Below are positions 1 to 64,000 of a stretch of DNA of 64,000 nucleotides, one piece after another (position 1 is the stretch's first letter; every line of letters begins with the position of its first letter). The stretch is from an uncultured Clostridia bacterium (GTDB lineage: Bacteria; Bacillota; Clostridia; Oscillospirales; Ruminococcaceae). The position numbers and the translations under genes were made by a program. The stretch is from the NCBI GenBank assembly GCA_947389015.1, contig CANDVA010000001.1, positions 132,142-196,141 on the forward strand. The letters run 5' to 3'. The notes beneath the pieces were generated by a model. The model made no database searches and was not told where the DNA came from. It saw nothing but the letters and a program-made list of their open reading frames with translations.

Positions 1-835
1 ATATCAGATAATTGTCGTAGCCGACAACGGAGATATCCTGCGGCACAGAAAGACCTCTCGCTTTCAGGTCGCGTATCGCCACGAACGCGGTCTCGTCACA
101 GTTGCATACAAACGCGGTAGGGAGCTTTTCGGGAAGCTCAAGACGTTCAAGCCGCTCTCCGCTCGACGGTCTGTCGGGTATCAGCCAATCGGGGTTTATC
201 GGAAGATCGTTCTCCAGCATTGCTTTCAGATAGCCCATAAATCTGTCAAAGATACTTGAGGTCGCGGTGCGCGTCCCGATAAAACCTATCTCCTTGTGAC
301 CGAGCGAAATAAGATGATCGGTGAGCTTATAACCGCCAAAATACCCGTTTGTCACCACGCAGTCAAGCTCCATATCGGGAACATAATAATCTAGCAACAC
401 CAAATTATTTGTATGGTTCATCAGCATATGCAGATACGGAACGCTAAGCTGTCCGAGCGAGATAATTCCCGTAATGCGATTATTTGAAAACAAATTCGGC
501 ACAACAAGCGCGCTCTCCTCCTCCGCGACGATATTCTCCTGTATGCAGGAGATACCAGAGCTTTTGAGGAGCTTTAGAATATCATTATACAGCGCCCAGT
601 AAAACGAGCCGTTCGGATTGATGAACTTGTTGGGGATAAGAACGCCGATCACCCCGTCAAACTTATTGGAAACGGACTTTGTGGAAACATAGCCCATTTT
701 GTCGGCGGTCTCGCGAATTTTCGCGCGAACCTCCTCGCTTACTCCGCTTCGTCCGCAAAGCGCCTTGGATACGGTCACCGTGCTTGTTCCGCACGCCTTC
801 GCGATATCGGCTATCGTCACCTGTTTTTTCGGCAT
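1..835 (-). CDS. LacI-family transcriptional regulator (3' end cut by window edge)
   Basis: The product begins MPKKQVTIADIAKACGTSTV, the classic LacI-family helix-turn-helix (residues about 5-25), followed by the hinge region and the start of a periplasmic-binding-protein-like sensor domain with IGVLIPN and IGFIGTR strands. About 278 codons are visible; family members run to 330-350 residues, so the last 50-70 residues lie outside the window. The ATG at 835 is preceded by GGGGAGG with 9 bases between. Family members are dimeric, sugar- or nucleoside-responsive repressors. The target is not visible, because the genes it would normally accompany lie beyond the left edge. Two minus-strand promoters lie upstream. 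The family call is firm and the ligand is unknown. Confidence 0.9.
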   Translation of the reverse strand, partial: MPKKQVTIADIAKACGTSTVTVSKALCGRSGVSEEVRAKIRETADKMGYVSTKSVSNKFDGVIGVLIPNKFINPNGSFYWALYNDILKLLKSSGISCIQENIVAEEESALVVPNLFSNNRITGIISLGQLSVPYLHMLMNHTNNLVLLDYYVPDMELDCVVTNGYFGGYKLTDHLISLGHKEIGFIGTRTATSSIFDRFMGYLKAMLENDLPINPDWLIPDRPSSGERLERLELPEKLPTAFVCNCDETAFVAIRDLKARGLSVPQDISVVGYDNYLI

Positions 836-872
836 TGTCCGAACCTCCCCTAATTTATATTCATACAGTTTA

Positions 873-901
873 ATTATACAACAAATATTAACAAAAATCA
901 A
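873..901 (-). promoter_or_regulatory. Promoter of the LacI-type gene
   Basis: On the minus strand there is TTGATT (896-901), 17 bases, then TATAAT (873-878). It sits 38 bases before the LacI-type start codon and is its nearest promoter. Confidence 0.7.
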
Positions 902-1068
902 TGCTATCATTAACTAAAAATAAAGTGTATTTTTTAAGCAAATTGCATAATTGAGTTGTAACTTACAGTACTTAAAAGAGAGCCCCTGTTATAAAAAATA
1001 TCCCGTTGCCATCAAACCGCGAAAAATTACCTAAATTACGCAACAAAACAAACCATACTTATAAGGTA

Positions 1069-1097
1069 ATTTTATCATATTTTAGGTAAAAAGTCAA
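1069..1097 (-). promoter_or_regulatory. Second, distal minus-strand promoter in the 836-1231 gap
   Basis: On the minus strand there is TTGACT (1092-1097), 17 bases, then TAAAAT (1069-1074), pointing at the LacI-type gene about 230 bases away. Copies of a TTACCTAAA/TTACCTTA element lie in both orientations around it (near 1026-1035, 1062-1070 and 1081-1090) and could be operator half-sites. I see no gene in the 836-1231 gap beyond the promoters described here. Confidence 0.5.
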
Positions 1098-1158
1098 GTG
1101 TCTGCAAGAAATTTGTCGGATTATTTTTTTCGGGAAACGGCACGAATATTTCCGTTAC

Positions 1159-1187
1159 TTGACAAGCACCGCGGTATATGGTAAAAT
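1159..1187 (+). promoter_or_regulatory. Promoter of the HhH protein / SIR2 pair
   Basis: TTGACA (1159-1164), 17 bases, TAAAAT (1182-1187), 45 bases before the ATG at 1232. This looks like a normal housekeeping promoter for the two-gene unit. Confidence 0.75.
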
Positions 1188-1231
1188 TTAAGTACAATAA
1201 TATGCATTTTGTCATGTTAGGAGGTATGGCA

Positions 1232-2068
1232 ATGAAAATCAAAAATATCGGAATTGCCGCAAAGTACACAAGTATCGTTCTCGCGGGATGCGCAGTCACT
1301 GTGTCCGCCGCGGAAACGATATCTTCACGCGGCAAAAACGACGTGCCCGTGCTTGCCGCGTCAAACAGCACGGTATTTTCAAGCTCCACGAAGCACAACG
1401 TGACGGACACGCTTGTGTCAACGTCGTCACCGCCGTCATTTTCTTCGATTTCGACGGCAAGCTCCTCTGCTCCTTTATCATCAGCGCAGTCAAGCACCTC
1501 CGTGTCGTCTCCCGTGACCTCCGAACCTACGGAAGCGTCCGTCAACTCCTCCGCTGATATGTTCGCCACTATGGAGAGCTCGTCCGAGCCGACCCCCGCT
1601 CCCGTACAGTCGTCGGAATATCCATGGGAACTTACCGACGTGGATTGGTCTATGTTTCTTCAAACCGATTTGGAAGATATCTCGCCCCCAACCGAAATTA
1701 CGTCTTTCTCAACGTCGGCGGACTCGTCAACATCGAAAATGTCCGCAAGTGAGCCGACAGTTGCGTCAAGCTCCGAACCTCCGATCCAAAGCACTGAACT
1801 TCCGATCCAAAGCGATGAAACTACCGCATCAAGCGTTGAACCGCCCGAGCCCGTTGTCCCCGATTTTTCCGAATCTGTAATCGTCAATATAAACATCGCG
1901 ACAGTCGAAGAGCTTACACGGCTTGACGGTATCGGCGAGGACAAGGCTCTTGCGATCATCGAATTCCGCGAAAGATTCGGCGGCTTTACAAGCATTTACG
2001 AGATACGCGAGGTCGACGGTATAGGCGACAGCGTATTTGAAAGAATACGCGATTTTATAGTGATCTGA
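1232..2068 (+). CDS. Secreted Ser/Thr/Pro-rich protein with C-terminal ComEA-like helix-hairpin-helix domain
   Basis: The start is the ATG at 1232, seven bases after GGAGG; a longer in-frame ATG at 1178 has no ribosome site. The N-terminus is an export signal. LAGC at residues 17-20 could be a lipobox, but a type I cleavage site after AVTVSA is equally possible. Residues 35-205 are a low-complexity Ser/Thr/Pro/Glu linker. The last 60 residues begin VNINIATVEELTRLDGIGED and carry the two GIG hairpins of the ComEA DNA-binding domain. ComEA binds incoming DNA during natural transformation. This protein lacks the SLBB domain usual in ComEA and no comEC or comF lies nearby, so the exact role is uncertain. 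It is followed after 14 bases by the SIR2-like gene. Confidence 0.8.
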   Translation: MKIKNIGIAAKYTSIVLAGCAVTVSAAETISSRGKNDVPVLAASNSTVFSSSTKHNVTDTLVSTSSPPSFSSISTASSSAPLSSAQSSTSVSSPVTSEPTEASVNSSADMFATMESSSEPTPAPVQSSEYPWELTDVDWSMFLQTDLEDISPPTEITSFSTSADSSTSKMSASEPTVASSSEPPIQSTELPIQSDETTASSVEPPEPVVPDFSESVIVNINIATVEELTRLDGIGEDKALAIIEFRERFGGFTSIYEIREVDGIGDSVFERIRDFIVI

Positions 2069-2082
2069 AAAGAGTTGATATA

Positions 2083-2997
2083 ATGAAAAACGGAAAACCG
2101 CAGATACTTCTGCTCGGAAACGGCATAAACAGAGCGTTCAACAGCGACTCATGGGATCAGCTCCTTAATTCCATGGCAGAGGAATACGGCGTTGAAAACG
2201 CAATTGAGTACATATGCCCCGAAACGTTAAAGGCGATATTGGTAACGCGCGACAGGGTGGACGAGGCGCTAAGCAGGAAAAAGGACAGTCTCGGCAATCT
2301 GGGTACGGAAAAGCCGCCGAAACAGATGGAGCTTTTAAAGCGGCTGCTGGCGTTGGATTTTGATCATATTTTAACGACCAATTACAGCTATGAGCTTGAG
2401 ACCGCGGCTCTCGGCGAGGACAAGATATGCGAGAGGGCTCTCAAAAAAATACAGCGTCATACCGACGAGGTAAGCCGCTGCGAGGCGGGTCTTATGCTCC
2501 ACACCTACAACAGCGTTGAATATCTCGGAAAAGAGCGTAAAATATGGCATATCCACGGCGAAGCGCGTAAGCCCGACTCCATGGTGCTCGGTCATTACTA
2601 TTACGGTCTGCTGCTCGGGAAAATGCTCGCGTTCAACAAAAAGCGCGGCGTGTACTATTCCATAGCGCGGGGCAGCGGCGAGCCGCCAGAGATAAAAAGC
2701 TGGACGGAGGCTTTCATACTCGGCGACGTCTACGTTCTCGGCTACGGCTTCGGCTTTGCGGAAAGCGATATGTGGTGGCTGCTAAACCGAAAAAAGCGCG
2801 AGACCTCCGAAGTCGGAAATACGGTGTTCTTCGAACTTAACCCGCCAAATCACCGCAACCCCGCGAAGCTCGATCTGCTTCGGCTTATGAACGTCGAGAT
2901 AATACAAAAAACAGTAGAAAACGACAGCTGGACAAGACTTTACGAGCAGGCGATCACCGAAATAGAAACGAGAATGAATATAGTTCGCACCGATTGA
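2083..2997 (+). CDS. SIR2-like domain protein
   Basis: This 304-residue single-domain protein belongs to the SIR2-like (SIR2_2) group. Visible motifs are GNGINR (residues 12-17, nucleotide-binding loop), LTTNYSYELE near residue 100 (the TTN motif), IWHIHG near 155 (candidate catalytic His) and VLGYGFGF near 220. SIR2-like proteins of this shape are predicted NAD+ hydrolases or NAD+-binding proteins, and several characterised relatives work in anti-phage defence by draining NAD+. Unlike those, this protein has no fused helicase, STAND or SLOG domain. It follows the ComEA-like gene closely and ends at a strong terminator. Defence is an inference; the fold call is reasonably firm. Confidence 0.8.
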   Translation: MKNGKPQILLLGNGINRAFNSDSWDQLLNSMAEEYGVENAIEYICPETLKAILVTRDRVDEALSRKKDSLGNLGTEKPPKQMELLKRLLALDFDHILTTNYSYELETAALGEDKICERALKKIQRHTDEVSRCEAGLMLHTYNSVEYLGKERKIWHIHGEARKPDSMVLGHYYYGLLLGKMLAFNKKRGVYYSIARGSGEPPEIKSWTEAFILGDVYVLGYGFGFAESDMWWLLNRKKRETSEVGNTVFFELNPPNHRNPAKLDLLRLMNVEIIQKTVENDSWTRLYEQAITEIETRMNIVRTD

Positions 2998-3016
2998 TCA
3001 TATGCTGTCAAAAAGC

Positions 3017-3061
3017 GTAAATAAATACCCGAGAAACAACGTTTCCCGGGTATTTATTTAC
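3017..3061. terminator. Bidirectional intrinsic terminator between convergent SIR2 and thioredoxin genes
   Basis: A 21-bp inverted repeat (3017-3037 and 3041-3061, one mismatch, 3-base loop) with A/T-rich outer ends serves both strands. It overlaps the thioredoxin stop codon. Confidence 0.85.
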
Positions 3062-3366
3062 TTTATCTCCGCAAGTATCTGTTCTTTTGTGTGAAGTCCG
3101 ATCAGACGCGCGCTTACCTTTCCGCCGCGCATTATTACAAGCGTGGGAATATTTTCCACCTCAAATGCCGCCGCGAGCTCGGGCTGCTCGTCTGTATTCA
3201 CCTTTCCGACTACTATGTCGGAGCGTTCCTCCGCGAGCTCGTCAACTATCGGAGACTGCATCATGCAGGGCGGACACCACGTAGCCCAGAAATCCAGCAG
3301 CACGGGCTTTGCGCTGCCCAATACCTCCGCCTTGAAATTTTCCGCCGTTACCGTTAACACTGCCAT
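3058..3366 (-). CDS. trxA: Thioredoxin with WCPPC active site
   Basis: This 102-residue thioredoxin fold has its redox motif WCPPC at residues 30-34 and the cis-proline loop NIPTLV near residue 75. The family normally carries WCGPC; the Gly-to-Pro change is seen in some thioredoxin-like proteins and is expected to alter the redox potential. The ATG at 3366 follows AAGGAGG; an upstream in-frame ATG at 3393 has no ribosome site. It lies 10 bases after the MATE gene and is probably co-transcribed with it and the glycosyltransferase. It acts in the cytosol as a disulfide reductase. The symbol is given by fold only, because other thioredoxin paralogues may exist in the genome. Confidence 0.85.
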   Translation of the reverse strand: MAVLTVTAENFKAEVLGSAKPVLLDFWATWCPPCMMQSPIVDELAEERSDIVVGKVNTDEQPELAAAFEVENIPTLVIMRGGKVSARLIGLHTKEQILAEIK

Positions 3367-3376
3367 AAAAACCTCC

Positions 3377-4759
3377 TTATACGTTGTTTGCAACCGATTT
3401 TTCCGTCATCGGTTCTATTGTATTTTTGTACATTTTCCTCATCAGCACAATTGAGAGTATCACTCCGCACAGGTCGCTTATCGGGAGCGCAGCCCAGAGC
3501 GCCACAGTTCCGCCAATCATTCCGAGCAGCGCCGCCAGCGGAAGTGCGGGCACAAGAAGTCTCACCACAAACACCGACAAGCTCCACACGCCGTTTCCGA
3601 GCGCCTGAAACGCCGAAGTCATAACTATCGAAGCGCCCACGAAAAGGAACGAGAGCGACAGCGTTCTCAGCGCGGGAATACCCACTCTTACAAGCTCCTC
3701 ATCGGGTTTAAAGAACGACAGAAAGAACTCGGGCAAAAGCTGGAACAGCAACAGTCCCGCGAGCATAGTCGCCGTCGCGTAGATGATACCCAGCTTGATC
3801 GTTTTGGTTATGCGCTCACCCTTGCGAGCTCCGTAGTTATATGCTATTATTGGCACTATTCCGTTATTCATACCGAAAACGGGCATTACCACAAAGCTCT
3901 GGAGCTTGAAGTAAACGCCGAATGCCGTTGCCGCCGCTTCCTCGTAGCCCTTAAGTATCATATTCATACAGTATGTCATTACCGACATCAGCGCGCTCAT
4001 AACGATAGAAGGAACACCGACGGAGTATATTTTCTTTATCATTGCCCTTTCGGGTCTGAAACCCTTGAATTCCAGCTTAAGGTCATGATTGAGTCTGAAA
4101 TGCAGAAACGCTCCGATAGCGCAGGAAATACACTGCCCGAACACAGTAGCTATCGCCGCGCCGCGAACGCCCATTGAGGGTATGCCGAGCATATCCACTC
4201 CGAAAATAAACACGGGATCGAGGAAAATATTTATAAACGCGCCCACCCCCTGCATTATCATGGAGTATACGGTCTTGCCCGTAGCCTGCAAAAATCTCTC
4301 AAAGCATATCTGAAAAAACAGTCCGAACGAGAAGCAACATATCACCGAGAGATATTCGACGCCGTAATCCACAACCGCCGCGACGTTGCTCTGCGCGTTA
4401 AAGAAAAGCGGCAGCAGCGTGAGCCCGACGGTCAGGAATATCAAATAATTCACCAGCGTGAGAAGCAGCCCGTGAACTGCCGCCCTGCCCGCCTCACGCG
4501 GCTTTTTCTCGCCGAGCAGCCGCGAAACGATCGCGTTCATTCCGACGCCCAGACCCGTCTGAAACGCGATCATCAGCGACTGCATCGGGAACGCCATATT
4601 CACCGCCGTCAGCGCGTCCTGATTTATCTGCGCCACGAAAATGCTGTCGATAAGATTGTACATAGCCTGCACAAACATCGAAATGACCATCGGCAGAGAC
4701 ATCGTTATCAGCAGCTTGGGAACGGGCATCGTGCCCATTTTGTTCTCTTTAACGTCCAT
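3377..4759 (-). CDS. MATE-family multidrug/metabolite efflux transporter
   Basis: The 460-residue product has about 12 hydrophobic segments and opens with MGTMPVPKLLITMSLPMVIS, typical of MATE proteins, with the usual two-fold repeat (TM1-6 and TM7-12) and the NxGIVPIIAYNYGA region after residue 300. MATE proteins export cationic drugs or metabolites against Na+ or H+ in the cytoplasmic membrane. The ATG at 4759 follows AAGGTGAG. It lies 69 bases after the glycosyltransferase gene and 10 before thioredoxin, all on the minus strand, and no separate strong promoter is visible. A second MATE gene at 37579 is only distantly similar. The substrate cannot be read from the sequence. Confidence 0.9.
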   Translation of the reverse strand: MDVKENKMGTMPVPKLLITMSLPMVISMFVQAMYNLIDSIFVAQINQDALTAVNMAFPMQSLMIAFQTGLGVGMNAIVSRLLGEKKPREAGRAAVHGLLLTLVNYLIFLTVGLTLLPLFFNAQSNVAAVVDYGVEYLSVICCFSFGLFFQICFERFLQATGKTVYSMIMQGVGAFINIFLDPVFIFGVDMLGIPSMGVRGAAIATVFGQCISCAIGAFLHFRLNHDLKLEFKGFRPERAMIKKIYSVGVPSIVMSALMSVMTYCMNMILKGYEEAAATAFGVYFKLQSFVVMPVFGMNNGIVPIIAYNYGARKGERITKTIKLGIIYATATMLAGLLLFQLLPEFFLSFFKPDEELVRVGIPALRTLSLSFLFVGASIVMTSAFQALGNGVWSLSVFVVRLLVPALPLAALLGMIGGTVALWAALPISDLCGVILSIVLMRKMYKNTIEPMTEKSVANNV

Positions 4760-4828
4760 TTTCTCACCTTATTTTAGCAGCGTCCGCACCGCGCTGCGTA
4801 TGCTGCCCTGCAATTTTATGCCTCGCTT

Positions 4829-5842
4829 TTATTTCGCACGTCCCTTGCATATCACGATTGCCCGCTCATATGCCTCGGCTAATTGTCTGCCCGTTTGGGC
4901 AAAGCTGCGCGAACGCACGACCTCATATCCTTTTTCGACAAGCGACGGTACGCGCTCCTCGAGAATATCCTCGGTAAGACGTACAAAATCGTCCGTATCA
5001 TTTGCGAGATACACGCTTTCGGACGAGATCCAGCCGTTATATACGGGAATATTTCTCAGCAGCGCGGGGATTTTCATCGCCAGCGCCTCCAGCACAACTA
5101 TACCTTCGTTTTCCTCATACGTCGGAAACAGAAACAAATCGCTGCCCGAAAAAGCCGCCTGTAACGCGGGCTTGTCCACATAACCCGCGAACGTAAGATT
5201 TTTCGGCGCGTTTTTCACGGCGTTTCTTACCTCGCGGCCTACAAGCTTCAGATTTGCCGAACCGAACCATATAAACTTGTACTGCGGCAGACGGCGCGCG
5301 ATTTCCACAAAATCGTGAACGCCCTTGCGCTTTATTAGGAGCCCCACCGACATAACTATCTTGTCCTCGTCGGAAAAGCCGTATTTCTTGCGGAACTCTC
5401 TGCCCGATTTTTCGTCGCGTTGGTAATCCTCGAGGTCGATGCCGTTGGAAATGGCGAATATGTCCTTTTTTATTCCGTAGCCCTTGAGCAGTCCCTTGGA
5501 ATATTCGCTCGGCGTGATTATAACGTCGCCCTTAGTATAGCAGCTCATTATCCAGCGCTTGAACAGCCCCGCGACAAGATTTGAGCCGATATAGGAATTG
5601 CGGAAATCCTCTTTTGTTGAATGTGCGTGATATACCAGCGGCTTGCCCGCCCTGCGCAGCTTTTTCGCCAGCCGATACGAATTCGGCAGCACGGTATTGA
5701 TATGCACGACGTCCGCTTCCTCCGCGCTGTCGACAAGCGTTACTCCGCAGTCGGAAAGCGCCTTTTTCTGATGATATATCGCGCGTCCGACTCCGCTTTT
5801 GGCTATCTTTTTTTGCAACTCCGAGTAAATGTAAACTTTCAC
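4829..5842 (-). CDS. GT4 glycosyltransferase resembling LafB (glycolipid anchor synthesis)
   Basis: This 337-residue GT-B fold enzyme has the family-4 EX7E motif at residues 244-252 (EENEGIVVLE). Two blocks, HSTKEDFRNSYIGSN (about residues 74-88) and the FIWFG/NIPVYNGW region, match my recollection of streptococcal LafB, the galactosyl-glucosyl-diacylglycerol synthase that builds the lipoteichoic-acid anchor. It would act at the inner face of the membrane using a UDP-sugar. The start is GTG at 5842, five bases after GGAGG. LafB is usually preceded by lafA; no LafA-like gene is adjacent, so the acceptor here is uncertain. The GT4 call is firm and the LafB-like role is moderately supported. Confidence 0.8.
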   Translation of the reverse strand: MKVYIYSELQKKIAKSGVGRAIYHQKKALSDCGVTLVDSAEEADVVHINTVLPNSYRLAKKLRRAGKPLVYHAHSTKEDFRNSYIGSNLVAGLFKRWIMSCYTKGDVIITPSEYSKGLLKGYGIKKDIFAISNGIDLEDYQRDEKSGREFRKKYGFSDEDKIVMSVGLLIKRKGVHDFVEIARRLPQYKFIWFGSANLKLVGREVRNAVKNAPKNLTFAGYVDKPALQAAFSGSDLFLFPTYEENEGIVVLEALAMKIPALLRNIPVYNGWISSESVYLANDTDDFVRLTEDILEERVPSLVEKGYEVVRSRSFAQTGRQLAEAYERAIVICKGRAK

Positions 5843-5884
5843 TTTGACCTCCGATATTTTGAAAAATCAGCCACATACATATTT

Positions 5885-5913
5885 ATTATACATTATTATC
5901 GTCGGATTGTCAA
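5885..5913 (-). promoter_or_regulatory. Promoter of the glycosyltransferase-MATE-thioredoxin unit
   Basis: On the minus strand TTGACA (5908-5913), 17 bases, TATAAT (5885-5890): a consensus sigma-A promoter 43 bases before the GTG start. Confidence 0.8.
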
Positions 5914-5915
5914 CG

Positions 5916-6545
5916 TTATTCTTGCATTTTTTTCAACATTCCGGGAAGCTCCGAAAGTCTGTTCAGCTTTATGTCATAACGGTCGGCGTTCCCGAAGCCG
6001 TAAGCGGCGAACGCGAACCTCGCGCCCGCGGCATACGCGCTGTCGCAGTCGGTCTGCGTATCGCCGACGTAAAGGGCGTTTTCCACGCCGTTTTTCCGCA
6101 TTATAAGACGGATATTCTCCGATTTCGGCAGCTCGTTGTCGCCCCAGCAAAGGTGGTCGGTTATATATTCCCACAGCCCGTAGTAATCGAGGAACGCCTC
6201 GATATATCCCACCTGACAATTACTGACGATAAACAGCCGACAGTACTCGCACAGTTCCCTGAACACGGGAACGGTATCGGGATAAATATCCCCGCCATGC
6301 TCGCGGAGATAGCCATTCTCCCCCTCGCAGCAGCGTTCCATTATTTTCAGCCGCGTCTCCTCCGTCTCCGTGCCGAAGAACCTCTCGGCGATCTTGTCCA
6401 TAGGCAGACCCATTACGCTTTGTATGTCCTCGGCGGTAAACCGCTTATCGGACAGCCCTCCGACCGCCGCGTTCCACGACGCGGCAACGTTTGCGGAGCT
6501 GTCCCAGAGCGTGCCGTCCATATCAAAAATTATGTCGTTGATCAT
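5916..6545 (-). CDS. HAD-superfamily phosphatase (phosphoglycolate-phosphatase-like)
   Basis: The 209-residue product starts MINDIIFDMDGTLWDSS, with catalytic Asp8 and Asp10 in the DxDGT motif I. Motif II is the IVSNC strand near residue 105, followed by the conserved Lys in LPKSENI and motif IV ALYVGDTQTDC near residue 165. The helical cap between residues 15 and 80 is of the C1 type seen in Gph/beta-phosphoglucomutase-like enzymes. It is a soluble phosphomonoesterase of unknown natural substrate. The ATG follows GAGG by eight bases, and the gene has its own promoter. Confidence 0.88.
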   Translation of the reverse strand: MINDIIFDMDGTLWDSSANVAASWNAAVGGLSDKRFTAEDIQSVMGLPMDKIAERFFGTETEETRLKIMERCCEGENGYLREHGGDIYPDTVPVFRELCEYCRLFIVSNCQVGYIEAFLDYYGLWEYITDHLCWGDNELPKSENIRLIMRKNGVENALYVGDTQTDCDSAYAAGARFAFAAYGFGNADRYDIKLNRLSELPGMLKKMQE

Positions 6546-6598
6546 TTTTAAAACCTCATTTATGTGTAATTGCGTTAAGAAAAATCGCTTAACAATTT

Positions 6599-6627
6599 AT
6601 TTTACCATATTTTTTACCAAAATGCAA
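6599..6627 (-). promoter_or_regulatory. Promoter of the HAD gene
   Basis: On the minus strand TTGCAT (6622-6627), 17 bases, TAAAAT (6599-6604). A small GTTAAG/CTTAAC hairpin lies in the short leader. Confidence 0.6.
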
Positions 6628-6645
6628 ATTTTTCATTTCAGCATA

Positions 6646-6676
6646 TGAAAACCCGCTATCCGAAAGGACAGCGGGT
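6646..6676 (-). terminator. Intrinsic terminator of secDF
   Basis: ACCCGCTATCC (6651-6661) pairs with GGACAGCGGGT (6666-6676) around a GAAA loop, followed on the minus strand by a short U-run. It sits just after the secDF stop codon. Confidence 0.75.
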
Positions 6677-6692
6677 CGGGTTTTAAATCGGA

Positions 6693-9062
6693 TTACGCCT
6701 TAGCAGACTTTGCCGCGGGAGCTTTCTTCGCGTTTTTGCGCTCCTGCCACCAGATCCAGAGCGGACCGGCTATGCAGAGTGACGAATAGAAGCCCACCAG
6801 CATACCGATAGCAAGCGGCACGGCAAAGGACAGGATCGAGGTAACGCCCTGTACTGAACAAACGATCGCAATAGAGATCATTGCCGTAACGGTAGTCGCC
6901 GTAGTGATTATCGAGCGCGAAAGCGTCTGATTGATCGAGAGATTTACAAGCTCGCGGTCGGACACCTTGCCGCCGTGCTTTGCGCGGTTTTCACGAAGTC
7001 TGTCGTAGATGATTATAGTGTTGTTGATAGAGTAGCCGAGCAGCGTCAGGATAACCGCCATAAAGTTGGAGTCGAGAGCCATGCCCGTGAACACATACAC
7101 AGCATAGGTGAGTATTACGTCGTGGAGCAGACAGCATATAGCGATAATACCCGCGCTCCAACCGCCTATCTTCTTGAAACGGAACGCGATATATACGACC
7201 AGCAGCACAAACGCTACGACTACCGCGATCAGGCAGGAAATAAAGAACTGCGAACCCGAAGACGCGGAAACGTTTGTGGTATCCACGCTGTCAATAGTGT
7301 TATCGGGATAAGCCGCGATAAGTCCCTCGCTCACCTTTTGCAGCATACCGTCGTCCATTTTGTCATCTTGAGCAAACGATATAACGATCGTATTAAGACC
7401 GCCCGTAAAACTCGTTCCCGTCGTTACAGTAGCGCGGGGAGTGCCGAGCGCCTCAACGGTCGACTTTACGTCGTTCGTATCTATCGTTCCCGAGTAGGAG
7501 TAAGTCAAAATCGTACCGCCCTTGAAACGGATATCTACGTTTACTCCGATAATGAACGTGCAGAGCACGGTCACAGCGATAAGCGCCGCAGAGATAATAA
7601 CGAATATCTTTCTCTTGCCTACAAAGTCTACGTTGGTCTTTGCCTTTACGTTGATGTTCTGAACGGTATCCTTGCCCGTTTCGGCATCGCCGGTAAGCTC
7701 CGCCTTGGAAACGCCGAACAGCCCGGGCTTTCTGAAACACTTGAATTTAGAGAGAGAAACAGTCATAAGACGGGTCGCCCAACAAGCCATGATAAAGTTC
7801 ATGATAACGCCCGCGAGTAGTGTGTAACCAAACGAATAGACCGTGCCCTCGGTAGTAGCGCCGAACCATGTGCCGAACACCGCCATAAGGATAAGCGCGA
7901 CGATGATGACAGTAAGATTTGAATCGAGGATAGCCGTAAAGCCGCGCTGGAAACCGTTCTTTACAGCGCCGTCAATAGTGCGTCCCGCCTTAAGCTCTTC
8001 CTTTATACGCTCCGCCGAGATAACGTTCGCGTCAACGCCCATACCTATTGACAGGATAATACCTGCGATACCGGGCAGCGTGAGCGACGAAGCGTTGTTG
8101 AAACCGAAGAAGCCCGTGATAGCCGCAAACATACCCGCGACCTGACCCGTAAGCGCAACTACCGCGACAAAGCCGGGCAGACGGTAATAAACGATCATAA
8201 ATACCGCGATTATAATAAACGCGATAAGTCCCGCAAGCGCCATAGCGTCGCGAGCGCCCGTACCGAGAATAGGCGAGATAGTAGACAAGGTGTCGATCTT
8301 AAGCTTGAACGGCAGCGCGCCGCCGTTGATCTTATTCGCGAGCTCGGACGCCTCCGAGCCCGTAAAGTTGCCCGAAATAAACGCAACTCCGTCATTGATC
8401 TTTTCATTTACTTTCGGATAGCTGATACAGGTATCGTCCATCCATATCGAAATAACGTCGCCCTTTAAGCGCTCGGTAGCCTCGGCAAACGCCTCTTTGC
8501 CGCTTTCCTTAAGCTCAAGCTTTACTACCTGCTGCTTTTCCTCGCTGTTGTACCATACGGAAGCCTTCTCAACGTCCGCGCCCGTAAGGACTATCTTATC
8601 CTTGGTGTCGCCCGTAGGGAGTCCCTCGGCGTCGATCTCGTGCTTTTCGCGGAAGGTCAGCAGCGCGGTCTCGCCGATCTCGCGCACAGCCTGCTCGGGA
8701 TCGAACGACGTATCGTCGCTCTGCCACGGGAACTGCACGATTATTGCCTTGGTTGCCGCGTCTACATATACCTCGTAGTCGTTTATATTCTTTCCGACAA
8801 GGCGCTGTTCTATCATAGACTTCGCGCCGTTGAGGTCGTCCTCGGTGATGGTGTTTTCGCTTTCGTAATCCTCTGGAGCCTTAAACGTTACGTTAACGCC
8901 GCCTCGGATATCGATTCCCCATCTGATATCGTCAATTCCCCACACCCAAGAGGTTTTTATATCGCCGTAATAGGTGCGTATACCCATTGTCGAAAGCAAC
9001 GTGAACACGACTATCAGGAAAAAAACGATAAAAAACACGGGCTTTGTAATTTTACTCTTCAA
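6693..9062 (-). CDS. secDF: Protein translocase subunit SecDF (fused SecD and SecF)
   Basis: This 789-residue membrane protein combines SecD (residues 1 to about 430) and SecF (about 470-789). It shows an N-terminal membrane segment, a large extracytoplasmic domain with the SecD hallmark WGIDIRGGVNVTF, the GxxLPxxL region and the paired RND-type membrane bundles (LPGIAGIILSIGMGVDANV in SecD, LLGYSINNTIIIYDRLREN in SecF). SecDF uses the proton gradient to pull exported proteins through SecYEG. The start is TTG at 9062 after GGAGTG; no ATG is available nearby. A separate promoter and terminator mark it as a single-gene transcript. A fused SecDF is usual in Bacilli and many Clostridia. Confidence 0.95.
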   Translation of the reverse strand: MKSKITKPVFFIVFFLIVVFTLLSTMGIRTYYGDIKTSWVWGIDDIRWGIDIRGGVNVTFKAPEDYESENTITEDDLNGAKSMIEQRLVGKNINDYEVYVDAATKAIIVQFPWQSDDTSFDPEQAVREIGETALLTFREKHEIDAEGLPTGDTKDKIVLTGADVEKASVWYNSEEKQQVVKLELKESGKEAFAEATERLKGDVISIWMDDTCISYPKVNEKINDGVAFISGNFTGSEASELANKINGGALPFKLKIDTLSTISPILGTGARDAMALAGLIAFIIIAVFMIVYYRLPGFVAVVALTGQVAGMFAAITGFFGFNNASSLTLPGIAGIILSIGMGVDANVISAERIKEELKAGRTIDGAVKNGFQRGFTAILDSNLTVIIVALILMAVFGTWFGATTEGTVYSFGYTLLAGVIMNFIMACWATRLMTVSLSKFKCFRKPGLFGVSKAELTGDAETGKDTVQNINVKAKTNVDFVGKRKIFVIISAALIAVTVLCTFIIGVNVDIRFKGGTILTYSYSGTIDTNDVKSTVEALGTPRATVTTGTSFTGGLNTIVISFAQDDKMDDGMLQKVSEGLIAAYPDNTIDSVDTTNVSASSGSQFFISCLIAVVVAFVLLVVYIAFRFKKIGGWSAGIIAICCLLHDVILTYAVYVFTGMALDSNFMAVILTLLGYSINNTIIIYDRLRENRAKHGGKVSDRELVNLSINQTLSRSIITTATTVTAMISIAIVCSVQGVTSILSFAVPLAIGMLVGFYSSLCIAGPLWIWWQERKNAKKAPAAKSAKA

Positions 9063-9135
9063 ATGTTTTTCACTCCGTTCTGTTTTTCTGAATTCAGACA
9101 GGCATACCCTGCCATTTTATAATCTACATTTATCT

Positions 9136-9164
9136 ATTATAATACAAAATTACGAAATAGTCAA
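9136..9164 (-). promoter_or_regulatory. Promoter of secDF
   Basis: On the minus strand TTGACT (9159-9164), 17 bases, TATAAT (9136-9141), about 75 bases before the TTG start. Confidence 0.75.
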
Positions 9165-9227
9165 GGGCTATTTATATTTTCAATATGTATTTTTTATGAA
9201 AATGTCCGCAAAAAATCTCTTTTCCAC

Positions 9228-9256
9228 TTGAATTGTTGTGTAAATTATGTTACAAT
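9228..9256 (+). promoter_or_regulatory. Promoter of the DUF2339-like gene
   Basis: TTGAAT (9228-9233), 17 bases, TACAAT (9251-9256). The leader contains a small CCCGC/GCGGG hairpin at about 9284-9303. It is divergent from the secDF promoter. Confidence 0.7.
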
Positions 9257-9333
9257 TATAGTGTAAAGTATGGAGTTTTAGATCCCGCAGGTTCCACAGC
9301 GGGCGGCGCTTGCGTTTTAAATAAGGAGTTAAT

Positions 9334-11337
9334 ATGAACGATCCAAATAACAATCTCAACGGTCAACAAAACTATCGGCAGTCTCCTCCGCAGTCAAAGG
9401 GCGCTGTAACTGGCGGCGAGATGTTTGTCGGGATAAATCTGCTCAGCAAAATCGGCGTGGTTTTCATTATAATAGGTATAATAGCGTTTTCGGCGGCTTC
9501 GGAGGGCTTTCTGCACGTCGGAGTAAGACTGGCACTGGTGATAGCTCTGGGGCTGGTAATGCTTGGCGCGGGGGAGCTGTTCTACCGCAAGGGCTCGCCC
9601 GTATTCGCGAACGCGCTTATTTTCGGGGGTGTTGCGGAACTGTTTATCTGCTCGCTTATCGGACATTACGGTTTCCATATATTGAACGGCGGCGGCTCGA
9701 TAGGCGTGGGGCTCGGAGCGGCGGCGGTAGGAATTCTGCTGTCGGCGAGGTACAAGTCGCAGGGGCTGCTTATCGTAACCGTGCTGTTCTCAGCGCTGCC
9801 GATATTCGGCGGTCTTGACGCGGCAGCGTTCTTCGGAGCGGCGGTGTATCTGACTGCGGTACATGCGGCGAACGCAGTGATAGCCCGCAGGAGCGGATAT
9901 ACGGGGGCATACGTCACGGGAATTATCGCGGCGGTGCTTGAAACGCTTTTGCTGGATATCCCCGCCTCCGTTACGGGTATACATGATGAAAAGTTCAGTC
10001 CTGTCATCTTAGTGCTGTTTATCGTCTGCTGCGCGGTCTGCTACGCGGGAGGACTGCTGCTCGACGCGGCGCGGGAGTTCGGAAAGCTGACGAGTGGCAA
10101 GAACGCGGCGCTCTGCGTAATACTCTTCGCCGTGATACTCTATGCGGATTTTTGGCTCCGTTGGGGAATAAACGCGGTGGCTGCGGGTATCGCGCTGCTG
10201 GTGCTAGCAGTGATCTTTACGGTCGTTGCGGTGATATTCTCACTGAATTTCGGCGACGACTGCGCAGCAACGACGGTGCTGACCAACTTTATACTCATAG
10301 CCGTAACATGGGCGCTGATAGATATCACAAGCTCGCTGTTTATGCGGTATACCCTGCTCCACATCCTCGCCGCAGCGGTGCTTGTCGCGGGGCTGGTTTT
10401 CGACCGCAGACTGTTCCGCGGTTGGGGCTGTGCTCTGATCGTGCTTGCCGAGTTTCACTTCTTCGGGGTGCTGCTGTTCAACCACGATACGAGCCAGCGG
10501 CTTTTTGCGATATTTGTCAACCTTATACTGTGGTTTGGCATTATGGCGGTGTATATCGTCAAAAAGAAGCACGAAAACACCATGTTCCGTATGTATACCT
10601 TCGCGGCGTTTCTTAACGCGGGACTGCTCTGCTCGGATATGATAATGCGCTATCTCGTGGATATGTTCAACGAGATCGAAATGTGGGCAAATCCCGCGGC
10701 TAAAGCGGCGTTTTCGGCGCTGCTGTGCGCCGTGCCGTGGCTGATACTCGGATTTGTCGTCGGCAAGCTGAAATATATGAAAGGGTGGGGAATGGCTTCA
10801 TCGTTCACCCTGTATATAATCGGACTGATGAATTTGCTGTTCGCGAACGGCATTGACGCGCTCAACCGCAATATCGGAAACCACGAGCTCGGTATCGCGG
10901 GCATAATCGCGACTATCGCAGTCAACGCCGCGTCGGTGCTTCCCGTGCTGGATATGTCGCTGCAAATCAGCGGAAAAGCGCCGAAATTCTCCAAGGCGGT
11001 AGGACTGATAGTTTCGGCATACGCGCTGATGTCGCTTACTGCTATACTGGGCACAAACAATTACGTAACGTTCACAAGCTTCATCATAAGCATAATTTAT
11101 ATCGCAACGGCTGCGGTGTGGATAATTATCGGCTTCAAGCGGCTCAACGCGCTGCTAAGGCGGTTCGGTCTGGCGCTTGCGTTGCTGTCGTCGGCAAAGC
11201 TCTTTCTGTTCGATTTCCAAGGTATCAGCGATATGGGCAGAACGCTTTTGTTTATCGGCTTCGGCGTTACGCTGCTGTGCATAGCGTTCGGCTACGGAAT
11301 AGCGGAGAAACGCCTTAAAGAACGCGGCGGAAAATAA
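9334..11337 (+). CDS. Polytopic membrane protein, DUF2339-like
   Basis: This 667-residue protein has about 18-20 hydrophobic helices and a short polar N-terminus rich in Asn and Gln. The segment GINLLSKIGVVFIIIGIIAF (residues 32-51) resembles the signature of DUF2339 membrane proteins, which are large, repetitive and of unknown function. No catalytic motif is visible. The gene has its own promoter and a GGAG ribosome site, is followed by a terminator, and lies divergent from secDF. Base composition is shifted to Leu/Ala/Val codons but otherwise normal. A transport or envelope role is plausible; nothing in the sequence decides it. Confidence 0.65.
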   Translation: MNDPNNNLNGQQNYRQSPPQSKGAVTGGEMFVGINLLSKIGVVFIIIGIIAFSAASEGFLHVGVRLALVIALGLVMLGAGELFYRKGSPVFANALIFGGVAELFICSLIGHYGFHILNGGGSIGVGLGAAAVGILLSARYKSQGLLIVTVLFSALPIFGGLDAAAFFGAAVYLTAVHAANAVIARRSGYTGAYVTGIIAAVLETLLLDIPASVTGIHDEKFSPVILVLFIVCCAVCYAGGLLLDAAREFGKLTSGKNAALCVILFAVILYADFWLRWGINAVAAGIALLVLAVIFTVVAVIFSLNFGDDCAATTVLTNFILIAVTWALIDITSSLFMRYTLLHILAAAVLVAGLVFDRRLFRGWGCALIVLAEFHFFGVLLFNHDTSQRLFAIFVNLILWFGIMAVYIVKKKHENTMFRMYTFAAFLNAGLLCSDMIMRYLVDMFNEIEMWANPAAKAAFSALLCAVPWLILGFVVGKLKYMKGWGMASSFTLYIIGLMNLLFANGIDALNRNIGNHELGIAGIIATIAVNAASVLPVLDMSLQISGKAPKFSKAVGLIVSAYALMSLTAILGTNNYVTFTSFIISIIYIATAAVWIIIGFKRLNALLRRFGLALALLSSAKLFLFDFQGISDMGRTLLFIGFGVTLLCIAFGYGIAEKRLKERGGK

Positions 11338-11344
11338 AATTCGG

Positions 11345-11377
11345 TGCGGCCGCCCGTTTCGAGCGACCGCATTTTTT
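11345..11377 (+). terminator. Intrinsic terminator after the DUF2339-like gene
   Basis: TGCGGCCGC (11345-11353) pairs with GCGACCGCA (11363-11371, one mismatch), followed by six T. Confidence 0.85.
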
Positions 11378-11408
11378 AATTTTTACATATTATGCCGAGC
11401 CTACCCCC

Positions 11409-11437
11409 TTGAAATTTCTGCAGCTGTATGATATAAT
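11409..11437 (+). promoter_or_regulatory. Promoter of the ychF operon
   Basis: TTGAAA (11409-11414), 17 bases, TATAAT (11432-11437), about 43 bases before ychF. Confidence 0.8.
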
Positions 11438-11479
11438 AATAAGGTATGATTAAAAATAAAGGAAGAAAGGCTGATATAT

Positions 11480-12574
11480 ATGAAACTTGGAATGGTGGGT
11501 CTGCCGAACGTCGGTAAGAGCACCCTTTTTAACGCGCTTACAAACGCGGGAGCGGAATCCGCGAATTATCCGTTCTGCACTATCGAGCCGAACGTCGGCA
11601 TCGTTTCCGTGCCCGACGAGCGTCTGGATGCTCTGGCGAAAATGTACAACCCCGAAAAGTTCACCCCAGCAACGCTGGAGTTTGTCGATATCGCGGGACT
11701 TGTCAAGGGAGCTTCAAAGGGCGAGGGACTTGGCAACAAATTCCTGTCGAATATCCGCGAGGTGGACGCTATCGTACACGTCGTCCGCTGCTTCAAGGAC
11801 GACAATATTATCCATGTCGACGGGTCGATAGGCGCGGCGCGCGATATTGAAACGATAAATCTTGAGCTTATTTTCTCCGATCTTGAGATACTCGAACGCC
11901 GTATCGACCGCGCAAAAAAGGCGCTCAAGGGCGACAAATCCGTTCAGGCAGAGGTCGACTTCTTCGAGAGCTTAAAGGCACATCTTGAAAACGGCAAGTC
12001 GGCTCGGAGCTACGACTTTTCCGACGAGGAGCGCTCCATGCTCCGCGATACTCCGCTGCTCTCCAACAAGCCCGTTATCTACGCGGCGAATTTGTCCGAG
12101 GCAGATTTCACGGGCGATATCGAGAACAACGAGGAATACAAGGCAGTCTGCGCCGTCGCCAATGAGGAGAACGCCGAGGTGCTGCCTATCTGCGCTCAGA
12201 TAGAGGCGGAGATCGCCGATATGCCGGACGAGGACAAAGCGATGTTCCTCGCGGATATGCACCTCGAAAGCTCGGGATTGGCACGCATAATCAAGACGGG
12301 CTATCGTCTGCTCGGACTGATATCGTTTCTCACCGCAGGCACTCCCGAGGTACGCGCGTGGACTATTACAAAGGGCACAAAGGCTCCTCAGGCGGCCGGC
12401 AAGATACACACCGACTTTGAAAAGGGCTTTATCCGCGCCGAAATAGTTTCCTTTGACGATCTCATGGACTGCGGCTCTATGGCGGCGGCTAAGGAAAAGG
12501 GCTTGGTGCGGCTCGAGGGCAAGGAATATGTAATGCAGGACGGCGACGTTACACTGTTCAGGTTCAACGTATGA
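11480..12574 (+). CDS. ychF: Redox-regulated ATPase YchF (Obg-family)
   Basis: This 364-residue protein is full length for YchF. The P-loop GLPNVGKST is at residues 7-15, the switch II region VDIAGLVKGASKGEGLGN near residue 70, and the N-site is NLSE instead of NKxD, the change that gives YchF its preference for ATP over GTP. The C-terminal TGS domain ends KGLVRLEGKEYVMQDGDVT. YchF binds ribosomes and has been linked to translation-associated stress responses. The stop codon overlaps the racemase start (ATGA), so the two are translationally coupled. Confidence 0.97.
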   Translation: MKLGMVGLPNVGKSTLFNALTNAGAESANYPFCTIEPNVGIVSVPDERLDALAKMYNPEKFTPATLEFVDIAGLVKGASKGEGLGNKFLSNIREVDAIVHVVRCFKDDNIIHVDGSIGAARDIETINLELIFSDLEILERRIDRAKKALKGDKSVQAEVDFFESLKAHLENGKSARSYDFSDEERSMLRDTPLLSNKPVIYAANLSEADFTGDIENNEEYKAVCAVANEENAEVLPICAQIEAEIADMPDEDKAMFLADMHLESSGLARIIKTGYRLLGLISFLTAGTPEVRAWTITKGTKAPQAAGKIHTDFEKGFIRAEIVSFDDLMDCGSMAAAKEKGLVRLEGKEYVMQDGDVTLFRFNV

Positions 12575-13284
12575 TGAAAACGATAGGCTTGATAGGCGGA
12601 ATGAGCTGGGAGAGCACCGTCACGTATTATCGGATCATTAACGAGACGGTAGGCCGCGAGCTCGGCGGACTGCATTCGGCTAAGATACTTATGTACAGCG
12701 TGGACTTCGCGGAGATCGAGGAGTGCCAATCAAACGGCGACTGGGCGAAAAGCGCGGAGATACTCGGCACGGCGGCGCTGAATTTGCAGAAAGCGGGCGC
12801 GGATTTTATCGTTATCTGCACCAACACGATGCACAAGGTCGTCCCCGAGATATCCGAGCGTATTGATATTCCGATAATGCATATAGCCGACGCGACTGCG
12901 GACGCGCTTATCTCCGCGGGAGTGAAAACGGCGGCGCTGCTCGGCACTAAATACACTATGCGGCAGGACTTCTGCAAAGATCGCCTGACCGCGCGGGGGA
13001 TAAAGATTCTTACTCCCGACGACAGCGATGTTGAGATCGTGAATAATGTGATATACGACGAGCTTTGCCGCGGAGTGATCTCGCAGTCGTCAAGGGACGA
13101 ATATATTCGGATAATCGACGGCTTAAAGCAAAGGGGCGCGGAAGGCGTTATCCTCGGCTGCACGGAAATAGGACTGCTGATAAACGAGAACTGTTCGCCG
13201 CTGCCCGTATTTGACACAACGTTAATTCACGCCGAAAAAGCCGCGCTTTATTCGGTCGGTATACAGAGGGGTTGTAATGAATAA
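12571..13284 (+). CDS. Aspartate/glutamate racemase family protein (YgeA-like)
   Basis: This 237-residue enzyme starts MMKTIGLIGGMSWESTVTYY, the hallmark of the YgeA-like amino-acid racemases. The two catalytic cysteines are in place: Cys83 in CTNTMH and Cys197 in LGCTEIG. These cofactor-independent enzymes invert the alpha carbon by a two-base mechanism; members act on aspartate, glutamate or other amino acids. D-amino acids would feed peptidoglycan or signalling pools. Its ATG overlaps the ychF stop by four bases and its end overlaps the NERD gene by eight, so all three are one operon. Substrate preference is not decidable from sequence. Confidence 0.9.
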   Translation: MMKTIGLIGGMSWESTVTYYRIINETVGRELGGLHSAKILMYSVDFAEIEECQSNGDWAKSAEILGTAALNLQKAGADFIVICTNTMHKVVPEISERIDIPIMHIADATADALISAGVKTAALLGTKYTMRQDFCKDRLTARGIKILTPDDSDVEIVNNVIYDELCRGVISQSSRDEYIRIIDGLKQRGAEGVILGCTEIGLLINENCSPLPVFDTTLIHAEKAALYSVGIQRGCNE

Positions 13285-14017
13285 GGTTATTCGGTGCAAA
13301 AACAACAATAACAAAAAGATCGCGGGGCTGCTTGTATCGCAGGTACTGTGCGGCGTAATGCCCGTGCTGCTGCTCGCGGCGTTCGTGCTGCTCAGACTGT
13401 ACGAGACGAAGATCACGGCGATCATTGCGATAGGACTTATCTTTTTGTGCAACGTCGGGTATATGCTGCTCGCGCGGCGGTATAACGTCCTGAACAGCGG
13501 CAGACGCGGCGAGCGCGATCTGTACAAGACCGTCCGCCATCTGAGCGGAAATAATATCATTTTCTGCAACCTCCCCGTACGGTACAAACGCGGGCGCTCG
13601 GAGCTTGATATGCTGATAATCAGCCACAAGGGATTGATAATCGTTGAGGTAAAGAACCACTCGGGTACGATCCAAGGCAGCTGGAAAGCCGACAAGTGGG
13701 AGCAGCGCAAGTACTACCGCGGCGGTAAGAATACCTCGCAGGAAATGGACAATCCGATAAAGCAGATGCGCCGTCAGCGCGATATAGTCAAAAGCATACT
13801 TAACGCGGCGGGCGAGGACGTTTGGATCGATACGGTACTGTATTTTTCTAGCAGCAACGCCAAGCTCAAGCTCAATCTCCGCGAAAGCGACTACGTTTGT
13901 CTTGGCAGCAAGGAGCTGCTTCACTTTCTCGAAAGCTATGACCGCAACGTGATAGTATCGCGCGTGCAGATGGAGAAGTACGCGAGAATACTCAATGAGG
14001 CTAGGGCGAATATATAA
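13277..14017 (+). CDS. Membrane-anchored NERD nuclease-like protein
   Basis: Two hydrophobic helices (residues 15-36 and 44-63) anchor a cytoplasmic NERD domain (residues 70-200). The nuclease-related core is intact: Glu79 in GERD, Asp111 in SELDMLII and Glu124-x-Lys126 in IIVEVKNHSG, the PD-(D/E)XK pattern. NERD domains occur with helicases, kinases and DNA-processing proteins and are predicted to cut nucleic acids. The start ATG at 13277 follows GAGGGG and overlaps the racemase gene. Membrane anchoring of a NERD domain suggests work on incoming or membrane-near DNA, but this is inference. Confidence 0.85.
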   Translation: MNKVIRCKNNNNKKIAGLLVSQVLCGVMPVLLLAAFVLLRLYETKITAIIAIGLIFLCNVGYMLLARRYNVLNSGRRGERDLYKTVRHLSGNNIIFCNLPVRYKRGRSELDMLIISHKGLIIVEVKNHSGTIQGSWKADKWEQRKYYRGGKNTSQEMDNPIKQMRRQRDIVKSILNAAGEDVWIDTVLYFSSSNAKLKLNLRESDYVCLGSKELLHFLESYDRNVIVSRVQMEKYARILNEARANI

Positions 14018-14073
14018 TTTTGTGTGTATCCGATGTTGGTTACCGAGATAATCTGATTCAGGGAAAATGTGTT

Positions 14074-15261
14074 ATGACAGAATTACTGATAAAACTATTT
14101 ATAAAGGACGGCGGCAGCGTAGAGACTCCCGCCGTCCGCTCGGCATACGGGAAAATGGCGGGCAAGGTGAGCATTGTCTGTAATATGCTGCTGTGTATCG
14201 GCAAGTTCCTCGCGGGCATGGTTTCAGGCAGCGTCTCCGTGACCGCAGACGCGGTCAACAACCTCTCCGACGCGTCGTCGGGAGTGATAAGCCTTATCGG
14301 ATTCAAGCTCTCCGAAAAGTCCGCGGACGCGGAGCACCCCTACGGTCACGGGCGATATGAATACCTGGCGGGCTTTATTGTCGCAGCGCTGATACTGATC
14401 ATCGGCGCGGAGCTGCTGCGCGACAGTATAATCAGGATCATCACTCCCGCCGAGGTCGAATTCGGCATAGTGCCTCTCGCGGTGCTTTCCGTCTCGATAT
14501 TGGTAAAGCTCTGGATGATGTTCTTCAACCGAAAGATCGGTAAAATTATAAGCTCCGAGACCCTGTCCGCCGCCGCTGCCGACAGCCGCAACGACGTTAT
14601 CTCCACATCGGCGGTGCTCGCGGCGCTGGTGATCTCGCACTTCTGCTCCGTCGAGCTGGACGGCATTATGGGCGCGGCAGTCGCTGTGTTTATCCTGTAC
14701 AGCGGCATAGGTCTGGTAAGAGACGCTCTCGACCCGCTGCTGGGCAAAGCACCGAGCGCGGAGCTGGTCGAAAAAATACGCGAAAAAATACTCTCCTATG
14801 AGGGTATACTCGGAACTCACGACCTGATGATACACGATTACGGTCCGGGGAGGCAGTTTGCTTCCGTACACGTCGAGGTGCCCGCTGAAATGCCGCTTGT
14901 GGATTGCCACGAGATAATTGACGCAATAGAGCGCGACTTCCTCCGCGAGGGTATGAATATGCTTGTCCACCCTGACCCGATAGTCTCGGGCGGCTCTGCG
15001 GGACAGCTAAACGCCGAGCTTAACGAGATAGCGGGTAAGATTGACGAGCGCGTTTCAGTCCACGATATACGCGTGGTGCGCTGTCCCGATGGAGAAAAGG
15101 TGATATTTGACTGCGTTCTTCCGCCCGACAGCGGTCTCGAGGAGGCGGCGCTCACAGAGGAAATAACGCGCTTTCTGCGTATAAATCACCCGAACTGCCG
15201 CTGTATAATAACGTTCGACAACGGCTACGCCAGCATACCGAAGTCGTCGGACGAAAATTAA
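14074..15261 (+). CDS. Cation diffusion facilitator (CDF) metal transporter
   Basis: The 395-residue product (start ATG at 14074; an upstream in-frame start at 14020 lacks a ribosome site) has the six CDF membrane helices with metal-site Asp residues in SVTADAVNNLSDASSG (TM2) and AAAADSRNDVISTS (TM5), and a His-rich GHGRYEY loop. The cytoplasmic ferredoxin-like domain (after residue 210) contains VHVEVPAEM and HPDPIV. A further extension after about residue 290 makes the protein longer than the usual 300, as seen in many clostridial CDF proteins. CDF proteins export Zn2+, Mn2+, Fe2+ or Co2+. It stands just upstream of the cobalamin riboswitch but is not under its control. Confidence 0.93.
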   Translation: MTELLIKLFIKDGGSVETPAVRSAYGKMAGKVSIVCNMLLCIGKFLAGMVSGSVSVTADAVNNLSDASSGVISLIGFKLSEKSADAEHPYGHGRYEYLAGFIVAALILIIGAELLRDSIIRIITPAEVEFGIVPLAVLSVSILVKLWMMFFNRKIGKIISSETLSAAAADSRNDVISTSAVLAALVISHFCSVELDGIMGAAVAVFILYSGIGLVRDALDPLLGKAPSAELVEKIREKILSYEGILGTHDLMIHDYGPGRQFASVHVEVPAEMPLVDCHEIIDAIERDFLREGMNMLVHPDPIVSGGSAGQLNAELNEIAGKIDERVSVHDIRVVRCPDGEKVIFDCVLPPDSGLEEAALTEEITRFLRINHPNCRCIITFDNGYASIPKSSDEN

Positions 15262-15265
15262 ACTA

Positions 15266-15294
15266 TTGACAACCGCGGAAAAAAGTACTATAAT
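15266..15294 (+). promoter_or_regulatory. Promoter of the cobalamin-riboswitch transcript
   Basis: TTGACA (15266-15271), 17 bases, TATAAT (15289-15294): a full consensus promoter starting immediately after the CDF stop codon and leading into the riboswitch. Confidence 0.85.
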
Positions 15295-15304
15295 ATATTC
15301 GGCG

Positions 15305-15562
15305 GAAAACTCGGCGCGGCAATGTGATATATCATATCACGGAACACGGTGAAAATCCGTGACAGTCCCCGCTGCCGTGAAACGGTTGTGTTTGTGTCAT
15401 AGGGCGAAAGCTTGGGTCACTGAGGCGAAAGCCGTGGGAAGGCTTGGCGCAAACACGAAATTTGAGCAGTTGCCCCAAAAGGGCGGCTGGACGCCGCCCA
15501 ACTAAGGGCAACAGCGCAGACACGCTAACCGTAAGTCGGAAGACCTGTCAGTCGAGACCGTC
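15305..15562 (+). ncRNA. Cobalamin (adenosylcobalamin-class) riboswitch
   Basis: The conserved core is plainly readable: GGAACACGGTGAAAATCCGT then GACAGTCCCCGCTGCCGTGA (15341-15380), the B12-box-like block TCACTGAGGCGAAAGCCGTG with GGGAAGG (about 15417-15443), and the closing GTAAGTCGGAAGACCTGTCA (15531-15550). A long peripheral hairpin (GCGCAAACACG and a GGGCGGC/GCCGCCC stem) fills the middle. No U-tailed terminator follows, and the aptamer ends about 16 bases before the GGAGG of the first gene, so control is probably at translation start through the ribosome site. High B12 is expected to turn the downstream genes off. Confidence 0.95.
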
Positions 15563-15590
15563 AAATAAATATATTATCGGAGGAATAATG

Positions 15591-16409
15591 ATGAAAAAGG
15601 CAAAAATTCTTGCAGTACTTGCCGCCGCGGCGACTGCTGCGGCAACCTCGCTGTGCGCGTTCGCGCAGCCGGCGGAAAAGGGAACGGTCTACTTTGCGGC
15701 AGTAAAGTCGACGATCGGGCAGGGCGTTTGCGTCGAGCCCGTGGCAGTACCGTTCTACGAAGGCGAAAGCGGTATCGACGTGGTAAAACGCGCCGCCGAG
15801 GTGACGGTCACGGAGAGCGAATACGGCGACTATATCACCGCGTTCAAGGACACGGACAACGGCGCGGACGTTCCCGAGGAGATCAAGGCGGTATGCCCCG
15901 AAATGACGGGCAGGAGCACCGATGGACAGCTTACGGCGCTCGACTACACTCCCGAAAGCGGTTGGAGCTACTTCCTTAACGGCGAGTACGCGCAGGTCGG
16001 CATAAGCGGCTACGAACCCGCCGACGGCGACGTTCTGGAGTACAGATTTACGGTATACGGCTACGGCGCGGATCTCGGTCAGGACAACTCGAGCTGGGGC
16101 GGCGCAGCGGCTCTCGTGCCCGCGGTCAACGCGACGGAGCTGATAAAGACCGCGGCGCAGGCGGACAAGCCTCTTCCCGAATACACGGCGGCGGTAGAAA
16201 CGCTCGGCAAGTTCGGCGCGGCACAGAGCGAACTTGACGAAACGGCAAACGCGCTTAAAAACGCGCAGAGTGCTCCCGAAGCTCCCGAGACGTCAACTAC
16301 GCCCGAAGCGCCCTCAAATGTAGACACGGGCGTTGAAAGCGTTGCGGCGGTATTCGGTGCGGCAGTACTCGCGACGGGTATGCTGGCGGTTTCCCGCAAG
16401 CGCGGATAA
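15591..16409 (+). CDS. Exported DUF4430 (transcobalamin C-terminal-like) protein with cell-wall anchor-like tail, B12-regulated
   Basis: The start at 15591 is seven bases after GGAGG (a second ATG at 15588 is also possible). Residues 1-25 are a signal peptide ending CAFA. Residues 30-160 match the DUF4430 pattern: a beta-strand pair, GIDVVKRAAE, then GWSYFLNGEYAQVGISGYEP and DGDVLEYRF. DUF4430 is the beta domain that closes over B12 in human transcobalamin and intrinsic factor. A Pro/Thr/Glu-rich linker leads to SNVDTG, a hydrophobic helix and RKRG, which resembles the NPxTG-helix-KKR surface anchors of related Clostridia. Direct cobalamin-riboswitch control makes a surface B12/corrinoid-binding role the best guess. 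No enzyme motif is visible. Confidence 0.85.
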   Translation: MKKAKILAVLAAAATAAATSLCAFAQPAEKGTVYFAAVKSTIGQGVCVEPVAVPFYEGESGIDVVKRAAEVTVTESEYGDYITAFKDTDNGADVPEEIKAVCPEMTGRSTDGQLTALDYTPESGWSYFLNGEYAQVGISGYEPADGDVLEYRFTVYGYGADLGQDNSSWGGAAALVPAVNATELIKTAAQADKPLPEYTAAVETLGKFGAAQSELDETANALKNAQSAPEAPETSTTPEAPSNVDTGVESVAAVFGAAVLATGMLAVSRKRG

Positions 16410-16418
16410 TAGTAACAA

Positions 16419-18047
16419 ATGAAAAAAATGATCAAGGCGGTTTGCATTGCGTTAATTATCGCGGTGCAAACCGTATTCTGCATAACGGCGCATGCCGCCG
16501 ATAACTTTGACAGCGCCGGGATCGTCCGCGAGCTTTTCGCGCTGAATATGAGCGGGCGCGGCGTTGACGCTTTTTATGACGGTCTGCGGCTTGGCAGCGC
16601 CGACTGGACGGTTATCTGCCGCGCTCGGTTGTACGGCGCGGAGAACTCCTCGGAGTTCGTGGAAAGAGCGCTTGATTCGGCGAATGAGCTCATCAATTCC
16701 GACGGCTTTGTAACGCCGACCGAGCTTCAGCGCACGGCGATAGTGCTTGCGGCGTTCGGAGAGTGCTCTCACGAGCTGATCAACGCCGCCGCTTACTGTA
16801 ATATCGACCTTGACAGGCAGGGGCTGAACGCTTGGATATGGGCGCTCACGGCGGCAAATTGCAGCGGTCTCGAGCCCGATAACGACGCGGTTTATACGCG
16901 CTTGCGGCTCGCGGAGGGTATCATCTCGCGGCAGCTCTCCGACGGCGGATTTGCTCTTCGCGGCAGCTCCGCGGACGCGGATATGACCGCCGCCGCAATA
17001 ACCGCGCTTGCTCCTCTCGGAGATGATGAAAATGTCCGAAATGCGTTTGATAAGGCCGTTTCCGCACTATCGGGATTACAGCGGGAGAACGGCGGATTTC
17101 TCTCGCTTGGCAGCGAAACGAGTGAGAGCGCCGCGCAGGCTGTTATCGCGTTCACGGCAGCGGGAATTGACGATGAACGGCTTGACAATGCGGTCGCGGC
17201 GCTGATGAAATTCAGATGTGAGGACGGCGGTTTCGCTCACAATGTTGGAGAAAAACCCAACAAAATGGCGACCGTACAGGCATTGCAGGCGTTTACCGCG
17301 CTGTCTCTCAAGGAGCGCGGCGAGCCGCTGTTCGGAAAGCCGAATGATATCGCGGAGCAGCCCGATACGAGCGAGGTCTCCGAAAGCGTTTCCGTTGGTA
17401 CGTCCGCGGAACGCTCAGAAAATACTTCGGAAATTGAAATAAAGGAAACACCTAAGCCGACCGTTACGGGATTTCATATAAAGCTTACCATCTCGTCGGC
17501 GCTTGTAATTATCGGTATTGTTATGCTGATAGCAGCTGCTGTAAGACGCGGAAAACGCGCCGCTGCGACAGGAATAATACTGCTTATCTTATCGGGAGCG
17601 GTATGGCTTCTGAATATCAAAACGCCCGACGAATATTACGCGGAAACTCCAGAAAACGGGATAACCGTGCGAGTCGGCGCGGAATGTACGAGCGTGCTGG
17701 AACGTCTGGGCGATATCGACGAGAGCGTAAACCCGCTGTCCGTTATACCCGAGGACGGCATAATACTGCCGCTTGACGATATATCGCTCCCCGAGGACGC
17801 GACCGCGTTCGACGCGCTGATCGAGGCGGCGAGGGCAAGCCGTGTGCGCGTTGACTACGTCGGCTCGTCCTACGGCGTCTATGTGTGCGGGATAGGGTTC
17901 GTTTACGAGTTTGGCTTTGGGAGCGAAAGCGGCTGGACGTACCGCATAAACGGCTCCGTTCCGCAGATGTCCGCAGGAGCGTATGAACTTTCGGACGGTG
18001 ATACGGTGGAATTCATATACACCTGCGAATTGGGTTACGCCGACTAA
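16419..18047 (+). CDS. Transcobalamin-like membrane protein: alpha-toroid repeats, membrane hairpin, DUF4430 domain
   Basis: The 542-residue product has a signal peptide (1-26), then prenyltransferase/squalene-cyclase-like helical repeats (about 30-305) with three DGGF/NGGF turns at residues 175-178, 224-227 and 269-272. An acidic linker follows (305-350), two close membrane helices (357-375 and 384-399) and a C-terminal DUF4430 domain (about 455-540, with SGWTYRINGSVPQMSAGAYE). Human intrinsic factor and transcobalamin combine the same two modules, a helical barrel and a beta domain, with B12 between them. The predicted topology puts both modules outside. The gene begins nine bases after the previous stop with no clear ribosome site, suggesting translational coupling under the same riboswitch. 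Corrinoid capture is inferred, not shown. Confidence 0.85.
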   Translation: MKKMIKAVCIALIIAVQTVFCITAHAADNFDSAGIVRELFALNMSGRGVDAFYDGLRLGSADWTVICRARLYGAENSSEFVERALDSANELINSDGFVTPTELQRTAIVLAAFGECSHELINAAAYCNIDLDRQGLNAWIWALTAANCSGLEPDNDAVYTRLRLAEGIISRQLSDGGFALRGSSADADMTAAAITALAPLGDDENVRNAFDKAVSALSGLQRENGGFLSLGSETSESAAQAVIAFTAAGIDDERLDNAVAALMKFRCEDGGFAHNVGEKPNKMATVQALQAFTALSLKERGEPLFGKPNDIAEQPDTSEVSESVSVGTSAERSENTSEIEIKETPKPTVTGFHIKLTISSALVIIGIVMLIAAAVRRGKRAAATGIILLILSGAVWLLNIKTPDEYYAETPENGITVRVGAECTSVLERLGDIDESVNPLSVIPEDGIILPLDDISLPEDATAFDALIEAARASRVRVDYVGSSYGVYVCGIGFVYEFGFGSESGWTYRINGSVPQMSAGAYELSDGDTVEFIYTCELGYAD

Positions 18048-18069
18048 CGGCGCGAAAGGAGAGAATATT

Positions 18070-18243
18070 TTGGCAACGAATTGCGACGAATGTGTGAATT
18101 ACGTATACGACGAGGAATGCGGCTATTACATCTGTCTTGTCAATCTCGACGAGGACGAGATGTACCGCTTTCTGCAAGGCACAAACTACGACTGCCCGTA
18201 TTACGAGCGCGACGACGACTATTTTCTCGCGAAAAAACAATAG
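18070..18243 (+). CDS. Small Cys-rich protein, DUF6472-like
   Basis: A TTG start at 18070, eight bases after AAGGAG, gives a 57-residue protein beginning LATNCDECVNYVYDEECGYY. It has five cysteines (C5, C8, C17, C22, C42) and many acidic residues, matching my memory of the DUF6472 small proteins common in Clostridia. A CxxC with later cysteines suggests a bound metal such as zinc. It lies 22 bases after the transcobalamin-like gene, so it may be read from the same B12-controlled transcript. Function is unknown. Confidence 0.75.
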   Translation: MATNCDECVNYVYDEECGYYICLVNLDEDEMYRFLQGTNYDCPYYERDDDYFLAKKQ

Positions 18244-18376
18244 ACAATTTCGCGGTTTTTGTGTAAGAATTATGCAAGTTAATCACAAAACGGGAAAAAT
18301 AATCGACAGCAGTTGTGCAAAGTCACAAATATTTAACATGATTTTTGTTTTATCTTACAGTAATCGCCGTTTTCTC

Positions 18377-18405
18377 TTGAAATTTTTGCCGAAAAAGTGT
18401 ATAAT
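18377..18405 (+). promoter_or_regulatory. Promoter of glgP
   Basis: TTGAAA (18377-18382), 17 bases, TATAAT (18400-18405), about 50 bases before glgP. Confidence 0.8.
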
Positions 18406-18455
18406 ACTAAGTGTATTGTTATGAAAAGATGCCATAGAAAGGGGTATAAATATTT

Positions 18456-20852
18456 ATGAAATCACCGTTATCCAAGGAAGAGCTGCTCAAACAGCTTAAA
18501 GCTATTCTGGAGTACGACTACCGTACAAACGCGAAAGAGGCTTCGGTCACTCAGATCTACCGCGCATTATCCACTATCGTGGTAAACCATATGAAAGAAA
18601 AGCGCCACGATTTTATGCACGACTGCAACTCCAAGGGCAGAAAGCAGGTCTACTACCTGTCGATGGAGTTCCTTATGGGGCGTTCGCTCAAGACCTCGCT
18701 GTATAACCTCGGCATGCAGGACGAAGCGGAAAAAGCTCTTGAGGAGCTTGGAATAAAGATCGACAGGGTATACGACGAAGAGCCCGACGCGGGTCTCGGA
18801 AACGGCGGTCTGGGTCGTCTGGCGGCTTGCTATATGGACGGTCTTGCGACCTGTGATTACCCCGCGACGGGTTATTCTATCCGCTACGAGTACGGCATCT
18901 TCAAGCAGAAGATAATCGACGGCTGGCAGACCGAGTTCCCCGACAACTGGCTTCCCGGCGGCGGCGCGTGGCTCGTGCCCGTTCCCGATCAGGCGGTCGA
19001 GGTTCGCTTTGACGGTCAGATACAGGAGAAGTGGGACGAAAACTATCACAGTCTTGAATATGTTAACTACAACAGCGTAAGCGCCGTTCCGTATGATATG
19101 TACGTTTCGGGCTACGACAGCAAGGGCGTTTCCAAGCTCCGTCTGTGGAGCGCAGAGAGTATGTCTTTTGACATGGCGTCGTTCAACACGGGCGACTACG
19201 CGAGCGCACTCGGCGCGAACAATATAGCGCACTCCATTTCCAAGGTGCTCTACCCCAACGACAATCACGCGGAGGGCAAGGCGCTCCGTCTCAGGCAGCA
19301 GTACTTTATGTGCGCGGCTTCGATAGGCGATATTGTAATGCGCCATATGAAGGTTTACGGCAGTCTCGACAACTTCCACGAGAAGGTGGCTATCCATATC
19401 AACGATACTCACCCCACGCTCGCTATTCCAGAGCTTATGAGAATACTGCTTGACGAGTGCGGCTACGGCTGGGATAAGGCATGGCATATCGTTATGAATA
19501 CGTTCGCGTATACAAACCACACAGTTATGGCCGAGGCGCTTGAAAAGTGGGATCAGAGTCTGGTTGAGAGGATCCTTCCGAGAATTTATCAGCTCATATG
19601 CGAGATCAACCGCCGCTACTGCGAGGACATCAGAAACAGAACGGGCGACGAGGACAAGGTCGCTAAGATGTCTATTGTTCAGGACGGCAAAATTCACATG
19701 GCTAACCTCTGCGTCGCGGCTTCGCACAGCGTAAACGGCGTGTCCAAACTGCACTCGCAGATCATAAAGGACGACGTTTTCCGTCTCCAGTACCTCGACA
19801 AGCCCCACCAGTTCAAGAATGTCACCAACGGTATCGCGTACCGCCGCTGGCTGCTTCAGAGCAACAAGGGTCTTACCGACCTGCTCACCGAGTGTATAGG
19901 CGACGGCTTCAAGAAAGACGCTTCGGAGCTTATCAAGTTCCAGGTTTTCGCGAACGACAAGTCCGTTCTCGAGAAATTGGGCAAGATCAAACGCGAGAAC
20001 AAGGAGCGCTTTGCGCAGTTCGTTGAGAGGTCGGCGGGCGTTAAGCTCAATCTCGACAGCATTTTTGACGTTCAGGTAAAACGCCTTCACGAGTACAAGC
20101 GTCAGCAGCTGAACGCTATGAACATTCTCGCGGACTACAACTACCTTAAGCAGAACCCGAACGCTCCGTTCGTTCCGAAAACCTATATCTTCGCATCCAA
20201 GGCGGCGCCGGGCTACTATATCGCGAAGCAGATCATCAAGATGATCTGGTGTATCGGCGAAGAGATCAAGCACGATCCCGTTCTCCGCGAAAAGCTCTCG
20301 GTAGTATTCCTTGAGGATTACCGCGTCACACTCTCCGAAATTCTTATGCCCGCCGCCGAGGTATCCGAACAGATATCGCTCGCGGGTACAGAAGCTTCGG
20401 GTACGGGCAATATGAAGCTTATGCTGAATGGCGCGCTCACCCTCGGAACCTACGACGGCGCTAACGTTGAGATTCACGAGGCGGTCGGCACGGACAACAT
20501 CTTCATCTTCGGCATGAGAACTCCCGAGGTGAACGACCTCCGCATGAGGGGCTACAATCCGCAGTCCTTTATCGACCAGAGCCCGATCTTGCAGAACGTT
20601 ATGCAGAGAATGTACAACGGCATAAACGGCGCGACGTTCAACGAGCTTGCGGACTCTATCAAGAACAAGGACTTCTATATGGCTCTCGCGGACTTTGACA
20701 GCTACCGCGGCACTCAGGACTATATCAGCCAGGTATACAAGGATCAGCTTGACTGGAACAAGAAGTCGCTGATGAATATCGCAGGCGCGGGACGTTTCTC
20801 CGCTGATAGGGCGGTTCAGGATTACGCGCGTGATATCTGGAATTTAAAATAA
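18456..20852 (+). CDS. glgP: Glycogen/starch/alpha-glucan phosphorylase
   Basis: This 798-residue GT35 enzyme is full length. It contains the glycogen-binding/active-site stretch DEEPDAGLGNGGLGRLAACY type region near residue 110, IHINDTHPTLAIPELMR near 310, and the PLP-lysine motif EASGTGNMKLMLNGALTLG near residue 650. It releases glucose-1-phosphate from alpha-1,4-glucan. It heads an operon with the GH13 enzyme and the HIT protein: phosphorolysis of long chains plus hydrolysis of the remaining maltodextrins. The ATG follows AAAGGGG. Confidence 0.97.
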   Translation: MKSPLSKEELLKQLKAILEYDYRTNAKEASVTQIYRALSTIVVNHMKEKRHDFMHDCNSKGRKQVYYLSMEFLMGRSLKTSLYNLGMQDEAEKALEELGIKIDRVYDEEPDAGLGNGGLGRLAACYMDGLATCDYPATGYSIRYEYGIFKQKIIDGWQTEFPDNWLPGGGAWLVPVPDQAVEVRFDGQIQEKWDENYHSLEYVNYNSVSAVPYDMYVSGYDSKGVSKLRLWSAESMSFDMASFNTGDYASALGANNIAHSISKVLYPNDNHAEGKALRLRQQYFMCAASIGDIVMRHMKVYGSLDNFHEKVAIHINDTHPTLAIPELMRILLDECGYGWDKAWHIVMNTFAYTNHTVMAEALEKWDQSLVERILPRIYQLICEINRRYCEDIRNRTGDEDKVAKMSIVQDGKIHMANLCVAASHSVNGVSKLHSQIIKDDVFRLQYLDKPHQFKNVTNGIAYRRWLLQSNKGLTDLLTECIGDGFKKDASELIKFQVFANDKSVLEKLGKIKRENKERFAQFVERSAGVKLNLDSIFDVQVKRLHEYKRQQLNAMNILADYNYLKQNPNAPFVPKTYIFASKAAPGYYIAKQIIKMIWCIGEEIKHDPVLREKLSVVFLEDYRVTLSEILMPAAEVSEQISLAGTEASGTGNMKLMLNGALTLGTYDGANVEIHEAVGTDNIFIFGMRTPEVNDLRMRGYNPQSFIDQSPILQNVMQRMYNGINGATFNELADSIKNKDFYMALADFDSYRGTQDYISQVYKDQLDWNKKSLMNIAGAGRFSADRAVQDYARDIWNLK

Positions 20853-20868
20853 TTAAAATAACTCGGCA

Positions 20869-20900
20869 TTCCGTCGGCACATACTGTTATGCCGACGGAA
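20869..20900 (+). other. Perfect 11-bp intercistronic hairpin between glgP and GH13 gene
   Basis: TTCCGTCGGCA (20869-20879) pairs perfectly with TGCCGACGGAA (20890-20900), loop of 10. The following ACGCTGTTTT is not a proper U-run, so it may be a leaky terminator or an mRNA-stabilising or processing stem that sets the ratio of GlgP to the downstream proteins. Confidence 0.6.
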
Positions 20901-20927
20901 ACGCTGTTTTAACGGGGAGAATTATAA

Positions 20928-22814
20928 ATGAGTATGCCTATTTTCGATTGCTTTGACACGCAGTATAAGCACCCATTCGGGGCGCTGCGGCGCGGTCAGC
21001 CGTCTATGTATAACGTCCGTATCCCGAAAAATATGCAGATCTCGGGGCTTACGCTGGTAATGTTCCGCCCGGGCTACAAGGAGCGTTTTATCGAGCTGGA
21101 ATTACAGGACGAGAGTGGTGAGGACAACATATATTCCTGTGTGTTTACACCGAATAACGTGGGGGTGCATCAGTACTACTTCACCTGTATACTCGACGGG
21201 CGGCGGCGTTATATCAAGCGGTGCGGCGCGAACATCGGCGTGTTTGAGGGCGAGGAGCTGTTTCAGCTTACCGTATTTGACGAGAACCTGTACACTCCCG
21301 CGTTCGTCCGCGGCGGAATAATGTATCAGATATTCCCCGACCGTTTCGCGAAGAGCGGAGAAATCCACGAGAACGTGCCCACGGACAGGATAATGCGCGA
21401 CGACTGGTACGGCACTCCGTACTACCGTCCCGACGAAAAGGGTATAGTCCGCAACAACGATTATTTTGGCGGCGATCTGCGCGGAATTATAGAAAAGCTG
21501 CCGTATATCAAGGACTTGGGCGTTACCATAATTTACCTTAACCCTATCTTTGAGTCGCACGAAAACCACCGCTACAACACCGCGAATTACGAGAAGATCG
21601 ATCCGCTGCTGGGTACCGAGGATGATTTTGCCGAGCTTTGCGACAAGGCTCACGAAATGGGTATCGACATCATTCTGGACGGCGTTTTCTCGCATACGGG
21701 CGCGGACTCGATATACTTCAACAAGTTCGGACGCTACGGCGACAACACGGGCGCGTACCGAGACAGAAACAGCCCCTATTTCCCATGGTACTCGTTTATC
21801 GGCTATCCCGATCGTTACGACAGCTGGTGGGGCATTACCACTCTGCCGAACGTCGACGAGAACAATCCCGCGTATACCGAATATATCTGCGGCGACGGCG
21901 GTATTTTGCAGAAGTGGATAAAGCTGGGCGCGCGCGGCTGGCGATTGGACGTTGCCGACGAGCTCCCCGACGACTTCCTTGACAATCTCAACAAGGCGGT
22001 CAAGAAAATGGGCGACGACAAGATAATCTACGGCGAGGTATGGGAGGACGCGTCCAACAAGGAGAGTTACGGCGTCCGCCGCCGCTATCTTATCGGCGGA
22101 CAGCTCGACAGCGTTATGAACTACCCGTTTAAGGAGGCTATCCTCAACTACGTCAAGTACGCGGACGCTAAGACGTTCACCGACAGTATTCTGACTATTC
22201 TCGACCACTACCCCAAGCCCGCCATCGATATGCTGATGAACTTTCTGTCAACTCACGACACCGAGCGCGCTTTGACGCGTCTCGGCGGAGAGGAGGTAGG
22301 CTGGCACGACAAGGACTGGCAGTGCGAGCGCTACCTTAATGGACCGCAGTATCTGTACGGAATCTCACTGTTGAAATGCGCTATGGTCTTACAGTTCTTT
22401 CTGCCCGGAATACCGTCCGTGTACTACGGCGACGAGGCGGGAATGGAGGGCTACCGCGATCCGTTCAACCGACGCTGCTATCCGTGGGGACAGGAAAATC
22501 AGGAGCTTATCGAGTTTACCAAGCAGCTTTCCAAGGTGCGCAAGGGAACACGCGCATTTGAGCAGGGCGAGCTGCGGTTTATCCATGTGGATGATAACGT
22601 CTGCGTATTCTCACGCTCGGATAAGATAACTCGTCACGCGGCGATAATCTACCTCAATAAGTCCACAAAGGGCAGAACCTTCGAGATAAAGAACGAGCAG
22701 ACCGATATGTTCTACGATTTCGTTCCCGCGTTCGACCGCTACAACAAGGGCATACGCGACAACAAGATAACTGTCGCGCCTTTTGACTACGCGGTGGTTT
22801 ACTGTAAGGTATAA
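20928..22814 (+). CDS. GH13 alpha-amylase-family enzyme (neopullulanase/maltodextrin-hydrolase-like)
   Basis: This 628-residue intracellular protein (no signal peptide) has an N-terminal beta-rich domain (about 1-125), then the catalytic barrel starting RGGIMYQIFPDRFAKSGE, which is typical of the neopullulanase/cyclomaltodextrinase group. Conserved GH13 regions are visible: DGVFSHTG (region I), GWRLDVADELP with the Asp nucleophile (II), IIYGEVWEDA with the acid/base Glu (III), and LSTHDTERA (IV). It would trim maltodextrins left by GlgP. The start ATG at 20928 follows GGGGAG. The exact specificity (alpha-1,4 versus alpha-1,6) cannot be fixed by eye. Confidence 0.93.
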   Translation: MSMPIFDCFDTQYKHPFGALRRGQPSMYNVRIPKNMQISGLTLVMFRPGYKERFIELELQDESGEDNIYSCVFTPNNVGVHQYYFTCILDGRRRYIKRCGANIGVFEGEELFQLTVFDENLYTPAFVRGGIMYQIFPDRFAKSGEIHENVPTDRIMRDDWYGTPYYRPDEKGIVRNNDYFGGDLRGIIEKLPYIKDLGVTIIYLNPIFESHENHRYNTANYEKIDPLLGTEDDFAELCDKAHEMGIDIILDGVFSHTGADSIYFNKFGRYGDNTGAYRDRNSPYFPWYSFIGYPDRYDSWWGITTLPNVDENNPAYTEYICGDGGILQKWIKLGARGWRLDVADELPDDFLDNLNKAVKKMGDDKIIYGEVWEDASNKESYGVRRRYLIGGQLDSVMNYPFKEAILNYVKYADAKTFTDSILTILDHYPKPAIDMLMNFLSTHDTERALTRLGGEEVGWHDKDWQCERYLNGPQYLYGISLLKCAMVLQFFLPGIPSVYYGDEAGMEGYRDPFNRRCYPWGQENQELIEFTKQLSKVRKGTRAFEQGELRFIHVDDNVCVFSRSDKITRHAAIIYLNKSTKGRTFEIKNEQTDMFYDFVPAFDRYNKGIRDNKITVAPFDYAVVYCKV

Positions 22815-22826
22815 GGAGAGGTTTTA

Positions 22827-23285
22827 ATGTGTCTCGTCTGCGACAGAATTGAAATGATAAAGAACGGCGAAAATCCGTATTTTGTAAGAGAACTTGAAAC
22901 GGGATATGTCGTTATCGGCGATCATCAGCACTTCAAGGGCTTTACGCTGTTTCTCTGCAAGCGGCACGAAACGGAGCTTTTTCACCTTGACAAGGAGTTC
23001 AAGATGAAGTTCCTCGAGGAGATGTCGATAGTCGCCGAGGCTGCCGCAAAGGCGTTCGGCGCGGAGAAAATGAATTACGAGCTGCTGGGAATGGGGGACG
23101 CTCATCTTCACTGGCACTTATATCCTCGCAGAACGGGCGATATCGGAGAGTACGGAAACCACGGAAAGGGTCCCGTCTGGTGGCTGCCCATGAACGAAAT
23201 GTACGACGACGCCACGTGTCCCTCCGCAGAGGAGCTTGCGGAGATGAAAAAACGGCTCGCTGCCGAGCTTGACAAGCTATTATAA
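22827..23285 (+). CDS. HIT-family protein
   Basis: The 152-residue product has the histidine-triad motif HLHWHLYP near residue 92 and begins MCLVCDRIEMIKNGENPYFV, whose CxxC can bind zinc as in many HIT proteins. HIT proteins hydrolyse or transfer nucleotidyl groups on compounds such as dinucleoside polyphosphates. It lies 12 bases after the GH13 gene with an AAGGAGAGG ribosome site, so it is the last gene of the glycogen-use operon. A galactose-1-phosphate-uridylyltransferase-like role would suit the context but is only a guess. Confidence 0.88.
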   Translation: MCLVCDRIEMIKNGENPYFVRELETGYVVIGDHQHFKGFTLFLCKRHETELFHLDKEFKMKFLEEMSIVAEAAAKAFGAEKMNYELLGMGDAHLHWHLYPRRTGDIGEYGNHGKGPVWWLPMNEMYDDATCPSAEELAEMKKRLAAELDKLL

Positions 23286-23290
23286 TAATT

Positions 23291-23319
23291 AAAGCGCCTG
23301 CTGCGGCAGGCGCTTTTTT
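23291..23319 (+). terminator. Intrinsic terminator of the glgP operon
   Basis: AAGCGCCTGC pairs with GCAGGCGCTT across a short loop, followed by T6. It lies between convergent genes. Confidence 0.9.
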
Positions 23320-23330
23320 ATGCAACCGTA

Positions 23331-24443
23331 TCAGTAATCATCACTGTCTCTTTCCGCTCTTTTCTTTTTGATAAAGCGGACGATCCCTACGGCAGCAAGC
23401 AGTATCAGCAGCAAATGCCAAAGCTCAAATTGATAGCCCTGCTTGTGATACGCCTTTATGCTGAGCGTGCGCAGCTCCTCGGGAAGGTACTTCATTTCCT
23501 CATTGCCGTATTTATAGGTCTCCATATCGGACGAGAGATATCCGCTGTACGGGAAATATGTGGAAAAGCCGTCCTGCGCGTTCGCCGCCACATTATCAAG
23601 AACATACGGGTGATGTTTCTTGATATCCTCCTCGGGGAAACCGTCGCAGAATGTAATGTCGACCAGATAGCTCGCGCCGTCCAGCGTAACGATATTCCAC
23701 GCGTGACTCTCGTTGACCGTGCCCGTCACATAATGGCACTCTATCCCTCCCAGTCCGCAAAGATACTGAAACGCGTGGGCGTATCCAGCACAGACGACGT
23801 TTGTGGAGGGGTCGTTGTCAAACACATATACAAGCTCCCAAGGGTCTATATTTTTCTGAAAATAATTTTTGTGGTCGGCTGCCGCGGCTTTATTGTAGAC
23901 ATTCAGGGCGCATATTTCGTCCGCGTAGCCGATAATTTTTTCATAGGCACTTTTCCTTTTGTACTTGTCGGCAATAGTTTTAGCGTTTGCGAGAGCCAAT
24001 TTTACGTCGTTAAGTCGCGAGGGGTCTATGCGGTTTTCGTCGCCCTGCTTCTGATATGCGGGGGAGATACCGTATATTATTCCGCACCTTGTCGTGCTGT
24101 ATACGAGATATCCGCTGCTGTCCGCCCAGAAGAAATACTCGGGAGTGTAGTTCCGAATGAAAAACATAACCTTTTCGACCGCGTCCTCGTACTTTTTCTT
24201 GCTCGGGAACGGCGTCGGCATATCTATGTAAAACGTCTCGGCGCTCTGTCTGCCCTCGGCTATCGCGGTAACATTTTGCAGCACTCGGCGGTACAGCTCC
24301 GTTTCTTGTCCGTCAAGGTACTTCTCGGGCAGCGCCGAGATCGTTATCGTCTCCGCGCTTTCGGCTGCGGTGAAGCTCGTTGTGAGGCGGGATACGGTTA
24401 CAAGCGCGGAAATAAATACCGCGAGAAATTTTATAAACTTCAT
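23331..24443 (-). CDS. Exported transglutaminase-like cysteine protease-fold protein with C-terminal membrane anchor
   Basis: The 370-residue protein has an N-terminal signal segment (1-25) and a C-terminal membrane helix (about 345-360) followed by RFIKKKRAERDSD, so most of it is held outside the cell. The transglutaminase-like core (about 185-275) shows the triad: Cys in NVVCAGYAHAF, His in ESHAWNIV and Asp in YLVDITFCD. In bacteria such domains are usually peptidases or amidases of surface proteins or peptidoglycan. It has its own consensus promoter and an AAGGAG site. The substrate is unknown. Confidence 0.85.
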   Translation of the reverse strand: MKFIKFLAVFISALVTVSRLTTSFTAAESAETITISALPEKYLDGQETELYRRVLQNVTAIAEGRQSAETFYIDMPTPFPSKKKYEDAVEKVMFFIRNYTPEYFFWADSSGYLVYSTTRCGIIYGISPAYQKQGDENRIDPSRLNDVKLALANAKTIADKYKRKSAYEKIIGYADEICALNVYNKAAAADHKNYFQKNIDPWELVYVFDNDPSTNVVCAGYAHAFQYLCGLGGIECHYVTGTVNESHAWNIVTLDGASYLVDITFCDGFPEEDIKKHHPYVLDNVAANAQDGFSTYFPYSGYLSSDMETYKYGNEEMKYLPEELRTLSIKAYHKQGYQFELWHLLLILLAAVGIVRFIKKKRAERDSDDY

Positions 24444-24484
24444 TGCCGCTCCTTTATACAGTTTTTCGATTGCGGTTTGTTAAT

Positions 24485-24513
24485 ATTTTACACTATTTTT
24501 TTAACGATGTCAA
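24485..24513 (-). promoter_or_regulatory. Promoter of the transglutaminase-like gene
   Basis: On the minus strand TTGACA (24508-24513), 17 bases, TAAAAT (24485-24490), 42 bases before the ATG. The candidate small-RNA terminator ends immediately upstream. Confidence 0.8.
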
Positions 24514-24514
24514 T

Positions 24515-24550
24515 AGAAAAAGCCCGAAAGCTCCTGCCTTCGGGTTTTTT
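24515..24550 (-). terminator. Intrinsic terminator of the candidate small RNA
   Basis: CCCGAA (24523-24528) pairs with TTCGGG (24539-24544); A-run and T-run flanks extend the stem, and on the minus strand a U-rich tail follows. It has no protein gene upstream on either strand to terminate, other than the candidate RNA read from 24715. Confidence 0.75.
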
Positions 24551-24663
24551 GCGTTTTGGAATAAATTAAGCCCATTATACGGCGTGCGGAATTATTTGTA
24601 AAAATTGCGCTATCATATTATTACAGCGTTCCCGTACAACGGACTTAATTTATTCAAAAACGC
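24551..24663. repeat. 113-bp element with 32-bp terminal inverted repeats
   Basis: The arms 24551-24582 and 24632-24663 match at 28 of 32 positions, and the loop is 49 bases. It can be read as the body of the small RNA above or as a small non-autonomous mobile element (MITE). The flanks do not show a clear target duplication beyond TTT. Confidence 0.7.
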
Positions 24664-24699
24664 TTTATATTTCGCTTTTTTCTGGTAAATCGGACTTTT

Positions 24700-24750
24700 A
24701 ATACCAAATTGGGATATTTTTATTATACCACTTTGGTATACTTTTGTCAA
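24700..24750 (-). promoter_or_regulatory. Consensus promoter with two palindromic operators (XRE/small-RNA divergent region)
   Basis: On the minus strand TTGACA (24745-24750), 17 bases, TATAAT (24722-24727). A perfect 7-3-7 palindrome TATACCA-N3-TGGTATA (24724-24740) fills the spacer and covers the -10 box. A second copy with one mismatch per arm (AATACCA-N3-TGGGATA) lies at 24700-24716, centred 24 bp away, just downstream of the start point. This is the layout of a repressed promoter, and the repressor is presumably the adjacent XRE protein. Confidence 0.75.
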
Positions 24751-24754
24751 GGGG

Positions 24755-24973
24755 GTGATAAAAATTTTCAGATTAAAGGAGCTGCGCGAGAAACGGAAGA
24801 TCTCGCAGGTGCGGCTGGCGATCGAACTCGACCTCAACCAAAACTCGGTCTCACGCTATGAAAGCGAAGCGCGCGAGGCGGATTATCGCACGCTTCTCGC
24901 CATTGCGGACTACTTCAATGTATCGCTTGACTATCTGTTCGGAAGGACGGATAACCCCGAAATAAACAGATAA
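24755..24973 (+). CDS. XRE-family (Cro/CI-type) small repressor
   Basis: This 72-residue protein is little more than a helix-turn-helix domain: RLKELREKRKISQVRLAIEL then NQNSVSRYESEAREADYRTLL, ending DYFNVSLDYLFGRTDNPE. The start is probably GTG at 24755, with AAGGGGG directly against it, so the leader is very short. It faces away from the candidate small RNA and overlooks two matching palindromes, so it is likely to repress that promoter and perhaps its own. Similar one-domain XRE proteins are found in toxin-antitoxin modules and defence islands. Confidence 0.85.
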   Translation: MIKIFRLKELREKRKISQVRLAIELDLNQNSVSRYESEAREADYRTLLAIADYFNVSLDYLFGRTDNPEINR

Positions 24974-25134
24974 CCCTTAAATTCTCCAATATTTTATCTA
25001 TAACTCGCGTATACTCCCAATTTTAACCCCTGACATTAAAATGAAACAAACTTCAAGATAATGAGAAAAACAGAGAGATTTGCAGAGAAATTGAAAGAAA
25101 TCAGAATATATTTTAAATTTAAGCCGAAAAAGTC

Positions 25135-25163
25135 TTGACAAAAGCGGAAAAGCGTGGTAAAAT
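25135..25163 (+). promoter_or_regulatory. Promoter of rplM-rpsI
   Basis: TTGACA (25135-25140), 17 bases, TAAAAT (25158-25163), 46 bases before rplM. The leader is too short for an elaborate ribosomal-protein autoregulation structure. Confidence 0.8.
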
Positions 25164-25209
25164 AACTAATGTTGTGAATTATATCTACTGAAATTAAGGA
25201 GGAAAAGAT

Positions 25210-25638
25210 ATGTCAACTTATATGGCTAAGCCCGCAGAAGTTGAGCGCACATGGTATGTTATCGACGCGGCAGACAAGCCCCTCGGTCGTGTAGCAGCAA
25301 CCGCGGCTCACCTGCTCAGAGGCAAGCATAAGCCCACGTTCACTCCTCATGTGGACTGCGGCGATCACGTGATCATCATCAACTGCTCCAAGGCAGTGCT
25401 CACAGGCAAGAAGCTGGAGAACAAGGTTTACAGATGGCACACCGGTTGGATCGGTCACCTCAAAGAGGTGGGCTACGACAAGCTGATGGCAGAGAAGCCT
25501 GAGAAGGCTATGACCCTCGCTGTAAACGGTATGCTGCCGAATAACACTCTCGGAAGAAAAGCTCTCACAAGGCTTCGCTGCTATGCGGGTGCAGAGCATA
25601 AAAACGCGGCTCAGAAGCCCGTTGACTACAAGTTTTAA
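25210..25638 (+). CDS. rplM: Ribosomal protein uL13
   Basis: This full-length 142-residue protein has the family signature in [21 protein letters not shown] near the C-terminus and [15 protein letters not shown] at the N-terminus. It is an early-assembling protein of the 50S subunit. The ATG follows AAGGAGG. As in most bacteria it is followed directly by rpsI, 12 bases on. Confidence 0.99.
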
Positions 25639-25650
25639 GGAGGGCTTTTT

Positions 25651-26049
25651 ATGTACGAATCTAAACCTTATTACTATGGAACAGGCAGAAGAAAGCACTC
25701 CGTCGCTCGCGTAAGAGTGTACCCCGGAAGCGGTTCCATTACCATTAACGGAAGAAATATCGACGATTATTTCGGTCTCGATACGCTGAAGCTTATCGTG
25801 CGTCAACCCCTCGCGCTTACCGATCTGGTTGACAAGTTCGATATCATCTGCACAGTCGCAGGCGGCGGCGTTACGGGTCAGGCGGGCGCTATCCGTCACG
25901 GTCTGTCAAGGGCGTTGCTCCAGTACTCCGACGAGCTCCGTCCCGTCCTCAAGAAAGCAGGATTCCTCACTCGTGACCCGAGAATGAAGGAAAGAAAGAA
26001 GTACGGTCTCAAGGCTGCACGTCGTGCTCCGCAGTTCTCGAAGCGTTAA
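25651..26049 (+). CDS. rpsI: Ribosomal protein uS9
   Basis: This 132-residue protein begins with the typical [20 protein letters not shown] and ends RRAPQFSKR; the basic C-terminal tail with final Arg reaches the P-site tRNA in the 30S subunit. The ribosome site is AAGGAGGG. It is the last gene of the rplM-rpsI operon and is followed by a terminator. Confidence 0.99.
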
Positions 26050-26069
26050 TTATTTCTTTATGCATTATG

Positions 26070-26100
26070 AAATCCCGTTCCTTACGAAACGGGATTTTTA
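26070..26100. terminator. Terminator between convergent rpsI and glmM
   Basis: AAATCCCGTT (26070-26079) pairs with AACGGGATTT (26088-26097), followed by T-run on the plus strand and A-run before it, so it can serve both directions. Confidence 0.85.
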
Positions 26101-26118
26101 TATTGCAGCGTTATCCAA

Positions 26119-27465
26119 TTACTCGACCGCATACCCTTTATCGCGGACGACCTTTTCTATATCAGCGATGTGCTTTGCGCATATATCCTTAGTCTTCGCC
26201 TCGGTCATTATGCGGAGCAGTGGTTCTGTTCCCGAGGGACGGACAAGCACTCTGCCGTCCGCGCCGAGGGCATCCTCCGCCGCCTTTACCGCCGACTGTA
26301 TGTCGGGATCATTCAGCACGCTGTTCTTATCGGTGACACGTACGTTCTTCAATATCTGCGGATATACCGTCATTCCCTTGGTAAGCTCGGATAACGTGGT
26401 CTTTTTCGCGCATATGACCTGCATAATTTTCAGCGCGGTGAGTATACCGTCGCCTGTGTTGGCGTACTTGCTGAAAATGATGTGTCCGCTGTTCTCGCCG
26501 CCGAGAATATAGCCCTTTTCATTCATGCACTCATAGACGTATTTATCACCAACCGCCGTTTTTTCATAGGCGATACCAAGCTCGTCAAACGCCTTGTACA
26601 GCCCGAGATTTGACATTACGGTGGTGACTACGGTGTTGCCCTCGAGCTTTCCGCGCTCCTTTAGGTAACTGCCGTATATGTACAGTATCTTATCGCCGTC
26701 GACAAGCTGCGCTTTTTCGTCTACCGCAAGGCAGCGGTCGGCGTCACCGTCGAACGCGAAGCCGCAGTCGAGCTGCTCCTCCTCGACAAGCTTTATCAGG
26801 TTCTCGATATGCGTAGAGCCGCAGTTCGTGTTTATATTGAAACCGTCGGGCTTATTGCTTACGACATAGGTTTTCGCTCCGAGAGCGTCGAAAACGCTCT
26901 TCGCTATCGTAAACGCCGAGCCGTTCGCGCAGTCGAGACCGATGCGCTTGCCCTTGAACGAATGTGTCGCCAATGATATCAGGTAGCCGATATAACGGTT
27001 GCGCCCTGCGGAATAGTCGGAGGCTCTGCCTATCTCGCTGCCCTGCGAAAGGGGGAGCTCACCAAGCTCGCCGTCGAGGTATTTTTCAATCTCGTCAATG
27101 AAGTCCTCGTCCATTTTCTCGCCCTTGGAGTTGAACAGCTTGATACCGTTATCGTAATAGGGGTTGTGCGAGGCGGAGATCATTATCCCGCAATCGAAAT
27201 CGTCCGTGCGCACTACGTAGGAAACGCTCGGGGTAGTCGTGACATGGAGCAGATACGCGTCCGCTCCCGAAGCGGTAAGCCCCGCGGTAAGCGCGTACTC
27301 AAACATATACGAGCTGCGGCGCGTGTCCTTGCCGATAACTACCTGACTGCGGTGATCCCTGCCGTAATAATAGCCTATAAAACGTCCTATCTTGTAGGCG
27401 TGCTCGACGGTAAGCCCGACGTTCGCCTCGCCGCGAAAACCGTCCGTGCCGAAATATTTTGCCAT
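26119..27465 (-). CDS. glmM: Phosphoglucosamine mutase
   Basis: This 448-residue protein, the family's usual length, starts MAKYFGTDGFRGEANVGLT. The phosphoserine loop is GIMISASHNPYYDNGIK (near residue 100), the metal loop is DGDADRCL (near 240) and the substrate-phosphate loop is RPSGTEPLLR near the end. GlmM converts glucosamine-6-phosphate to glucosamine-1-phosphate for UDP-GlcNAc and thus peptidoglycan. The ATG at 27465 follows AAGAGG; longer in-frame starts lack a site. It is a single-gene unit with its own promoter. Confidence 0.97.
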   Translation of the reverse strand: MAKYFGTDGFRGEANVGLTVEHAYKIGRFIGYYYGRDHRSQVVIGKDTRRSSYMFEYALTAGLTASGADAYLLHVTTTPSVSYVVRTDDFDCGIMISASHNPYYDNGIKLFNSKGEKMDEDFIDEIEKYLDGELGELPLSQGSEIGRASDYSAGRNRYIGYLISLATHSFKGKRIGLDCANGSAFTIAKSVFDALGAKTYVVSNKPDGFNINTNCGSTHIENLIKLVEEEQLDCGFAFDGDADRCLAVDEKAQLVDGDKILYIYGSYLKERGKLEGNTVVTTVMSNLGLYKAFDELGIAYEKTAVGDKYVYECMNEKGYILGGENSGHIIFSKYANTGDGILTALKIMQVICAKKTTLSELTKGMTVYPQILKNVRVTDKNSVLNDPDIQSAVKAAEDALGADGRVLVRPSGTEPLLRIMTEAKTKDICAKHIADIEKVVRDKGYAVE

Positions 27466-27500
27466 AACAAAGCCTCTTTTCATAAATTGCATACTTTTAT

Positions 27501-27530
27501 ATTATAGCATATTCGGCGCGGGGTTGTCAA
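27501..27530 (-). promoter_or_regulatory. Promoter of glmM
   Basis: On the minus strand TTGACA (27525-27530), 18 bases, TATAAT (27501-27506). Confidence 0.75.
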
Positions 27531-27542
27531 TATTCTTTAACG

Positions 27543-28475
27543 CTATTGCCATAAGTTTGTCAGCGCTTTTTCAAATGTCAGGTCAGTGCGCTCAGAATTA
27601 CTGCGTCTGTCAACGAGCGAGTATCCGCATTTTTCGTACAACATTCGCGCGGGAGCGTTATCCTCGGTCGTGTGAATTTTGATGTGTTTTTTCCCTTTGT
27701 CCGAAAGATACCTTTCGGCAAAATCGACCGCAAATTCTCCAATACCCCGCCGACGGAAAGACGGTGTAACGGCAAGCATCGACAGCCAGCCCGCGTCATC
27801 GGCAAAGCCGTTCAGCTTTAGCCACGCGCAGGGGAACGCTCCGCGGTATATCAAGAAATTTTTCTCGTCGGTATCATTCAGCATTTGCACAATCTCATTA
27901 TAAAAGTCGGAGTATACTATCTCCCCGATATGCAAAGGCTCGGAACATTGTTCGCATAGTTCGCAGATATAGAGCGCTGTTTCCTCCGACGCGGGAAGGA
28001 TCGTATACGCTTGCAGATCTCTTTCAAACATAAGCTCTCCTTCATTCAACAGATCGTCAAACTGCTCGTAGGGGACTTCCTTAAATCCAAACTTTTTCTG
28101 TAAACCGAGCGACGGAATATTTTCGTGTTCTACATAGGCGCGGACGACACGACAGCCCCTGTCGCAAAGCGCCTTGAAAGCCGCGTTCAACATTTGAGAC
28201 GCGATATGACGGCGGCGGTATTCGGGAGCGACAAACATACCCCCGTAATACCACACTCTCGAGTTTGTCACGCTGCGCAAGCACTGAATACGCCCTATAA
28301 CCCTATCTCCAGAGCTTGCGATAACATTAAAGCAGTCGCTTTGGGACTTGTAGTCATACATCATACGTATGACCCTATCCCGCTGATCGGGTCTGCGCCA
28401 CTGCGCCGCGGCGATCTTCTCGGCAAGCTCAAAACCCAGATAGTCGCTTACTGTGATCGAAATAATTTCCTGCAT
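27543..28475 (-). CDS. Tandem-GNAT N-acetyltransferase
   Basis: The 310-residue product has two GNAT halves. The first has its acetyl-CoA loop in GMFVAPEYRRRHIASQMLN (about residues 85-105); the second in MLAVTPSFRRRGIGEFAVDF (about 225-245), with a terminal TTEDNAPARMLYEKCGYS segment. Both Q/RxxGxG/A-type loops are partly altered in the first copy (RRRHIA), so the C-terminal half is the likelier catalytic one. The ATG at 28475 follows GAGGAG. No promoter lies between this gene and an intrinsic terminator 22 bases upstream, so transcription must come through the leader-peptide region. Such control is common for drug-resistance enzymes, but the substrate is unknown. Confidence 0.88.
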   Translation of the reverse strand: MQEIISITVSDYLGFELAEKIAAAQWRRPDQRDRVIRMMYDYKSQSDCFNVIASSGDRVIGRIQCLRSVTNSRVWYYGGMFVAPEYRRRHIASQMLNAAFKALCDRGCRVVRAYVEHENIPSLGLQKKFGFKEVPYEQFDDLLNEGELMFERDLQAYTILPASEETALYICELCEQCSEPLHIGEIVYSDFYNEIVQMLNDTDEKNFLIYRGAFPCAWLKLNGFADDAGWLSMLAVTPSFRRRGIGEFAVDFAERYLSDKGKKHIKIHTTEDNAPARMLYEKCGYSLVDRRSNSERTDLTFEKALTNLWQ

Positions 28476-28496
28476 ATAATTCTCCTCAACGCGGTC

Positions 28497-28528
28497 AAAA
28501 AATGGCGTTCTCCCAAACGAGAACGCCA
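28497..28528 (-). terminator. Attenuator-type intrinsic terminator before the GNAT gene
   Basis: A perfect 10-bp stem TGGCGTTCTC (28503-28512) with GAGAACGCCA (28519-28528), 6-base loop, followed on the minus strand by ATTTTTT. It lies between the 18-codon leader frame and the GNAT start, and no promoter follows it, so it can only act as a regulated stop for the GNAT gene. Confidence 0.8.
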
Positions 28529-28561
28529 AAATTTCCGTATCACACAGCAGACCCGACCGCA

Positions 28562-28618
28562 TTAAGCCGCAGATGTGAATGACAGATATTCCCGAACAGG
28601 ACGAAAATATTTCTTCAT
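28562..28618 (-). CDS. 18-residue leader peptide upstream of the GNAT gene
   Basis: The frame MKKYFRPVREYLSFTSAA starts at ATG 28618, six bases after GAGGTG, and stops with TAA at 28562. It lies behind a perfect sigma-A promoter and 34 bases before an intrinsic terminator. Its start codon and ribosome site are inside one arm of a perfect 10-bp inverted repeat, and its codons 14-16 lie in the other arm. This is the geometry of translation- or transcription-attenuation leaders (as for erm, cat and other inducible resistance genes), where ribosome stalling reshapes the RNA. A free-standing bioactive peptide is the alternative. Confidence 0.55.
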   Translation of the reverse strand: MKKYFRPVREYLSFTSAA

Positions 28619-28627
28619 GTCATTCAC
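28575..28627 (-). repeat. Inverted repeat enclosing the leader-peptide frame
   Basis: GTGAATGACA (28575-28584) is the exact reverse complement of TGTCATTCAC (28618-28627). In the minus-strand RNA this pairs the ribosome site/start of the leader peptide with its 3' half; partial pairing continues inward (AGAAATATTTTCG with CGGGAATATCT). Confidence 0.8.
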
Positions 28628-28648
28628 CTCTCTTTCGTTATTGACTAC

Positions 28649-28677
28649 ATTATATCATATTACAATACAAGTGTCAA
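28649..28677 (-). promoter_or_regulatory. Promoter of the leader peptide / GNAT transcript
   Basis: On the minus strand TTGACA (28672-28677), 17 bases, TATAAT (28649-28654): exact consensus in both boxes. Confidence 0.85.
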
Positions 28678-28696
28678 GAGGCTGGATCATAAATAT

Positions 28697-29326
28697 TCAT
28701 ACCTCTAGCACATATCTGCTCAACACCTCTTTGAGCGAGACCTCGCTGACCGCCGCGTCAAGCGCGCCTTTGCCCGACGCGCCGACAAAGTAGCCGCCGA
28801 ATTCTATCGCGGTGGTGTCAGGCAGCTCCAACGAGTTCACGCCGCGAAGGTCGCGCGTTATGCCGATACCGAGACGCTTCAGGAACGCTTCTTTCTGCAC
28901 CCAAAACCGCAGGAAATCGCCGTTTGAGGTGAGGTGAAACGTTTCCTCGTCCGACAGCACGCGCTTGTACATTGCCTCGTTTACGCGCCTGTCCTTGCGC
29001 TCGATATCAACGCCGATCTCTTCCTTATCCGAGAACGCCGCGCAAATCGCGCCGTGAGTGTGCGATAACGAAAACTGCACTCCGCCTGTTTTGAGATACG
29101 GCTTGCCGTGAGTTCCGAGCTCGAATTTGAGCTTTTTCAGCGGCAGCTTTGTCCGCTTTGACAGCTCCGACAGTATCAGCAGCTGCGAAAGCAGCGCGTT
29201 TATTCTGACGCCGTCGCCCTTTTTCTTCATTATGCCGCGCTGCCGCGATCCCGAAAGACAGCCCATGTATCCCTCAAGCTCGCGCCATGTTAAATTTTCG
29301 TTGACTTGTAATAATAAAATATCCAA
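28697..29326 (-). CDS. 4'-phosphopantetheinyl transferase (Sfp superfamily)
   Basis: The product carries the two hallmark motifs: IGVDIERKDR (Mg2+/CoA site, near residue 105) and FWVQKEAFLKRLGIGI (WxxKEAxxK, near residue 140), plus FSLSHTHG. It moves the phosphopantetheine arm of CoA to a serine of an acyl or peptidyl carrier protein. I prefer the TTG at 29326, eight bases after GGAGG; the ATG at 29341 lies on that same site and has only a weak GGTGAT upstream. It is directly downstream of the Rsm22-like gene. Type Sfp, not AcpS, by length (about 210) and motif spacing. The carrier protein partner is not in the window. Confidence 0.88.
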   Translation of the reverse strand: MDILLLQVNENLTWRELEGYMGCLSGSRQRGIMKKKGDGVRINALLSQLLILSELSKRTKLPLKKLKFELGTHGKPYLKTGGVQFSLSHTHGAICAAFSDKEEIGVDIERKDRRVNEAMYKRVLSDEETFHLTSNGDFLRFWVQKEAFLKRLGIGITRDLRGVNSLELPDTTAIEFGGYFVGASGKGALDAAVSEVSLKEVLSRYVLEV

Positions 29327-29343
29327 AATAATAGCCTCCATTG

Positions 29344-30285
29344 TTAAAATTTATCACCCGTATTTGATTTTCTTGCCGCTTTGAAGCGCGGGTCCTTTTT
29401 CGTGACCAATCGTGTTGAAACCGCGCTTTCCGAGCATACGGTCAGCGTGATCTTTCCGGTTTCTATGAACGGGCGGCGGAGTATCCTGCCGGTGCAGGGT
29501 CGGGCGTTCTCTCTTGCCGCGGCGAGAAAGCAGAATTTTTCGTCCTCGTATGGAACGTCCGCTCCCTTTAGCTGCTTATGTATCCGAGAACGCGCCGCCC
29601 GCGCCGTAAAGTGACACCAATCGCTTTCGGGCAAGGGACAGTCTCCCGTATTCGGGCAGGGTGCGGCGATAGTCAGTCCGCTCTCCGCAAGCTGCCCGCG
29701 CATTTGCTTAATATTTGAAAACGCGTTCGGAGTGCCGGGCTCTACGATAAGCAGCAGCTTATTTGCGGCGTTGGCAAGCTCCGCGACTGCAATCGCTCTC
29801 CGCGCCGCAGAGAGCTCGTTCATACAGTACGAGCAGATCACCAGATCCGCTTTTTCGGGTATGCCTTGCGAGATATCGTGCCTTATCCACTTGCCTTGAA
29901 TGTCCATACAGGCGAAAAAATCTTGTCCGAGCGCTATCATATTCGGCTCGCGCTCAACACATTTGACATCGGCACAGTCAGTCGTCAGCACCGCCGCGAT
30001 AGCTCCCGCTCCTGTGCCCGCGCCTACATCAAGTATCGATCGTATTTCTCCGTCAAAGCACTCGAGAGCAAGCTCAAGCGCGCGGCTCACGGCTGCGAAC
30101 GTAGCGGGCATTCTCACCGCCGCGTATGCGAGTATATCGCGTCGCTCCGAAACGGAACGCTTGCCGTCGCCGCGTTCGTCGCGGTAACGTTCGGAAAGCG
30201 TTTCCGCGGATTTTGCGAGCGCACGTATATCCTCGCTCTCCATAAGAGAGTTTATTTTATTGCGGAGCTGAACGGGAAATTCCAT
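29344..30285 (-). CDS. Rsm22-like methyltransferase family protein
   Basis: The 313-residue product (ATG at 30285 after AAGGTGAG) has a SAM-binding motif ILDVGAGTGAGAIAA near residue 90, a CSYCMNEL post-motif, and the cysteine-rich stretch CPNTGDCPLPESDWCHFTAR near residue 210 that marks the Rsm22 family. Rsm22 is known in mitochondria as a small-subunit assembly factor with predicted Fe-S ligation; bacterial members are annotated as rRNA methyltransferase-like. It is the first gene of a pair with the PPTase, behind a 210-base leader with no obvious structure. Confidence 0.85.
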   Translation of the reverse strand: MEFPVQLRNKINSLMESEDIRALAKSAETLSERYRDERGDGKRSVSERRDILAYAAVRMPATFAAVSRALELALECFDGEIRSILDVGAGTGAGAIAAVLTTDCADVKCVEREPNMIALGQDFFACMDIQGKWIRHDISQGIPEKADLVICSYCMNELSAARRAIAVAELANAANKLLLIVEPGTPNAFSNIKQMRGQLAESGLTIAAPCPNTGDCPLPESDWCHFTARAARSRIHKQLKGADVPYEDEKFCFLAAARENARPCTGRILRRPFIETGKITLTVCSESAVSTRLVTKKDPRFKAARKSNTGDKF

Positions 30286-30501
30286 TTTCTCACCTTCATT
30301 TATAAGCAAAATACGCCGAACGCTGCGCTGTCTGTAAAATTCAAAATTGTTTTTCGGTTTGGCTGTCCGAGCGTTAAACCACCCGCTTGACTTCGCGGAG
30401 TTATAAGCCGTATCGTAAGGCAAACGACAACAGGCTTCTCTCTTCAAAGTCTTTTCCCAACGAATATTTGCTGTTGCAAATAATTAACTGTTTATAGATA
30501 C

Positions 30502-30530
30502 ATTATACTAAAACGCAAAAGCCTTGTCAA
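30502..30530 (-). promoter_or_regulatory. Promoter of the rsm22-PPTase pair
   Basis: On the minus strand TTGACA (30525-30530), 17 bases, TATAAT (30502-30507). The 30286-30495 stretch that follows is untranslated leader; an open frame with a TTG start at 30447 runs through it but has no ribosome site. Confidence 0.8.
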
Positions 30531-30619
30531 GGTGTTATCGCCGTTTTTTGACAATTTTCGGCTTTCATTCACAATGGGCTGAACAATATTTATCCATGTG
30601 AAAAAAATTCAAAAAGTGC

Positions 30620-30648
30620 TTGACAAATTTAAAGCGGTATGATATAAT
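30620..30648 (+). promoter_or_regulatory. Promoter of tRNA-Ser
   Basis: TTGACA (30620-30625), 17 bases, TATAAT (30643-30648), ending 33 bases before the mature tRNA 5' end. Confidence 0.85.
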
Positions 30649-30681
30649 ATTATATGCGATTGATATTTCAAGGCAGCATTT

Positions 30682-30771
30682 GGAGAACTACCCAAGTGGT
30701 GAAGGGGCTCCCCTGCTAAGGGAGTAGGTCGGGTGACCGGCGCGAGGGTTCAAATCCCTCGTTCTCCGCCA
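30682..30771 (+). tRNA. tRNA-Ser (anticodon GCU)
   Basis: The acceptor stem GGAGAAC (30682-30688) pairs with GTTCTCC (30761-30767), followed by G and an encoded CCA. The anticodon loop reads CTGCTAA and so decodes AGC/AGU. A long variable arm (AGGTCGGGTGACCGGC region) marks a class II serine tRNA, and the T-loop GGTTCAAATCC is canonical. Confidence 0.97.
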
Positions 30772-30790
30772 ACGGCAAGTTGCCGCTCAC

Positions 30791-30827
30791 AATTCCCAAT
30801 GAAATACTATTAGGAATTCTTTGTTTT
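30791..30827 (+). terminator. Weak hairpin/U-rich end after tRNA-Ser
   Basis: AATTCC (30791-30796) pairs with GGAATT (30813-30818), followed by CTTTGTTTT; probably the tRNA transcript end. Confidence 0.5.
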
Positions 30828-30895
30828 CACTGTAAGATTGATATATAAATCTTTTAGCAGTGAATCGCTTTTTTCGACCGCGGGAGATGTACAAA

Positions 30896-31117
30896 ATGCA
30901 GAAAATGGTTTATCTGAGTAACAGCAGAGATTATACCGAAAAGGGCGATGTTAACGAAAACAAGTACTTCGTTCGACTTAATGAGATGCTTGAACATGGG
31001 TGGAAAGTATCACATATCACGCCCAATACAGTCGCGATTGAAAATGCCAACGACCCGTCACGCAAAGAGAGTTTCAGCGCACTTATTCTGCTTGAAAAAG
31101 ACGACAAGGACAAGTAA
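30896..31117 (+). CDS. Small hypothetical protein (73 aa)
   Basis: The ATG at 30896 lies nine bases after GGGAG and opens MQKMVYLSNSRDYTEKG; earlier in-frame starts at 30860 and 30887 are less well placed. The LNEMLEHGWKVSHITP segment resembles short single-domain proteins in which a strand-helix unit is followed by GW (DUF4177-like), and the C-terminus is charged. No catalytic motif is visible. It stands alone between the tRNA and a strong terminator. I do not recognise the family with confidence. Confidence 0.65.
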   Translation: MQKMVYLSNSRDYTEKGDVNENKYFVRLNEMLEHGWKVSHITPNTVAIENANDPSRKESFSALILLEKDDKDK

Positions 31118-31129
31118 AACTATGAAAAA

Positions 31130-31160
31130 ATTCCCAATGAAACGTTCATTGGGAATTTTC
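31130..31160 (+). terminator. Intrinsic terminator after the 73-aa gene
   Basis: TTCCCAATGAA (31131-31141) pairs perfectly with TTCATTGGGAA (31145-31155), flanked by A-run and T-run. Confidence 0.85.
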
Positions 31161-31271
31161 AGTTCTCGCTATAAAGTTATTGCTAAAATTATATTGCTCA
31201 CGATATCACAGTTCAACAAAACACCCCTCTTGTGTTTGTGCAGGAGGGGTGTTTGTCCACGGCGGATATCG

Positions 31272-31622
31272 TCATAAAACGGGCGCGGGCTGATGTGTCT
31301 CGGTCTCGTCCTCGTCGTGTATAAGGATATCTGATATCCTCTCAACGTTTTCAAGCGTCGCCGAGATACCGCCGTTTCCACACGATATCAAGAACTTGGG
31401 CTCGCCCTGCGGGGCGGTAGGTGTACGGTCAGCGGGAGAATTCTCCTCTGAGCTCTGCGGAGCGCTTTCGTTATCCGATCTTGGTGTGCTGTCCGAGCTC
31501 TCGGGTGTTGACGGCGTACTCGTCGGCAGGATAATCGTCGAGCTTGAATTGTTCGTATCGCCGCAAGCGGTGAGCGTTGTCAAAAGTGCGGTGATGATAA
31601 TAACAGATGTGATCTTTTTCAT
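31272..31622 (-). CDS. Ser/Thr-rich lipoprotein (116 aa)
   Basis: The product opens MKKITSVIIITALLTTLTAC, a textbook lipoprotein signal with the lipobox LTAC (lipidated Cys20). Residues 25-75 are Ser/Thr/Pro/Glu-rich, and a short conserved-looking segment, PKFLISCGNGGISATLENVE, follows before an acidic end. The ATG follows AGGAGG. It would sit on the outer face of the membrane. Function is unknown; the style matches the lipoproteins at 32164 and the HhH protein at 1232. It lies 43 bases after a 42-residue exported peptide gene on the same strand. Confidence 0.8.
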   Translation of the reverse strand: MKKITSVIIITALLTTLTACGDTNNSSSTIILPTSTPSTPESSDSTPRSDNESAPQSSEENSPADRTPTAPQGEPKFLISCGNGGISATLENVERISDILIHDEDETETHQPAPVL

Positions 31623-31665
31623 AGTATTGTCCTCCTGAAATCGTTTTAAATAGTGTGGAATAGCT

Positions 31666-31794
31666 TTATATTGCCGTTTGAGAGTATGAAACGTCCGCGG
31701 TCTCCTCGGGAATTTCGGGCGTTGCCCGTCCCATACAGACGGCGGCGACGGCGGTGATCAGACAGAAAACGGTGAGCGCTATGTATTTTTTCAT
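31666..31794 (-). CDS. Small exported or membrane peptide (42 aa)
   Basis: From the ATG at 31794, with AAGGAG eight bases upstream, the frame reads MKKYIALTVFCLITAVAAVC then MGRATPEIPEETADVSYSQT and a stop at 31666. The first 21 residues form one hydrophobic segment behind two lysines, that is, a signal or single membrane anchor, leaving an acidic tail of about 20 residues. Its leader holds the long inverted repeat 31818-31907. No homologue is recalled. The ribosome site and the hydrophobic profile are the evidence that it is real. Confidence 0.6.
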   Translation of the reverse strand: MKKYIALTVFCLITAVAAVCMGRATPEIPEETADVSYSQTAI

Positions 31795-31817
31795 ATAAAA
31801 ATCTCCTTTTTGGCAAA

Positions 31818-31907
31818 GCGCAAAGGTCTGAGGGCGGCGCTATCGGGAGAAATATACAAAAGGAGAAAAGGAACAACACTATTCTTCCGCCCTCACACCT
31901 TTTGCGC
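31818..31907 (-). repeat. Long imperfect inverted repeat in the leader of the 42-aa gene
   Basis: GCGCAAAGGTCTGAGGGCGG (31818-31837) is complementary to 31887-31907 except for one mismatch and one bulge; loop of 49 bases containing two GGAGAAA-like segments. In minus-strand RNA it forms a 20-bp stem ending 23 bases before the start codon. No consensus promoter is seen upstream on this strand. The rest of the 31795-32163 gap holds only the promoter at 32055. Confidence 0.65.
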
Positions 31908-32054
31908 TCCTATATATTAAGTTTCCGTTTCGAGGATTTTCTGACAAGATTTTTTCATTTTTGGCGAAATGAATAAAAAATCAAAACATTGTTTGTATAA
32001 TAAGGTAAAAACCTGCACACGAAAAAGAATTATAACATTATGCGTTGAATAATA

Positions 32055-32083
32055 TTGACAAATATTGCCAAAAAGTTTATAAT
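32055..32083 (+). promoter_or_regulatory. Promoter of the 289-aa lipoprotein gene
   Basis: TTGACA (32055-32060), 17 bases, TATAAT (32078-32083). Confidence 0.8.
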
Positions 32084-32163
32084 AAAAGTATCAATTAAAT
32101 ACGGTCGCAGACAAACAATGGATTATGCCTGCCGAAATCTTACAAATATGAAAGGCAACGATT

Positions 32164-33033
32164 ATGTTTAAAAAAAACACAGCAGCAGTCTCGGCAATGC
32201 TTCTTTTGACGGCGCTCACCGCATGCAGTCCGGCAGACGATAAAGGTTCCGATACGAGTTCTCCCGACGGTGCGAACATCGGGAGCGTGCAAAGCATGTC
32301 GGAAAGCGCGCCCGTTTCCTCGGAAACATCCGGCGAAAGCAGTACGGAAAACGTTCCCGAGATATCCGAACCGTCAATAATAGATCTTAACGGGAAGGGC
32401 GGCAAGCTTTTCGGAATGCCGCGCTCCTCGGATACGCTTATCGAATTCACCTACGACAGCCTTTACAAAAGGATAAAAGACAATCTTAACGCGGACGCGG
32501 CGCTAATGGAAACATTGAACGAGATCGGAAACGATGATATCTCCGAAACGTTTTACAGAGCCGTTTCTCTGACAAACGCCTTTGTAAACCGCAATCTCAC
32601 CGAATGGGATATCGACGGACCCGCGCAGATCAAGACCGACAACGGAACATTCTACGAAAAGAGCGTAACTTACGACAGCTTTTGCAACGCGCTGTGCGGA
32701 GTATTTGCCGAGAAGTACGTTCCTCAAATGACGGTATATCCTTTTTTCCTCTCGTATAACGGCGGAGTATGGCTCCAAAGCATCGGTATCTCAATAGATA
32801 CCTCTATAATCCACACCGAGTATGAGATAATCGAAAATACTCCTTCCGCGGTAGAATTCGACACCGTGCATTACTGTCTCGGAGAAAACGATACGGCGGC
32901 GGAATACGACGAAACAAAAAAGAATGAATACATTCAAAAAAGACTTCGCAACCGATTTGTGATGATGGAAAACGGTTGGAGAGCCGTTGAAGTCGCCGGT
33001 TTTTTCGGAGACCGCTCGTCGCTCGGACAATAA
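32164..33033 (+). CDS. Lipoprotein of unknown function (289 aa)
   Basis: An N-terminal signal with the lipobox LTAC (Cys about residue 20) is followed by a Ser/Glu-rich spacer (to about 75) and a folded domain of roughly 210 residues with no motif I recognise. The domain contains a helical region around MFEFTYDSLYKRIKDNL-like sequence and several aromatic strands near the end. It has its own promoter and ends at a terminator shared with the convergent kinase gene. It is expected on the outer membrane face. Confidence 0.8.
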   Translation: MFKKNTAAVSAMLLLTALTACSPADDKGSDTSSPDGANIGSVQSMSESAPVSSETSGESSTENVPEISEPSIIDLNGKGGKLFGMPRSSDTLIEFTYDSLYKRIKDNLNADAALMETLNEIGNDDISETFYRAVSLTNAFVNRNLTEWDIDGPAQIKTDNGTFYEKSVTYDSFCNALCGVFAEKYVPQMTVYPFFLSYNGGVWLQSIGISIDTSIIHTEYEIIENTPSAVEFDTVHYCLGENDTAAEYDETKKNEYIQKRLRNRFVMMENGWRAVEVAGFFGDRSSLGQ

Positions 33034-33040
33034 AAAGACA

Positions 33041-33070
33041 AAACGCGAAGGAACTTCCTCCGCGTTTTTT
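33041..33070. terminator. Terminator between convergent lipoprotein and kinase genes
   Basis: AACGCGAAGG (from 33042) pairs with CCTCCGCGTT (with a one-base bulge), followed by T6. Confidence 0.8.
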
Positions 33071-33071
33071 G

Positions 33072-33638
33072 TTAATTTCCGGTGTCCAGTAAACAGTCGC
33101 ATCTCTCCGCGATATTCAGCGCGGCAAAGTATTTTTCCTCCAGCGGTATCCAACGCTCGCGGAACACGGTCAGCGCGTCCGCGCCGTTACGCCGCTCTAT
33201 CCGTTTAAGTTGCTCCTCGGGGTCGACCGTGACGAAAACGCGCAGTCCGTAGAATTCCCACAGTGCGGGGTGACAGCTGTACGAGCCCTCCACTATCGTA
33301 AGAGCATTTGGCTCTACGCGTATACCGTCGGAAAATCCCATAGTTTTGCAGTTGAAAGGACGATAAAAGAACGCTTCGCCGTTCTTTAACGGCAGCAGCA
33401 CTTCATTGGCAAGCCGCTCGTAATCAATATTTCCGCCCGCAGTGTTCAGCCGCTCCTCGGTACGCTGTTCTGGGCGTAAAAAGAAACTGTCGGCGTGTAT
33501 CAGATTACAGCCCGTAAGCCCTCTCAGACGTTCCGCGAGAGTTGTCTTCCCCGCGGCACAGCGCCCGTCTATCGCAACGATCAGCGGCTTTTCGCGAAGC
33601 TTTATCAGTTCCGTGATAACGGAAAAGGCATTGTTCAT
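33072..33638 (-). CDS. P-loop kinase of the uridine kinase-like family
   Basis: This 188-residue protein has Walker A GRCAAGKTTLA (residues 25-35), a following NLIHADSFFL (Walker B-like Asp in the HxDxF pattern of uridine/pantothenate kinases) and a lid with ERRNGADALTVFRERW. It phosphorylates a small molecule, perhaps a nucleoside, with ATP. It is preceded two bases upstream by an ECF S-component gene, so transport and phosphorylation of the same substrate (metabolic trapping) is the natural reading. The ATG follows GGAGGGC. Substrate is not decidable by eye. Confidence 0.85.
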   Translation of the reverse strand: MNNAFSVITELIKLREKPLIVAIDGRCAAGKTTLAERLRGLTGCNLIHADSFFLRPEQRTEERLNTAGGNIDYERLANEVLLPLKNGEAFFYRPFNCKTMGFSDGIRVEPNALTIVEGSYSCHPALWEFYGLRVFVTVDPEEQLKRIERRNGADALTVFRERWIPLEEKYFAALNIAERCDCLLDTGN

Positions 33639-33640
33639 AA

Positions 33641-34243
33641 TCAGCCCTCCGTGTTGTCGGCGGTCTTTTTATGGTGCTTCGAGAATTTAACAAGCCCCGT
33701 TTTATTGAGAACAAGCATCATCGCGGGAATAAAAACGAGCTGCAAAATTATTCCCGGGAACGCGTTTAAAAACGCACCTGTAAAAAATATCTCCCATGTG
33801 AAGCCATTTTCACCGAGACCGAGCAGGAAAATCTCCGCGACACCCCAAACGATCCGTCCCGCGATCATCGCAATCAACATACTGCGGTACAGCGAGATAA
33901 TGCACTTCCAGCGTGACCGCGAATACAACAGCCCGACCACCAGCCCATAGGTCGCCAACTCAAACGCCATAGCGATAGCGTCGGGATACATCGCGGGTCT
34001 GGTGAACATAAGAGAACGCAGCAGCGGCATTACAAATCCCACACCCAGTCCGTACTTCCAGCCGCAGATCAGTCCGCACATTATGACCGGAATGTGCATT
34101 AGCAGCAGCATATTTCCTATCTGCTGTATCTGTCCCGTCAGAAACGGCAGCAGCAAACCCACTGCAAGGAACATTGCCGCAAGCGTCAAATTCAGCACGG
34201 GCCTTATTTTTGTTATCTTATCCGTTTTATCCATTTTGTTCAT
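33641..34243 (-). CDS. ECF transporter S component (substrate-specific membrane subunit)
   Basis: This 200-residue protein has five to six membrane helices. The opening after a charged leader (LNLTLAAMFLAVGLLLPFLT) carries the AAMFLAVG-type helix-1 motif by which S components contact the shared EcfT. The family binds vitamins or precursors and hands them to the EcfA/A'/T module, which is encoded elsewhere. No cobalamin, thiamine or other riboswitch precedes it. The ATG follows AAGGAGAG. Paired with a uridine-kinase-like gene, so a nucleoside- or vitamin-like ligand is plausible. Confidence 0.85.
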   Translation of the reverse strand: MNKMDKTDKITKIRPVLNLTLAAMFLAVGLLLPFLTGQIQQIGNMLLLMHIPVIMCGLICGWKYGLGVGFVMPLLRSLMFTRPAMYPDAIAMAFELATYGLVVGLLYSRSRWKCIISLYRSMLIAMIAGRIVWGVAEIFLLGLGENGFTWEIFFTGAFLNAFPGIILQLVFIPAMMLVLNKTGLVKFSKHHKKTADNTEG

Positions 34244-34258
34244 TTATATCTCTCCTTA

Positions 34259-34511
34259 TTGATCCACCGATACCGGGCTGTATTGTCTGCCGCCGAGCCC
34301 TATCCCGGCGACGTGCTCGAGAGCGTGCAGTCCATTGCGCGATTCTATGCGTTTGACAAACGAGCCGCCGTTTCGGACGCGGAGGAACTTTCGGAACGGC
34401 TTGACGTGTTTACTTGCCCGCCGCCCGAAATCGTTATCGAGCTGCCGCTCTGTCCGTTAGCAGTATTATCGCCGTAAGCAGTACCGATATTTTTTTCTTG
34501 CTCTCCCCCAT
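34259..34511 (-). pseudogene. Decayed lipoprotein-like gene remnant in the 34244-34597 gap
   Basis: On the minus strand the ATG at 34511 opens MGESKKKISVLLTAIILLT, a good lipoprotein signal, but the frame ends at TAA 34434 after 25 codons. The next frame over continues with GQSGSSITISGGGQVNTSS and SRSESSSASETAA, the Ser-rich spacer expected after a lipobox, before another stop. A small deletion where the LTAC box should be would explain this. The plus strand of the same stretch also holds an open frame (34259-34477) with no ribosome site. Read as a broken gene; the parent family is unknown. Confidence 0.5.
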
Positions 34512-34597
34512 TTCGATAATGACTTTATAATACTTATTATAATGGAAACAGGATTTTTTTGGAAGAAACTTTTAGTTAATAGCTCTGCACTTAAAGG

Positions 34598-35299
34598 TTA
34601 ATACGCTGCATCGCCACTATCCTCTTTGTTCTGCCGTTTGTATATTCTTGACCAATTCACATAGCCGTATAGGTCATTAACCAAAAAGATAACAAAGCAT
34701 ACTATTACGGAGATGTACGAGATGTTCTCCGCTGCCGCGAGCGTCCACAGCACTATCAGCACAAGATCGTTGGCGGCGTATGCAAGCGCGAAGAACGCGC
34801 ACCGGCGGAACGTCAGGTACACGGCGAGAAAACTCGTCGTGACGGAGATCGTGCTCGGAAGCAGATTTGCCGTACCGAACGCTTTCAGAATAAAGTAAAA
34901 CCCCACCGTCACAACTGCCGACAGCGCGAACATCAAAACGGCCTCGCGGCGGCGGATACGGTTCACCTTTACCTCCGAGCGATCCCCTCCGTAGGGATTT
35001 CTCAGCCACGATATCAGCGCGAAAACCGACATCGGCGCAGTCATTCCGAGGTATGTTATCATCTCTCCGTAGTACGCGAAATTGAACGAAATTATCCCGT
35101 ACAGCACGCTGAAAACTACTATCAGCGCTTGTCCTATCGGATTGCCCTTGGCGTTGAATATCAGCGACGTCACTCCCACCAGCGACGCAGCAAGCGTGAG
35201 ATAATTTCCCCTGTCGAACAGCAAGAACGCCGCGGTTATCAGCAAGACCGATACGCACCACAACACCGTCTCCGCTTTTGTAAAATAATGCTTTTTCAT
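34598..35299 (-). CDS. pnuC: PnuC-family nicotinamide riboside (or related) transporter
   Basis: This 233-residue protein has seven hydrophobic helices and the PnuC features ISWLRNPYGG (near residue 105) and GQALIVVFSVLYG in the third helix. PnuC proteins are SWEET-like facilitators that bring in nicotinamide riboside, trapped afterwards by NadR-type kinases, for NAD+ salvage; relatives carry thiamine or riboflavin. The ATG at 35299 follows GGAGG. A promoter and a structured leader precede it. Divergent neighbour is a TIR protein, a fold that often consumes NAD+. Specificity for nicotinamide riboside is by family, not proven. Confidence 0.85.
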   Translation of the reverse strand: MKKHYFTKAETVLWCVSVLLITAAFLLFDRGNYLTLAASLVGVTSLIFNAKGNPIGQALIVVFSVLYGIISFNFAYYGEMITYLGMTAPMSVFALISWLRNPYGGDRSEVKVNRIRRREAVLMFALSAVVTVGFYFILKAFGTANLLPSTISVTTSFLAVYLTFRRCAFFALAYAANDLVLIVLWTLAAAENISYISVIVCFVIFLVNDLYGYVNWSRIYKRQNKEDSGDAAY

Positions 35300-35319
35300 A
35301 TACGACCTCCAAAAGCAAA

Positions 35320-35365
35320 GCGCCATACGCACATCTTCAAAGACCTAACGATGTGCGTATGGCGC
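35320..35365 (-). promoter_or_regulatory. Perfect 16-bp hairpin in the pnuC leader (possible attenuator/riboswitch expression platform)
   Basis: GCGCCATACGCACATC (35320-35335) is exactly complementary to 35350-35365 around a 14-base loop. In the pnuC RNA it is followed by UUUGCUUUU and then GGAGG. A smaller GUUGCC/GGUAAC stem precedes it. The strength of the stem, the U-rich tail and the position suggest regulated termination or ribosome-site control. I could not match it to a known riboswitch class. Confidence 0.6.
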
Positions 35366-35405
35366 AATTTCGCCGTTACCCGGTGGCAACTTTTTTATCG
35401 CGTAT

Positions 35406-35434
35406 ATTATAGCATATTTTACCTTGCTTGTCAA
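35406..35434 (-). promoter_or_regulatory. Promoter of pnuC
   Basis: On the minus strand TTGACA (35429-35434), 17 bases, TATAAT (35406-35411). Confidence 0.85.
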
Positions 35435-35456
35435 GGGGTATGTGAGAAAAAACGTA

Positions 35457-35486
35457 TTGACAAGATATTTGAATATATGGTATAAT
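35457..35486 (+). promoter_or_regulatory. Promoter of the TIR-protein gene
   Basis: TTGACA (35457-35462), 18 bases, TATAAT (35481-35486). Its -35 box is only 22 bp from that of the divergent pnuC promoter, so a shared regulator could reach both. Confidence 0.8.
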
Positions 35487-35513
35487 TGATATATAAACAA
35501 CTCGGAGGTAGAT

Positions 35514-37544
35514 ATGGCAATTTTCAAATGCAAAATGTGCAACGGCAACCTTAACGTTATCGAAGGCAATACCGTCTGCGAGTGCGATTACTGCGGAACA
35601 CAACAGACTGTGCCGTCGGACAGCGGAGAAAAAAAGGTCAACCTTTTCAACCGCGCGAACCGTCTGAGGAGCGACTGCGAATTCGACAAGGCGGCGGGCA
35701 TTTACGAGAATATAGTCGCCGAATTCCCAGAGGAAGCAGAGGCGTTCTGGGGACTGTGTCTGTGCAAATTCGGCATTGAATACGTCGACGACCCCGCAAC
35801 GGGCAAAAAGGTTCCGACCTGCCGCAGAACGGCGTTCGACAGCATATTTGACGACGCCGATTTTGAACGCGCCTGCTCCTGCGCAGACAGCACCGCGCTC
35901 ACAGTCTACCGTGCCGAGGCAAAGGAGATAGACCGTCTGCAAAAGGGTATTCTTGAAATAGCGCGGAACGAGGAGCCGTTCGATATCTTCATAAGCTACA
36001 AGGAGACCTCAGAGGACGGTCAGCGCACCAAGGACTCCGTACTGGCGCAGGATATCTACGACGAGCTGACCGCAAAGGGCTACAAAGTCTTTTTTTCAAG
36101 GATAACGCTTGAGGATATTCTCGGCAAGGATTACGAGCCGTACATATTTGCCGCGCTGAATTCCGCAAAGATCATGCTCGCCGTCGGAACGAGCTTTGAA
36201 CATTTTAACGCGGTATGGGTCAAGAACGAATGGAGCAGATTTCTCGCGCTGATGAAAAACGACAGGAGCAGAACGCTGATACCATGCTACTGCGACATCG
36301 ATCCCTACGACATGCCGGCCGAATTCAAGCACCTCCAAGGACAGGATATGAGCAAGGTCGGGTTTTTGCAGGATCTGGTGCGCGGTATAGGAAAGATCAT
36401 TCCGAAAGGTAGCGCGCAGGGCGGCGCTCCGACCGTCGTGCAGGTCAGCGGCAGGCAGGCCGTCGGACCGCTGCTTGAGCGCGCGTTTATGTTCCTGGGC
36501 AGCAACGAATGGGAAAATGCCGATCAGTACTGCGAAAAGGTTCTCGATCTTGATCCCAAATGCGGCAGGGCATATCTCGGAAAGCTGCTCTCGGAGTTCA
36601 ACTGCCGCCGCGAGGAGGAGCTCGGCAATTTAAGCATAGATATAACAGCCTCTTCCAACTACAAAAACGCCGTACATTTCGGTATCGACCTTGAGGAGCA
36701 GGGAACCAAAGCCGTCTACAACAGTGCCTGCAAACTGCTCGCAGAATGCGGCAGCTACGAGAGCCTTGCGCAAGCGAAAAAGTATTTTGAACGCGTAGCC
36801 CGTTACGGTGACAGCACCGAAAAACTTGAAGAGTGCGCCGAAAAGCTTGCCGAGGCCGACGAACTCACCGAGAGCTTCCGCGATATATTCAGGAGCTACG
36901 ACGCGTCAACGGAGCGCACGAACGCAATGGCGCTCAACAAAGTTCTTGACGCGTCGGAGGGCATAAAGAAGACCTACCCGAATTTCAGCGGCGACGAGGT
37001 GCCGCAGCCGTGGAGACCCACGCTGCTGAACGTGTGGCTGATACCGCTCGGTATCGGGCTTATCGCGTTCGGTATATGCGCACTTTTAGCGGAGCGCACC
37101 TCCGATAATTTAGTTCTGTCGCTTATCGCGCTAGCTTCTCCGTTCGTGTCTGCGCTTATCGCGGGTATCGCGAACAGCGTCGCGAGAGACTGCTTTTCCG
37201 GCGGATATTTCGGCGGTATAGTGGCTTTGAGCATAGGCTATACGGTGGGGCTGGGAATATTGATGTCAATAGTCGAGAAAAAAATCGGCGCGGATATGAC
37301 CTCGTGCTGGTTGATCGCCGCGGGTCTGCTGCTTATCGCGATAGCGGCGCTGACGATCGCGCTGTACTGCGGAAAATCCTCCAAGATACGTCATTATTTC
37401 CGCGACAACAAAAGGCTCAACAAGCTCCTCGATGAAATGAGGGATGCGCGTGAAAACGATATCTCGGAGGCGTTCGCGAATAAGAAAATGACCAAAGAGC
37501 TTATCAATGATTGCCTTTCTATAGCGCAGAAGTCATATAAATAA
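35514..37544 (+). CDS. Zinc-ribbon / TIR-domain / TPR-like membrane protein
   Basis: This 676-residue protein opens with a zinc ribbon (Cys6, Cys9, Cys24, Cys27), then short TPR-like helices (40-85), then a TIR domain (about 153-290) starting PFDIFISYKETSEDG. The helix WVKNEWSRFL places Glu238 where NADase TIR domains keep their catalytic glutamate. More TPR-like helices (315-450) and about four membrane helices (505-625) follow, with a charged cytoplasmic tail. The ATG follows GGAGG. Proteins of this plan are widespread in gut Clostridia. Roles in defence, NAD+ cleavage or protein scaffolding are possible; the divergent NAD-precursor transporter makes the NAD+ reading attractive. Confidence 0.85.
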   Translation: MAIFKCKMCNGNLNVIEGNTVCECDYCGTQQTVPSDSGEKKVNLFNRANRLRSDCEFDKAAGIYENIVAEFPEEAEAFWGLCLCKFGIEYVDDPATGKKVPTCRRTAFDSIFDDADFERACSCADSTALTVYRAEAKEIDRLQKGILEIARNEEPFDIFISYKETSEDGQRTKDSVLAQDIYDELTAKGYKVFFSRITLEDILGKDYEPYIFAALNSAKIMLAVGTSFEHFNAVWVKNEWSRFLALMKNDRSRTLIPCYCDIDPYDMPAEFKHLQGQDMSKVGFLQDLVRGIGKIIPKGSAQGGAPTVVQVSGRQAVGPLLERAFMFLGSNEWENADQYCEKVLDLDPKCGRAYLGKLLSEFNCRREEELGNLSIDITASSNYKNAVHFGIDLEEQGTKAVYNSACKLLAECGSYESLAQAKKYFERVARYGDSTEKLEECAEKLAEADELTESFRDIFRSYDASTERTNAMALNKVLDASEGIKKTYPNFSGDEVPQPWRPTLLNVWLIPLGIGLIAFGICALLAERTSDNLVLSLIALASPFVSALIAGIANSVARDCFSGGYFGGIVALSIGYTVGLGILMSIVEKKIGADMTSCWLIAAGLLLIAIAALTIALYCGKSSKIRHYFRDNKRLNKLLDEMRDARENDISEAFANKKMTKELINDCLSIAQKSYK

Positions 37545-37548
37545 TTAA

Positions 37549-37583
37549 AACAAGAGCGGATCAATGTCCGCTCTTGTTTTAAT
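37549..37583. terminator. Terminator between convergent TIR and MATE genes
   Basis: ACAAGAGCGGA pairs with TCCGCTCTTGT around TCAATG, followed by TTTTAAT. It overlaps the MATE stop codon. Confidence 0.85.
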
Positions 37584-38913
37584 AACCGTACTTTTTCCTT
37601 TTTGCGGCGATAAAAATTATCGTGATGACAAAGGAGACGAACTCGGCGACAACGACGGAAGCCCAAATGCCGTCAACTTTGAATATGATCGGCAGAAACA
37701 GCACCGCCAATATCTGAAAAACCAGCGTCCGAAGAAACGATATCAGCGCGGATATAAGTCCGTTGTTGAGCGCGGTGAACATCGACGAGCCGAAAATATT
37801 CACCCCCGCAAACAGGAACAAAAACGAGAATATCCTGAAACCGTGCACCGTCAGATCGAACAGCTCCGCGTCGTAGCCGACGAATATTCCCGCGAGCGGC
37901 GCGGCAAGAAGCTGCGAGGCGAAAAGCATCGCCAGCGAGGCACAGCCGATTATTACAAAGCTCTTTTTGCGCAGACTTTTCAGCTCTTCGGTATTCTTCG
38001 CGCCGAAATGAAATCCGATAACGGGCGCGGTGCCCACGCTGTATCCGATAAATATCGCGAGAAATACCAAATTCACATACATCATAACGCCGTATGCCGC
38101 CACGCCGTCGTCTCCCGCGAAGTGCTTCAGCTGAGAGTTGTACAGCATATTGACAATGGACATTGAGCTTTGTGAGACAAATTCGGAAGAACCGTTCGAG
38201 CAAGTCTTGCCGATAGCGCGCAGATCGAATTCCGCCTTGCCGAGGCGGAGCAGGCTCGTATTCGGGCGCAAAAAATAAATGATCGGAACAATACCGCCGA
38301 CCGCCTGACTGAGCGCCGTCGCCAAAGCCGCACCCGCGATACCCCAATTAAATACCCACATAAACAACGCGTCCAGTATCATATTCATCACGCCCGACGC
38401 GACCGTCACGAAAAGCCCGAACTTTGGCTTTTCGGCGGTGATAAACAGGCTTTGAAACTCCATTTGAAGCATAAACATAGGCATTGCCGAAACAACTATG
38501 CGGCCATATATCACACAGTTTTTCAGCAGCTCGCCGTCTGCTCCGAGCGCCGCGGCAATGACGGGCATAAGCACAAATCCCGCCGCGGCGAGCACAACGC
38601 CCAGACCCGCCGAAACGTAGACCAACAGTGAAAACAGGCTGTTTGCCTTTTCGCGCTTGCCCTCTCCGAGGGTCTTGGACACCAGCGCACTGCCTCCCGC
38701 ACCGAACATAAATCCCACAGACCCCGTTATCATAAGCACGGGCATTATAAAGTTAACGGCGGTGAATTCGGCTTTCCCGACGATATTCGATACGAAAAGC
38801 CCGTCGACAACACCGTATATCGACGTAAATATCATCATCGCTATCGACGGCAGCGTAAAGCGAAAAAGCTTGCCGTAGTCGAAATGCTCCGATAATGCTA
38901 TCTCTTTTTTCAT
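37579..38913 (-). CDS. MATE-family efflux transporter (MarR-linked)
   Basis: The 444-residue product has 12 hydrophobic segments and opens LSEHFDYGKLFRFTLPSIAM, the sequence style of the MepA/DinF-like branch of MATE exporters. Conserved GxGGSALVSKTLGEG (near residue 60) and VNFIMPV patterns are present. The ATG at 38913 follows GAGGTGA, 20 bases after the MarR-type gene, so the pair forms a regulator-pump operon like mepRA. Expected to expel toxic amphiphiles using an ion gradient. Substrates are unknown. Confidence 0.92.
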   Translation of the reverse strand: MKKEIALSEHFDYGKLFRFTLPSIAMMIFTSIYGVVDGLFVSNIVGKAEFTAVNFIMPVLMITGSVGFMFGAGGSALVSKTLGEGKREKANSLFSLLVYVSAGLGVVLAAAGFVLMPVIAAALGADGELLKNCVIYGRIVVSAMPMFMLQMEFQSLFITAEKPKFGLFVTVASGVMNMILDALFMWVFNWGIAGAALATALSQAVGGIVPIIYFLRPNTSLLRLGKAEFDLRAIGKTCSNGSSEFVSQSSMSIVNMLYNSQLKHFAGDDGVAAYGVMMYVNLVFLAIFIGYSVGTAPVIGFHFGAKNTEELKSLRKKSFVIIGCASLAMLFASQLLAAPLAGIFVGYDAELFDLTVHGFRIFSFLFLFAGVNIFGSSMFTALNNGLISALISFLRTLVFQILAVLFLPIIFKVDGIWASVVVAEFVSFVITIIFIAAKRKKYGY

Positions 38914-38933
38914 ATTTCACCTCAACAAACGGG

Positions 38934-39371
38934 TCAAAGCTCGTCTATCGCTTTTTTCAGCCCGTCGCGGTAGACGCTTGTCAACCGCAGATACTCCGCG
39001 CGTTCTTCGTCTGTCCACGCCTCGAACAGACGGTTTTCCGCCTCTATCAGCCGCTCGGCGGTCTCTTTTGCAAGACGCTCTCCCTTTTCCGTAAGTTCGA
39101 CCGCTTTTTGTTTTCCGTTGACCGCCCGCAGCAATATCACGCCGTCGCCCTCCAGTCTGCGCAGCGCCGAATTTATCGTCTGCTTGCTCACTCCCGTAAG
39201 GCGGCAAATATCGCTTATCCGACAGGGCGCTCCCTCGGCGGAGAGCGTGTACAGCACCGACAGGGCGCTGTCGGTAAGCCCCATCTTGAGCGCAGCGTCG
39301 CAGTAAAGTCTGTCTATTTCTCCGATCATATAATTGAATTGCCGGAGCTGCTCGTTTAATAAATTTTTCAT
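38934..39371 (-). CDS. MarR-family transcriptional regulator
   Basis: The 145-residue protein (ATG at 39371 after GAGAGGG; an in-frame TTG at 39383 overlaps that site) has the winged-helix core: CRISDICRLTGVSKQTINSALRRLEGDGVI and a wing around AVNGKQKAVELTEKG. MarR proteins are dimers that repress until a small phenolic or drug ligand binds. It leads the operon with the MATE pump and probably represses its own promoter, where an ACAACCGAAATTGT dyad overlaps the spacer. Confidence 0.93.
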   Translation of the reverse strand: MKNLLNEQLRQFNYMIGEIDRLYCDAALKMGLTDSALSVLYTLSAEGAPCRISDICRLTGVSKQTINSALRRLEGDGVILLRAVNGKQKAVELTEKGERLAKETAERLIEAENRLFEAWTDEERAEYLRLTSVYRDGLKKAIDEL

Positions 39372-39406
39372 AAGCCCTCTCAAATCGTCCGAAATCGTAC
39401 CTAATT

Positions 39407-39435
39407 ATTATAGCACAATTTCGGTTGTTTGTCAA
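39407..39435 (-). promoter_or_regulatory. Promoter/operator of the MarR-MATE operon
   Basis: On the minus strand TTGACA (39430-39435), 17 bases, TATAAT (39407-39412). The spacer contains the imperfect palindrome ACAACCGAAATTGT, a likely MarR-protein site. Confidence 0.8.
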
Positions 39436-39465
39436 GGGGAAAAATTTTTTCAGTAAGAGACCCTT

Positions 39466-39500
39466 TATCAAACAAGAGCCGTTATCGTGAACGGCTCTTG
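39466..39500 (-). terminator. Terminator overlapping the 3' end of the flippase-like gene
   Basis: CAAGAGCCGTT (39473-39483) pairs with AACGGCTCTTG (39490-39500); the minus strand continues with a T-rich tail. Confidence 0.75.
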
Positions 39501-40423
39501 CTTCTTTTCATAATAACGGTTATCGCGAAGGCTCCTCCCGCAAGCATCAACTCGGCTATGGTCTGCCACATACGAGAGATAACCGAGATCACCGCCGCGT
39601 CGCTTTCCGGCATTATAAGCATAAGTCCCGCTAAGATTATCCCCTCGCGCACTCCCAGACCCGACGGCGCGAATATCGCCAGTATGCCCATTATCGCCGA
39701 TATGCCGAAAACGCCCGCGCAGAACAGCATTTCATTCCACCCCACCGCGGGATTCACCGACCTGACAAGTATAAAAAAACCGAACCCGACTATCAGCCAA
39801 TTACCGATAAACATCAGCACGACCTTTAATATCTGCGGATACTTCATCGGTATCTCAAGCTCTTTTTTGAAAATTTTACCTATCACTTTCAACACCGCGT
39901 TGATTATTTTCGGGTGAATACAGATGAAAAAAATCGTGATAAGCAATATTGTCAGCCAACGGTAATTGTCGAGCAGCTCGTTCGGGAAAAATAACAGCGA
40001 CAGGATAAACAGCATTGCCGCACCGAGCAAGGTGCAGACGTTCTCGATAAAAAAGCAGACCGTGACCTTCGACAGCGGCGCGTTTTCTTCCTTGTAGTAG
40101 GTAAGCCGTGCGGCGAGCATAAACACCTTGCCCGGGATATACTTCCCGAATATCGAGAGCAGGTACGCCGTAAGCGCCTTGCCGTAAGGTATCGCGCAGC
40201 CGTTTATCTTTGTAATGTAATGAAACAGCGACGCTAGCGAAAGCTTGTATGCAAAATAAAACAGCAGCGCCGCCGCAAAAACGCCCAAGTCCACGCTCGT
40301 TATTTTTTCGGAAAACTCGCTCCAATTCCGATAAAAATACCACGCGATAAAGATCACTGCCAGCACTCCGAATGCGGTCTTTACGATTTTCAGGACGGTG
40401 CCTTTGTCGATCTTCTTTGTCAT
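39482..40423 (-). CDS. Flippase-like membrane protein (LPG synthase TM-region/UPF0104 type)
   Basis: This 313-residue protein has about eight membrane helices with the family features ISIFGKYIPGKVFMLAARL-like loop (around residue 90), and FAPSGLGVREGIILAGLML near residue 265. It corresponds to the membrane domain of MprF (lipid flippase) without the aminoacyl-transferase half. Such proteins are thought to move lipids or polyprenyl-linked glycans. It is four bases after a polysaccharide pyruvyltransferase gene, which supports a role in cell-surface glycan export. Ribosome site AAGGTGA. Confidence 0.85.
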   Translation of the reverse strand: MTKKIDKGTVLKIVKTAFGVLAVIFIAWYFYRNWSEFSEKITSVDLGVFAAALLFYFAYKLSLASLFHYITKINGCAIPYGKALTAYLLSIFGKYIPGKVFMLAARLTYYKEENAPLSKVTVCFFIENVCTLLGAAMLFILSLLFFPNELLDNYRWLTILLITIFFICIHPKIINAVLKVIGKIFKKELEIPMKYPQILKVVLMFIGNWLIVGFGFFILVRSVNPAVGWNEMLFCAGVFGISAIMGILAIFAPSGLGVREGIILAGLMLIMPESDAAVISVISRMWQTIAELMLAGGAFAITVIMKRSKSRSR

Positions 40424-40427
40424 AATT

Positions 40428-41696
40428 TCACCTTGCGTTCCGCTTGTCGATTTCCTCGGAAATAAGCTTGATATTTCGACGCGAGCTTTCCTTGACGCGC
40501 GGAAGATTTTCGACTATCTTAGCGCGTATCCCCTCGGAGTTTTCGAGCAGTCTATGGAATTCCGACCATAGCTTATCCGAGGTCAGTTCCGAATAGTCCG
40601 CCGCGTAGTCGCCCAGCCCGAACATATCCAGAACCTCTTTATACTTGTGGCTCCAACCGACCAGCAGCACGGGAACGCCCTTTTCAAGCGCTCCTATCAT
40701 CGCGTGAAAACGGCTCGCGACAAGCACCTTACAGCGCGATATAAGCAGCCGCAGCTCCTCGGGGAACATCTCGCGCGGATAATATCGGACGTTGGTCTTA
40801 TCTTGAATTTCCGCGTACACCTCGCCACAGACCGGCAGATCGTTATTGCGCGGCTTGGCGCTGTCCCCGCGCGCGGCGTTGGCGATAATAAGCGCCAAAT
40901 ATCCCTCCGCGGTCAGCCGCTCGATAAACTCCGTCATGATCCTTTTGTAGTCGATACCGAGCTTTCGGCAGCGTTTTTCAACAACGCTCGATATTGAAAC
41001 TCCTACTACATATCCGTTGAAAAAGCCGTCGTTTTCACAGAGCTTGTTCACGTTTTCGGCGTACTCCTCTTTCTCGGGCATGGAAAACGCGCCGTCCGCG
41101 CAAAGGCGGACGTTCTCGGTTATCCCGATCTCGGCAAGATTGTTTTTCGTTATCTCGCCGCGCGCACAGATAAGGCGCATTTTCGGCAGTATCCGCCTCG
41201 CAAGAAATCGGTTGTATGGATTTTTAAAGCTCCCGAGCGCCTGTGAATACTTGCAGACGGGCGCGCCGCACAGTACGGGAACTGCGGCGCAGACGAACGC
41301 GTAGGTGTTCATCACAAAGCCGCGGCTGTCCACGAACGACACCCCCGCCATATCGACGACCATTGTACATTCCGAATACGCGCGGATAATTTCGTTGCGC
41401 AGAAACGGCTTGCGGAGCAGCGGAACACGCCCGAAAAATCCATATAATACCGCGAGCGGAAACGCGAGAAAAAGGAGCTTTTCGGGCTTGGCGTTCACAA
41501 AGCTTATAAAATCGTACCGCTCGGGCATAGCCGCGATTATTTCGCGGTCACGCTCTGGATAGGTCGACATCAGCGTTATCCGCAGGCTCCCGCCGTAACG
41601 CTCCCTGAGCTGCTTTATTCCCGATTGCAGCATAGCCGCCGCGCCCTTGTTCCCGCAAAACGACGCGGCGGTGATAACGATATTTATTGTTCTCAT
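40428..41696 (-). CDS. Polysaccharide pyruvyl transferase family protein
   Basis: The 422-residue protein has the CsaB/WcaK-type fold: an opening ITAASFCGNKGAAAMLQSGI (conserved GNxGDxA-like loop), SQALGSFKNPYNR near residue 150, ARGEITKNNL near 175, and VASRFHAMIGALEKGVPVLL near 345 (the conserved SxRFH motif). Family members put pyruvate ketals on wall or exopolysaccharides, creating anchors for S-layer-type domains. It is coupled to the flippase-like gene. A sugar substrate cannot be named. Confidence 0.88.
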   Translation of the reverse strand: MRTINIVITAASFCGNKGAAAMLQSGIKQLRERYGGSLRITLMSTYPERDREIIAAMPERYDFISFVNAKPEKLLFLAFPLAVLYGFFGRVPLLRKPFLRNEIIRAYSECTMVVDMAGVSFVDSRGFVMNTYAFVCAAVPVLCGAPVCKYSQALGSFKNPYNRFLARRILPKMRLICARGEITKNNLAEIGITENVRLCADGAFSMPEKEEYAENVNKLCENDGFFNGYVVGVSISSVVEKRCRKLGIDYKRIMTEFIERLTAEGYLALIIANAARGDSAKPRNNDLPVCGEVYAEIQDKTNVRYYPREMFPEELRLLISRCKVLVASRFHAMIGALEKGVPVLLVGWSHKYKEVLDMFGLGDYAADYSELTSDKLWSEFHRLLENSEGIRAKIVENLPRVKESSRRNIKLISEEIDKRNAR

Positions 41697-41719
41697 TTCT
41701 TATAAAACCACCGCTATTG

Positions 41720-42370
41720 TCACGACCTGATCTTGGTTTTTATCTTGAACTTTTTGCCGATTTTTCGGGCAAGATGGTCGCGCAGACCCATAGGTGTTCC
41801 CGCAAGGAAGAGCGTTTTATCGCAGATTACAGTCTCGGCTTTTTCGGGAAACAGATAAAAGCTGTGAGCGCACTCCACCGCGAGCGTAATTTTCTTGTAC
41901 GGAAACTCGGTCACCTTTTCCGCCTCGCGTGGAACATTGCTGTCGGGATCCTTGGGCGGCAGCTCGCGCAGTATGATCTTGTCGTCCGCGAACTCCACGT
42001 TCTGTATCTTCCCGTAGGACTGCTCCAGCGAATCGGCGTTTTTGTTGAAGTACCATATCTTCATATTGTGAGGAAGTGTCGCCAGAACGAGAAAAATCAC
42101 CCCGAAAATTATCGTCAGCACCCACTCGCGCGTCCATATCGCCGAGCCCGTGAGCAGGAAAAAGAACCCCGCCGCGTAATAGCACACCGTCTGAAGCGGC
42201 TTTATCTTCAGCGCGTACAGAAAATCAGAGTACGCGCGTATCCTCGCCATCGTACATTCCGTTTCAACGATAAGCTTTCCGTTGTCGGGGTGCTTCTCGG
42301 CATTCATCTCAACAAAAAGATTGGCAAGCTTCTCTTCTCGCGTTTGGAGAATTTCCTTTTTATTTTTCAT
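41720..42370 (-). CDS. YcxB-like two-helix membrane protein
   Basis: The 216-residue protein has two close membrane helices (about 63-80 and 85-103) in the middle. Its C-terminal cytoplasmic beta domain contains FPYKKITLAVECAHSFYLFP, resembling the YcxB C-terminal domain (strand, then tyrosine/phenylalanine, then Ala/Pro loop). The function of YcxB proteins is unknown. The ATG at 42370 lies 11 bases inside the end of the upstream esterase gene, with AAGGGAA as ribosome site, so the two are translationally coupled. Confidence 0.7.
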   Translation of the reverse strand: MKNKKEILQTREEKLANLFVEMNAEKHPDNGKLIVETECTMARIRAYSDFLYALKIKPLQTVCYYAAGFFFLLTGSAIWTREWVLTIIFGVIFLVLATLPHNMKIWYFNKNADSLEQSYGKIQNVEFADDKIILRELPPKDPDSNVPREAEKVTEFPYKKITLAVECAHSFYLFPEKAETVICDKTLFLAGTPMGLRDHLARKIGKKFKIKTKIRS

Positions 42371-43427
42371 TTTGAATTCCCTTTATATACGCGTACAGCT
42401 CCGCCGCCATTTCCGCCTGCTCGGTAGCGCGGGGGTGTCCGTCGGTAGCCGCGCCTCCGCGCTCAAATTTAAAGTATCGAACTCGCTTTTCGTTTACCTC
42501 CTCGGCGACCTCGCGAACAGCGTCCTCCCATGTCGGGTCGTGCTTGAGTACGGTGAGCAGCAGAATAAACGTCGCGTTCGGGTACTTGACCATAAGGTCG
42601 CGCAGCATTTCGATATACTTGTCCTTCCACATTCTGCGGTAGTCGGGGCGCTTTATCGCCTCGGGGTCAGGGTTGTGGTCGTTTTGTCCTATCGCGATAA
42701 TAACGTAATTGGGAATATACTTCGAGAAGTCCCACTGCTTCAGCTCATCGTATGGGGAGTACTGAATTTTGTCGTAAACGCGCGTCATTCCCCAAAGGTG
42801 ATCGGAGGTGAAGTAGCCCGTGCCGTCAAGCAGCGCGATGCCGCCCTGCGCAACATCGTGAACTTCGGCGTTGAGCCGCCGAGCCAGCATTAACGGGTAT
42901 GAAAAATAGGAGTTATCCGCGGCATTGTTGCAGTGATGATCCTCAGGGTCGCACTGCCCCTCGTAGTAAATATCCTCTACGACCTCGCCCGCGGAAACGC
43001 TGTCGCCGTAGACCTCGAGCTTAAGGTCGTACTTGTGGTTCGGGCAGGACACTTCGGCGTTTTCGTCGATAACGATACCTGCAAACACAACGTAGTTATG
43101 CGACGCCATAGTCTTGACGAGCTTTAGCGTGTGCCGTTTATTTTCGAGATTTTCGGCGAGCGTATACAGCTCGTCTTCTCCGCTGTTTTTGAGGAAGAAT
43201 TTCTGCATTACGCCGTCCACCAGAGCGCCGAAATGCGTAAGCTCCTGGTGATTTATATTCTTGATGACAAGCGCGCAGGAAGTGCCTGTAAAGTTCACGT
43301 CGATCATTGTGCCCGGCCACACCAGAACGGGGCGCGACGGATCGTCGAAATCAATTCTGCCCATATATTCGAGGGCGGGATCCTCGGGTGGTATCAGCTT
43401 TTTGTTCGCGGGTAATTCGTAGCTCAT
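42360..43427 (-). CDS. SGNH/GDSL hydrolase, CE2-like carbohydrate esterase
   Basis: The 355-residue product (ATG at 43427 after AAAGGAG) has an N-terminal jelly-roll-like domain (about 20-125) and an SGNH domain with the catalytic Ser in EVYGDSVSAGE (near residue 148), the block III GQNDHNPDP (near 250) and the Asp/His pair in TDGHPRATEQ (near 330). This two-domain plan fits CE2 acetyl esterases that deacetylate xylan or glucomannan oligosaccharides. There is no signal peptide, so it acts on imported sugars. No glycoside hydrolase adjoins it. Confidence 0.85.
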   Translation of the reverse strand: MSYELPANKKLIPPEDPALEYMGRIDFDDPSRPVLVWPGTMIDVNFTGTSCALVIKNINHQELTHFGALVDGVMQKFFLKNSGEDELYTLAENLENKRHTLKLVKTMASHNYVVFAGIVIDENAEVSCPNHKYDLKLEVYGDSVSAGEVVEDIYYEGQCDPEDHHCNNAADNSYFSYPLMLARRLNAEVHDVAQGGIALLDGTGYFTSDHLWGMTRVYDKIQYSPYDELKQWDFSKYIPNYVIIAIGQNDHNPDPEAIKRPDYRRMWKDKYIEMLRDLMVKYPNATFILLLTVLKHDPTWEDAVREVAEEVNEKRVRYFKFERGGAATDGHPRATEQAEMAAELYAYIKGIQNEK

Positions 43428-43440
43428 TGTTAGTTCTCCT

Positions 43441-43941
43441 TTACTCATCATATAAACCGTTTTTCAGCCTGTCGGCAGTATGCGGGCTTACATAAACGGG
43501 AAATTTTCCGGTGCGCTCGATCGTTTGACCGTTAAGCATTCCCGTGTGGATACTCATATGTCTAAACTGTATAAGAACTAAGTCCATTCGCGTAAAATCG
43601 CAGTCGGGAGGACACTCATACAGCTCCTTATCCGTCAGTTCGTCAAGATAGCCGAACGTTTTCTTCTTGACTCTTTCGAGGTAATCCAGCAGCTCGGTAT
43701 CGGAAAGCTCTTTCGCGCACGGATTGTCGGGATTGTCCATTCCGTCTTCGTGAAACGGCGGCTCGTCAAATGCGAACGGGTTAAAGAACCACTTGTCCGC
43801 GGAGTGGATCGTGTGATAAACATACCGCCACGCGGGCGCTCCGCACACAAGCGCGTTGCGGTCGTAGGTCTTTATCGCGGTCTCAAGATTGAGATAATTT
43901 GCCGAAACCTGCGCCTTGATAATTTCACATAATGTATTCAT
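43441..43941 (-). CDS. DinB-superfamily protein
   Basis: The 166-residue helical-bundle protein has the DinB metal-site histidines: His about 49 in YHTIHSADKW and the C-terminal pair in FRHMSIHTGML. DinB/YfiT proteins bind Ni or Zn and include thiol transferases (bacillithiol or mycothiol dependent). The ATG overlaps the hemW stop codon (ATGA), giving translational coupling. The biochemical reaction is unknown. Confidence 0.85.
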   Translation of the reverse strand: MNTLCEIIKAQVSANYLNLETAIKTYDRNALVCGAPAWRYVYHTIHSADKWFFNPFAFDEPPFHEDGMDNPDNPCAKELSDTELLDYLERVKKKTFGYLDELTDKELYECPPDCDFTRMDLVLIQFRHMSIHTGMLNGQTIERTGKFPVYVSPHTADRLKNGLYDE

Positions 43942-44996
43942 ATATCCTCCAAATGCGCCAGAAGCGTTGAGATTATCCCATTTGATACGAGAAAGCCCTC
44001 CGCGGTCAGCGACAGCCGCTCGTTTTCAATTTTGTAATACTGCTCGGGAATAAGCGGCAATCCGCCTTGAACGCGCTCCCAAAGCTCTTTGGGAATACCC
44101 TCCGACAGCCGCAGACCGAGCATTATCTTCTCTTCCGTTTCGTCGGGGTAATCGTCGGTAACGGCTTCAATCTGACGCGGACTTTCAATAAATTCGCGCA
44201 GATCTCGCGCAATAGCAAAGCGCTTTCCCTTGTAGAAAGAATGCGCCGCCGCGCCTATTCCAAGGTACTCCTCACGCCGCCAGTATTTGAGATTGTGGCG
44301 GCTCGCCATTCCATCTCTCGCGAAATTGCTTATCTCGTATTGCTCAAAGGCGTTATCCTTAAGCAGTTTCACCGCTGCCAGATATAACTCTGCGCTTTCA
44401 TCATCGTCAGGGAGCACGGGCGGCTTTTTCCCGAAAACGGTGTTCGGCTCTATTTTAAGCAGATACGCCGAAATGTGAGTTATCGGCAACGCACACAAGC
44501 GCTCTGTCGTATAGATCAGCGAGTTCAAGTCCTGTTCGGGAATACCGAGCATAATGTCAACGGAAATATCGTCGAAGCCGACCTCGTGAGCGGTAATGAC
44601 CGCCCGCTCCGCCTGCTTGAAGGTATGCGTTCTGCCGAGAGTTTTCAGTTCGGTATCGACCGCCGCCTGTACGCCGACCGAGAGACGGTTCACACCTGCT
44701 GCGCGTAAGACATTCAGCGTTTCCGCGTCCATTTCAAAAGGATTGCACTCGACCGTTATCTCGGCTCTTGCAGATATACGGCACTCGGCAAGTATCCGCG
44801 GGATATGCCGCGCAAGCAGTATCGGGGTGCCGCCGCCGAAATAGACGGTATCGTAAGCCTCGTTATAGAAACGCAGATTTCGTATCACCGCGTCCGCGTA
44901 TTGTTCTGCCAAGTCCTCGCGGAAACCAACGGAATAGAAGTCGCAGTAGGGACATTTTTTTCGGCAGAACGGAACGTGTACATACAGACCGATCAA
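43938..44996 (-). CDS. hemW: Radical SAM heme chaperone HemW (CPO-III-like)
   Basis: The product opens IGLYVHVPFCRKKCPYCDFY with the radical SAM cluster motif CxxxCxxC and an extra Cys typical of HemW. It includes YFGGGTPILL and the LSVGVQAAVDTELKTLGRTH region. HemW binds heme and delivers it to respiratory proteins; older annotations call it coproporphyrinogen III oxidase-like. I chose TTG at 44996, six bases after AAGGTG; a GTG at 45005 is the alternative. In bacteria it often sits near lepA, as here (one gene apart). Confidence 0.92.
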   Translation of the reverse strand: MIGLYVHVPFCRKKCPYCDFYSVGFREDLAEQYADAVIRNLRFYNEAYDTVYFGGGTPILLARHIPRILAECRISARAEITVECNPFEMDAETLNVLRAAGVNRLSVGVQAAVDTELKTLGRTHTFKQAERAVITAHEVGFDDISVDIMLGIPEQDLNSLIYTTERLCALPITHISAYLLKIEPNTVFGKKPPVLPDDDESAELYLAAVKLLKDNAFEQYEISNFARDGMASRHNLKYWRREEYLGIGAAAHSFYKGKRFAIARDLREFIESPRQIEAVTDDYPDETEEKIMLGLRLSEGIPKELWERVQGGLPLIPEQYYKIENERLSLTAEGFLVSNGIISTLLAHLEDI

Positions 44997-45009
44997 AGCG
45001 ATCACCTTT

Positions 45010-45666
45010 TCAACGTTGCTGTTTCAAACGCGTTTGCGTCCACTCAAGGAGCTTATCGGATAACGCGTTGAAATCGATCCAGCCTCCGTTTTTCAGCGCC
45101 GCATAAGCTCGCGCGATATCGCCGTCCTCGCCGCCTGCGGCATCGCACAAATCGCTCAGCTTTGAAACGTATCTTCCCGTCTTCTCGAAGTGGACTGCCC
45201 GAAGCACAAAGCACGCGGTTTTGTACAGTCCGACAAGAATTTCCCCGCTTTTTTCATACAACATATTATGCACGCAACCGTGGTAGATATTGCACAGCCC
45301 GAGTTTTACAGCGCGGCTTACGGATTGCTTGTCTATCAGAGGGATCAGGTCGTCAAGGCTGCCCTTGAGCGGCCTTGTGTCAAAGTAAAACTGAAACAGG
45401 TCGGACGGTTCCCAGTTTAAAAGCTCGTCTTTCCCCGAAAGAAATCCGCACGTCAGCTCTCGGTTCGGGAGCGCGTCCAACATTTTGTCATAAGCGCGGA
45501 CGTCCTCCGCGGAGAGCTCGTCCAAGACCGCGACGGTATCTATATCGCTTGATTCCGTCGCTTCTCCGCGCGCTCGGCTGCCCTGTATTCCCGCGAACCA
45601 CACGCGCTCCCCGAACGTTTCTTCCAACGCGGCAAGGTAGGCTTTGCACCATTTTTCCATATCCAC
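45010..45666 (-). CDS. Nucleotidyltransferase-domain protein (aminoglycoside adenylyltransferase-like)
   Basis: The 218-residue product has the polymerase-beta-type motif GSRARGEATESSDIDTVAV (residues 29-47) with the GS and DxD of active nucleotidyltransferases, then a helical C-terminal half. A third carboxylate may be in ELTCGF. Relatives adenylylate aminoglycosides or act as MNT antitoxins with HEPN partners; here no separate HEPN gene is adjacent and the helical half may play that part. The start is GTG at 45666; its AGGAGG lies on the lepA stop codon. Confidence 0.8.
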   Translation of the reverse strand: MDMEKWCKAYLAALEETFGERVWFAGIQGSRARGEATESSDIDTVAVLDELSAEDVRAYDKMLDALPNRELTCGFLSGKDELLNWEPSDLFQFYFDTRPLKGSLDDLIPLIDKQSVSRAVKLGLCNIYHGCVHNMLYEKSGEILVGLYKTACFVLRAVHFEKTGRYVSKLSDLCDAAGGEDGDIARAYAALKNGGWIDFNALSDKLLEWTQTRLKQQR

Positions 45667-45681
45667 AGCTAAATAATCCTC

Positions 45682-47496
45682 CTATTCGTCGTCAAGCTTG
45701 AGCACCGCCATAAACGCCTCCTGCGGCACCTCTACCGTACCGAATTGACGCATACGCTTTTTGCCCTCCTTCTGCTTTTCAAGCAGCTTTTTCTTGCGCG
45801 TGATATCGCCGCCGTAGCACTTCGCCAATACGTCCTTGCGAAGCGCCTTTATCGTCTCGCGGGCTATTATCTTGCCGCCGACGCACGCCTGTATCGGTAT
45901 CTCGAAGAGCTGCCGCGGGATATGCTCCTTGAGCTTCTCCGCCATTTTTCTCGCACGCTCGTAAGCCTTGTCCGCGTGGACGATAAACGACAGCGCGTCG
46001 ATAACCTCGCCGTTCAACATTATATCAAGCTTGACAAGCTTTGACGGCGCAAAGCCCATCATCTCGTAATCGTAGCTCGCGTAGCCGCGAGTGCGCGATT
46101 TCAGCGCGTCGAAGAAGTCGTAGACTATCTCGTTGAGCGGCAATTCATAATGCAGGTCAACGCGCTTTGCGTCAATATATTGCATATCCTTGAACACGCC
46201 GCGCCTGTTCTGGCAAAGCTCCATAATGTTGCCGACGTAATCCGACGGCGCGTACACGTGCGCGTTGACCATAGGCTCCATTGCCTGAGCGATAAGCGTT
46301 GTGTCGGGAAAATTGGTGGGGTTGTCTATCATCTTGACCGTACCGTCCGTCATCTCTATCTTGTAGACGACCGAGGGCGCGGTGGTGATTATATCGAGAT
46401 TGTACTCGCGCTCGATACGTTCCTGCACTACGTCCATATGGAGCAGCCCCAGAAATCCGCAGCGGAAACCGAAGCCTAGCGCGACGGAGCTTTCGGGCTC
46501 GAACGACAGAGACGCGTCGTTCAATTGCAGCTTGTCCAGAGCGTCGCGGAGATCGGGATATTTCGCGCCGTCCGCGGGATAGATACCGCTGAACACCATC
46601 GGGTTCACCTCGCGGTAGCCCGAAAGCGGCTCGGCGGCGGGCTTTGCCGCGTTGGTGACGGTATCGCCGACCTTGGTATCGCCGATAGACTTTATCGAAG
46701 CGGCGATATACCCGACCTCGCCCGCCTTCAGCTCGGAGCACGGGACAAGCTCGGTCGCGCCCATATAGCCGACCTCGACCGTGGTAAATTCCGCGTTCGA
46801 CGCCATCATACGTATCCTGTCGCCCGCCTTTACCGTTCCCTCTTTTACGCGGACATACACGATAACGCCTTTATAGCTGTCGTAGTAGCTGTCGAATATC
46901 AGCGCCTTTAACGGCGCGTCCGCGCCGCCCTTGGGGGCGGGGATCCTACGGACTATCTCCTCCATTACCGCGTGAATGTTGGTGCCCATTTTTGCGGATA
47001 TCTCGGGCGCGTCCATCGCCTCGATGCCGATAACGTTTTCTATCTCCTCCTTGACCTCCTCGGGGTGAGCGCTCGGCAGGTCGATCTTGTTGACGACGGG
47101 AACGACCTCCAGATCGTTCTCCACCGCAAGGTAGGTGTTCGCGAGGGTCTGCGCCTCGATACCCTGCGACGAGTCGACTATCAGAATAGCGCCCTCGCAC
47201 GCGACAAGCGAGCGCGAGACCTCATAGTTAAAGTCGACGTGACCGGGCGTGTCTATAAGATTGAAGATGTATTCCTCACCGTCGTCCGCCTTGTATTTAA
47301 GCCGCACCGCGCGCGCTTTTATCGTAATGCCGCGCTCGCGCTCGATATCCATATTGTCGAGCAGCTGCTCCTCCATATCGCGCTTGGCTACGGTCTCCGT
47401 CTGCTCGAGAATTCTGTCCGCGAGCGTGGATTTTCCGTGGTCGATATGCGCTATTATACAGAAATTGCGTATTTTATCCAGATATTTTTCTTCCAA
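45682..47496 (-). CDS. lepA: Elongation factor 4 (LepA)
   Basis: This 604-residue GTPase is full length. The G motifs are [15 protein letters not shown] (residues 15-29), [15 protein letters not shown] and NKIDLPSA. The C-terminal LepA-specific domain ends [20 protein letters not shown]. LepA binds ribosomes and can back-translocate stalled ones or assist 30S biogenesis. The real start is TTG at 47496, eight bases after AGGAGG; an ATG five bases earlier is out of frame. Confidence 0.98.
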
Positions 47497-47520
47497 GCCA
47501 TAAACCTCCTTATTTCCCGG

Positions 47521-47778
47521 CTAAACGTTGTATATCGTTCGCGCTGATCTGTTCTCCGAAGCGCTTTTATCGGTCTTGTCGCCCGCCCCGCGAAAGCGCC
47601 CGAGCTTGCACGAATACCGCCCCGTAGTCAGCACATACGGCGCAAAGCCCTTGCGATACAGCTCCGCCGCCTTTTCTGGCACCTGCGGATAACTGCCGCC
47701 GACCACGACTATCAGATCGACTTTGCAAGGCTCGTCCGAAACAAAAATGAAGTCGGTAATATCGTTAATTATTCTCAT
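47521..47778 (-). pseudogene. YdcF-like (DUF218) gene, 3' truncated
   Basis: The 85-codon frame contains only the first part of a YdcF/DUF218 domain: DLIVVVGGSYPQVPEKAAEL and YRKGFAPYVLTTGRYSCKLG (residues 20-60). The family normally has 150-250 residues with further GxS and ENA motifs, which are missing here. After about residue 62 the sequence becomes unrelated (GDKTDKSASENRSART) and stops 25 bases before the lepA start. The likely cause is a deletion or frameshift that removed the C-terminal two thirds. The start (ATG after GAGG) is intact. Confidence 0.7.
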
Positions 47779-47780
47779 CT

Positions 47781-48395
47781 CTAATCCTCATATTCCGCGT
47801 CGAGATACCACTCTATATGCTCCAGCTTTTCGTAAAACTCTTCCCTGGTCTCCCATGTCGGGAGATCGAACTCTTTCCAGCGGTCGTTTTTCATCATCTG
47901 ACGGATAACGTAGAGATCGTTCTTCCGCTTGGTAGCGCTCTCCTTGTACTCGCGCAGCGGCGCGAACACTCCGTACTCGCCCTCCAGCCTGTATATCACG
48001 AATTCGCCGAACTGATACGCGTTCAGTCCGTTTCCCGTAAAGAGCGTTTTAACGGTGGTGTTATCCATGTTGAGCGGAGTTTCGTTCAGCGTAAATATCG
48101 CGAGCGGCTCGTCCGTCATATGCACGCGGTCGTGCTCCGAGGCTACCTTTTTGTATTTGCTTTGGTCATAGGAGAAGTCGCCCGGAAGCAGATAGTAATG
48201 GCTTGCCGGGGTCTGATAGCACTGTATCACGGTGAACTTTTCCCCGCCGTGCTCCTTGACGTAAACCGTGTCCTTTGGCTCGTAGAAAATGCCGATAACA
48301 AGCTTTATCGCGAACATAAACAGTCCCGTCGATACCAGTACGATAAGCATCGGCAGGCATTTCAGAAACGCGTTCTTTATCTTTTCCTTTGTCAT
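47781..48395 (-). CDS. Membrane-anchored protein of unknown function (204 aa)
   Basis: The ATG at 48395 follows GAGGAAG. One membrane helix (about residues 14-36) behind a basic N-terminus places the remaining 165 residues outside the cell or in the cytosol, depending on orientation; the positive-inside rule favours outside. The soluble part is rich in Tyr and charged residues with no motif I recognise. It lies eight bases after the 150-residue gene and two bases before the broken ydcF-like gene. Confidence 0.65.
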   Translation of the reverse strand: MTKEKIKNAFLKCLPMLIVLVSTGLFMFAIKLVIGIFYEPKDTVYVKEHGGEKFTVIQCYQTPASHYYLLPGDFSYDQSKYKKVASEHDRVHMTDEPLAIFTLNETPLNMDNTTVKTLFTGNGLNAYQFGEFVIYRLEGEYGVFAPLREYKESATKRKNDLYVIRQMMKNDRWKEFDLPTWETREEFYEKLEHIEWYLDAEYED

Positions 48396-48403
48396 ATCTT
48401 CCT

Positions 48404-48856
48404 CTAATCTTTCTGAAACCAAGCGTCATCGGTAAATTCGCTCCAACAGAACAATATTTTCTCACAGGATATGGTTACCGTACAAAACGCCGAATCGTTA
48501 TCCGTATTCCAAGCACTACACGCCAGCGTCAGAACTCCGTTTTCGTACCCGTCAATGTCGTAGACCTCCAATTCAAGCCGCGAAAGCTCGTTCAGAGCTA
48601 TGCTCTCGGCGGGAACGGTATTCCCATTTTCCTCGTAGGACGGGTATTCCGCCGAGATAAAACGCCCGTTTTTCAAGATGACCGCCGCCTTGCCCGTGCG
48701 TTTGTGCCGCCCCGTTCCGTTCAGCGGATTAGACGCGGTAACGTCGAAGCCGTACTCAAAGATAAGCGAGATATCCCCGTCGAAAATAAACTCCGATATA
48801 TCGCAATCGTGCAGCGAAATGCTGTCTATATCGTCCGATACAAATTTCCAATCCAT
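48404..48856 (-). CDS. Hypothetical cytosolic protein (150 aa)
   Basis: The start ATG at 48856 follows AAGGGGC. The protein opens MDWKFVSDDIDSISLHDCDI, which recalls small immunity-like or DUF families with a DSISLHDC motif near the N-terminus followed by all-beta repeats (FDGDISLIFEYGFDV). No signal or membrane segment is present. It is the first gene of a three-gene set with the 204-residue membrane protein and the truncated ydcF-like gene, behind its own promoter. Function is unknown. Confidence 0.65.
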   Translation of the reverse strand: MDWKFVSDDIDSISLHDCDISEFIFDGDISLIFEYGFDVTASNPLNGTGRHKRTGKAAVILKNGRFISAEYPSYEENGNTVPAESIALNELSRLELEVYDIDGYENGVLTLACSAWNTDNDSAFCTVTISCEKILFCWSEFTDDAWFQKD

Positions 48857-48888
48857 ATTTTGCCCCTTGCTATAATACATACTTCTTT

Positions 48889-48917
48889 ATTATAACATAT
48901 TTTCCCGCTGTTGTTAA
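48889..48917 (-). promoter_or_regulatory. Promoter of the 48.9-47.5 kb minus-strand genes
   Basis: On the minus strand TTAACA (48912-48917), 17 bases, TATAAT (48889-48894). Confidence 0.75.
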
Positions 48918-49005
48918 GTACTTTTTAAAATTTTTTACATGATTTTCACGGATAAGTTATGAAAACTGACCTATTCGGTAGGCATATTTTGGTTGAAAAT
49001 GTCTA

Positions 49006-49035
49006 TTGACCTCGGACCAAGTCTTGTGGTAAAAT
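49006..49035 (+). promoter_or_regulatory. Promoter of the CAP-domain protein gene
   Basis: TTGACC (49006-49011), 18 bases, TAAAAT (49030-49035). Confidence 0.65.
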
Positions 49036-49117
49036 GTAGCAAAAGAGATAAACGGACAAGGTCTCGCTTATGTCCGGAAATAAAACAAACCAAGGCAAGC
49101 TAAAAGGGGGAATATTT

Positions 49118-50944
49118 ATGAAACTGAGACAGGTATTGGCAGCGGTTATGGGGGCGTCTGTTGCTATCGGTTCTTTCGGGAGCGTCGGCGCTTCGGCGGC
49201 GGACGTTTCGTGCGCCGAGGGTATCAAGGTCGCGTATCACACGCGCGACGAAATACGCAATTACCTGAAAAAACACCCGTTTGACATGAACAGACAGGCG
49301 GAATACGCGCAAACTCCTGTTACATGGAAACCGTATCGGGAGGGCAAACTCAGCGATACCGATCTGAAAGAGGGTCTGAACGCTCTCAACTCCATGCGCT
49401 ATATCGCGGGGGTCGGAGTAAAGGACGTAATACTCTGCCATTACGGCAACGATTATGCGCAAGCGGGCGCACTGGCGTGCTGTATTAACGGCTCGCTTTC
49501 ACATAATCCCGGCTATATCCAAGGTATGGACAGCACGCTGTGGACGTACGCTAAGTTTGGCTGTCAGCAGTCCAATCTGGCGAGCGGATTCAAAAATGTT
49601 GCTCATTCGGTAGTGCTCGGGTACTTGTACGACACCAACAAGAAGAATATCTCCGCGCTGGGTCACAGACGGTGGTGCCTGAATCCTCCGATGGACGTTA
49701 CGGGCTTCGGACAGGTCAACAATTTCAGCGCCATGTACGCTCTCGCCAACGGTTATAAAAACGCTGACAACTACGGCGTATGCTGGCCCGCGCAGAATAT
49801 GCCGCTCGAATACTTCCCCGCGGACACCGCGTGGAGCATATCAATGGGTTATAACGTAAACGCCGCAGACGTTAAGGTAACGCTTACAAGGAAGTCCGAC
49901 GGCGAGGTCTGGACGTTCTCAAGCGAGAGCGCTGACGGCTATTTCAACGTAAACAACGAGGAATACGGACAGACGGGCTGTATTATCTTCCGTCCCGACG
50001 GAGTGGAAAAATTCAGCCACGGCGACGTATACTCGGTAAAAATAACGGGTCTGAATACTCCCGTATCATATAACGTAAGCTTCTTCGGTCTCGACGGCGA
50101 CGACAGCATATTTTCCGACGACGAAAGCAATAACGATACGGACGCGCCCGACGATTCAAGCACTCCCGACGACGGCTCGGATATCGTCTACGAACCCGAG
50201 AGCAAGGATTACATTGACGAAGCGACGGGAATCGAGATCACCGCCGAAGCAGGAACGTTCCCCGTAAATACAACGCTCAAAGCAGAACCCGTTGAAAGCG
50301 GCTGTACACTCACACGCTACACCTGCGACCTTTCGTTTATCTGCGGCGGTCGGACATATCAGCCGACGTGCGGGGTAAACGTGAGAATTCCCGTACCCGT
50401 ACAGTTCGTGAGCTGTTCAAATCTGTATGTTTATCACATTCGGGATAACTCGTATAATTTCGTGAATTCCTCAATAAGCAACGGCTGCGTATCGTTCCGC
50501 GCGGACAGCTTCAGCCCATATGTGATATCGAGCGAAAGGCTTACCGAAGCAGGCGAGCCCGAAGAGGAAAAAACACCCGATGACGACACAGCCCCGACAT
50601 CGCCCTCAACACCGACCGCTCCGACAGTGACCGTACCCGATATTATCGGAAACGTAAGCGGTGTTGACGATACCGAAAGTGCGCCGACCGACAGCTCCGT
50701 TCCCGATGAGGACATACCCGAAAGCTCGGATAACACCGTAAGCTCCGAAGGCGATATATCCGACAGCAGCGCAAGCAAGCCCGAAAGCGAAAACAACGCC
50801 GAGAGCGAGGCGGTCAAGGAAAGCGTAAACAGCTATGTGACCATGACCCCTGCCAAGAACCCCGCAACGGGTATTACGGCAGCGTTTCTGCCTCTTATAG
50901 CAGTCGGCGCGGCACTGTTTATCGCGTCGCATAAGAAAAAGTAA
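49118..50944 (+). CDS. Surface-anchored CAP/SCP-domain protein
   Basis: The 608-residue product (ATG at 49118 after AAGGGGG) has a signal peptide (about 1-28) and a CAP-like domain (about 95-225) with ALNSMRYIAGV, SLSHNPGY and LGHRRWCLNPPM, the spacing seen in bacterial CAP domains. A beta domain follows, then a second beta region (about 395-470), an acidic Ser/Pro/Thr spacer, and a C-terminal anchor: NPATG, a hydrophobic helix and SHKKK. The NPxTG-helix-KKK tail looks like a sortase signal or its clostridial variant. CAP domains serve in adhesion, sterol/lipid binding or proteolysis; the role here is unknown. Confidence 0.85.
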   Translation: MKLRQVLAAVMGASVAIGSFGSVGASAADVSCAEGIKVAYHTRDEIRNYLKKHPFDMNRQAEYAQTPVTWKPYREGKLSDTDLKEGLNALNSMRYIAGVGVKDVILCHYGNDYAQAGALACCINGSLSHNPGYIQGMDSTLWTYAKFGCQQSNLASGFKNVAHSVVLGYLYDTNKKNISALGHRRWCLNPPMDVTGFGQVNNFSAMYALANGYKNADNYGVCWPAQNMPLEYFPADTAWSISMGYNVNAADVKVTLTRKSDGEVWTFSSESADGYFNVNNEEYGQTGCIIFRPDGVEKFSHGDVYSVKITGLNTPVSYNVSFFGLDGDDSIFSDDESNNDTDAPDDSSTPDDGSDIVYEPESKDYIDEATGIEITAEAGTFPVNTTLKAEPVESGCTLTRYTCDLSFICGGRTYQPTCGVNVRIPVPVQFVSCSNLYVYHIRDNSYNFVNSSISNGCVSFRADSFSPYVISSERLTEAGEPEEEKTPDDDTAPTSPSTPTAPTVTVPDIIGNVSGVDDTESAPTDSSVPDEDIPESSDNTVSSEGDISDSSASKPESENNAESEAVKESVNSYVTMTPAKNPATGITAAFLPLIAVGAALFIASHKKK

Positions 50945-50951
50945 ATACAGC

Positions 50952-50985
50952 GAAACGCCGTGAGGTTCACGGCGTTTCTTTTTGC
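50952..50985. terminator. Terminator between convergent CAP and WYL genes
   Basis: GAAACGCCGTGA pairs with TCACGGCGTTTC around a GGT loop, followed by TTTTT; it overlaps the end of the WYL gene. Confidence 0.85.
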
Positions 50986-51959
50986 TCGCTGTCATTAAAG
51001 GTAAACTCCGCCTGCCGCGCGACGCGTTCGGCGGCTTGACGGCGAAATCCCTCGGGAGAGAGTATCTCGACAGCCGCGCCAAAGCTCAGCAGACGTATCA
51101 GCAGCTCGGTCTCGTCGGACTTATCATAGTGCAGTGTTACGACACAGCCGCCGCTTTCAAGATCGCGCTCGGCTCGTTTTTCGTAGCTCGCGAACGCCAT
51201 TAGAAATCGCTCCACGGCGTTGCGCTCGGGCGCAACGTACACCGTCACGCTGTTCCGCGGCTTGGTGAACGGTGCGTTCAGACTGCCCGTGAAAAATCTC
51301 CCCGTGCGCTCAATCGTGTCTATCCTGCCGAGATTTATCACACCGCCGCTCGATATCCTGCCGTTTCGGTGCTTACGGGCAAGTACGCGGAGCTTGTCGT
51401 TTTTCTCGGAGTACTCGATATTCAGCGGCAGACAAGTGAAGCATATCCGCTTATCATGCCCCGAGGTATATGATATTTTCAGCAGCTCGCGCGACTTTAT
51501 CGCCAAGAGTATAACGCGGAAATTCTCACGATACCGCGCGTCGGCGTAATCGTCGCCGTCGGTGAATTTATCAAAGTAACGAAAATGCTCACGTCGGTAC
51601 AGCGGTTTTATATCGGCAAGCTGTTCCTCCAGGCGGCGGAGCGTTTCATCGTCGAAAAACAGCCGAGATCGGGGATCGGCGAGTTTGGAGCTGAGCCAGC
51701 GTTTCTGCAATAAAGTGAGCACCGCGGGCGGAGAGCTTTCGATTATCCGCGAAAGCGTGCCGTCTACGTTTCGTCGCAGAAGCCCCCAATCCGAGCCGTC
51801 CTTTTGCGGGAGGAGCTTCTGCGGAAGAAACAGCGCCGAATCACGGAATCCAAGCGAACGGATTAGCTCGTAAACTTCGTCGTCGGTCACGTCTTTTTCC
51901 CGCATTGCCCGCGCGGCTATCCGATAATACGCGCCGTAGATCTCACTGAATATCGTCAT
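50967..51959 (-). CDS. WYL-domain protein (second of a pair)
   Basis: The 330-residue protein has an N-terminal helical region of about 100 residues and a WYL domain (about 150-245) with LLKISYTSGHDKRICFTCLPL and DKLRVLARKHRNG, then a WCX-like C-terminal domain with VTVYVAPERNAVERFL. WYL proteins are regulators, often DNA-binding, that sense nucleotides or single-stranded DNA. The start is taken at ATG 51959 (GGTGA upstream); a GTG at 51968 is possible. It overlaps the preceding WYL gene, and pairs like this may form heteromers as PafB/PafC do. Confidence 0.82.
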   Translation of the reverse strand: MTIFSEIYGAYYRIAARAMREKDVTDDEVYELIRSLGFRDSALFLPQKLLPQKDGSDWGLLRRNVDGTLSRIIESSPPAVLTLLQKRWLSSKLADPRSRLFFDDETLRRLEEQLADIKPLYRREHFRYFDKFTDGDDYADARYRENFRVILLAIKSRELLKISYTSGHDKRICFTCLPLNIEYSEKNDKLRVLARKHRNGRISSGGVINLGRIDTIERTGRFFTGSLNAPFTKPRNSVTVYVAPERNAVERFLMAFASYEKRAERDLESGGCVVTLHYDKSDETELLIRLLSFGAAVEILSPEGFRRQAAERVARQAEFTFNDSEQKETP

Positions 51960-53214
51960 TTTGTTCACCGCCGTTTCCGTTGTACATTTCGTTCATTCGC
52001 CGAATATCATTCTCAAAAAGCTCGCGCGCGGCGGCGTTTCCGCCCTCGAGCCTGACTATTCTGCCGATAAAGGTCTTGATCCAATGCATGGGCTCAACGG
52101 GATCAAACGCGTCTATCGTGAGCTTATACAGCTCATCGGAGAGCTTTTCGAGCGTGCCGTTCCGCTTTTCACGTTCAATACGGTTGATTATGAACTCCTC
52201 TCCCTCGCCTATACGTATCGTGACCTCAAGCGGCATTACGTTTCCCGTTTCGCGGCGCTCGCCAAATGAGACGCCGAAGCAGCGACTCTCGTTTTTGAGG
52301 TACTTTTCATATATAACGTCGAACTCGGCAAACGCAGCCCCTGTTTTCACCGTGCGTATATAGTCGAGACGGAACGCATTAAAGCGATTGTACAGCGGAA
52401 TATATGCGACCAGATATCGCCGCCCCGTCTGCACCGACGCGGAGATACGCATAGGCACGACAAGGTTTTCGCTCTCCTTTTTGGATCGGCTTTTCGCCGA
52501 GAATGTATACAGCAGGAGCGTGCATTTTTGCTCGATAGCCTCAAGAATTTCGGGCAGTATCGCGTCCTCGAGCGTGTGGACGATATAATTATGCTTCATG
52601 AAAAAGAGGTCGTTCTCCATACCGACAGACTTTAGAACGCTGTTGCCTACAACACCGAATTCGCCTGCCTCTGAGAAGAATTTCACAGCGTCAGCAAGTC
52701 CCTCATATTCGCGGAAATACTTGTCAATTCTATCGGAAGATAATGAAAAAAAAGCTGTTTTACCGCGTTTTTCGGTAATTATCAGACCCTCGGCGACGTA
52801 TTCCTTTAACTTGTTGCGGACGGTCTGATCGTCGAAGAAGATACCGTAACGGCTGTCGATCTCGTCCACAAGCTCGCGCAGGGAAAGTGCCCTCCCGTCA
52901 CACAGCACGTCCTGTATCAAAAAATGCAGCCGAATATCGTTGTCGGTGAAGCTCTTGGAGTAGAACGCCTTGTAAAGCGGGTTCTCAGAAACATGACCGC
53001 TGTCCACCGAAATGGATATCTGCCGTCCGCGCACGGAATCATCATAGCGCAGGAACTCGCCGAGCCAGCTCTCGACGCGGCGTTTTTCGTCGTCGTAGGT
53101 GCGGGCGCTCTTGCGGTCAAAGTCGCCGCGGACTTTAAAGCCGTAGATAAAAAAGTCGCTGACATAGTCACGGGTTTTTTCAAAATTTTTAATAAGCTCG
53201 GAAAAGCCGCCCAT
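51943..53214 (-). CDS. WYL-domain protein (first of a pair)
   Basis: The 423-residue product (ATG at 53214 after AGGAGG) begins with a winged-helix-like region: RLHFLIQDVLCDGRALSLRE and VRNKLKEYVAEGLIITEKRG (about residues 100-155) look like an HTH followed by a wing. The WYL domain (about 225-315) includes YLVAYIPLYNRFNAFRLDYI. The C-terminal WCX-like domain contains VTIRIGEGEEFIINRIEREK. The N-terminal 95 residues are an extra domain not seen in its partner. Together with the overlapping second gene this forms a two-gene WYL operon; regulated targets are not visible in the window. Confidence 0.82.
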   Translation of the reverse strand: MGGFSELIKNFEKTRDYVSDFFIYGFKVRGDFDRKSARTYDDEKRRVESWLGEFLRYDDSVRGRQISISVDSGHVSENPLYKAFYSKSFTDNDIRLHFLIQDVLCDGRALSLRELVDEIDSRYGIFFDDQTVRNKLKEYVAEGLIITEKRGKTAFFSLSSDRIDKYFREYEGLADAVKFFSEAGEFGVVGNSVLKSVGMENDLFFMKHNYIVHTLEDAILPEILEAIEQKCTLLLYTFSAKSRSKKESENLVVPMRISASVQTGRRYLVAYIPLYNRFNAFRLDYIRTVKTGAAFAEFDVIYEKYLKNESRCFGVSFGERRETGNVMPLEVTIRIGEGEEFIINRIEREKRNGTLEKLSDELYKLTIDAFDPVEPMHWIKTFIGRIVRLEGGNAAARELFENDIRRMNEMYNGNGGEQNDDIQ

Positions 53215-53267
53215 TGATATTCCTCCTTCTGCCATTGTAAATCAGTAAGGTGTTGCATAGAGCGCGG

Positions 53268-53484
53268 ATCACTTTTTCTGCCACCGGTAGAAAAAGTGAT
53301 TTATCGGTGATTTTGCCAACAGGCAAAATCACCGATTTGGGAAAAAACGTGGCACAGGTGTCCTTGTTTTTCCCCAAACCTTTTTAGCGCTTTTTCATAT
53401 GCCGCTACGCGGCGTTTTGGGCTGCCGCCCGAACCCGGCAAGGGCTCTGCCCTTGCATCCCGCCAAAGGGACCAGTCCCTTTGG
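53268..53484. repeat. Block of six consecutive hairpins (repeat-like element)
   Basis: Perfect stems occur in series: 53268-53279/53289-53300 (12 bp), 53303-53317/53322-53336 (15 bp), a G3A6/T5C3 stem at 53339-53374, GCCGC/GCGGC at 53401-53413, GCAAGGGC/GCCCTTGC at 53438-53456 and CCAAAGGGA/TCCCTTTGG at 53463-53484. The 53215-53583 gap has no credible gene. The composition (CCCGGCAAGGGCTCTGCCC and similar) recalls intergenic repeats seen in gut Firmicutes genomes; an RNA or REP-like role cannot be excluded. Confidence 0.7.
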
Positions 53485-53583
53485 AATCCCGATTTTTTAG
53501 TCATAACATTACTGTGCTAAATTCTGATTTGCACTATCTCCTAAACAAAATCAAGCCCCCAAAACGGGAGGCTTGATAACTTT

Positions 53584-54651
53584 TTATCCGTTGCCCTCGG
53601 AGAGCACATAAACGTCAACATACACAGCGCCCCAATTGCAGCAATCTTCATACGTGTTCATATAAAGGTCTACAAGCGCGTGTCCGTTCATAAGCGCAGA
53701 ACCGGTGTCGCCCGCTACCGCGTAGCCGTATACCATACTTCCGTCCTGCGATACTATGTAAAGCTCGCTCCCGTAAGGGATAACGTTGGGATTAACAGCT
53801 ACCACGCCGACCTGCGCGCGCCGTCCGCTGGCAGTGCCCGCGCCTTCATAGGCGGTGTAGGCGGTTGATCTGCCGGAAAGCACTCTTGTGTAATTTGTGG
53901 GAATGCCGTTGACTAACGCGACGTCGCTCGGGCTGTATATTTCCGACGTGGGGTGAGCCGTCACTGCGCCGCGCTCAATAACCATTGTGACGGGCTCCTT
54001 GGTGATTTCCTCGCCGAGCTCCTCGGTCTCTACATACTCACCGTCAATGTAAGTATCGCGGTAATAAGTAGTTCTTACGCCGTTCTCGCCGTATACCAGC
54101 ACGTTCTCGTATCCAAGAGTGTGCTCGGTCGTATCAACGTACTCGACCTCGTATTCGATCTCGGTCTCCTCCTGCCGTTCCTCGTAATCGTAACGGGTGA
54201 TGTTGATCTCCATATCGGGGAACAGCTCCTCGGAGAATTCGCGGTCTATGATATCGTCCTCGCCAAGGCTCACATCAAGGGCGCTGAGCGCGTCGGATAC
54301 GTCGCCGCCGACCGTCGCGTAGGACTGCGTTTCGCCATCGGCGGTCACGCTGACCTCAAACGCGCGGTATATCGTGATATGTCCCTCGTTGTTTGTACCT
54401 CTTGTATAGCTTACGCGGTCATTTGCGCCGAGTTCATAATTCTCCGTGCGGAGAATGGAATATGCGTCCGACTCGTTGGTCTGCACCGTTCTTGTCTGAC
54501 CCTCGTCGGTAATGTGAACGCTGTTTTTAGGGTCGACAGAACCTGTCATAAACACGAGCGACACGAGTATTGCGGATAATATCCCGAGCTTGACGAGCTT
54601 GCTCCTGAAAAGCAACCTGTTCATTTTTGCATTAACTATCTGTGGTTTCAT
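53584..54651 (-). CDS. Ubiquitin-like/G5/3D-domain wall protein (YabE/Rpf-like)
   Basis: The 355-residue protein (ATG at 54651 after AGGAGG) has one N-terminal membrane helix (about 18-37), two DUF348-type beta-grasp repeats (about 45-150, ITDEGQTRTVQT and FEVSVTADGETQSYATVGGD), a G5 domain (about 160-240) and a C-terminal 3D domain whose aspartates stand in GYAVAGDTGSALMNGHALVD. The 3D domain has the lytic-transglycosylase-like double-psi barrel of MltA and YocH-type wall hydrolases. It acts outside the membrane on peptidoglycan. The WalR-box arrays in its promoter region fit cell-wall stress control. Confidence 0.9.
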   Translation of the reverse strand: MKPQIVNAKMNRLLFRSKLVKLGILSAILVSLVFMTGSVDPKNSVHITDEGQTRTVQTNESDAYSILRTENYELGANDRVSYTRGTNNEGHITIYRAFEVSVTADGETQSYATVGGDVSDALSALDVSLGEDDIIDREFSEELFPDMEINITRYDYEERQEETEIEYEVEYVDTTEHTLGYENVLVYGENGVRTTYYRDTYIDGEYVETEELGEEITKEPVTMVIERGAVTAHPTSEIYSPSDVALVNGIPTNYTRVLSGRSTAYTAYEGAGTASGRRAQVGVVAVNPNVIPYGSELYIVSQDGSMVYGYAVAGDTGSALMNGHALVDLYMNTYEDCCNWGAVYVDVYVLSEGNG

Positions 54652-54679
54652 AATTACCTCCTGTAACAGCCGTGGACAG

Positions 54680-54718
54680 GTTACCGAAAGGTTACAAAAT
54701 TGTAACAATTTCTTTACA
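54680..54718 (-). promoter_or_regulatory. Four WalR-like boxes in 11-bp phase in the leader of the 3D-protein gene
   Basis: On the minus strand TGTAAA-N5-TGTTAC-N5-TGTAAC-N5-GGTAAC (54713-54718, 54702-54707, 54691-54696, 54680-54685). Three of four hexamers fit the WalR/YycF consensus TGTWAH and the spacing is exactly N5 throughout. The array lies about 35-75 bases downstream of the predicted start of transcription. Confidence 0.75.
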
Positions 54719-54759
54719 AATTGCCGTACCTATCCATGCCCTTTGCCAAGGTTAACGCC

Positions 54760-54788
54760 ATTATAGCGTTTTTTTTCGTAAATGTCAA
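54760..54788 (-). promoter_or_regulatory. Promoter of the 3D-protein gene
   Basis: On the minus strand TTGACA (54783-54788), 17 bases, TATAAT (54760-54765); about 100-base leader. Confidence 0.85.
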
Positions 54789-54833
54789 ACATAAACAGGC
54801 GGTTGATTTTATGCATATTTCACAAAATTGATT

Positions 54834-54850
54834 TGTAACCATTTTGTAAC
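54834..54850 (+). promoter_or_regulatory. WalR-type box upstream of the 3D-protein promoter
   Basis: TGTAAC (54834-54839), CATTT, TGTAAC (54845-54850): a perfect TGTWAH-N5-TGTWAH match, 46 bp upstream of the -35 box and in reverse orientation. The surrounding 54789-55041 stretch is AT-rich and I see no gene in it. Confidence 0.7.
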
Positions 54851-55034
54851 CTTTTGAAAATTTGAGCAAAAAATCCCAATTTTTGTAAATTCCTAAAAAT
54901 CTTCTTGTAATATTAACTAAAAAGCGGCACTTACGGAGTTTTGGTTAAATGCAACAAAAAATCTTTTCATTTGATCAATTGAATTGTGCAGTTGTTACAG
55001 CGGATTGTGTATCCGATTTTTTATACCAAAATAT

Positions 55035-55073
55035 ATTGTATAAAAAAGCGCCGCCCCCACGGGCAGCGCTTTC
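55035..55073 (-). terminator. Terminator of the first HPr-like gene
   Basis: On the minus strand GCGCTGCCC/GGCGGCGC-type stem (55047-55069) followed by TTTTTT. Confidence 0.8.
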
Positions 55074-55096
55074 TTGCTTGTCAAATGTGAATTACA

Positions 55097-55327
55097 TCAG
55101 CCTACAACGTAGTCCTTGACCTCGTCGAGGAAATCGCCGCAGTCGTCGCTGTGGATCTTCAGCTCGAGATCCTTGGAGAGGTCAAGGCTGAAAATACCCA
55201 TGATGGATTTTGCGTCGATTGCGTATCTGCCGCTGATAATGTCTACATCATAATCGCATCTTGTAACGATGGAAACGAAATTCTTTACGTCGTCGATCGT
55301 ATTTATGCGGATCTTTGCAGTTGTCAT
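55097..55327 (-). CDS. HPr-like protein lacking the catalytic histidine (copy 1)
   Basis: This 76-residue protein has the length and strand-helix order of HPr. The segment DAKSIMGIFSLDLSK matches the Ser46 regulatory loop (KSIMGVMSLG) with the serine kept. The site that should hold His15 (GLHARPA) is replaced by TIDDVKNFVSIVTR, so it cannot accept phosphate from enzyme I. It resembles Crh, the Bacillus HPr paralogue that keeps only Ser46 for catabolite control through CcpA. A paralogue lies just upstream on the same strand, each with its own promoter. Role in carbon regulation is inferred. Confidence 0.85.
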   Translation of the reverse strand: MTTAKIRINTIDDVKNFVSIVTRCDYDVDIISGRYAIDAKSIMGIFSLDLSKDLELKIHSDDCGDFLDEVKDYVVG

Positions 55328-55386
55328 AACAATTACTTCCTTTCGTCATTTGGGGAAATCCCAATAATTACCTGTGGTCTAATACT

Positions 55387-55416
55387 ACTATAGCATAAAC
55401 TCTCCCGTTTTGTCAA
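55387..55416 (-). promoter_or_regulatory. Promoter of HPr-like copy 1
   Basis: On the minus strand TTGACA (55411-55416), 18 bases, TATAGT (55387-55392). The leader holds a small TTGGG/CCCAA hairpin. Confidence 0.7.
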
Positions 55417-55481
55417 GAGGATTTTTGACGAATTTGGGAGCGGCGCAGAACGATTATCGGTACAAAACGCCGATTATATGC

Positions 55482-55718
55482 TTATTCCGCGATAAATTGT
55501 TTGATGTCGTCGAGGAACTCGTCAGCCTTTTCGCCGTCATCGTGAATTACGAGCGTCAGCGTTTTTGTAAGGTCAAGGCTGAATATGCCCATAATCGACT
55601 TCGCGTCCACCGCGTATCTTCCCGAAAGAAGATCGATGTCGAAAACGCACTTGTTCGCCTGCGCCACAAATTCCTTCACATCATCGATCGAATTCAAAAT
55701 AACCTTGCTTTCTTTCAT
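55482..55718 (-). CDS. HPr-like protein lacking the catalytic histidine (copy 2)
   Basis: This 78-residue paralogue of the protein at 55097 is roughly 50-60% identical by eye. DAKSIMGIFSLDLTK again preserves the Ser46 loop, and the His15 region reads SIDDVKEFVAQANK, with no histidine. The conserved SIMGIFSLDL block in both copies points to a regulatory surface under selection. The ribosome site is AAAGGCGG. It has a promoter separate from copy 1, so the two could respond to different signals. Confidence 0.85.
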   Translation of the reverse strand: MKESKVILNSIDDVKEFVAQANKCVFDIDLLSGRYAVDAKSIMGIFSLDLTKTLTLVIHDDGEKADEFLDDIKQFIAE

Positions 55719-55796
55719 AAAATCGCCGCCTTTCTTTGTTTGCGTGTATTTGTATTATGCGTGCCCGAGGCGAGCCTTTTGCTCCCTCTGTAAAAT

Positions 55797-55825
55797 AATA
55801 TAGCAATAAACGCAAAAATAGTCAA
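55797..55825 (-). promoter_or_regulatory. Promoter of HPr-like copy 2
   Basis: On the minus strand TTGACT (55820-55825), 17 bases, TATATT (55797-55802). Confidence 0.7.
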
Positions 55826-55832
55826 TAGCTTA

Positions 55833-55861
55833 TTGCAAAATTCGTAAGTTTCAAGTATAAT
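55833..55861 (+). promoter_or_regulatory. Promoter of the macrodomain-mtaB operon
   Basis: TTGCAA (55833-55838), 17 bases, TATAAT (55856-55861). The leader to 56016 is about 150 bases; I see no recognised riboswitch in it. Confidence 0.7.
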
Positions 55862-56016
55862 ATAATAGTAGGGGAAATTTTGTTTGGTGGTTTTGCATAA
55901 ATTTTGTTTGAAACTTTTTGGCACATTGCCATACCTATAACGATATCGGGCAAAAAGCGTTTTCACCGAGCCCTACAAAAACACCATATGCGATATAAAT
56001 GAAAGGATAGATCCAA

Positions 56017-56505
56017 ATGCCCGTTGAAATAGTGAGAAACGACATAACCAAAATGGCGGTCGACGCGATAGTCAACGCCGCAAATTCCTCGCTTCTGGGC
56101 GGAGGAGGAGTCGACGGTGCCATACACCGCGCGGCGGGTCCCGAACTACTCGGCGAGTGCCGTCTGCTCGGCGGCTGTAAAACGGGGCAGGCAAAGATAA
56201 CCGGGGGATATAAGCTGCCGTGCAGGTACGTTATCCACACGGTGGGTCCGGTGTGGCGAGGCGGAGAGAACGGCGAAGAGGAGCTGCTGATTTCGTGCTA
56301 CCGCAGCTCGCTGGAACTGGCGAAAAAGCACGGCTGTAAAACCGTCGCGTTTCCGCTGATCTCGTCGGGGATATTCGGCTATCCCAAGGACAAGGCGCTT
56401 AAGGTCGCTGTGGATACCGCAAACGAATTCCTCGCCGACAATGAGATGATCGTATATATAGTCATATTCAACAAGGATGTGCCCGAAACGGGCGTCGGTC
56501 CGTGA
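56017..56505 (+). CDS. Macrodomain (ADP-ribose-binding) protein
   Basis: The 162-residue protein is one complete macrodomain: [20 protein letters not shown] (residues 20-39, ribose/catalytic loop) and [15 protein letters not shown] (diphosphate loop near 115). MacroD-type members remove ADP-ribose from proteins or hydrolyse O-acetyl-ADP-ribose, the product of sirtuin deacetylation. It is upstream of mtaB, its last codon lying 18 bases before the mtaB GTG. With the SIR2-like and TIR proteins it is one of three NAD+/ADP-ribose modules in the window, though far from the others. Confidence 0.92.
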
Positions 56506-56522
56506 AAACAAGGAGTGATAAG

Positions 56523-57806
56523 GTGACTTTTAAAATAATTACGCTCGGCTGCAAGCTGAATTACTGCGAAAGCGCGGCTATCGCCGAGGGATTTCTCGCC
56601 GACGGTTTTGAGCGCGTTCCCGACGGCGAACGCGCGGACGTGTGCATAATAAACTCCTGCGCGGTCACGGGGACTGCCGTTGCAAAGGTTCGTCACGAGC
56701 TGTCAAAATGCAGACGTGATAATCCCGACGGCGTGGCGGTGCTGTGCGGTTGCTATCCGCAGAGCTATCCCGAGGAGGCGGCGCTGAATTCGGGCGCGGA
56801 TATCGTTACGGGCAACGCGGGCAAGGGCAGACTTGCCGAAACCGTCAGGGCGTTTATGCGCGACAGAGTGAAGACGGTCAAGATAACGCCTTTGGGTCGT
56901 GAATTCGACGAAAGCTCCTCCGTCCCCGACGAGGATAGAACGCGCGCTTTTATCAAGGCAGAGGACGGCTGCGACAGATTCTGTTCGTACTGCATTATCC
57001 CGACGGCAAGGGGAAGAGTACGCTCGCTCGCTCCCGAGAAAATAACCGAGCAGGCTGTGCGGTGCGTTCGGCACGGTCACAGGGAGATAGTGCTGACGGG
57101 TATAAATCTCGGCTGCTACGGTCAGGAGCTTGGACTTACGCTGTCGGACGCGGTAAAAGCCGTTGAGAGATCGGGCGTTGAACGCATACGGCTGAGCTCG
57201 CTCGAACCCGAAATGATCACCGACGAGGAGATCGAAAAGCTGAAAACGGTCGGGACGCTTTGTCCGCATTTCCATTTGTCGCTGCAATCGGGCAGCGATA
57301 CGGTGCTCAAGCGTATGAACCGTAAGTATGACACCGAAAGGTACAGGCACGTCGCGGACAGGCTACGCGAAACGTTCCCCAATTGCTCGATCACTACGGA
57401 TATTATCGTGGGATTTCCCGATGAGACGGACGAGGAGTTTTTGCAGACCGTCGATTTCGTGCGGGAAATTGGGTTCGCGAAGGTGCATGTGTTCCCATAT
57501 TCGCTGAGAAAGGGAACGATAGCGGCGGTCATGAATCAGGTTCCGCCTTCTGTGAGAACGGACAGGGCAAAGATGCTGAATGCCGTCGCAAAGGAGCTTG
57601 AGGTGAAATTCTGTGATAAGCAGCGCGGCACGGTTCAGACCGTGCTTATTGAGAAGCCGCAGTCTGCGCAATATTCGCACGGGTTCACCGAGAACTACAC
57701 TCCCGTAAGGCTTTACGGCGCGGAGTTTGAGCGGCATACGCCGGTGAGGACTGAGATATTCGCGAGCCGCGACGGGTACTGTCTTGGGCGGGCGTTCGGC
57801 GAATAA
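56523..57806 (+). CDS. mtaB: tRNA t6A37 methylthiotransferase MtaB
   Basis: This 427-residue methylthiotransferase (start GTG at 56523, seven bases after AAGGAG) has an N-terminal UPF0004 domain with cysteines in LGCKLNYCES, NSCAVTG and CGCYPQ, a radical SAM core with DGCDRFCSYCIIP, and a C-terminal TRAM domain with YTPVRLYG. CKLNYCES identifies the MtaB (e-MtaB/YqeV) branch rather than MiaB or RimO. It adds 2-methylthio to t6A37 of tRNA-Lys and related tRNAs, using two 4Fe-4S clusters. The operon continues to the NYN gene 12 bases downstream. Confidence 0.95.
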   Translation: MTFKIITLGCKLNYCESAAIAEGFLADGFERVPDGERADVCIINSCAVTGTAVAKVRHELSKCRRDNPDGVAVLCGCYPQSYPEEAALNSGADIVTGNAGKGRLAETVRAFMRDRVKTVKITPLGREFDESSSVPDEDRTRAFIKAEDGCDRFCSYCIIPTARGRVRSLAPEKITEQAVRCVRHGHREIVLTGINLGCYGQELGLTLSDAVKAVERSGVERIRLSSLEPEMITDEEIEKLKTVGTLCPHFHLSLQSGSDTVLKRMNRKYDTERYRHVADRLRETFPNCSITTDIIVGFPDETDEEFLQTVDFVREIGFAKVHVFPYSLRKGTIAAVMNQVPPSVRTDRAKMLNAVAKELEVKFCDKQRGTVQTVLIEKPQSAQYSHGFTENYTPVRLYGAEFERHTPVRTEIFASRDGYCLGRAFGE

Positions 57807-57818
57807 GGAGATTTTATT

Positions 57819-58555
57819 ATGGACGATGAAGAAAAAGCGTTCTCAGAAACGCCGAACGATCCGTATTCGCTGAGGCTGACGGAGTATCTTATCGGCAGGA
57901 TCGCGGCGCTGGAAAAGCGTATCGAGCTGCTTGAAAAAAATCGGCAAGTCCCGCCGAAAGCGGTGACGATCTGCTCAAGGAGCTTATATCAAGATCGGAC
58001 GCGTTGGATAAAAAGCTTGACATACTTATTGAGCGGACGGCAGACATTTCCGAGTCAAGCGGCGTTGAGGATATCGGCGGAAACTCTGCCGTTCAGAAAA
58101 GTGATAAATCCGAGCCTCAGACAAAAAGCACAGCCAAGGGAAAACAGGTCGCTGTGTTTATTGACGGCGAGAATATAAGCCATAAAAAGGCGGAAAAAAT
58201 TATGGAAAAGTCGGCAAATCGCGGACAAATCGAGTTTGCGCGCGTTTATGGAGTGCAGAACAACAATTCCGACAAGTGCTGGATAAAGACTTCGGGCGAG
58301 CTGAACATCAAGCATATTCGTCTTGCCGGCGGCAGCAAAAAGAACAAGGTCGACAAGAAGATGTTTGAGGAGATATTTAACGAAGCAAAAAAGAAAGATC
58401 ATGCCGAAACGATAGTTATCGCTACGAACGACGCTGATTTTGTACCTGTTGTTAAAGAAGTTTCGGATATGGGAATACACGTTGTTATAATGGGTCTGAA
58501 ATCATCGTTATCGGATAAAATGAAAAAAGTCTGCGATTCGTTTGTTTATCTATAA
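57819..58555 (+). pseudogene. NYN/LabA-like nuclease-domain gene split by a frameshift in an A7 tract
   Basis: The first part (start ATG 57819 after AAGGAG) reads MDDEEKAFSETPNDPYSLRL and a coiled-coil-like helix to ELLEKN. The frame then turns to nonsense at GAAAAAAATCGG (57934-57945). One base earlier or an eighth A would join it to SASPAESGDDLLKELISR and the rest of the protein to 58555. The C-terminal 140 residues are a NYN domain with VAVFIDGENIS (Asp), IATNDADFVPVV and GLKSSLSDKMKK, a PIN-like nuclease fold. The second part has no start or ribosome site of its own. Sequencing error, phase variation or -1 slippage could all explain it. Confidence 0.8.
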
Positions 58556-58607
58556 CGTTTGGCAGTTAATATAAAATTAATGAAGAACCAAAGAGGAGGA
58601 CTAAAAA

Positions 58608-61600
58608 ATGGTTTATCGAATTTATGTGGAAAAGAAGAAGCTGTTCGCCGTTGACGGCGCGGCGGTGCTGGAGGACCTGACCGTCGCTCTGGGCATGAAA
58701 GCGGTGGAGGGCGTGCGCGTTATCAACCGCTACGACGTCGAGGGCTTGACGGAGGAGAATTTCAAAAAGGCGGTGCCGACGGTATTCTCCGAGCCGCCCG
58801 TTGACGAGGTGTTCGAGGAGTTGCCCGCGCTTTCGGAGAACGAACGTATGTTCGCGGTGGAGTTCCTGCCCGGGCAGTTCGACCAGCGTGCGGACTCGGC
58901 GGCGCAGTGTATACAAATGCTCTGCAAGGGCGACCGCCCCGACGTGAAGTACGCCAAGATATACATTATAAAAGGTAAGCTCACCGACGATGAGTTCACG
59001 CGTATCAAGCATTATCTGATAAACGCGGTGGAGTCGCGCGAGTGCGGCTTCGAGAAAAAGGACACGCTCAAGGTAAGCTATACGATGCCGACCGAGGTCG
59101 AGACCTTGAACGGATTTATCGATAAGTCCGACTCGGAGCTGGCGGATTTCGTGACGAAGTACGGTCTCGCAATGGACAATGACGATATCAAGTTCTGCCA
59201 AGACTATTTTAAGAGCGAACGCCGCGACCCGACCATAACCGAAATACGTATGATCGACACCTATTGGAGCGACCACTGCCGTCATACGACGTTTGGCACG
59301 ATAATCGACAATGTGGACATTAAGCCCGAATATATCGCGAAAACCTACGCCGAGTACAAAGCCGCCCGCGAGGAGCTTGGGCGCGGAAATAAGCCGATCT
59401 GTCTTATGGATATCGCGACATTGGCGGCGAAGAAGCTCAAAAAGGACGGTCTGCTCCCCGATCTCGACGAGAGCGAGGAAATAAACGCCTGCTCCGTCAA
59501 GATAACCGTCGACGTTGACGGCAAGGACGAGGAATGGCTTCTGATGTTCAAGAACGAGACCCACAATCATCCCACTGAGATAGAGCCGTTCGGCGGCGCG
59601 GCGACTTGTCTGGGCGGCGCTATCCGCGACCCGCTCTCGGGGCGTTCCTACGTTTATCAGGCGATGCGCGTGACGGGCGCGTCCGACCCGCTTCTCCCTG
59701 TCGAGAAAACTCTCGCGGGCAAGTTGCCGCCGCGCAAGATAACGACTACGGCGGCCGCGGGTTATTCGTCCTACGGCAATCAGATAGGTCTTGCGACGGG
59801 TCACGTCGCGGAGATATACCACCCGGGCTATATGGCTAAGAGAATGGAGATCGGCGCGGTAGTCGGCGCTGCGCCCGTCGAAAACGTCCGCCGCGAGCGC
59901 CCCGCACCCGGCGACGTTATAATCCTCCTCGGCGGCAGAACGGGACGCGATGGCTGCGGAGGCGCTACGGGCTCGTCCAAGGCGCACAGCGTTCAGTCGC
60001 TCGACAGCTGCGGCGCTGAGGTCCAAAAGGGCAACGCTCCCGAGGAGCGCAAGCTGCAAAGGCTGTTCCGCGACCCCGAGGCTACTCGTCTTATCAAGCG
60101 CTGCAACGACTTCGGCGCGGGCGGCGTTTCCGTCGCTATCGGCGAGCTTGCGGACGGTCTTGAAATAGACCTCAATGCCGTTCCCAAGAAATACGACGGA
60201 CTTGACGGCACGGAGCTTGCCATTTCCGAGAGCCAGGAGAGAATGGCGGTCGTAGTTGCGGCGGAGGACGTTGACAAATTCCGCGCGCTGGCTTCCAAGG
60301 AAAATCTGGAGAGCACTCCCGTTGCGGTAGTCAAGGCTGAGCCGAGGCTGAAGATGAACTGGAACGGAAAGACGATAGTCGACGTCTCACGCGAGTTCCT
60401 TAATTCAAACGGAGCGGAAAAGCACACCGACGTTGCCGTTCCCGGGGTCAATGTAAGCTACTCCACGGGCAGAAGAAACACCCCCGAGGATTGGGAAAAG
60501 CTCGTCACCGACCTTAACGTATGCTCGCAGAGGGGATTGGTCCAGCGTTTTGACAGCACTATCGGCGGCAGCACGGTGCTTATGCCGTTCAGCGGCAGAA
60601 CACAGCAGACCCCCGTTCAGGCTATGGCGGCGAAGATCCCCGTACTCGGCGGCAATACCACTACGGCTTCGATAATGGGTTGGGGCTTCAATCCGAAAGT
60701 TTCCGAGCAGTCGCCGTATCACGGAGCGGTCTGCGCGGTTGTTGAGAGTATAGCAAAGATAGTCGCGGCGGGCGGTACCTATGAGAAGTGTTGGCTGACG
60801 TTCCAGGAGTACTTTGAGCGCACGCAGGGCAAGGCGGAGCGCTGGGGCAAGCCGTTCTCGGCATTGCTGGGCGCGTACAAGGCTCAGCTTGAGCTTGGCT
60901 GCGGCGCTATCGGCGGCAAGGACAGCATGAGCGGAACGTTCGAGCATATCGATGTGCCGCCGACGCTCGTTTCGTTCGCGGTATCGACGGCTAAAACCGA
61001 CAACATCATCTCCGCGGAGTTTAAGTGCCCGTACAGCAGGATCGGCTACATCGCGCCCAGGTACGATGAAAACGGTCTGCCCGATTTCGAGAGCGTAAGG
61101 GCGGTATTCGGGATGGTGGAGAAGCTTATCGCGGATAAGAAAGCTATCTCCGTATGGAGCGTCGCTAACGGAGGCGTTGCCGAGGGCGTGTTCAAAATGG
61201 CGCTCGGTAATCACGTCGGCGCTAAGCTGGACGGGCTCTCCGACGACGAGCTGTTCACTCCCGTTTACGGCGCGTTTGTCTTGGAGCTTGAGGGCGGGTG
61301 TGACGACGTTCGCATGATCGGCGAGACTATCCCCGAATACGAGATAATCTGCGGCAATACCAAGCTCGATATTTCCAAGCTCGAGGAGAAGTGGGACGGT
61401 GTTCTTGAGCCCGTATTCAAGCAGAAAACGAGCTTCAAGCCCGCTCCCGAAAAGGTTGAGTATACGGGCGGGTGCGAGCTGCTGTTAAATCACGTTTCCC
61501 CGAAGATAGCAAAGCCGCGCGTGCTTATCCCGGTATTCCCCGGCACTAACTGCGAGTATGACACGGCGAAGGCGTTTGAGAAATACGGCGCAAGGGCTGA

Positions 61601-62309
61601 GATATTCGTAATCAAGAACCTTTCCGCCGCCGATATCGAGGAGAGCGTGAACGCGTTCGCAAAGCTGATCGAGCAGACGCAGATGATTGCTCTTCCCGGT
61701 GGCTTCAGCGGCGGCGACGAACCGGAGGGCTCGGCAAAGTTTATCAACGCATTCTTCCGCAATCCGAAGATCACCGAGGAAGTCGAGAATATGCTCCACA
61801 AGCGCGACGGCTTGATGATAGGTATCTGCAACGGCTTCCAGGCGCTGATAAAGCTGGGTCTCGTGCCGTTCGGACATATCGTTCCACTCACCGAGGACAG
61901 CCCCACGCTCACCTACAACGAGATAGGACGTCACCAGTCGCAGCTCGTTTACACTAAGATATGCACGGACAAATCCCCGTGGCTCGCGAACTGCAAGGTC
62001 GGCGATATTCACGCGATACCTATTTCGCACGGCGAGGGCAGATTTGCCGCGCACGGCGACGTTCTCCGCAAACTGATTGATAGCGGTCAGGTGCTCACGC
62101 AGTACGTCGACCTCAAGGGCAATCCCACCATGGACGCGATGTTCAATCCGAACGGCTCCATGTGCGCGGTCGAGGGTATAATCTCCCCCGACGGACGCGT
62201 TCTCGGAAAAATGGGTCACACCGAGAGACTTACCGACAGCGTTGCAAAGAACGTCGACGGTAACAAGGAGCAGCTGCTGTTCAAGAGCGGCGTTGAGTAT
62301 TTCAATTGA
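58608..62309 (+). CDS. purL: Phosphoribosylformylglycinamidine synthase, large fused form
   Basis: This 1233-residue single-chain FGAM synthase joins the ATP-using PurL part (about 1-960) to a C-terminal glutaminase (about 985-1233). Visible landmarks are SDHCRHTTFGT (near 215), NETHNHPTEIEPFGGAATCLGG (near 310), GGNTTTASIMG and GGKDSMSGTFE. The glutaminase shows FPGTNCEYDT, the nucleophile Cys in GICNGFQALIKLG and the His/Glu pair in ISHGEGRFAA. It catalyses step four of purine synthesis. The ATG follows GAGGAGG. The 50-base gap before it has no purine riboswitch. It is a stand-alone purine gene here. Confidence 0.97.
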   Translation: MVYRIYVEKKKLFAVDGAAVLEDLTVALGMKAVEGVRVINRYDVEGLTEENFKKAVPTVFSEPPVDEVFEELPALSENERMFAVEFLPGQFDQRADSAAQCIQMLCKGDRPDVKYAKIYIIKGKLTDDEFTRIKHYLINAVESRECGFEKKDTLKVSYTMPTEVETLNGFIDKSDSELADFVTKYGLAMDNDDIKFCQDYFKSERRDPTITEIRMIDTYWSDHCRHTTFGTIIDNVDIKPEYIAKTYAEYKAAREELGRGNKPICLMDIATLAAKKLKKDGLLPDLDESEEINACSVKITVDVDGKDEEWLLMFKNETHNHPTEIEPFGGAATCLGGAIRDPLSGRSYVYQAMRVTGASDPLLPVEKTLAGKLPPRKITTTAAAGYSSYGNQIGLATGHVAEIYHPGYMAKRMEIGAVVGAAPVENVRRERPAPGDVIILLGGRTGRDGCGGATGSSKAHSVQSLDSCGAEVQKGNAPEERKLQRLFRDPEATRLIKRCNDFGAGGVSVAIGELADGLEIDLNAVPKKYDGLDGTELAISESQERMAVVVAAEDVDKFRALASKENLESTPVAVVKAEPRLKMNWNGKTIVDVSREFLNSNGAEKHTDVAVPGVNVSYSTGRRNTPEDWEKLVTDLNVCSQRGLVQRFDSTIGGSTVLMPFSGRTQQTPVQAMAAKIPVLGGNTTTASIMGWGFNPKVSEQSPYHGAVCAVVESIAKIVAAGGTYEKCWLTFQEYFERTQGKAERWGKPFSALLGAYKAQLELGCGAIGGKDSMSGTFEHIDVPPTLVSFAVSTAKTDNIISAEFKCPYSRIGYIAPRYDENGLPDFESVRAVFGMVEKLIADKKAISVWSVANGGVAEGVFKMALGNHVGAKLDGLSDDELFTPVYGAFVLELEGGCDDVRMIGETIPEYEIICGNTKLDISKLEEKWDGVLEPVFKQKTSFKPAPEKVEYTGGCELLLNHVSPKIAKPRVLIPVFPGTNCEYDTAKAFEKYGARAEIFVIKNLSAADIEESVNAFAKLIEQTQMIALPGGFSGGDEPEGSAKFINAFFRNPKITEEVENMLHKRDGLMIGICNGFQALIKLGLVPFGHIVPLTEDSPTLTYNEIGRHQSQLVYTKICTDKSPWLANCKVGDIHAIPISHGEGRFAAHGDVLRKLIDSGQVLTQYVDLKGNPTMDAMFNPNGSMCAVEGIISPDGRVLGKMGHTERLTDSVAKNVDGNKEQLLFKSGVEYFN

Positions 62310-62320
62310 TAAATAAAAAT

Positions 62321-62354
62321 ATCCCTGCCGTGAATAACGCGGCGGGGATTTTTG
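62321..62354 (+). terminator. Terminator of purL
   Basis: ATCCCTGCCG (62321-62330) pairs with CGGCGGGGAT (62340-62349), followed by TTTTT. Confidence 0.85.
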
Positions 62355-62467
62355 CTTAAAATTTTTTAATATTTGAAATTTTTTGCAGCGTTTTTAATTT
62401 TTCGTCGTATATATGGATGAGAGGGCAAAAAACGATTGCTGCGCAGCATTTCGCTTGGAGGACAGAC

Positions 62468-63022
62468 ATGCAAACAAAGGAAAAACAGCTCGCCGCAAAG
62501 CTTAAAAAGAGTGATACGGCGGCGCTTAAAGAGATGATCGACTGCTACACGGGATACGTTCGCACCGTTATCCGCAACTTCTCCCGCGGAACGTTATCCG
62601 AACAGGACATTGACGAGATTTGCTCCGATGTGTTCTTTTCGCTGTGGCAGCATCGGGAAACTCTGGACGCGAACGTCGGCTTTCGCTCCTACCTTTCTGC
62701 GGCGGCAAGGAACGCGGTCAAGGATAGGTTCAAGTCCGCAAAGCCGCCGTGCGACGACATCTCGGAGCTTGAGATACCGAGCGATTTTTCCGTCGAGAAC
62801 GCCGCCGATATGCGCGAAATGCTGCGATGCCTTGACAAGGGACTTTCAACGCTGCCCGAAAAGGAAAGCGAGATTTTCGCGAGGTACTACTTCTACGGCG
62901 AAAGCACTCCCGAAATAGCGCGGAAGATGAACGTTTCCGAAAGCACCGTCCGCTCCGGTCTCTCCCGAACAAGAACGAAACTTAAAGAATATTTGACGAA
63001 AAGGGGTTTTGATCATGCTTGA
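62468..63022 (+). CDS. ECF-type sigma-70 family RNA polymerase sigma factor
   Basis: The 184-residue protein (ATG at 62468 after GGAGG) has sigma region 2 (about 15-85, LSEQDIDEICSDVFFSLWQH) and region 4 (about 120-180, LSTLPEKESEIFARYYFYGE then an HTH in STPEIARKMNVSESTVRSGL). The lack of regions 1 and 3 marks an extracytoplasmic-function factor. Its end overlaps the next gene, which has one membrane helix, the usual layout of sigma and anti-sigma genes. The signal and regulon are unknown. Confidence 0.92.
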   Translation: MQTKEKQLAAKLKKSDTAALKEMIDCYTGYVRTVIRNFSRGTLSEQDIDEICSDVFFSLWQHRETLDANVGFRSYLSAAARNAVKDRFKSAKPPCDDISELEIPSDFSVENAADMREMLRCLDKGLSTLPEKESEIFARYYFYGESTPEIARKMNVSESTVRSGLSRTRTKLKEYLTKRGFDHA

Positions 63023-63491
63023 AGAATTGCTGAAAAAATGCTTTGACGAGGAAATGTCTGCGGATAAAAGCGTCGAAAATATCAAGACCGCCGTTTTGTC
63101 GCGAATAGAGGAGGAAAAACCTATGAAACACTTTACTATAAAGCCCTTGCTTATCGCCGCGGCTATCACCGCAACCGGCGCTGTTACTCTCGCGACCGCA
63201 AACGCGGCTACCGACGGCGCGGTAGTTGACAAGATGGTAAGAACGTTCACACTCATTTTGAACGGCGAGGAGGTCGAGGGAACGATAACCGAATATTCCG
63301 TCGGCGACGACGGGGAAGCTAAAAGAGTTGAGGTCGAACTGCCCGAGGGCGCGGTTGGCGACAACATGGCTATCTTCATTGATGAAGACGGCGAGGCGGG
63401 GATAATTGCCGGCGACGATATCAACTATGCGCAGGTGCTTGGCGAGGACGTTGATATTATGTCCTTTGACAAGGCATATGATTTAATATAA
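63015..63491 (+). CDS. Membrane protein coupled to the ECF sigma gene (probable anti-sigma partner)
   Basis: The 158-residue product (ATG at 63015 after AAAGGGG, overlapping the sigma gene by eight bases) has a short acidic cytoplasmic head (1-38) with helix LEELLKKCFDEEMSADKSVE, one membrane helix (about 44-63) and an acidic outer domain of about 95 residues that repeats GEEVEGTITEYSVGDDGEAK-like strands. The small N-terminal helix could bind the sigma factor. It lacks the HxxxCxxC zinc motif of ZAS anti-sigmas. The role is inferred from position and topology. Confidence 0.7.
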   Translation: MLEELLKKCFDEEMSADKSVENIKTAVLSRIEEEKPMKHFTIKPLLIAAAITATGAVTLATANAATDGAVVDKMVRTFTLILNGEEVEGTITEYSVGDDGEAKRVEVELPEGAVGDNMAIFIDEDGEAGIIAGDDINYAQVLGEDVDIMSFDKAYDLI

Positions 63492-63518
63492 ATTATAAAA
63501 GGGAACATTCCCGTAACG

Positions 63519-63552
63519 AATTCCCCCGAAGATAACTTCGGGGGAATTTTTT
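63519..63552. terminator. Terminator between convergent sigma/anti-sigma and acyltransferase genes
   Basis: AATTCCCCCGAAG (63519-63531) pairs perfectly with CTTCGGGGGAATT (63536-63548), then T-run. Confidence 0.9.
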
Positions 63553-64000
63553 ATACGCCAAGCTCCTCGCGGTTATCCTCGATATCCGCGTCAATGCCGA
63601 GCGATTTCAGGTTCTCAAAGAACAGGCGCTCAAGCTCGCTTTCCTTGATATTTCTTATCATATTGATATACAGGCGGTTATGGTAGGAGATGATCCCGCA
63701 GTTGTTATGCGAGCGCGACTGCACTCCCAGCGTGAAGTCAAAGCGCTCAATAAATCTGTCCATTTCCTCGGGGAGCGTTACCCTGCCTAGATTTGACATG
63801 GTGATACAAGACTTCTTTTCGCCTATCATCGAGTATGCCGCTTTCATGCCGAGATTTTTCATGAACAGCGGCATAATTCTCAGAAACTTGTTCTGCTCCG
63901 CCTTGACGTTGGCGGTTACGCGCGCTTTCATCTGCTTTTCCGTCACCTGTATCTTCATTTGGTGGTGGATTATCTGTATTATCTCCTCGAGAGTATAGTC
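63551..64000 (-). CDS. Condensation/alcohol-acetyltransferase-like protein (5' end outside window)
   Basis: The visible 149 residues run open to the window edge and form the C-terminal part of an acyltransferase of the condensation-domain superfamily: SCITMSNLGRVTLPEEMDRF, then FDFTLGVQSRSHNNCGIISY and NRLYINMIRN, the pattern of the CoA-dependent acyltransferase fold where a trailing strand crosses to the other lobe. The catalytic HHxxxD would lie outside the window. The family includes alcohol acetyltransferases and papA-like enzymes that acylate lipids. The call is moderate and the substrate is unknown. Confidence 0.65.
   Translation of the reverse strand, partial: DYTLEEIIQIIHHQMKIQVTEKQMKARVTANVKAEQNKFLRIMPLFMKNLGMKAAYSMIGEKKSCITMSNLGRVTLPEEMDRFIERFDFTLGVQSRSHNNCGIISYHNRLYINMIRNIKESELERLFFENLKSLGIDADIEDNREELGV

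Follow-up and report, generated by a model that had tools for sequence, protein, structure and literature searches.

Organization of the locus and its leader

The window, which is the whole 64-kb stretch of DNA that was analysed, carries a small operon preceded by a promoter and a cobalamin riboswitch. The following features were assigned to it (aa, amino acid positions in the protein concerned):

15266..15294, + strand: promoter of the sigma-70 type, TTGACA-17-TATAAT, agreeing with the consensus at 12/12 positions
15304..15566, + strand: aptamer of a cobalamin riboswitch (RF00174), 48.9 bits, containing a long insertion
15579..15583, + strand: ribosome-binding site GGAGG, immediately 3' of the aptamer, assigned from the sequence
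15588..16409, + strand: ORF1 (273 aa), with signal peptide, DUF4430 (domain match), linker and a C-terminal anchor-like tail of the form xxTGxE-hydrophobic-basic (conservation of the tail)
16419..18047, + strand: ORF2 (542 aa), a predicted transcobalamin-like surface protein (domain matches, model and structure comparison)
16596..17318, + strand: alpha/alpha toroid of ORF2, about aa 60-300 (PF00432 match and model)
17469..17603, + strand: putative transmembrane hairpin of ORF2, about aa 351-395, between the toroid and the beta domain (helices of the model)
17640..18038, + strand: C-terminal DUF4430 beta domain of ORF2, about aa 408-540 (PF14478 match and model)
18070..18243, + strand: ORF3, a DUF6472 protein and downstream neighbour (81.1 bits, cut-off 27)

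Both leader elements named in a preliminary description of this DNA, a consensus promoter and an intact cobalamin riboswitch, were recovered. Two promoter-like sites were found between positions 15200 and 15620, against a mean of 0.4 in shuffled sequences. The aptamer scored above the Rfam gathering score (48.9 against 31.5 bits; E 3.6e-9 for 64 kb) and matched the model over all of its positions (1-189 of 189), the score being modest and the alignment showing, besides the long insertion, several non-standard base pairs among the outer helices. The predicted fold of positions 15300-15600 had a z-score of -4.1 relative to shuffled sequences, and the aptamer was the only cobalamin riboswitch found in the draft genome as a whole. 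Since the GGAGG sequence lies directly behind the aptamer and the sole terminator-like site of the leader (15374-15386) falls within it, control of translation by the riboswitch seems likelier than control of termination.

Two exported DUF4430 proteins

ORF1 and ORF2 share one strand, with 9 bases between them, and are the only DUF4430 genes in the draft genome. ORF1 had been described as an exported DUF4430 protein with an anchor-like tail, and this description was upheld. Its signal peptide was read off the sequence, and its DUF4430 match (32.3 bits, cut-off 23.8) spans aa 119-154, covering profile positions 35-70 of 72 only. The T, G and E residues of the xxTGxE tail are invariant (13/13); the motif, which is often SPxTG and not LPxTG, is followed by a hydrophobic stretch and a basic end, an arrangement that we take to resemble a sorting signal. 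The structure model obtained for ORF1 was poor (pLDDT 39.6).

The make-up claimed for ORF2, namely QxxDGGF repeats, a membrane hairpin and a C-terminal DUF4430, was found in full. QxxDGGF-like repeats are present in the toroid, which matches the Prenyltrans family PF00432 with 35.0 bits (cut-off 26.5) over aa 130-296, while the DUF4430 domain (PF14478) is matched with 47.9 bits at aa 460-535. Two hydrophobic helices of the model, at aa 351-376 and 379-395, sit between both domains and are read from their sequence as putative membrane helices. Residues H274, D188, E236, W506 and others were invariant in all 45 of the aligned sequences.

Predicted fold of ORF2

When the ORF2 model was compared with the PDB using Foldseek, places 1-15 were all occupied by chains of transcobalamin, intrinsic factor and haptocorrin. 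The alignments to these proteins cover both domains, with moderate TM-scores, and among the matches listed the B12 carriers alone align with the model across both of them. The fold proposed earlier, a barrel plus a beta domain, was supported by the ORF2 model, and ORF2 is predicted to share the two-domain fold of human intrinsic factor and transcobalamin. At the level of sequence, the animal B12 carriers were matched neither by an ORF2 profile, searched up to E 1, nor by a profile built from 59 DUF4430 domains and searched up to E 10; the DUF4430 profile scored best against a BIR domain (E 0.7), which was taken as chance.

The toroid taken alone finds its best matches, both by sequence and by Z, in drimenyl diphosphate synthase and squalene-hopene cyclase. 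Such matches would suit an exported enzyme with a toroid of the terpene-cyclase or glycan-enzyme type, placed under riboswitch control for another reason. We consider this explanation highly improbable, as the matches over the full length of ORF2 are B12 carriers and as, in many genomes, the protein goes with a CbrT-type ECF transporter and with cobalamin riboswitches.

It could also be argued that ORF1 and ORF2 are both accessory scaffolds of B12 uptake, which position or gate an importer or bind the carrier of another organism, with no B12 held between their domains. This would be in line with the presence in ORF1 of a DUF4430 domain without a toroid, and with the location of toroid and DUF4430 on separate genes in several operons of relatives (loci L119, L130, L132, L134 and L142), so that not all of these systems have a single clamp protein. 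The split genes nevertheless remain neighbours, and the alignment of the ORF2 model over both domains with B12 carriers alone, among the matches listed, also speaks against a scaffold, so that we regard this possibility as unlikely.

Distribution of the gene pair and its riboswitch

ORF2 or one of its domains was matched in 42 of 100 genomes, own genome included. ORF1 and ORF2 were neighbours in the 16 loci of the genus that were compared (window included), in one of which, L008, ORF1 is cut by the end of the contig. RF00174 was found upstream of the pair in 11 of these 16 loci, again counting the window. Two of the loci lacking it, L008 and L046, start where the contig ends, no more than about 130 bases from ORF1. 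The other three (L038, L039 and L042) gave no RF00174 match even at E 0.05, and RF00174 was absent genome-wide from the genomes that carry L038 and L039 (G015 and G004, respectively). Fuzzy matches to the B12 box in these three loci were scattered and were left uncounted.

A search of 18 more distant loci yielded a cobalamin-type riboswitch in 11 (RF00174 in 10 and AdoCbl-II in L048); no riboswitch was found at the curated score in the other 7 (L050, L057, L060, L061, L062, L064 and L068). In a sample of 23 loci, of which 16 were picked by length and 7 for spread, RF00174 was present in 12 (7/16 and 5/7, respectively), several of the loci without a match beginning near the genes. This sample was drawn from a set of 80 loci, which represents 80 of 172 confirmed places. 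Many of the 80 are from animal-gut MAGs, and the organisms named in them are Clostridia, Oscillospiraceae, Lachnospiraceae, Paenibacillus, Cohnella, Calidifontibacillus, Peptoniphilus and Urinicoccus.

Association with a CbrT-type ECF importer

The toroid and DUF4430 genes, called receptor genes below, occur in many relatives together with genes for EcfT, a double ECF ATPase and a small membrane protein. The last of these is an ECF S component, as PF07155 was matched above the cut-off in 3/3 of the proteins scanned. A profile made from 19 such S components had 6fnp as its best solved relative, with 82.8 bits against 25.8 bits for the next. The structure 6FNP is that of ECF-CbrT, the vitamin B12 importer of Lactobacillus delbrueckii (PMC5997447, eLife 2018; accessible text).

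The 80 loci were split into 13 bare-pair loci, whose contigs match those of members of the genus of the window, and 67 others, which may include members of the genus with ECF-bearing clusters. No ECF genes were found within 8 kb in the 13 bare-pair loci. Among the 67 more distant loci, genes for S, EcfT and the ATPases all lie within 8 kb in 47, and at least EcfT does so in 52. In 46 of the distant loci the sequence extends 5 kb or more beyond the toroid; all three ECF parts are present in 38 of these and none in 8.

The same association was observed across whole genomes. Receptor genes are present in 22 of 43 genomes of the genus (own genome included), and 19 of these 22 have a strong match to a CbrT-like S component, as opposed to 1 of the 21 genomes without a receptor (p 4e-8; this and the following p values overstate independence, because the genomes are related). 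Among 57 genomes from other genera within the family and order, S was found in 16/20 with and in 5/37 without a receptor (p 1e-6). A match was counted as strong when its E value was below 1e-50, for genomes of the genus, or below 1e-30, for all others; weaker ones (about 1e-4 to 1e-8) were left uncounted. The S gene is located on the contig of the receptor in six genomes of the genus.

The importer had been expected to be encoded elsewhere in the genome. In relatives this is supported, with the importer genes adjacent to the receptor in the 47 of 67 loci mentioned and, in 13 of 15 same-genus relatives with a bare pair, the S gene on a different contig. In the organism itself no such gene was seen: the operon in the window is without a CbrT-like S component, and none was found in the genome to which it belongs (a 2.9 Mb draft in 49 contigs, 96% complete), nor in the genomes G026 and G037. 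One stretch of 100 bases, at the end of contig C45 of the own genome, matches a gene that lies near S in genome G029. Beyond it no further synteny was found, and therefore neither an assembly gap nor loss of S is shown; the gene that precedes S in G029 was not found in the own genome. That genome does encode an ECF module of the CbiQ type with ATPase domains, as well as an enzyme of the MetH type that combines methyltransferase, pterin-binding and B12-binding domains, from which it follows that the organism has a use for B12.

Searches for the BtuC-type permease FecCD and for DUF6472 were carried out in 44 genomes, among them 27 of the 43 genomes of the genus. FecCD was detected in 1/15 of these genus genomes with a receptor as against 8/12 without (p 0.003; 27 searched). 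The permease gene has a cobalamin riboswitch no farther than about 4 kb away in five of these eight (G006, G009, G013, G022 and G024), and the same holds for G012, the one receptor genome that also has the permease. The receptor with a CbrT-type importer on the one hand and the BtuC-type permease on the other look like two exchangeable routes of B12 uptake.

DUF6472, a Cys-rich protein that the preliminary description had attached to the system, was rejected as one of its components. It occurs as a single copy in each of the 27 genomes of the genus, whether or not these have a receptor, and adjoins the ORF1-ORF2 pair in 6/16 pair loci; because of this, ORF3 is regarded as a mere neighbour.

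Proposed function and mechanism

Taken together, the results largely support the interpretation given in the preliminary description, and we infer that the operon encodes a scavenging system for corrinoids (vitamin B12), in which ORF2 would be a two-domain surface clamp handing B12 to a CbrT-type ECF importer; we put the probability of this reading at roughly three in four. Low cellular B12 would relieve the riboswitch, so that ORF1 and ORF2 are made, exported and retained at the surface. ORF2 would be anchored in the membrane, with the toroid and the DUF4430 beta domain both extracellular and parted by the membrane hairpin. To judge from its model, ORF2 probably serves to capture vitamin B12 on the cell surface so that it can be imported, the corrinoid being most likely clamped between the toroid and the beta domain, much as in intrinsic factor. 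ORF1 would be a second surface-anchored DUF4430 protein, which probably catches or shuttles the ligand. The ligand would then pass to a CbrT-type S component and enter through the ECF importer, the genes for which would be those adjoining the receptor in most of the distant loci and those on a separate contig in most of the genus.

The present results do not distinguish B12 itself from other substrates such as cobinamide, another precursor or another cobamide. The MetH-type enzyme of the genome is a point for B12, enzymes of this type needing a complete cobamide. That a different corrinoid is the substrate seems improbable to us, even though the CbrT of L. delbrueckii takes up cobinamide besides cobalamin (PMC5997447, accessible text) and cobalamin riboswitches are described as broadly sensitive to corrinoid cofactors (title of PMC9600662).

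Relation to known systems and implications

Proteins of the transcobalamin, intrinsic factor and haptocorrin family are typically soluble secreted carriers without a membrane anchor. ORF2 is taken to work like this family, yet it is not classed as a member of it, because hydrophobic helices lie between its domains whereas the carriers are soluble and unanchored. TCN proteins of animals are known to carry a C-terminal DUF4430 domain (PMC4350170, accessible text). In the animal carriers, as in ORF2, an alpha/alpha barrel precedes a C-terminal beta domain; unlike them, ORF2 is bacterial and riboswitch-controlled, would be anchored by a membrane hairpin between its domains and has no detected sequence similarity to them.

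CbrT was reportedly predicted in a 2009 paper. In L. delbrueckii, the cbrT gene lies with nrdJ, cbrS and pduO (PMC5997447, accessible text). The systems described here differ from that of L. delbrueckii in the addition of a two-domain surface receptor and in the position of the S gene, which in the genus is mostly on another contig or was not found. The ribonucleotide reductase encoded by rtpR is B12-dependent. In Lacticaseibacillus rhamnosus, a DUF4430 gene was noted near rtpR, and a protein was named 'additional lipoprotein component of putative cobalamin ECF transporter' (PMC9963975). This name, like our proposal, ties an extra surface protein to cobalamin ECF transport; the link had thus already been predicted, and the role proposed here is partly anticipated by a database label. 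The lipoprotein and the DUF4430 gene are two separate entries in the accessible part of that source, which discusses no toroid, riboswitch or transcobalamin fold. The NCBIfam families SCO2321 and SCO2322 gave weak matches (ORF2 29.9 bits, ORF1 11.5 bits; cut-offs 300 and 85).

The BtuG fold is a beta-propeller. BtuG is a surface B12 lipoprotein of Bacteroides that associates with BtuB and, as the proposed receptor would, captures B12 at the surface ahead of a transporter (PMC6143338, accessible text). No description of a bacterial toroid-plus-DUF4430 receptor of the transcobalamin fold was found in the literature searched, most subscription journals lying outside the search.

In a wider and more tentative view, which we rate somewhat below even odds, ORF2 and its relatives would be the bacterial counterpart of the animal B12 carriers. 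With the same two-domain design, they would act as riboswitch-controlled surface clamps that feed CbrT-type ECF importers in Clostridia as well as in Paenibacillus and its relatives, and would occur as separate alpha and beta genes, as fusions with the hairpin between the domains and in the form of long multi-domain proteins; receptors of this kind could be the ancestors of the animal carriers.

The capture of B12 prior to import is little described for Gram-positive gut bacteria in the searchable literature. A transcobalamin-like receptor, if widespread, would account for a large number of DUF4430 and toroid proteins to which no function has been assigned. If the proposed role is true, importers of the CbrT type would gain a surface capture step comparable to that provided by BtuG in Bacteroides. 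It would also have a bearing on how such bacteria compete with their host for B12, and would point to an origin for the fold of intrinsic factor.

Variants of the probable B12 receptor and S components in relatives

In five operons from relatives (L119, L130, L132, L134 and L142), the toroid and the DUF4430 beta domain are encoded by two separate adjoining genes, as if the proposed B12 clamp were formed by two proteins. Giant proteins of about 1540-2060 amino acids, carrying two toroids and several DUF4430 repeats, are present in Paenibacillus species and Calidifontibacillus. They adjoin ECF genes in L147, L143, L145, L146 and L151, and they also occur in L139 and L122, with no ECF genes in reach.

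L147:6770-12961, giant toroid/DUF4430 protein with ten DUF4430 repeats

In 12 of the 13 genus loci in which the CbrT-like S gene is located on a contig other than that of the receptor pair, the gene before it encodes, as judged by eye, a look-alike protein whose N-terminus carries a membrane segment. Its length is 413-463 amino acids in 10 of the 12, 333 in L223, where it lies at the contig start, and 547 in L226. A Pfam scan of two copies gave no match.

L215:10420-11709, look-alike protein preceding the S gene; likewise in L216 and L218-L227

S-like components of another, shorter kind were observed in two genomes lacking a receptor of the ORF1/ORF2 type, each with a cobalamin riboswitch at most about 1 kb away.

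L234:5175-5711 (genome G001), shorter S-like component
L233:4991-5644 (genome G016), shorter S-like component

Other elements and surface proteins

A 57-base element is present at full length in 14 places of the organism's own genome (89-93 % identity) and directly behind the S gene in the relative G029; it is a dispersed repeat of the genus. A Gut-1 RNA sits within the ECF-receptor cluster of L126.

Window 53438-53494, minus strand, copy of the 57-base element
L126:3121-3206, Gut-1 RNA (RF01706), 55 bits (gathering cut-off 50)

Genus member G034 lacks the receptor pair. Its cobalamin riboswitch region (locus L230) encodes a BtuF-like protein (102 bits to PF01497), accompanied by two small surface proteins whose NEAT-domain matches are weak, at 19.9 and 18.3 bits, both below the cut-off of 32.8.

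L230:5260-6012 and 9005-9589, in the cobalamin riboswitch region of G034

Small proteins that look alike by eye are also located near riboswitches in L229, L231, L164 and L166; the one L229 copy scanned against Pfam gave no match. The small surface proteins beside these riboswitches are possibly another unrecognised B12 surface protein.
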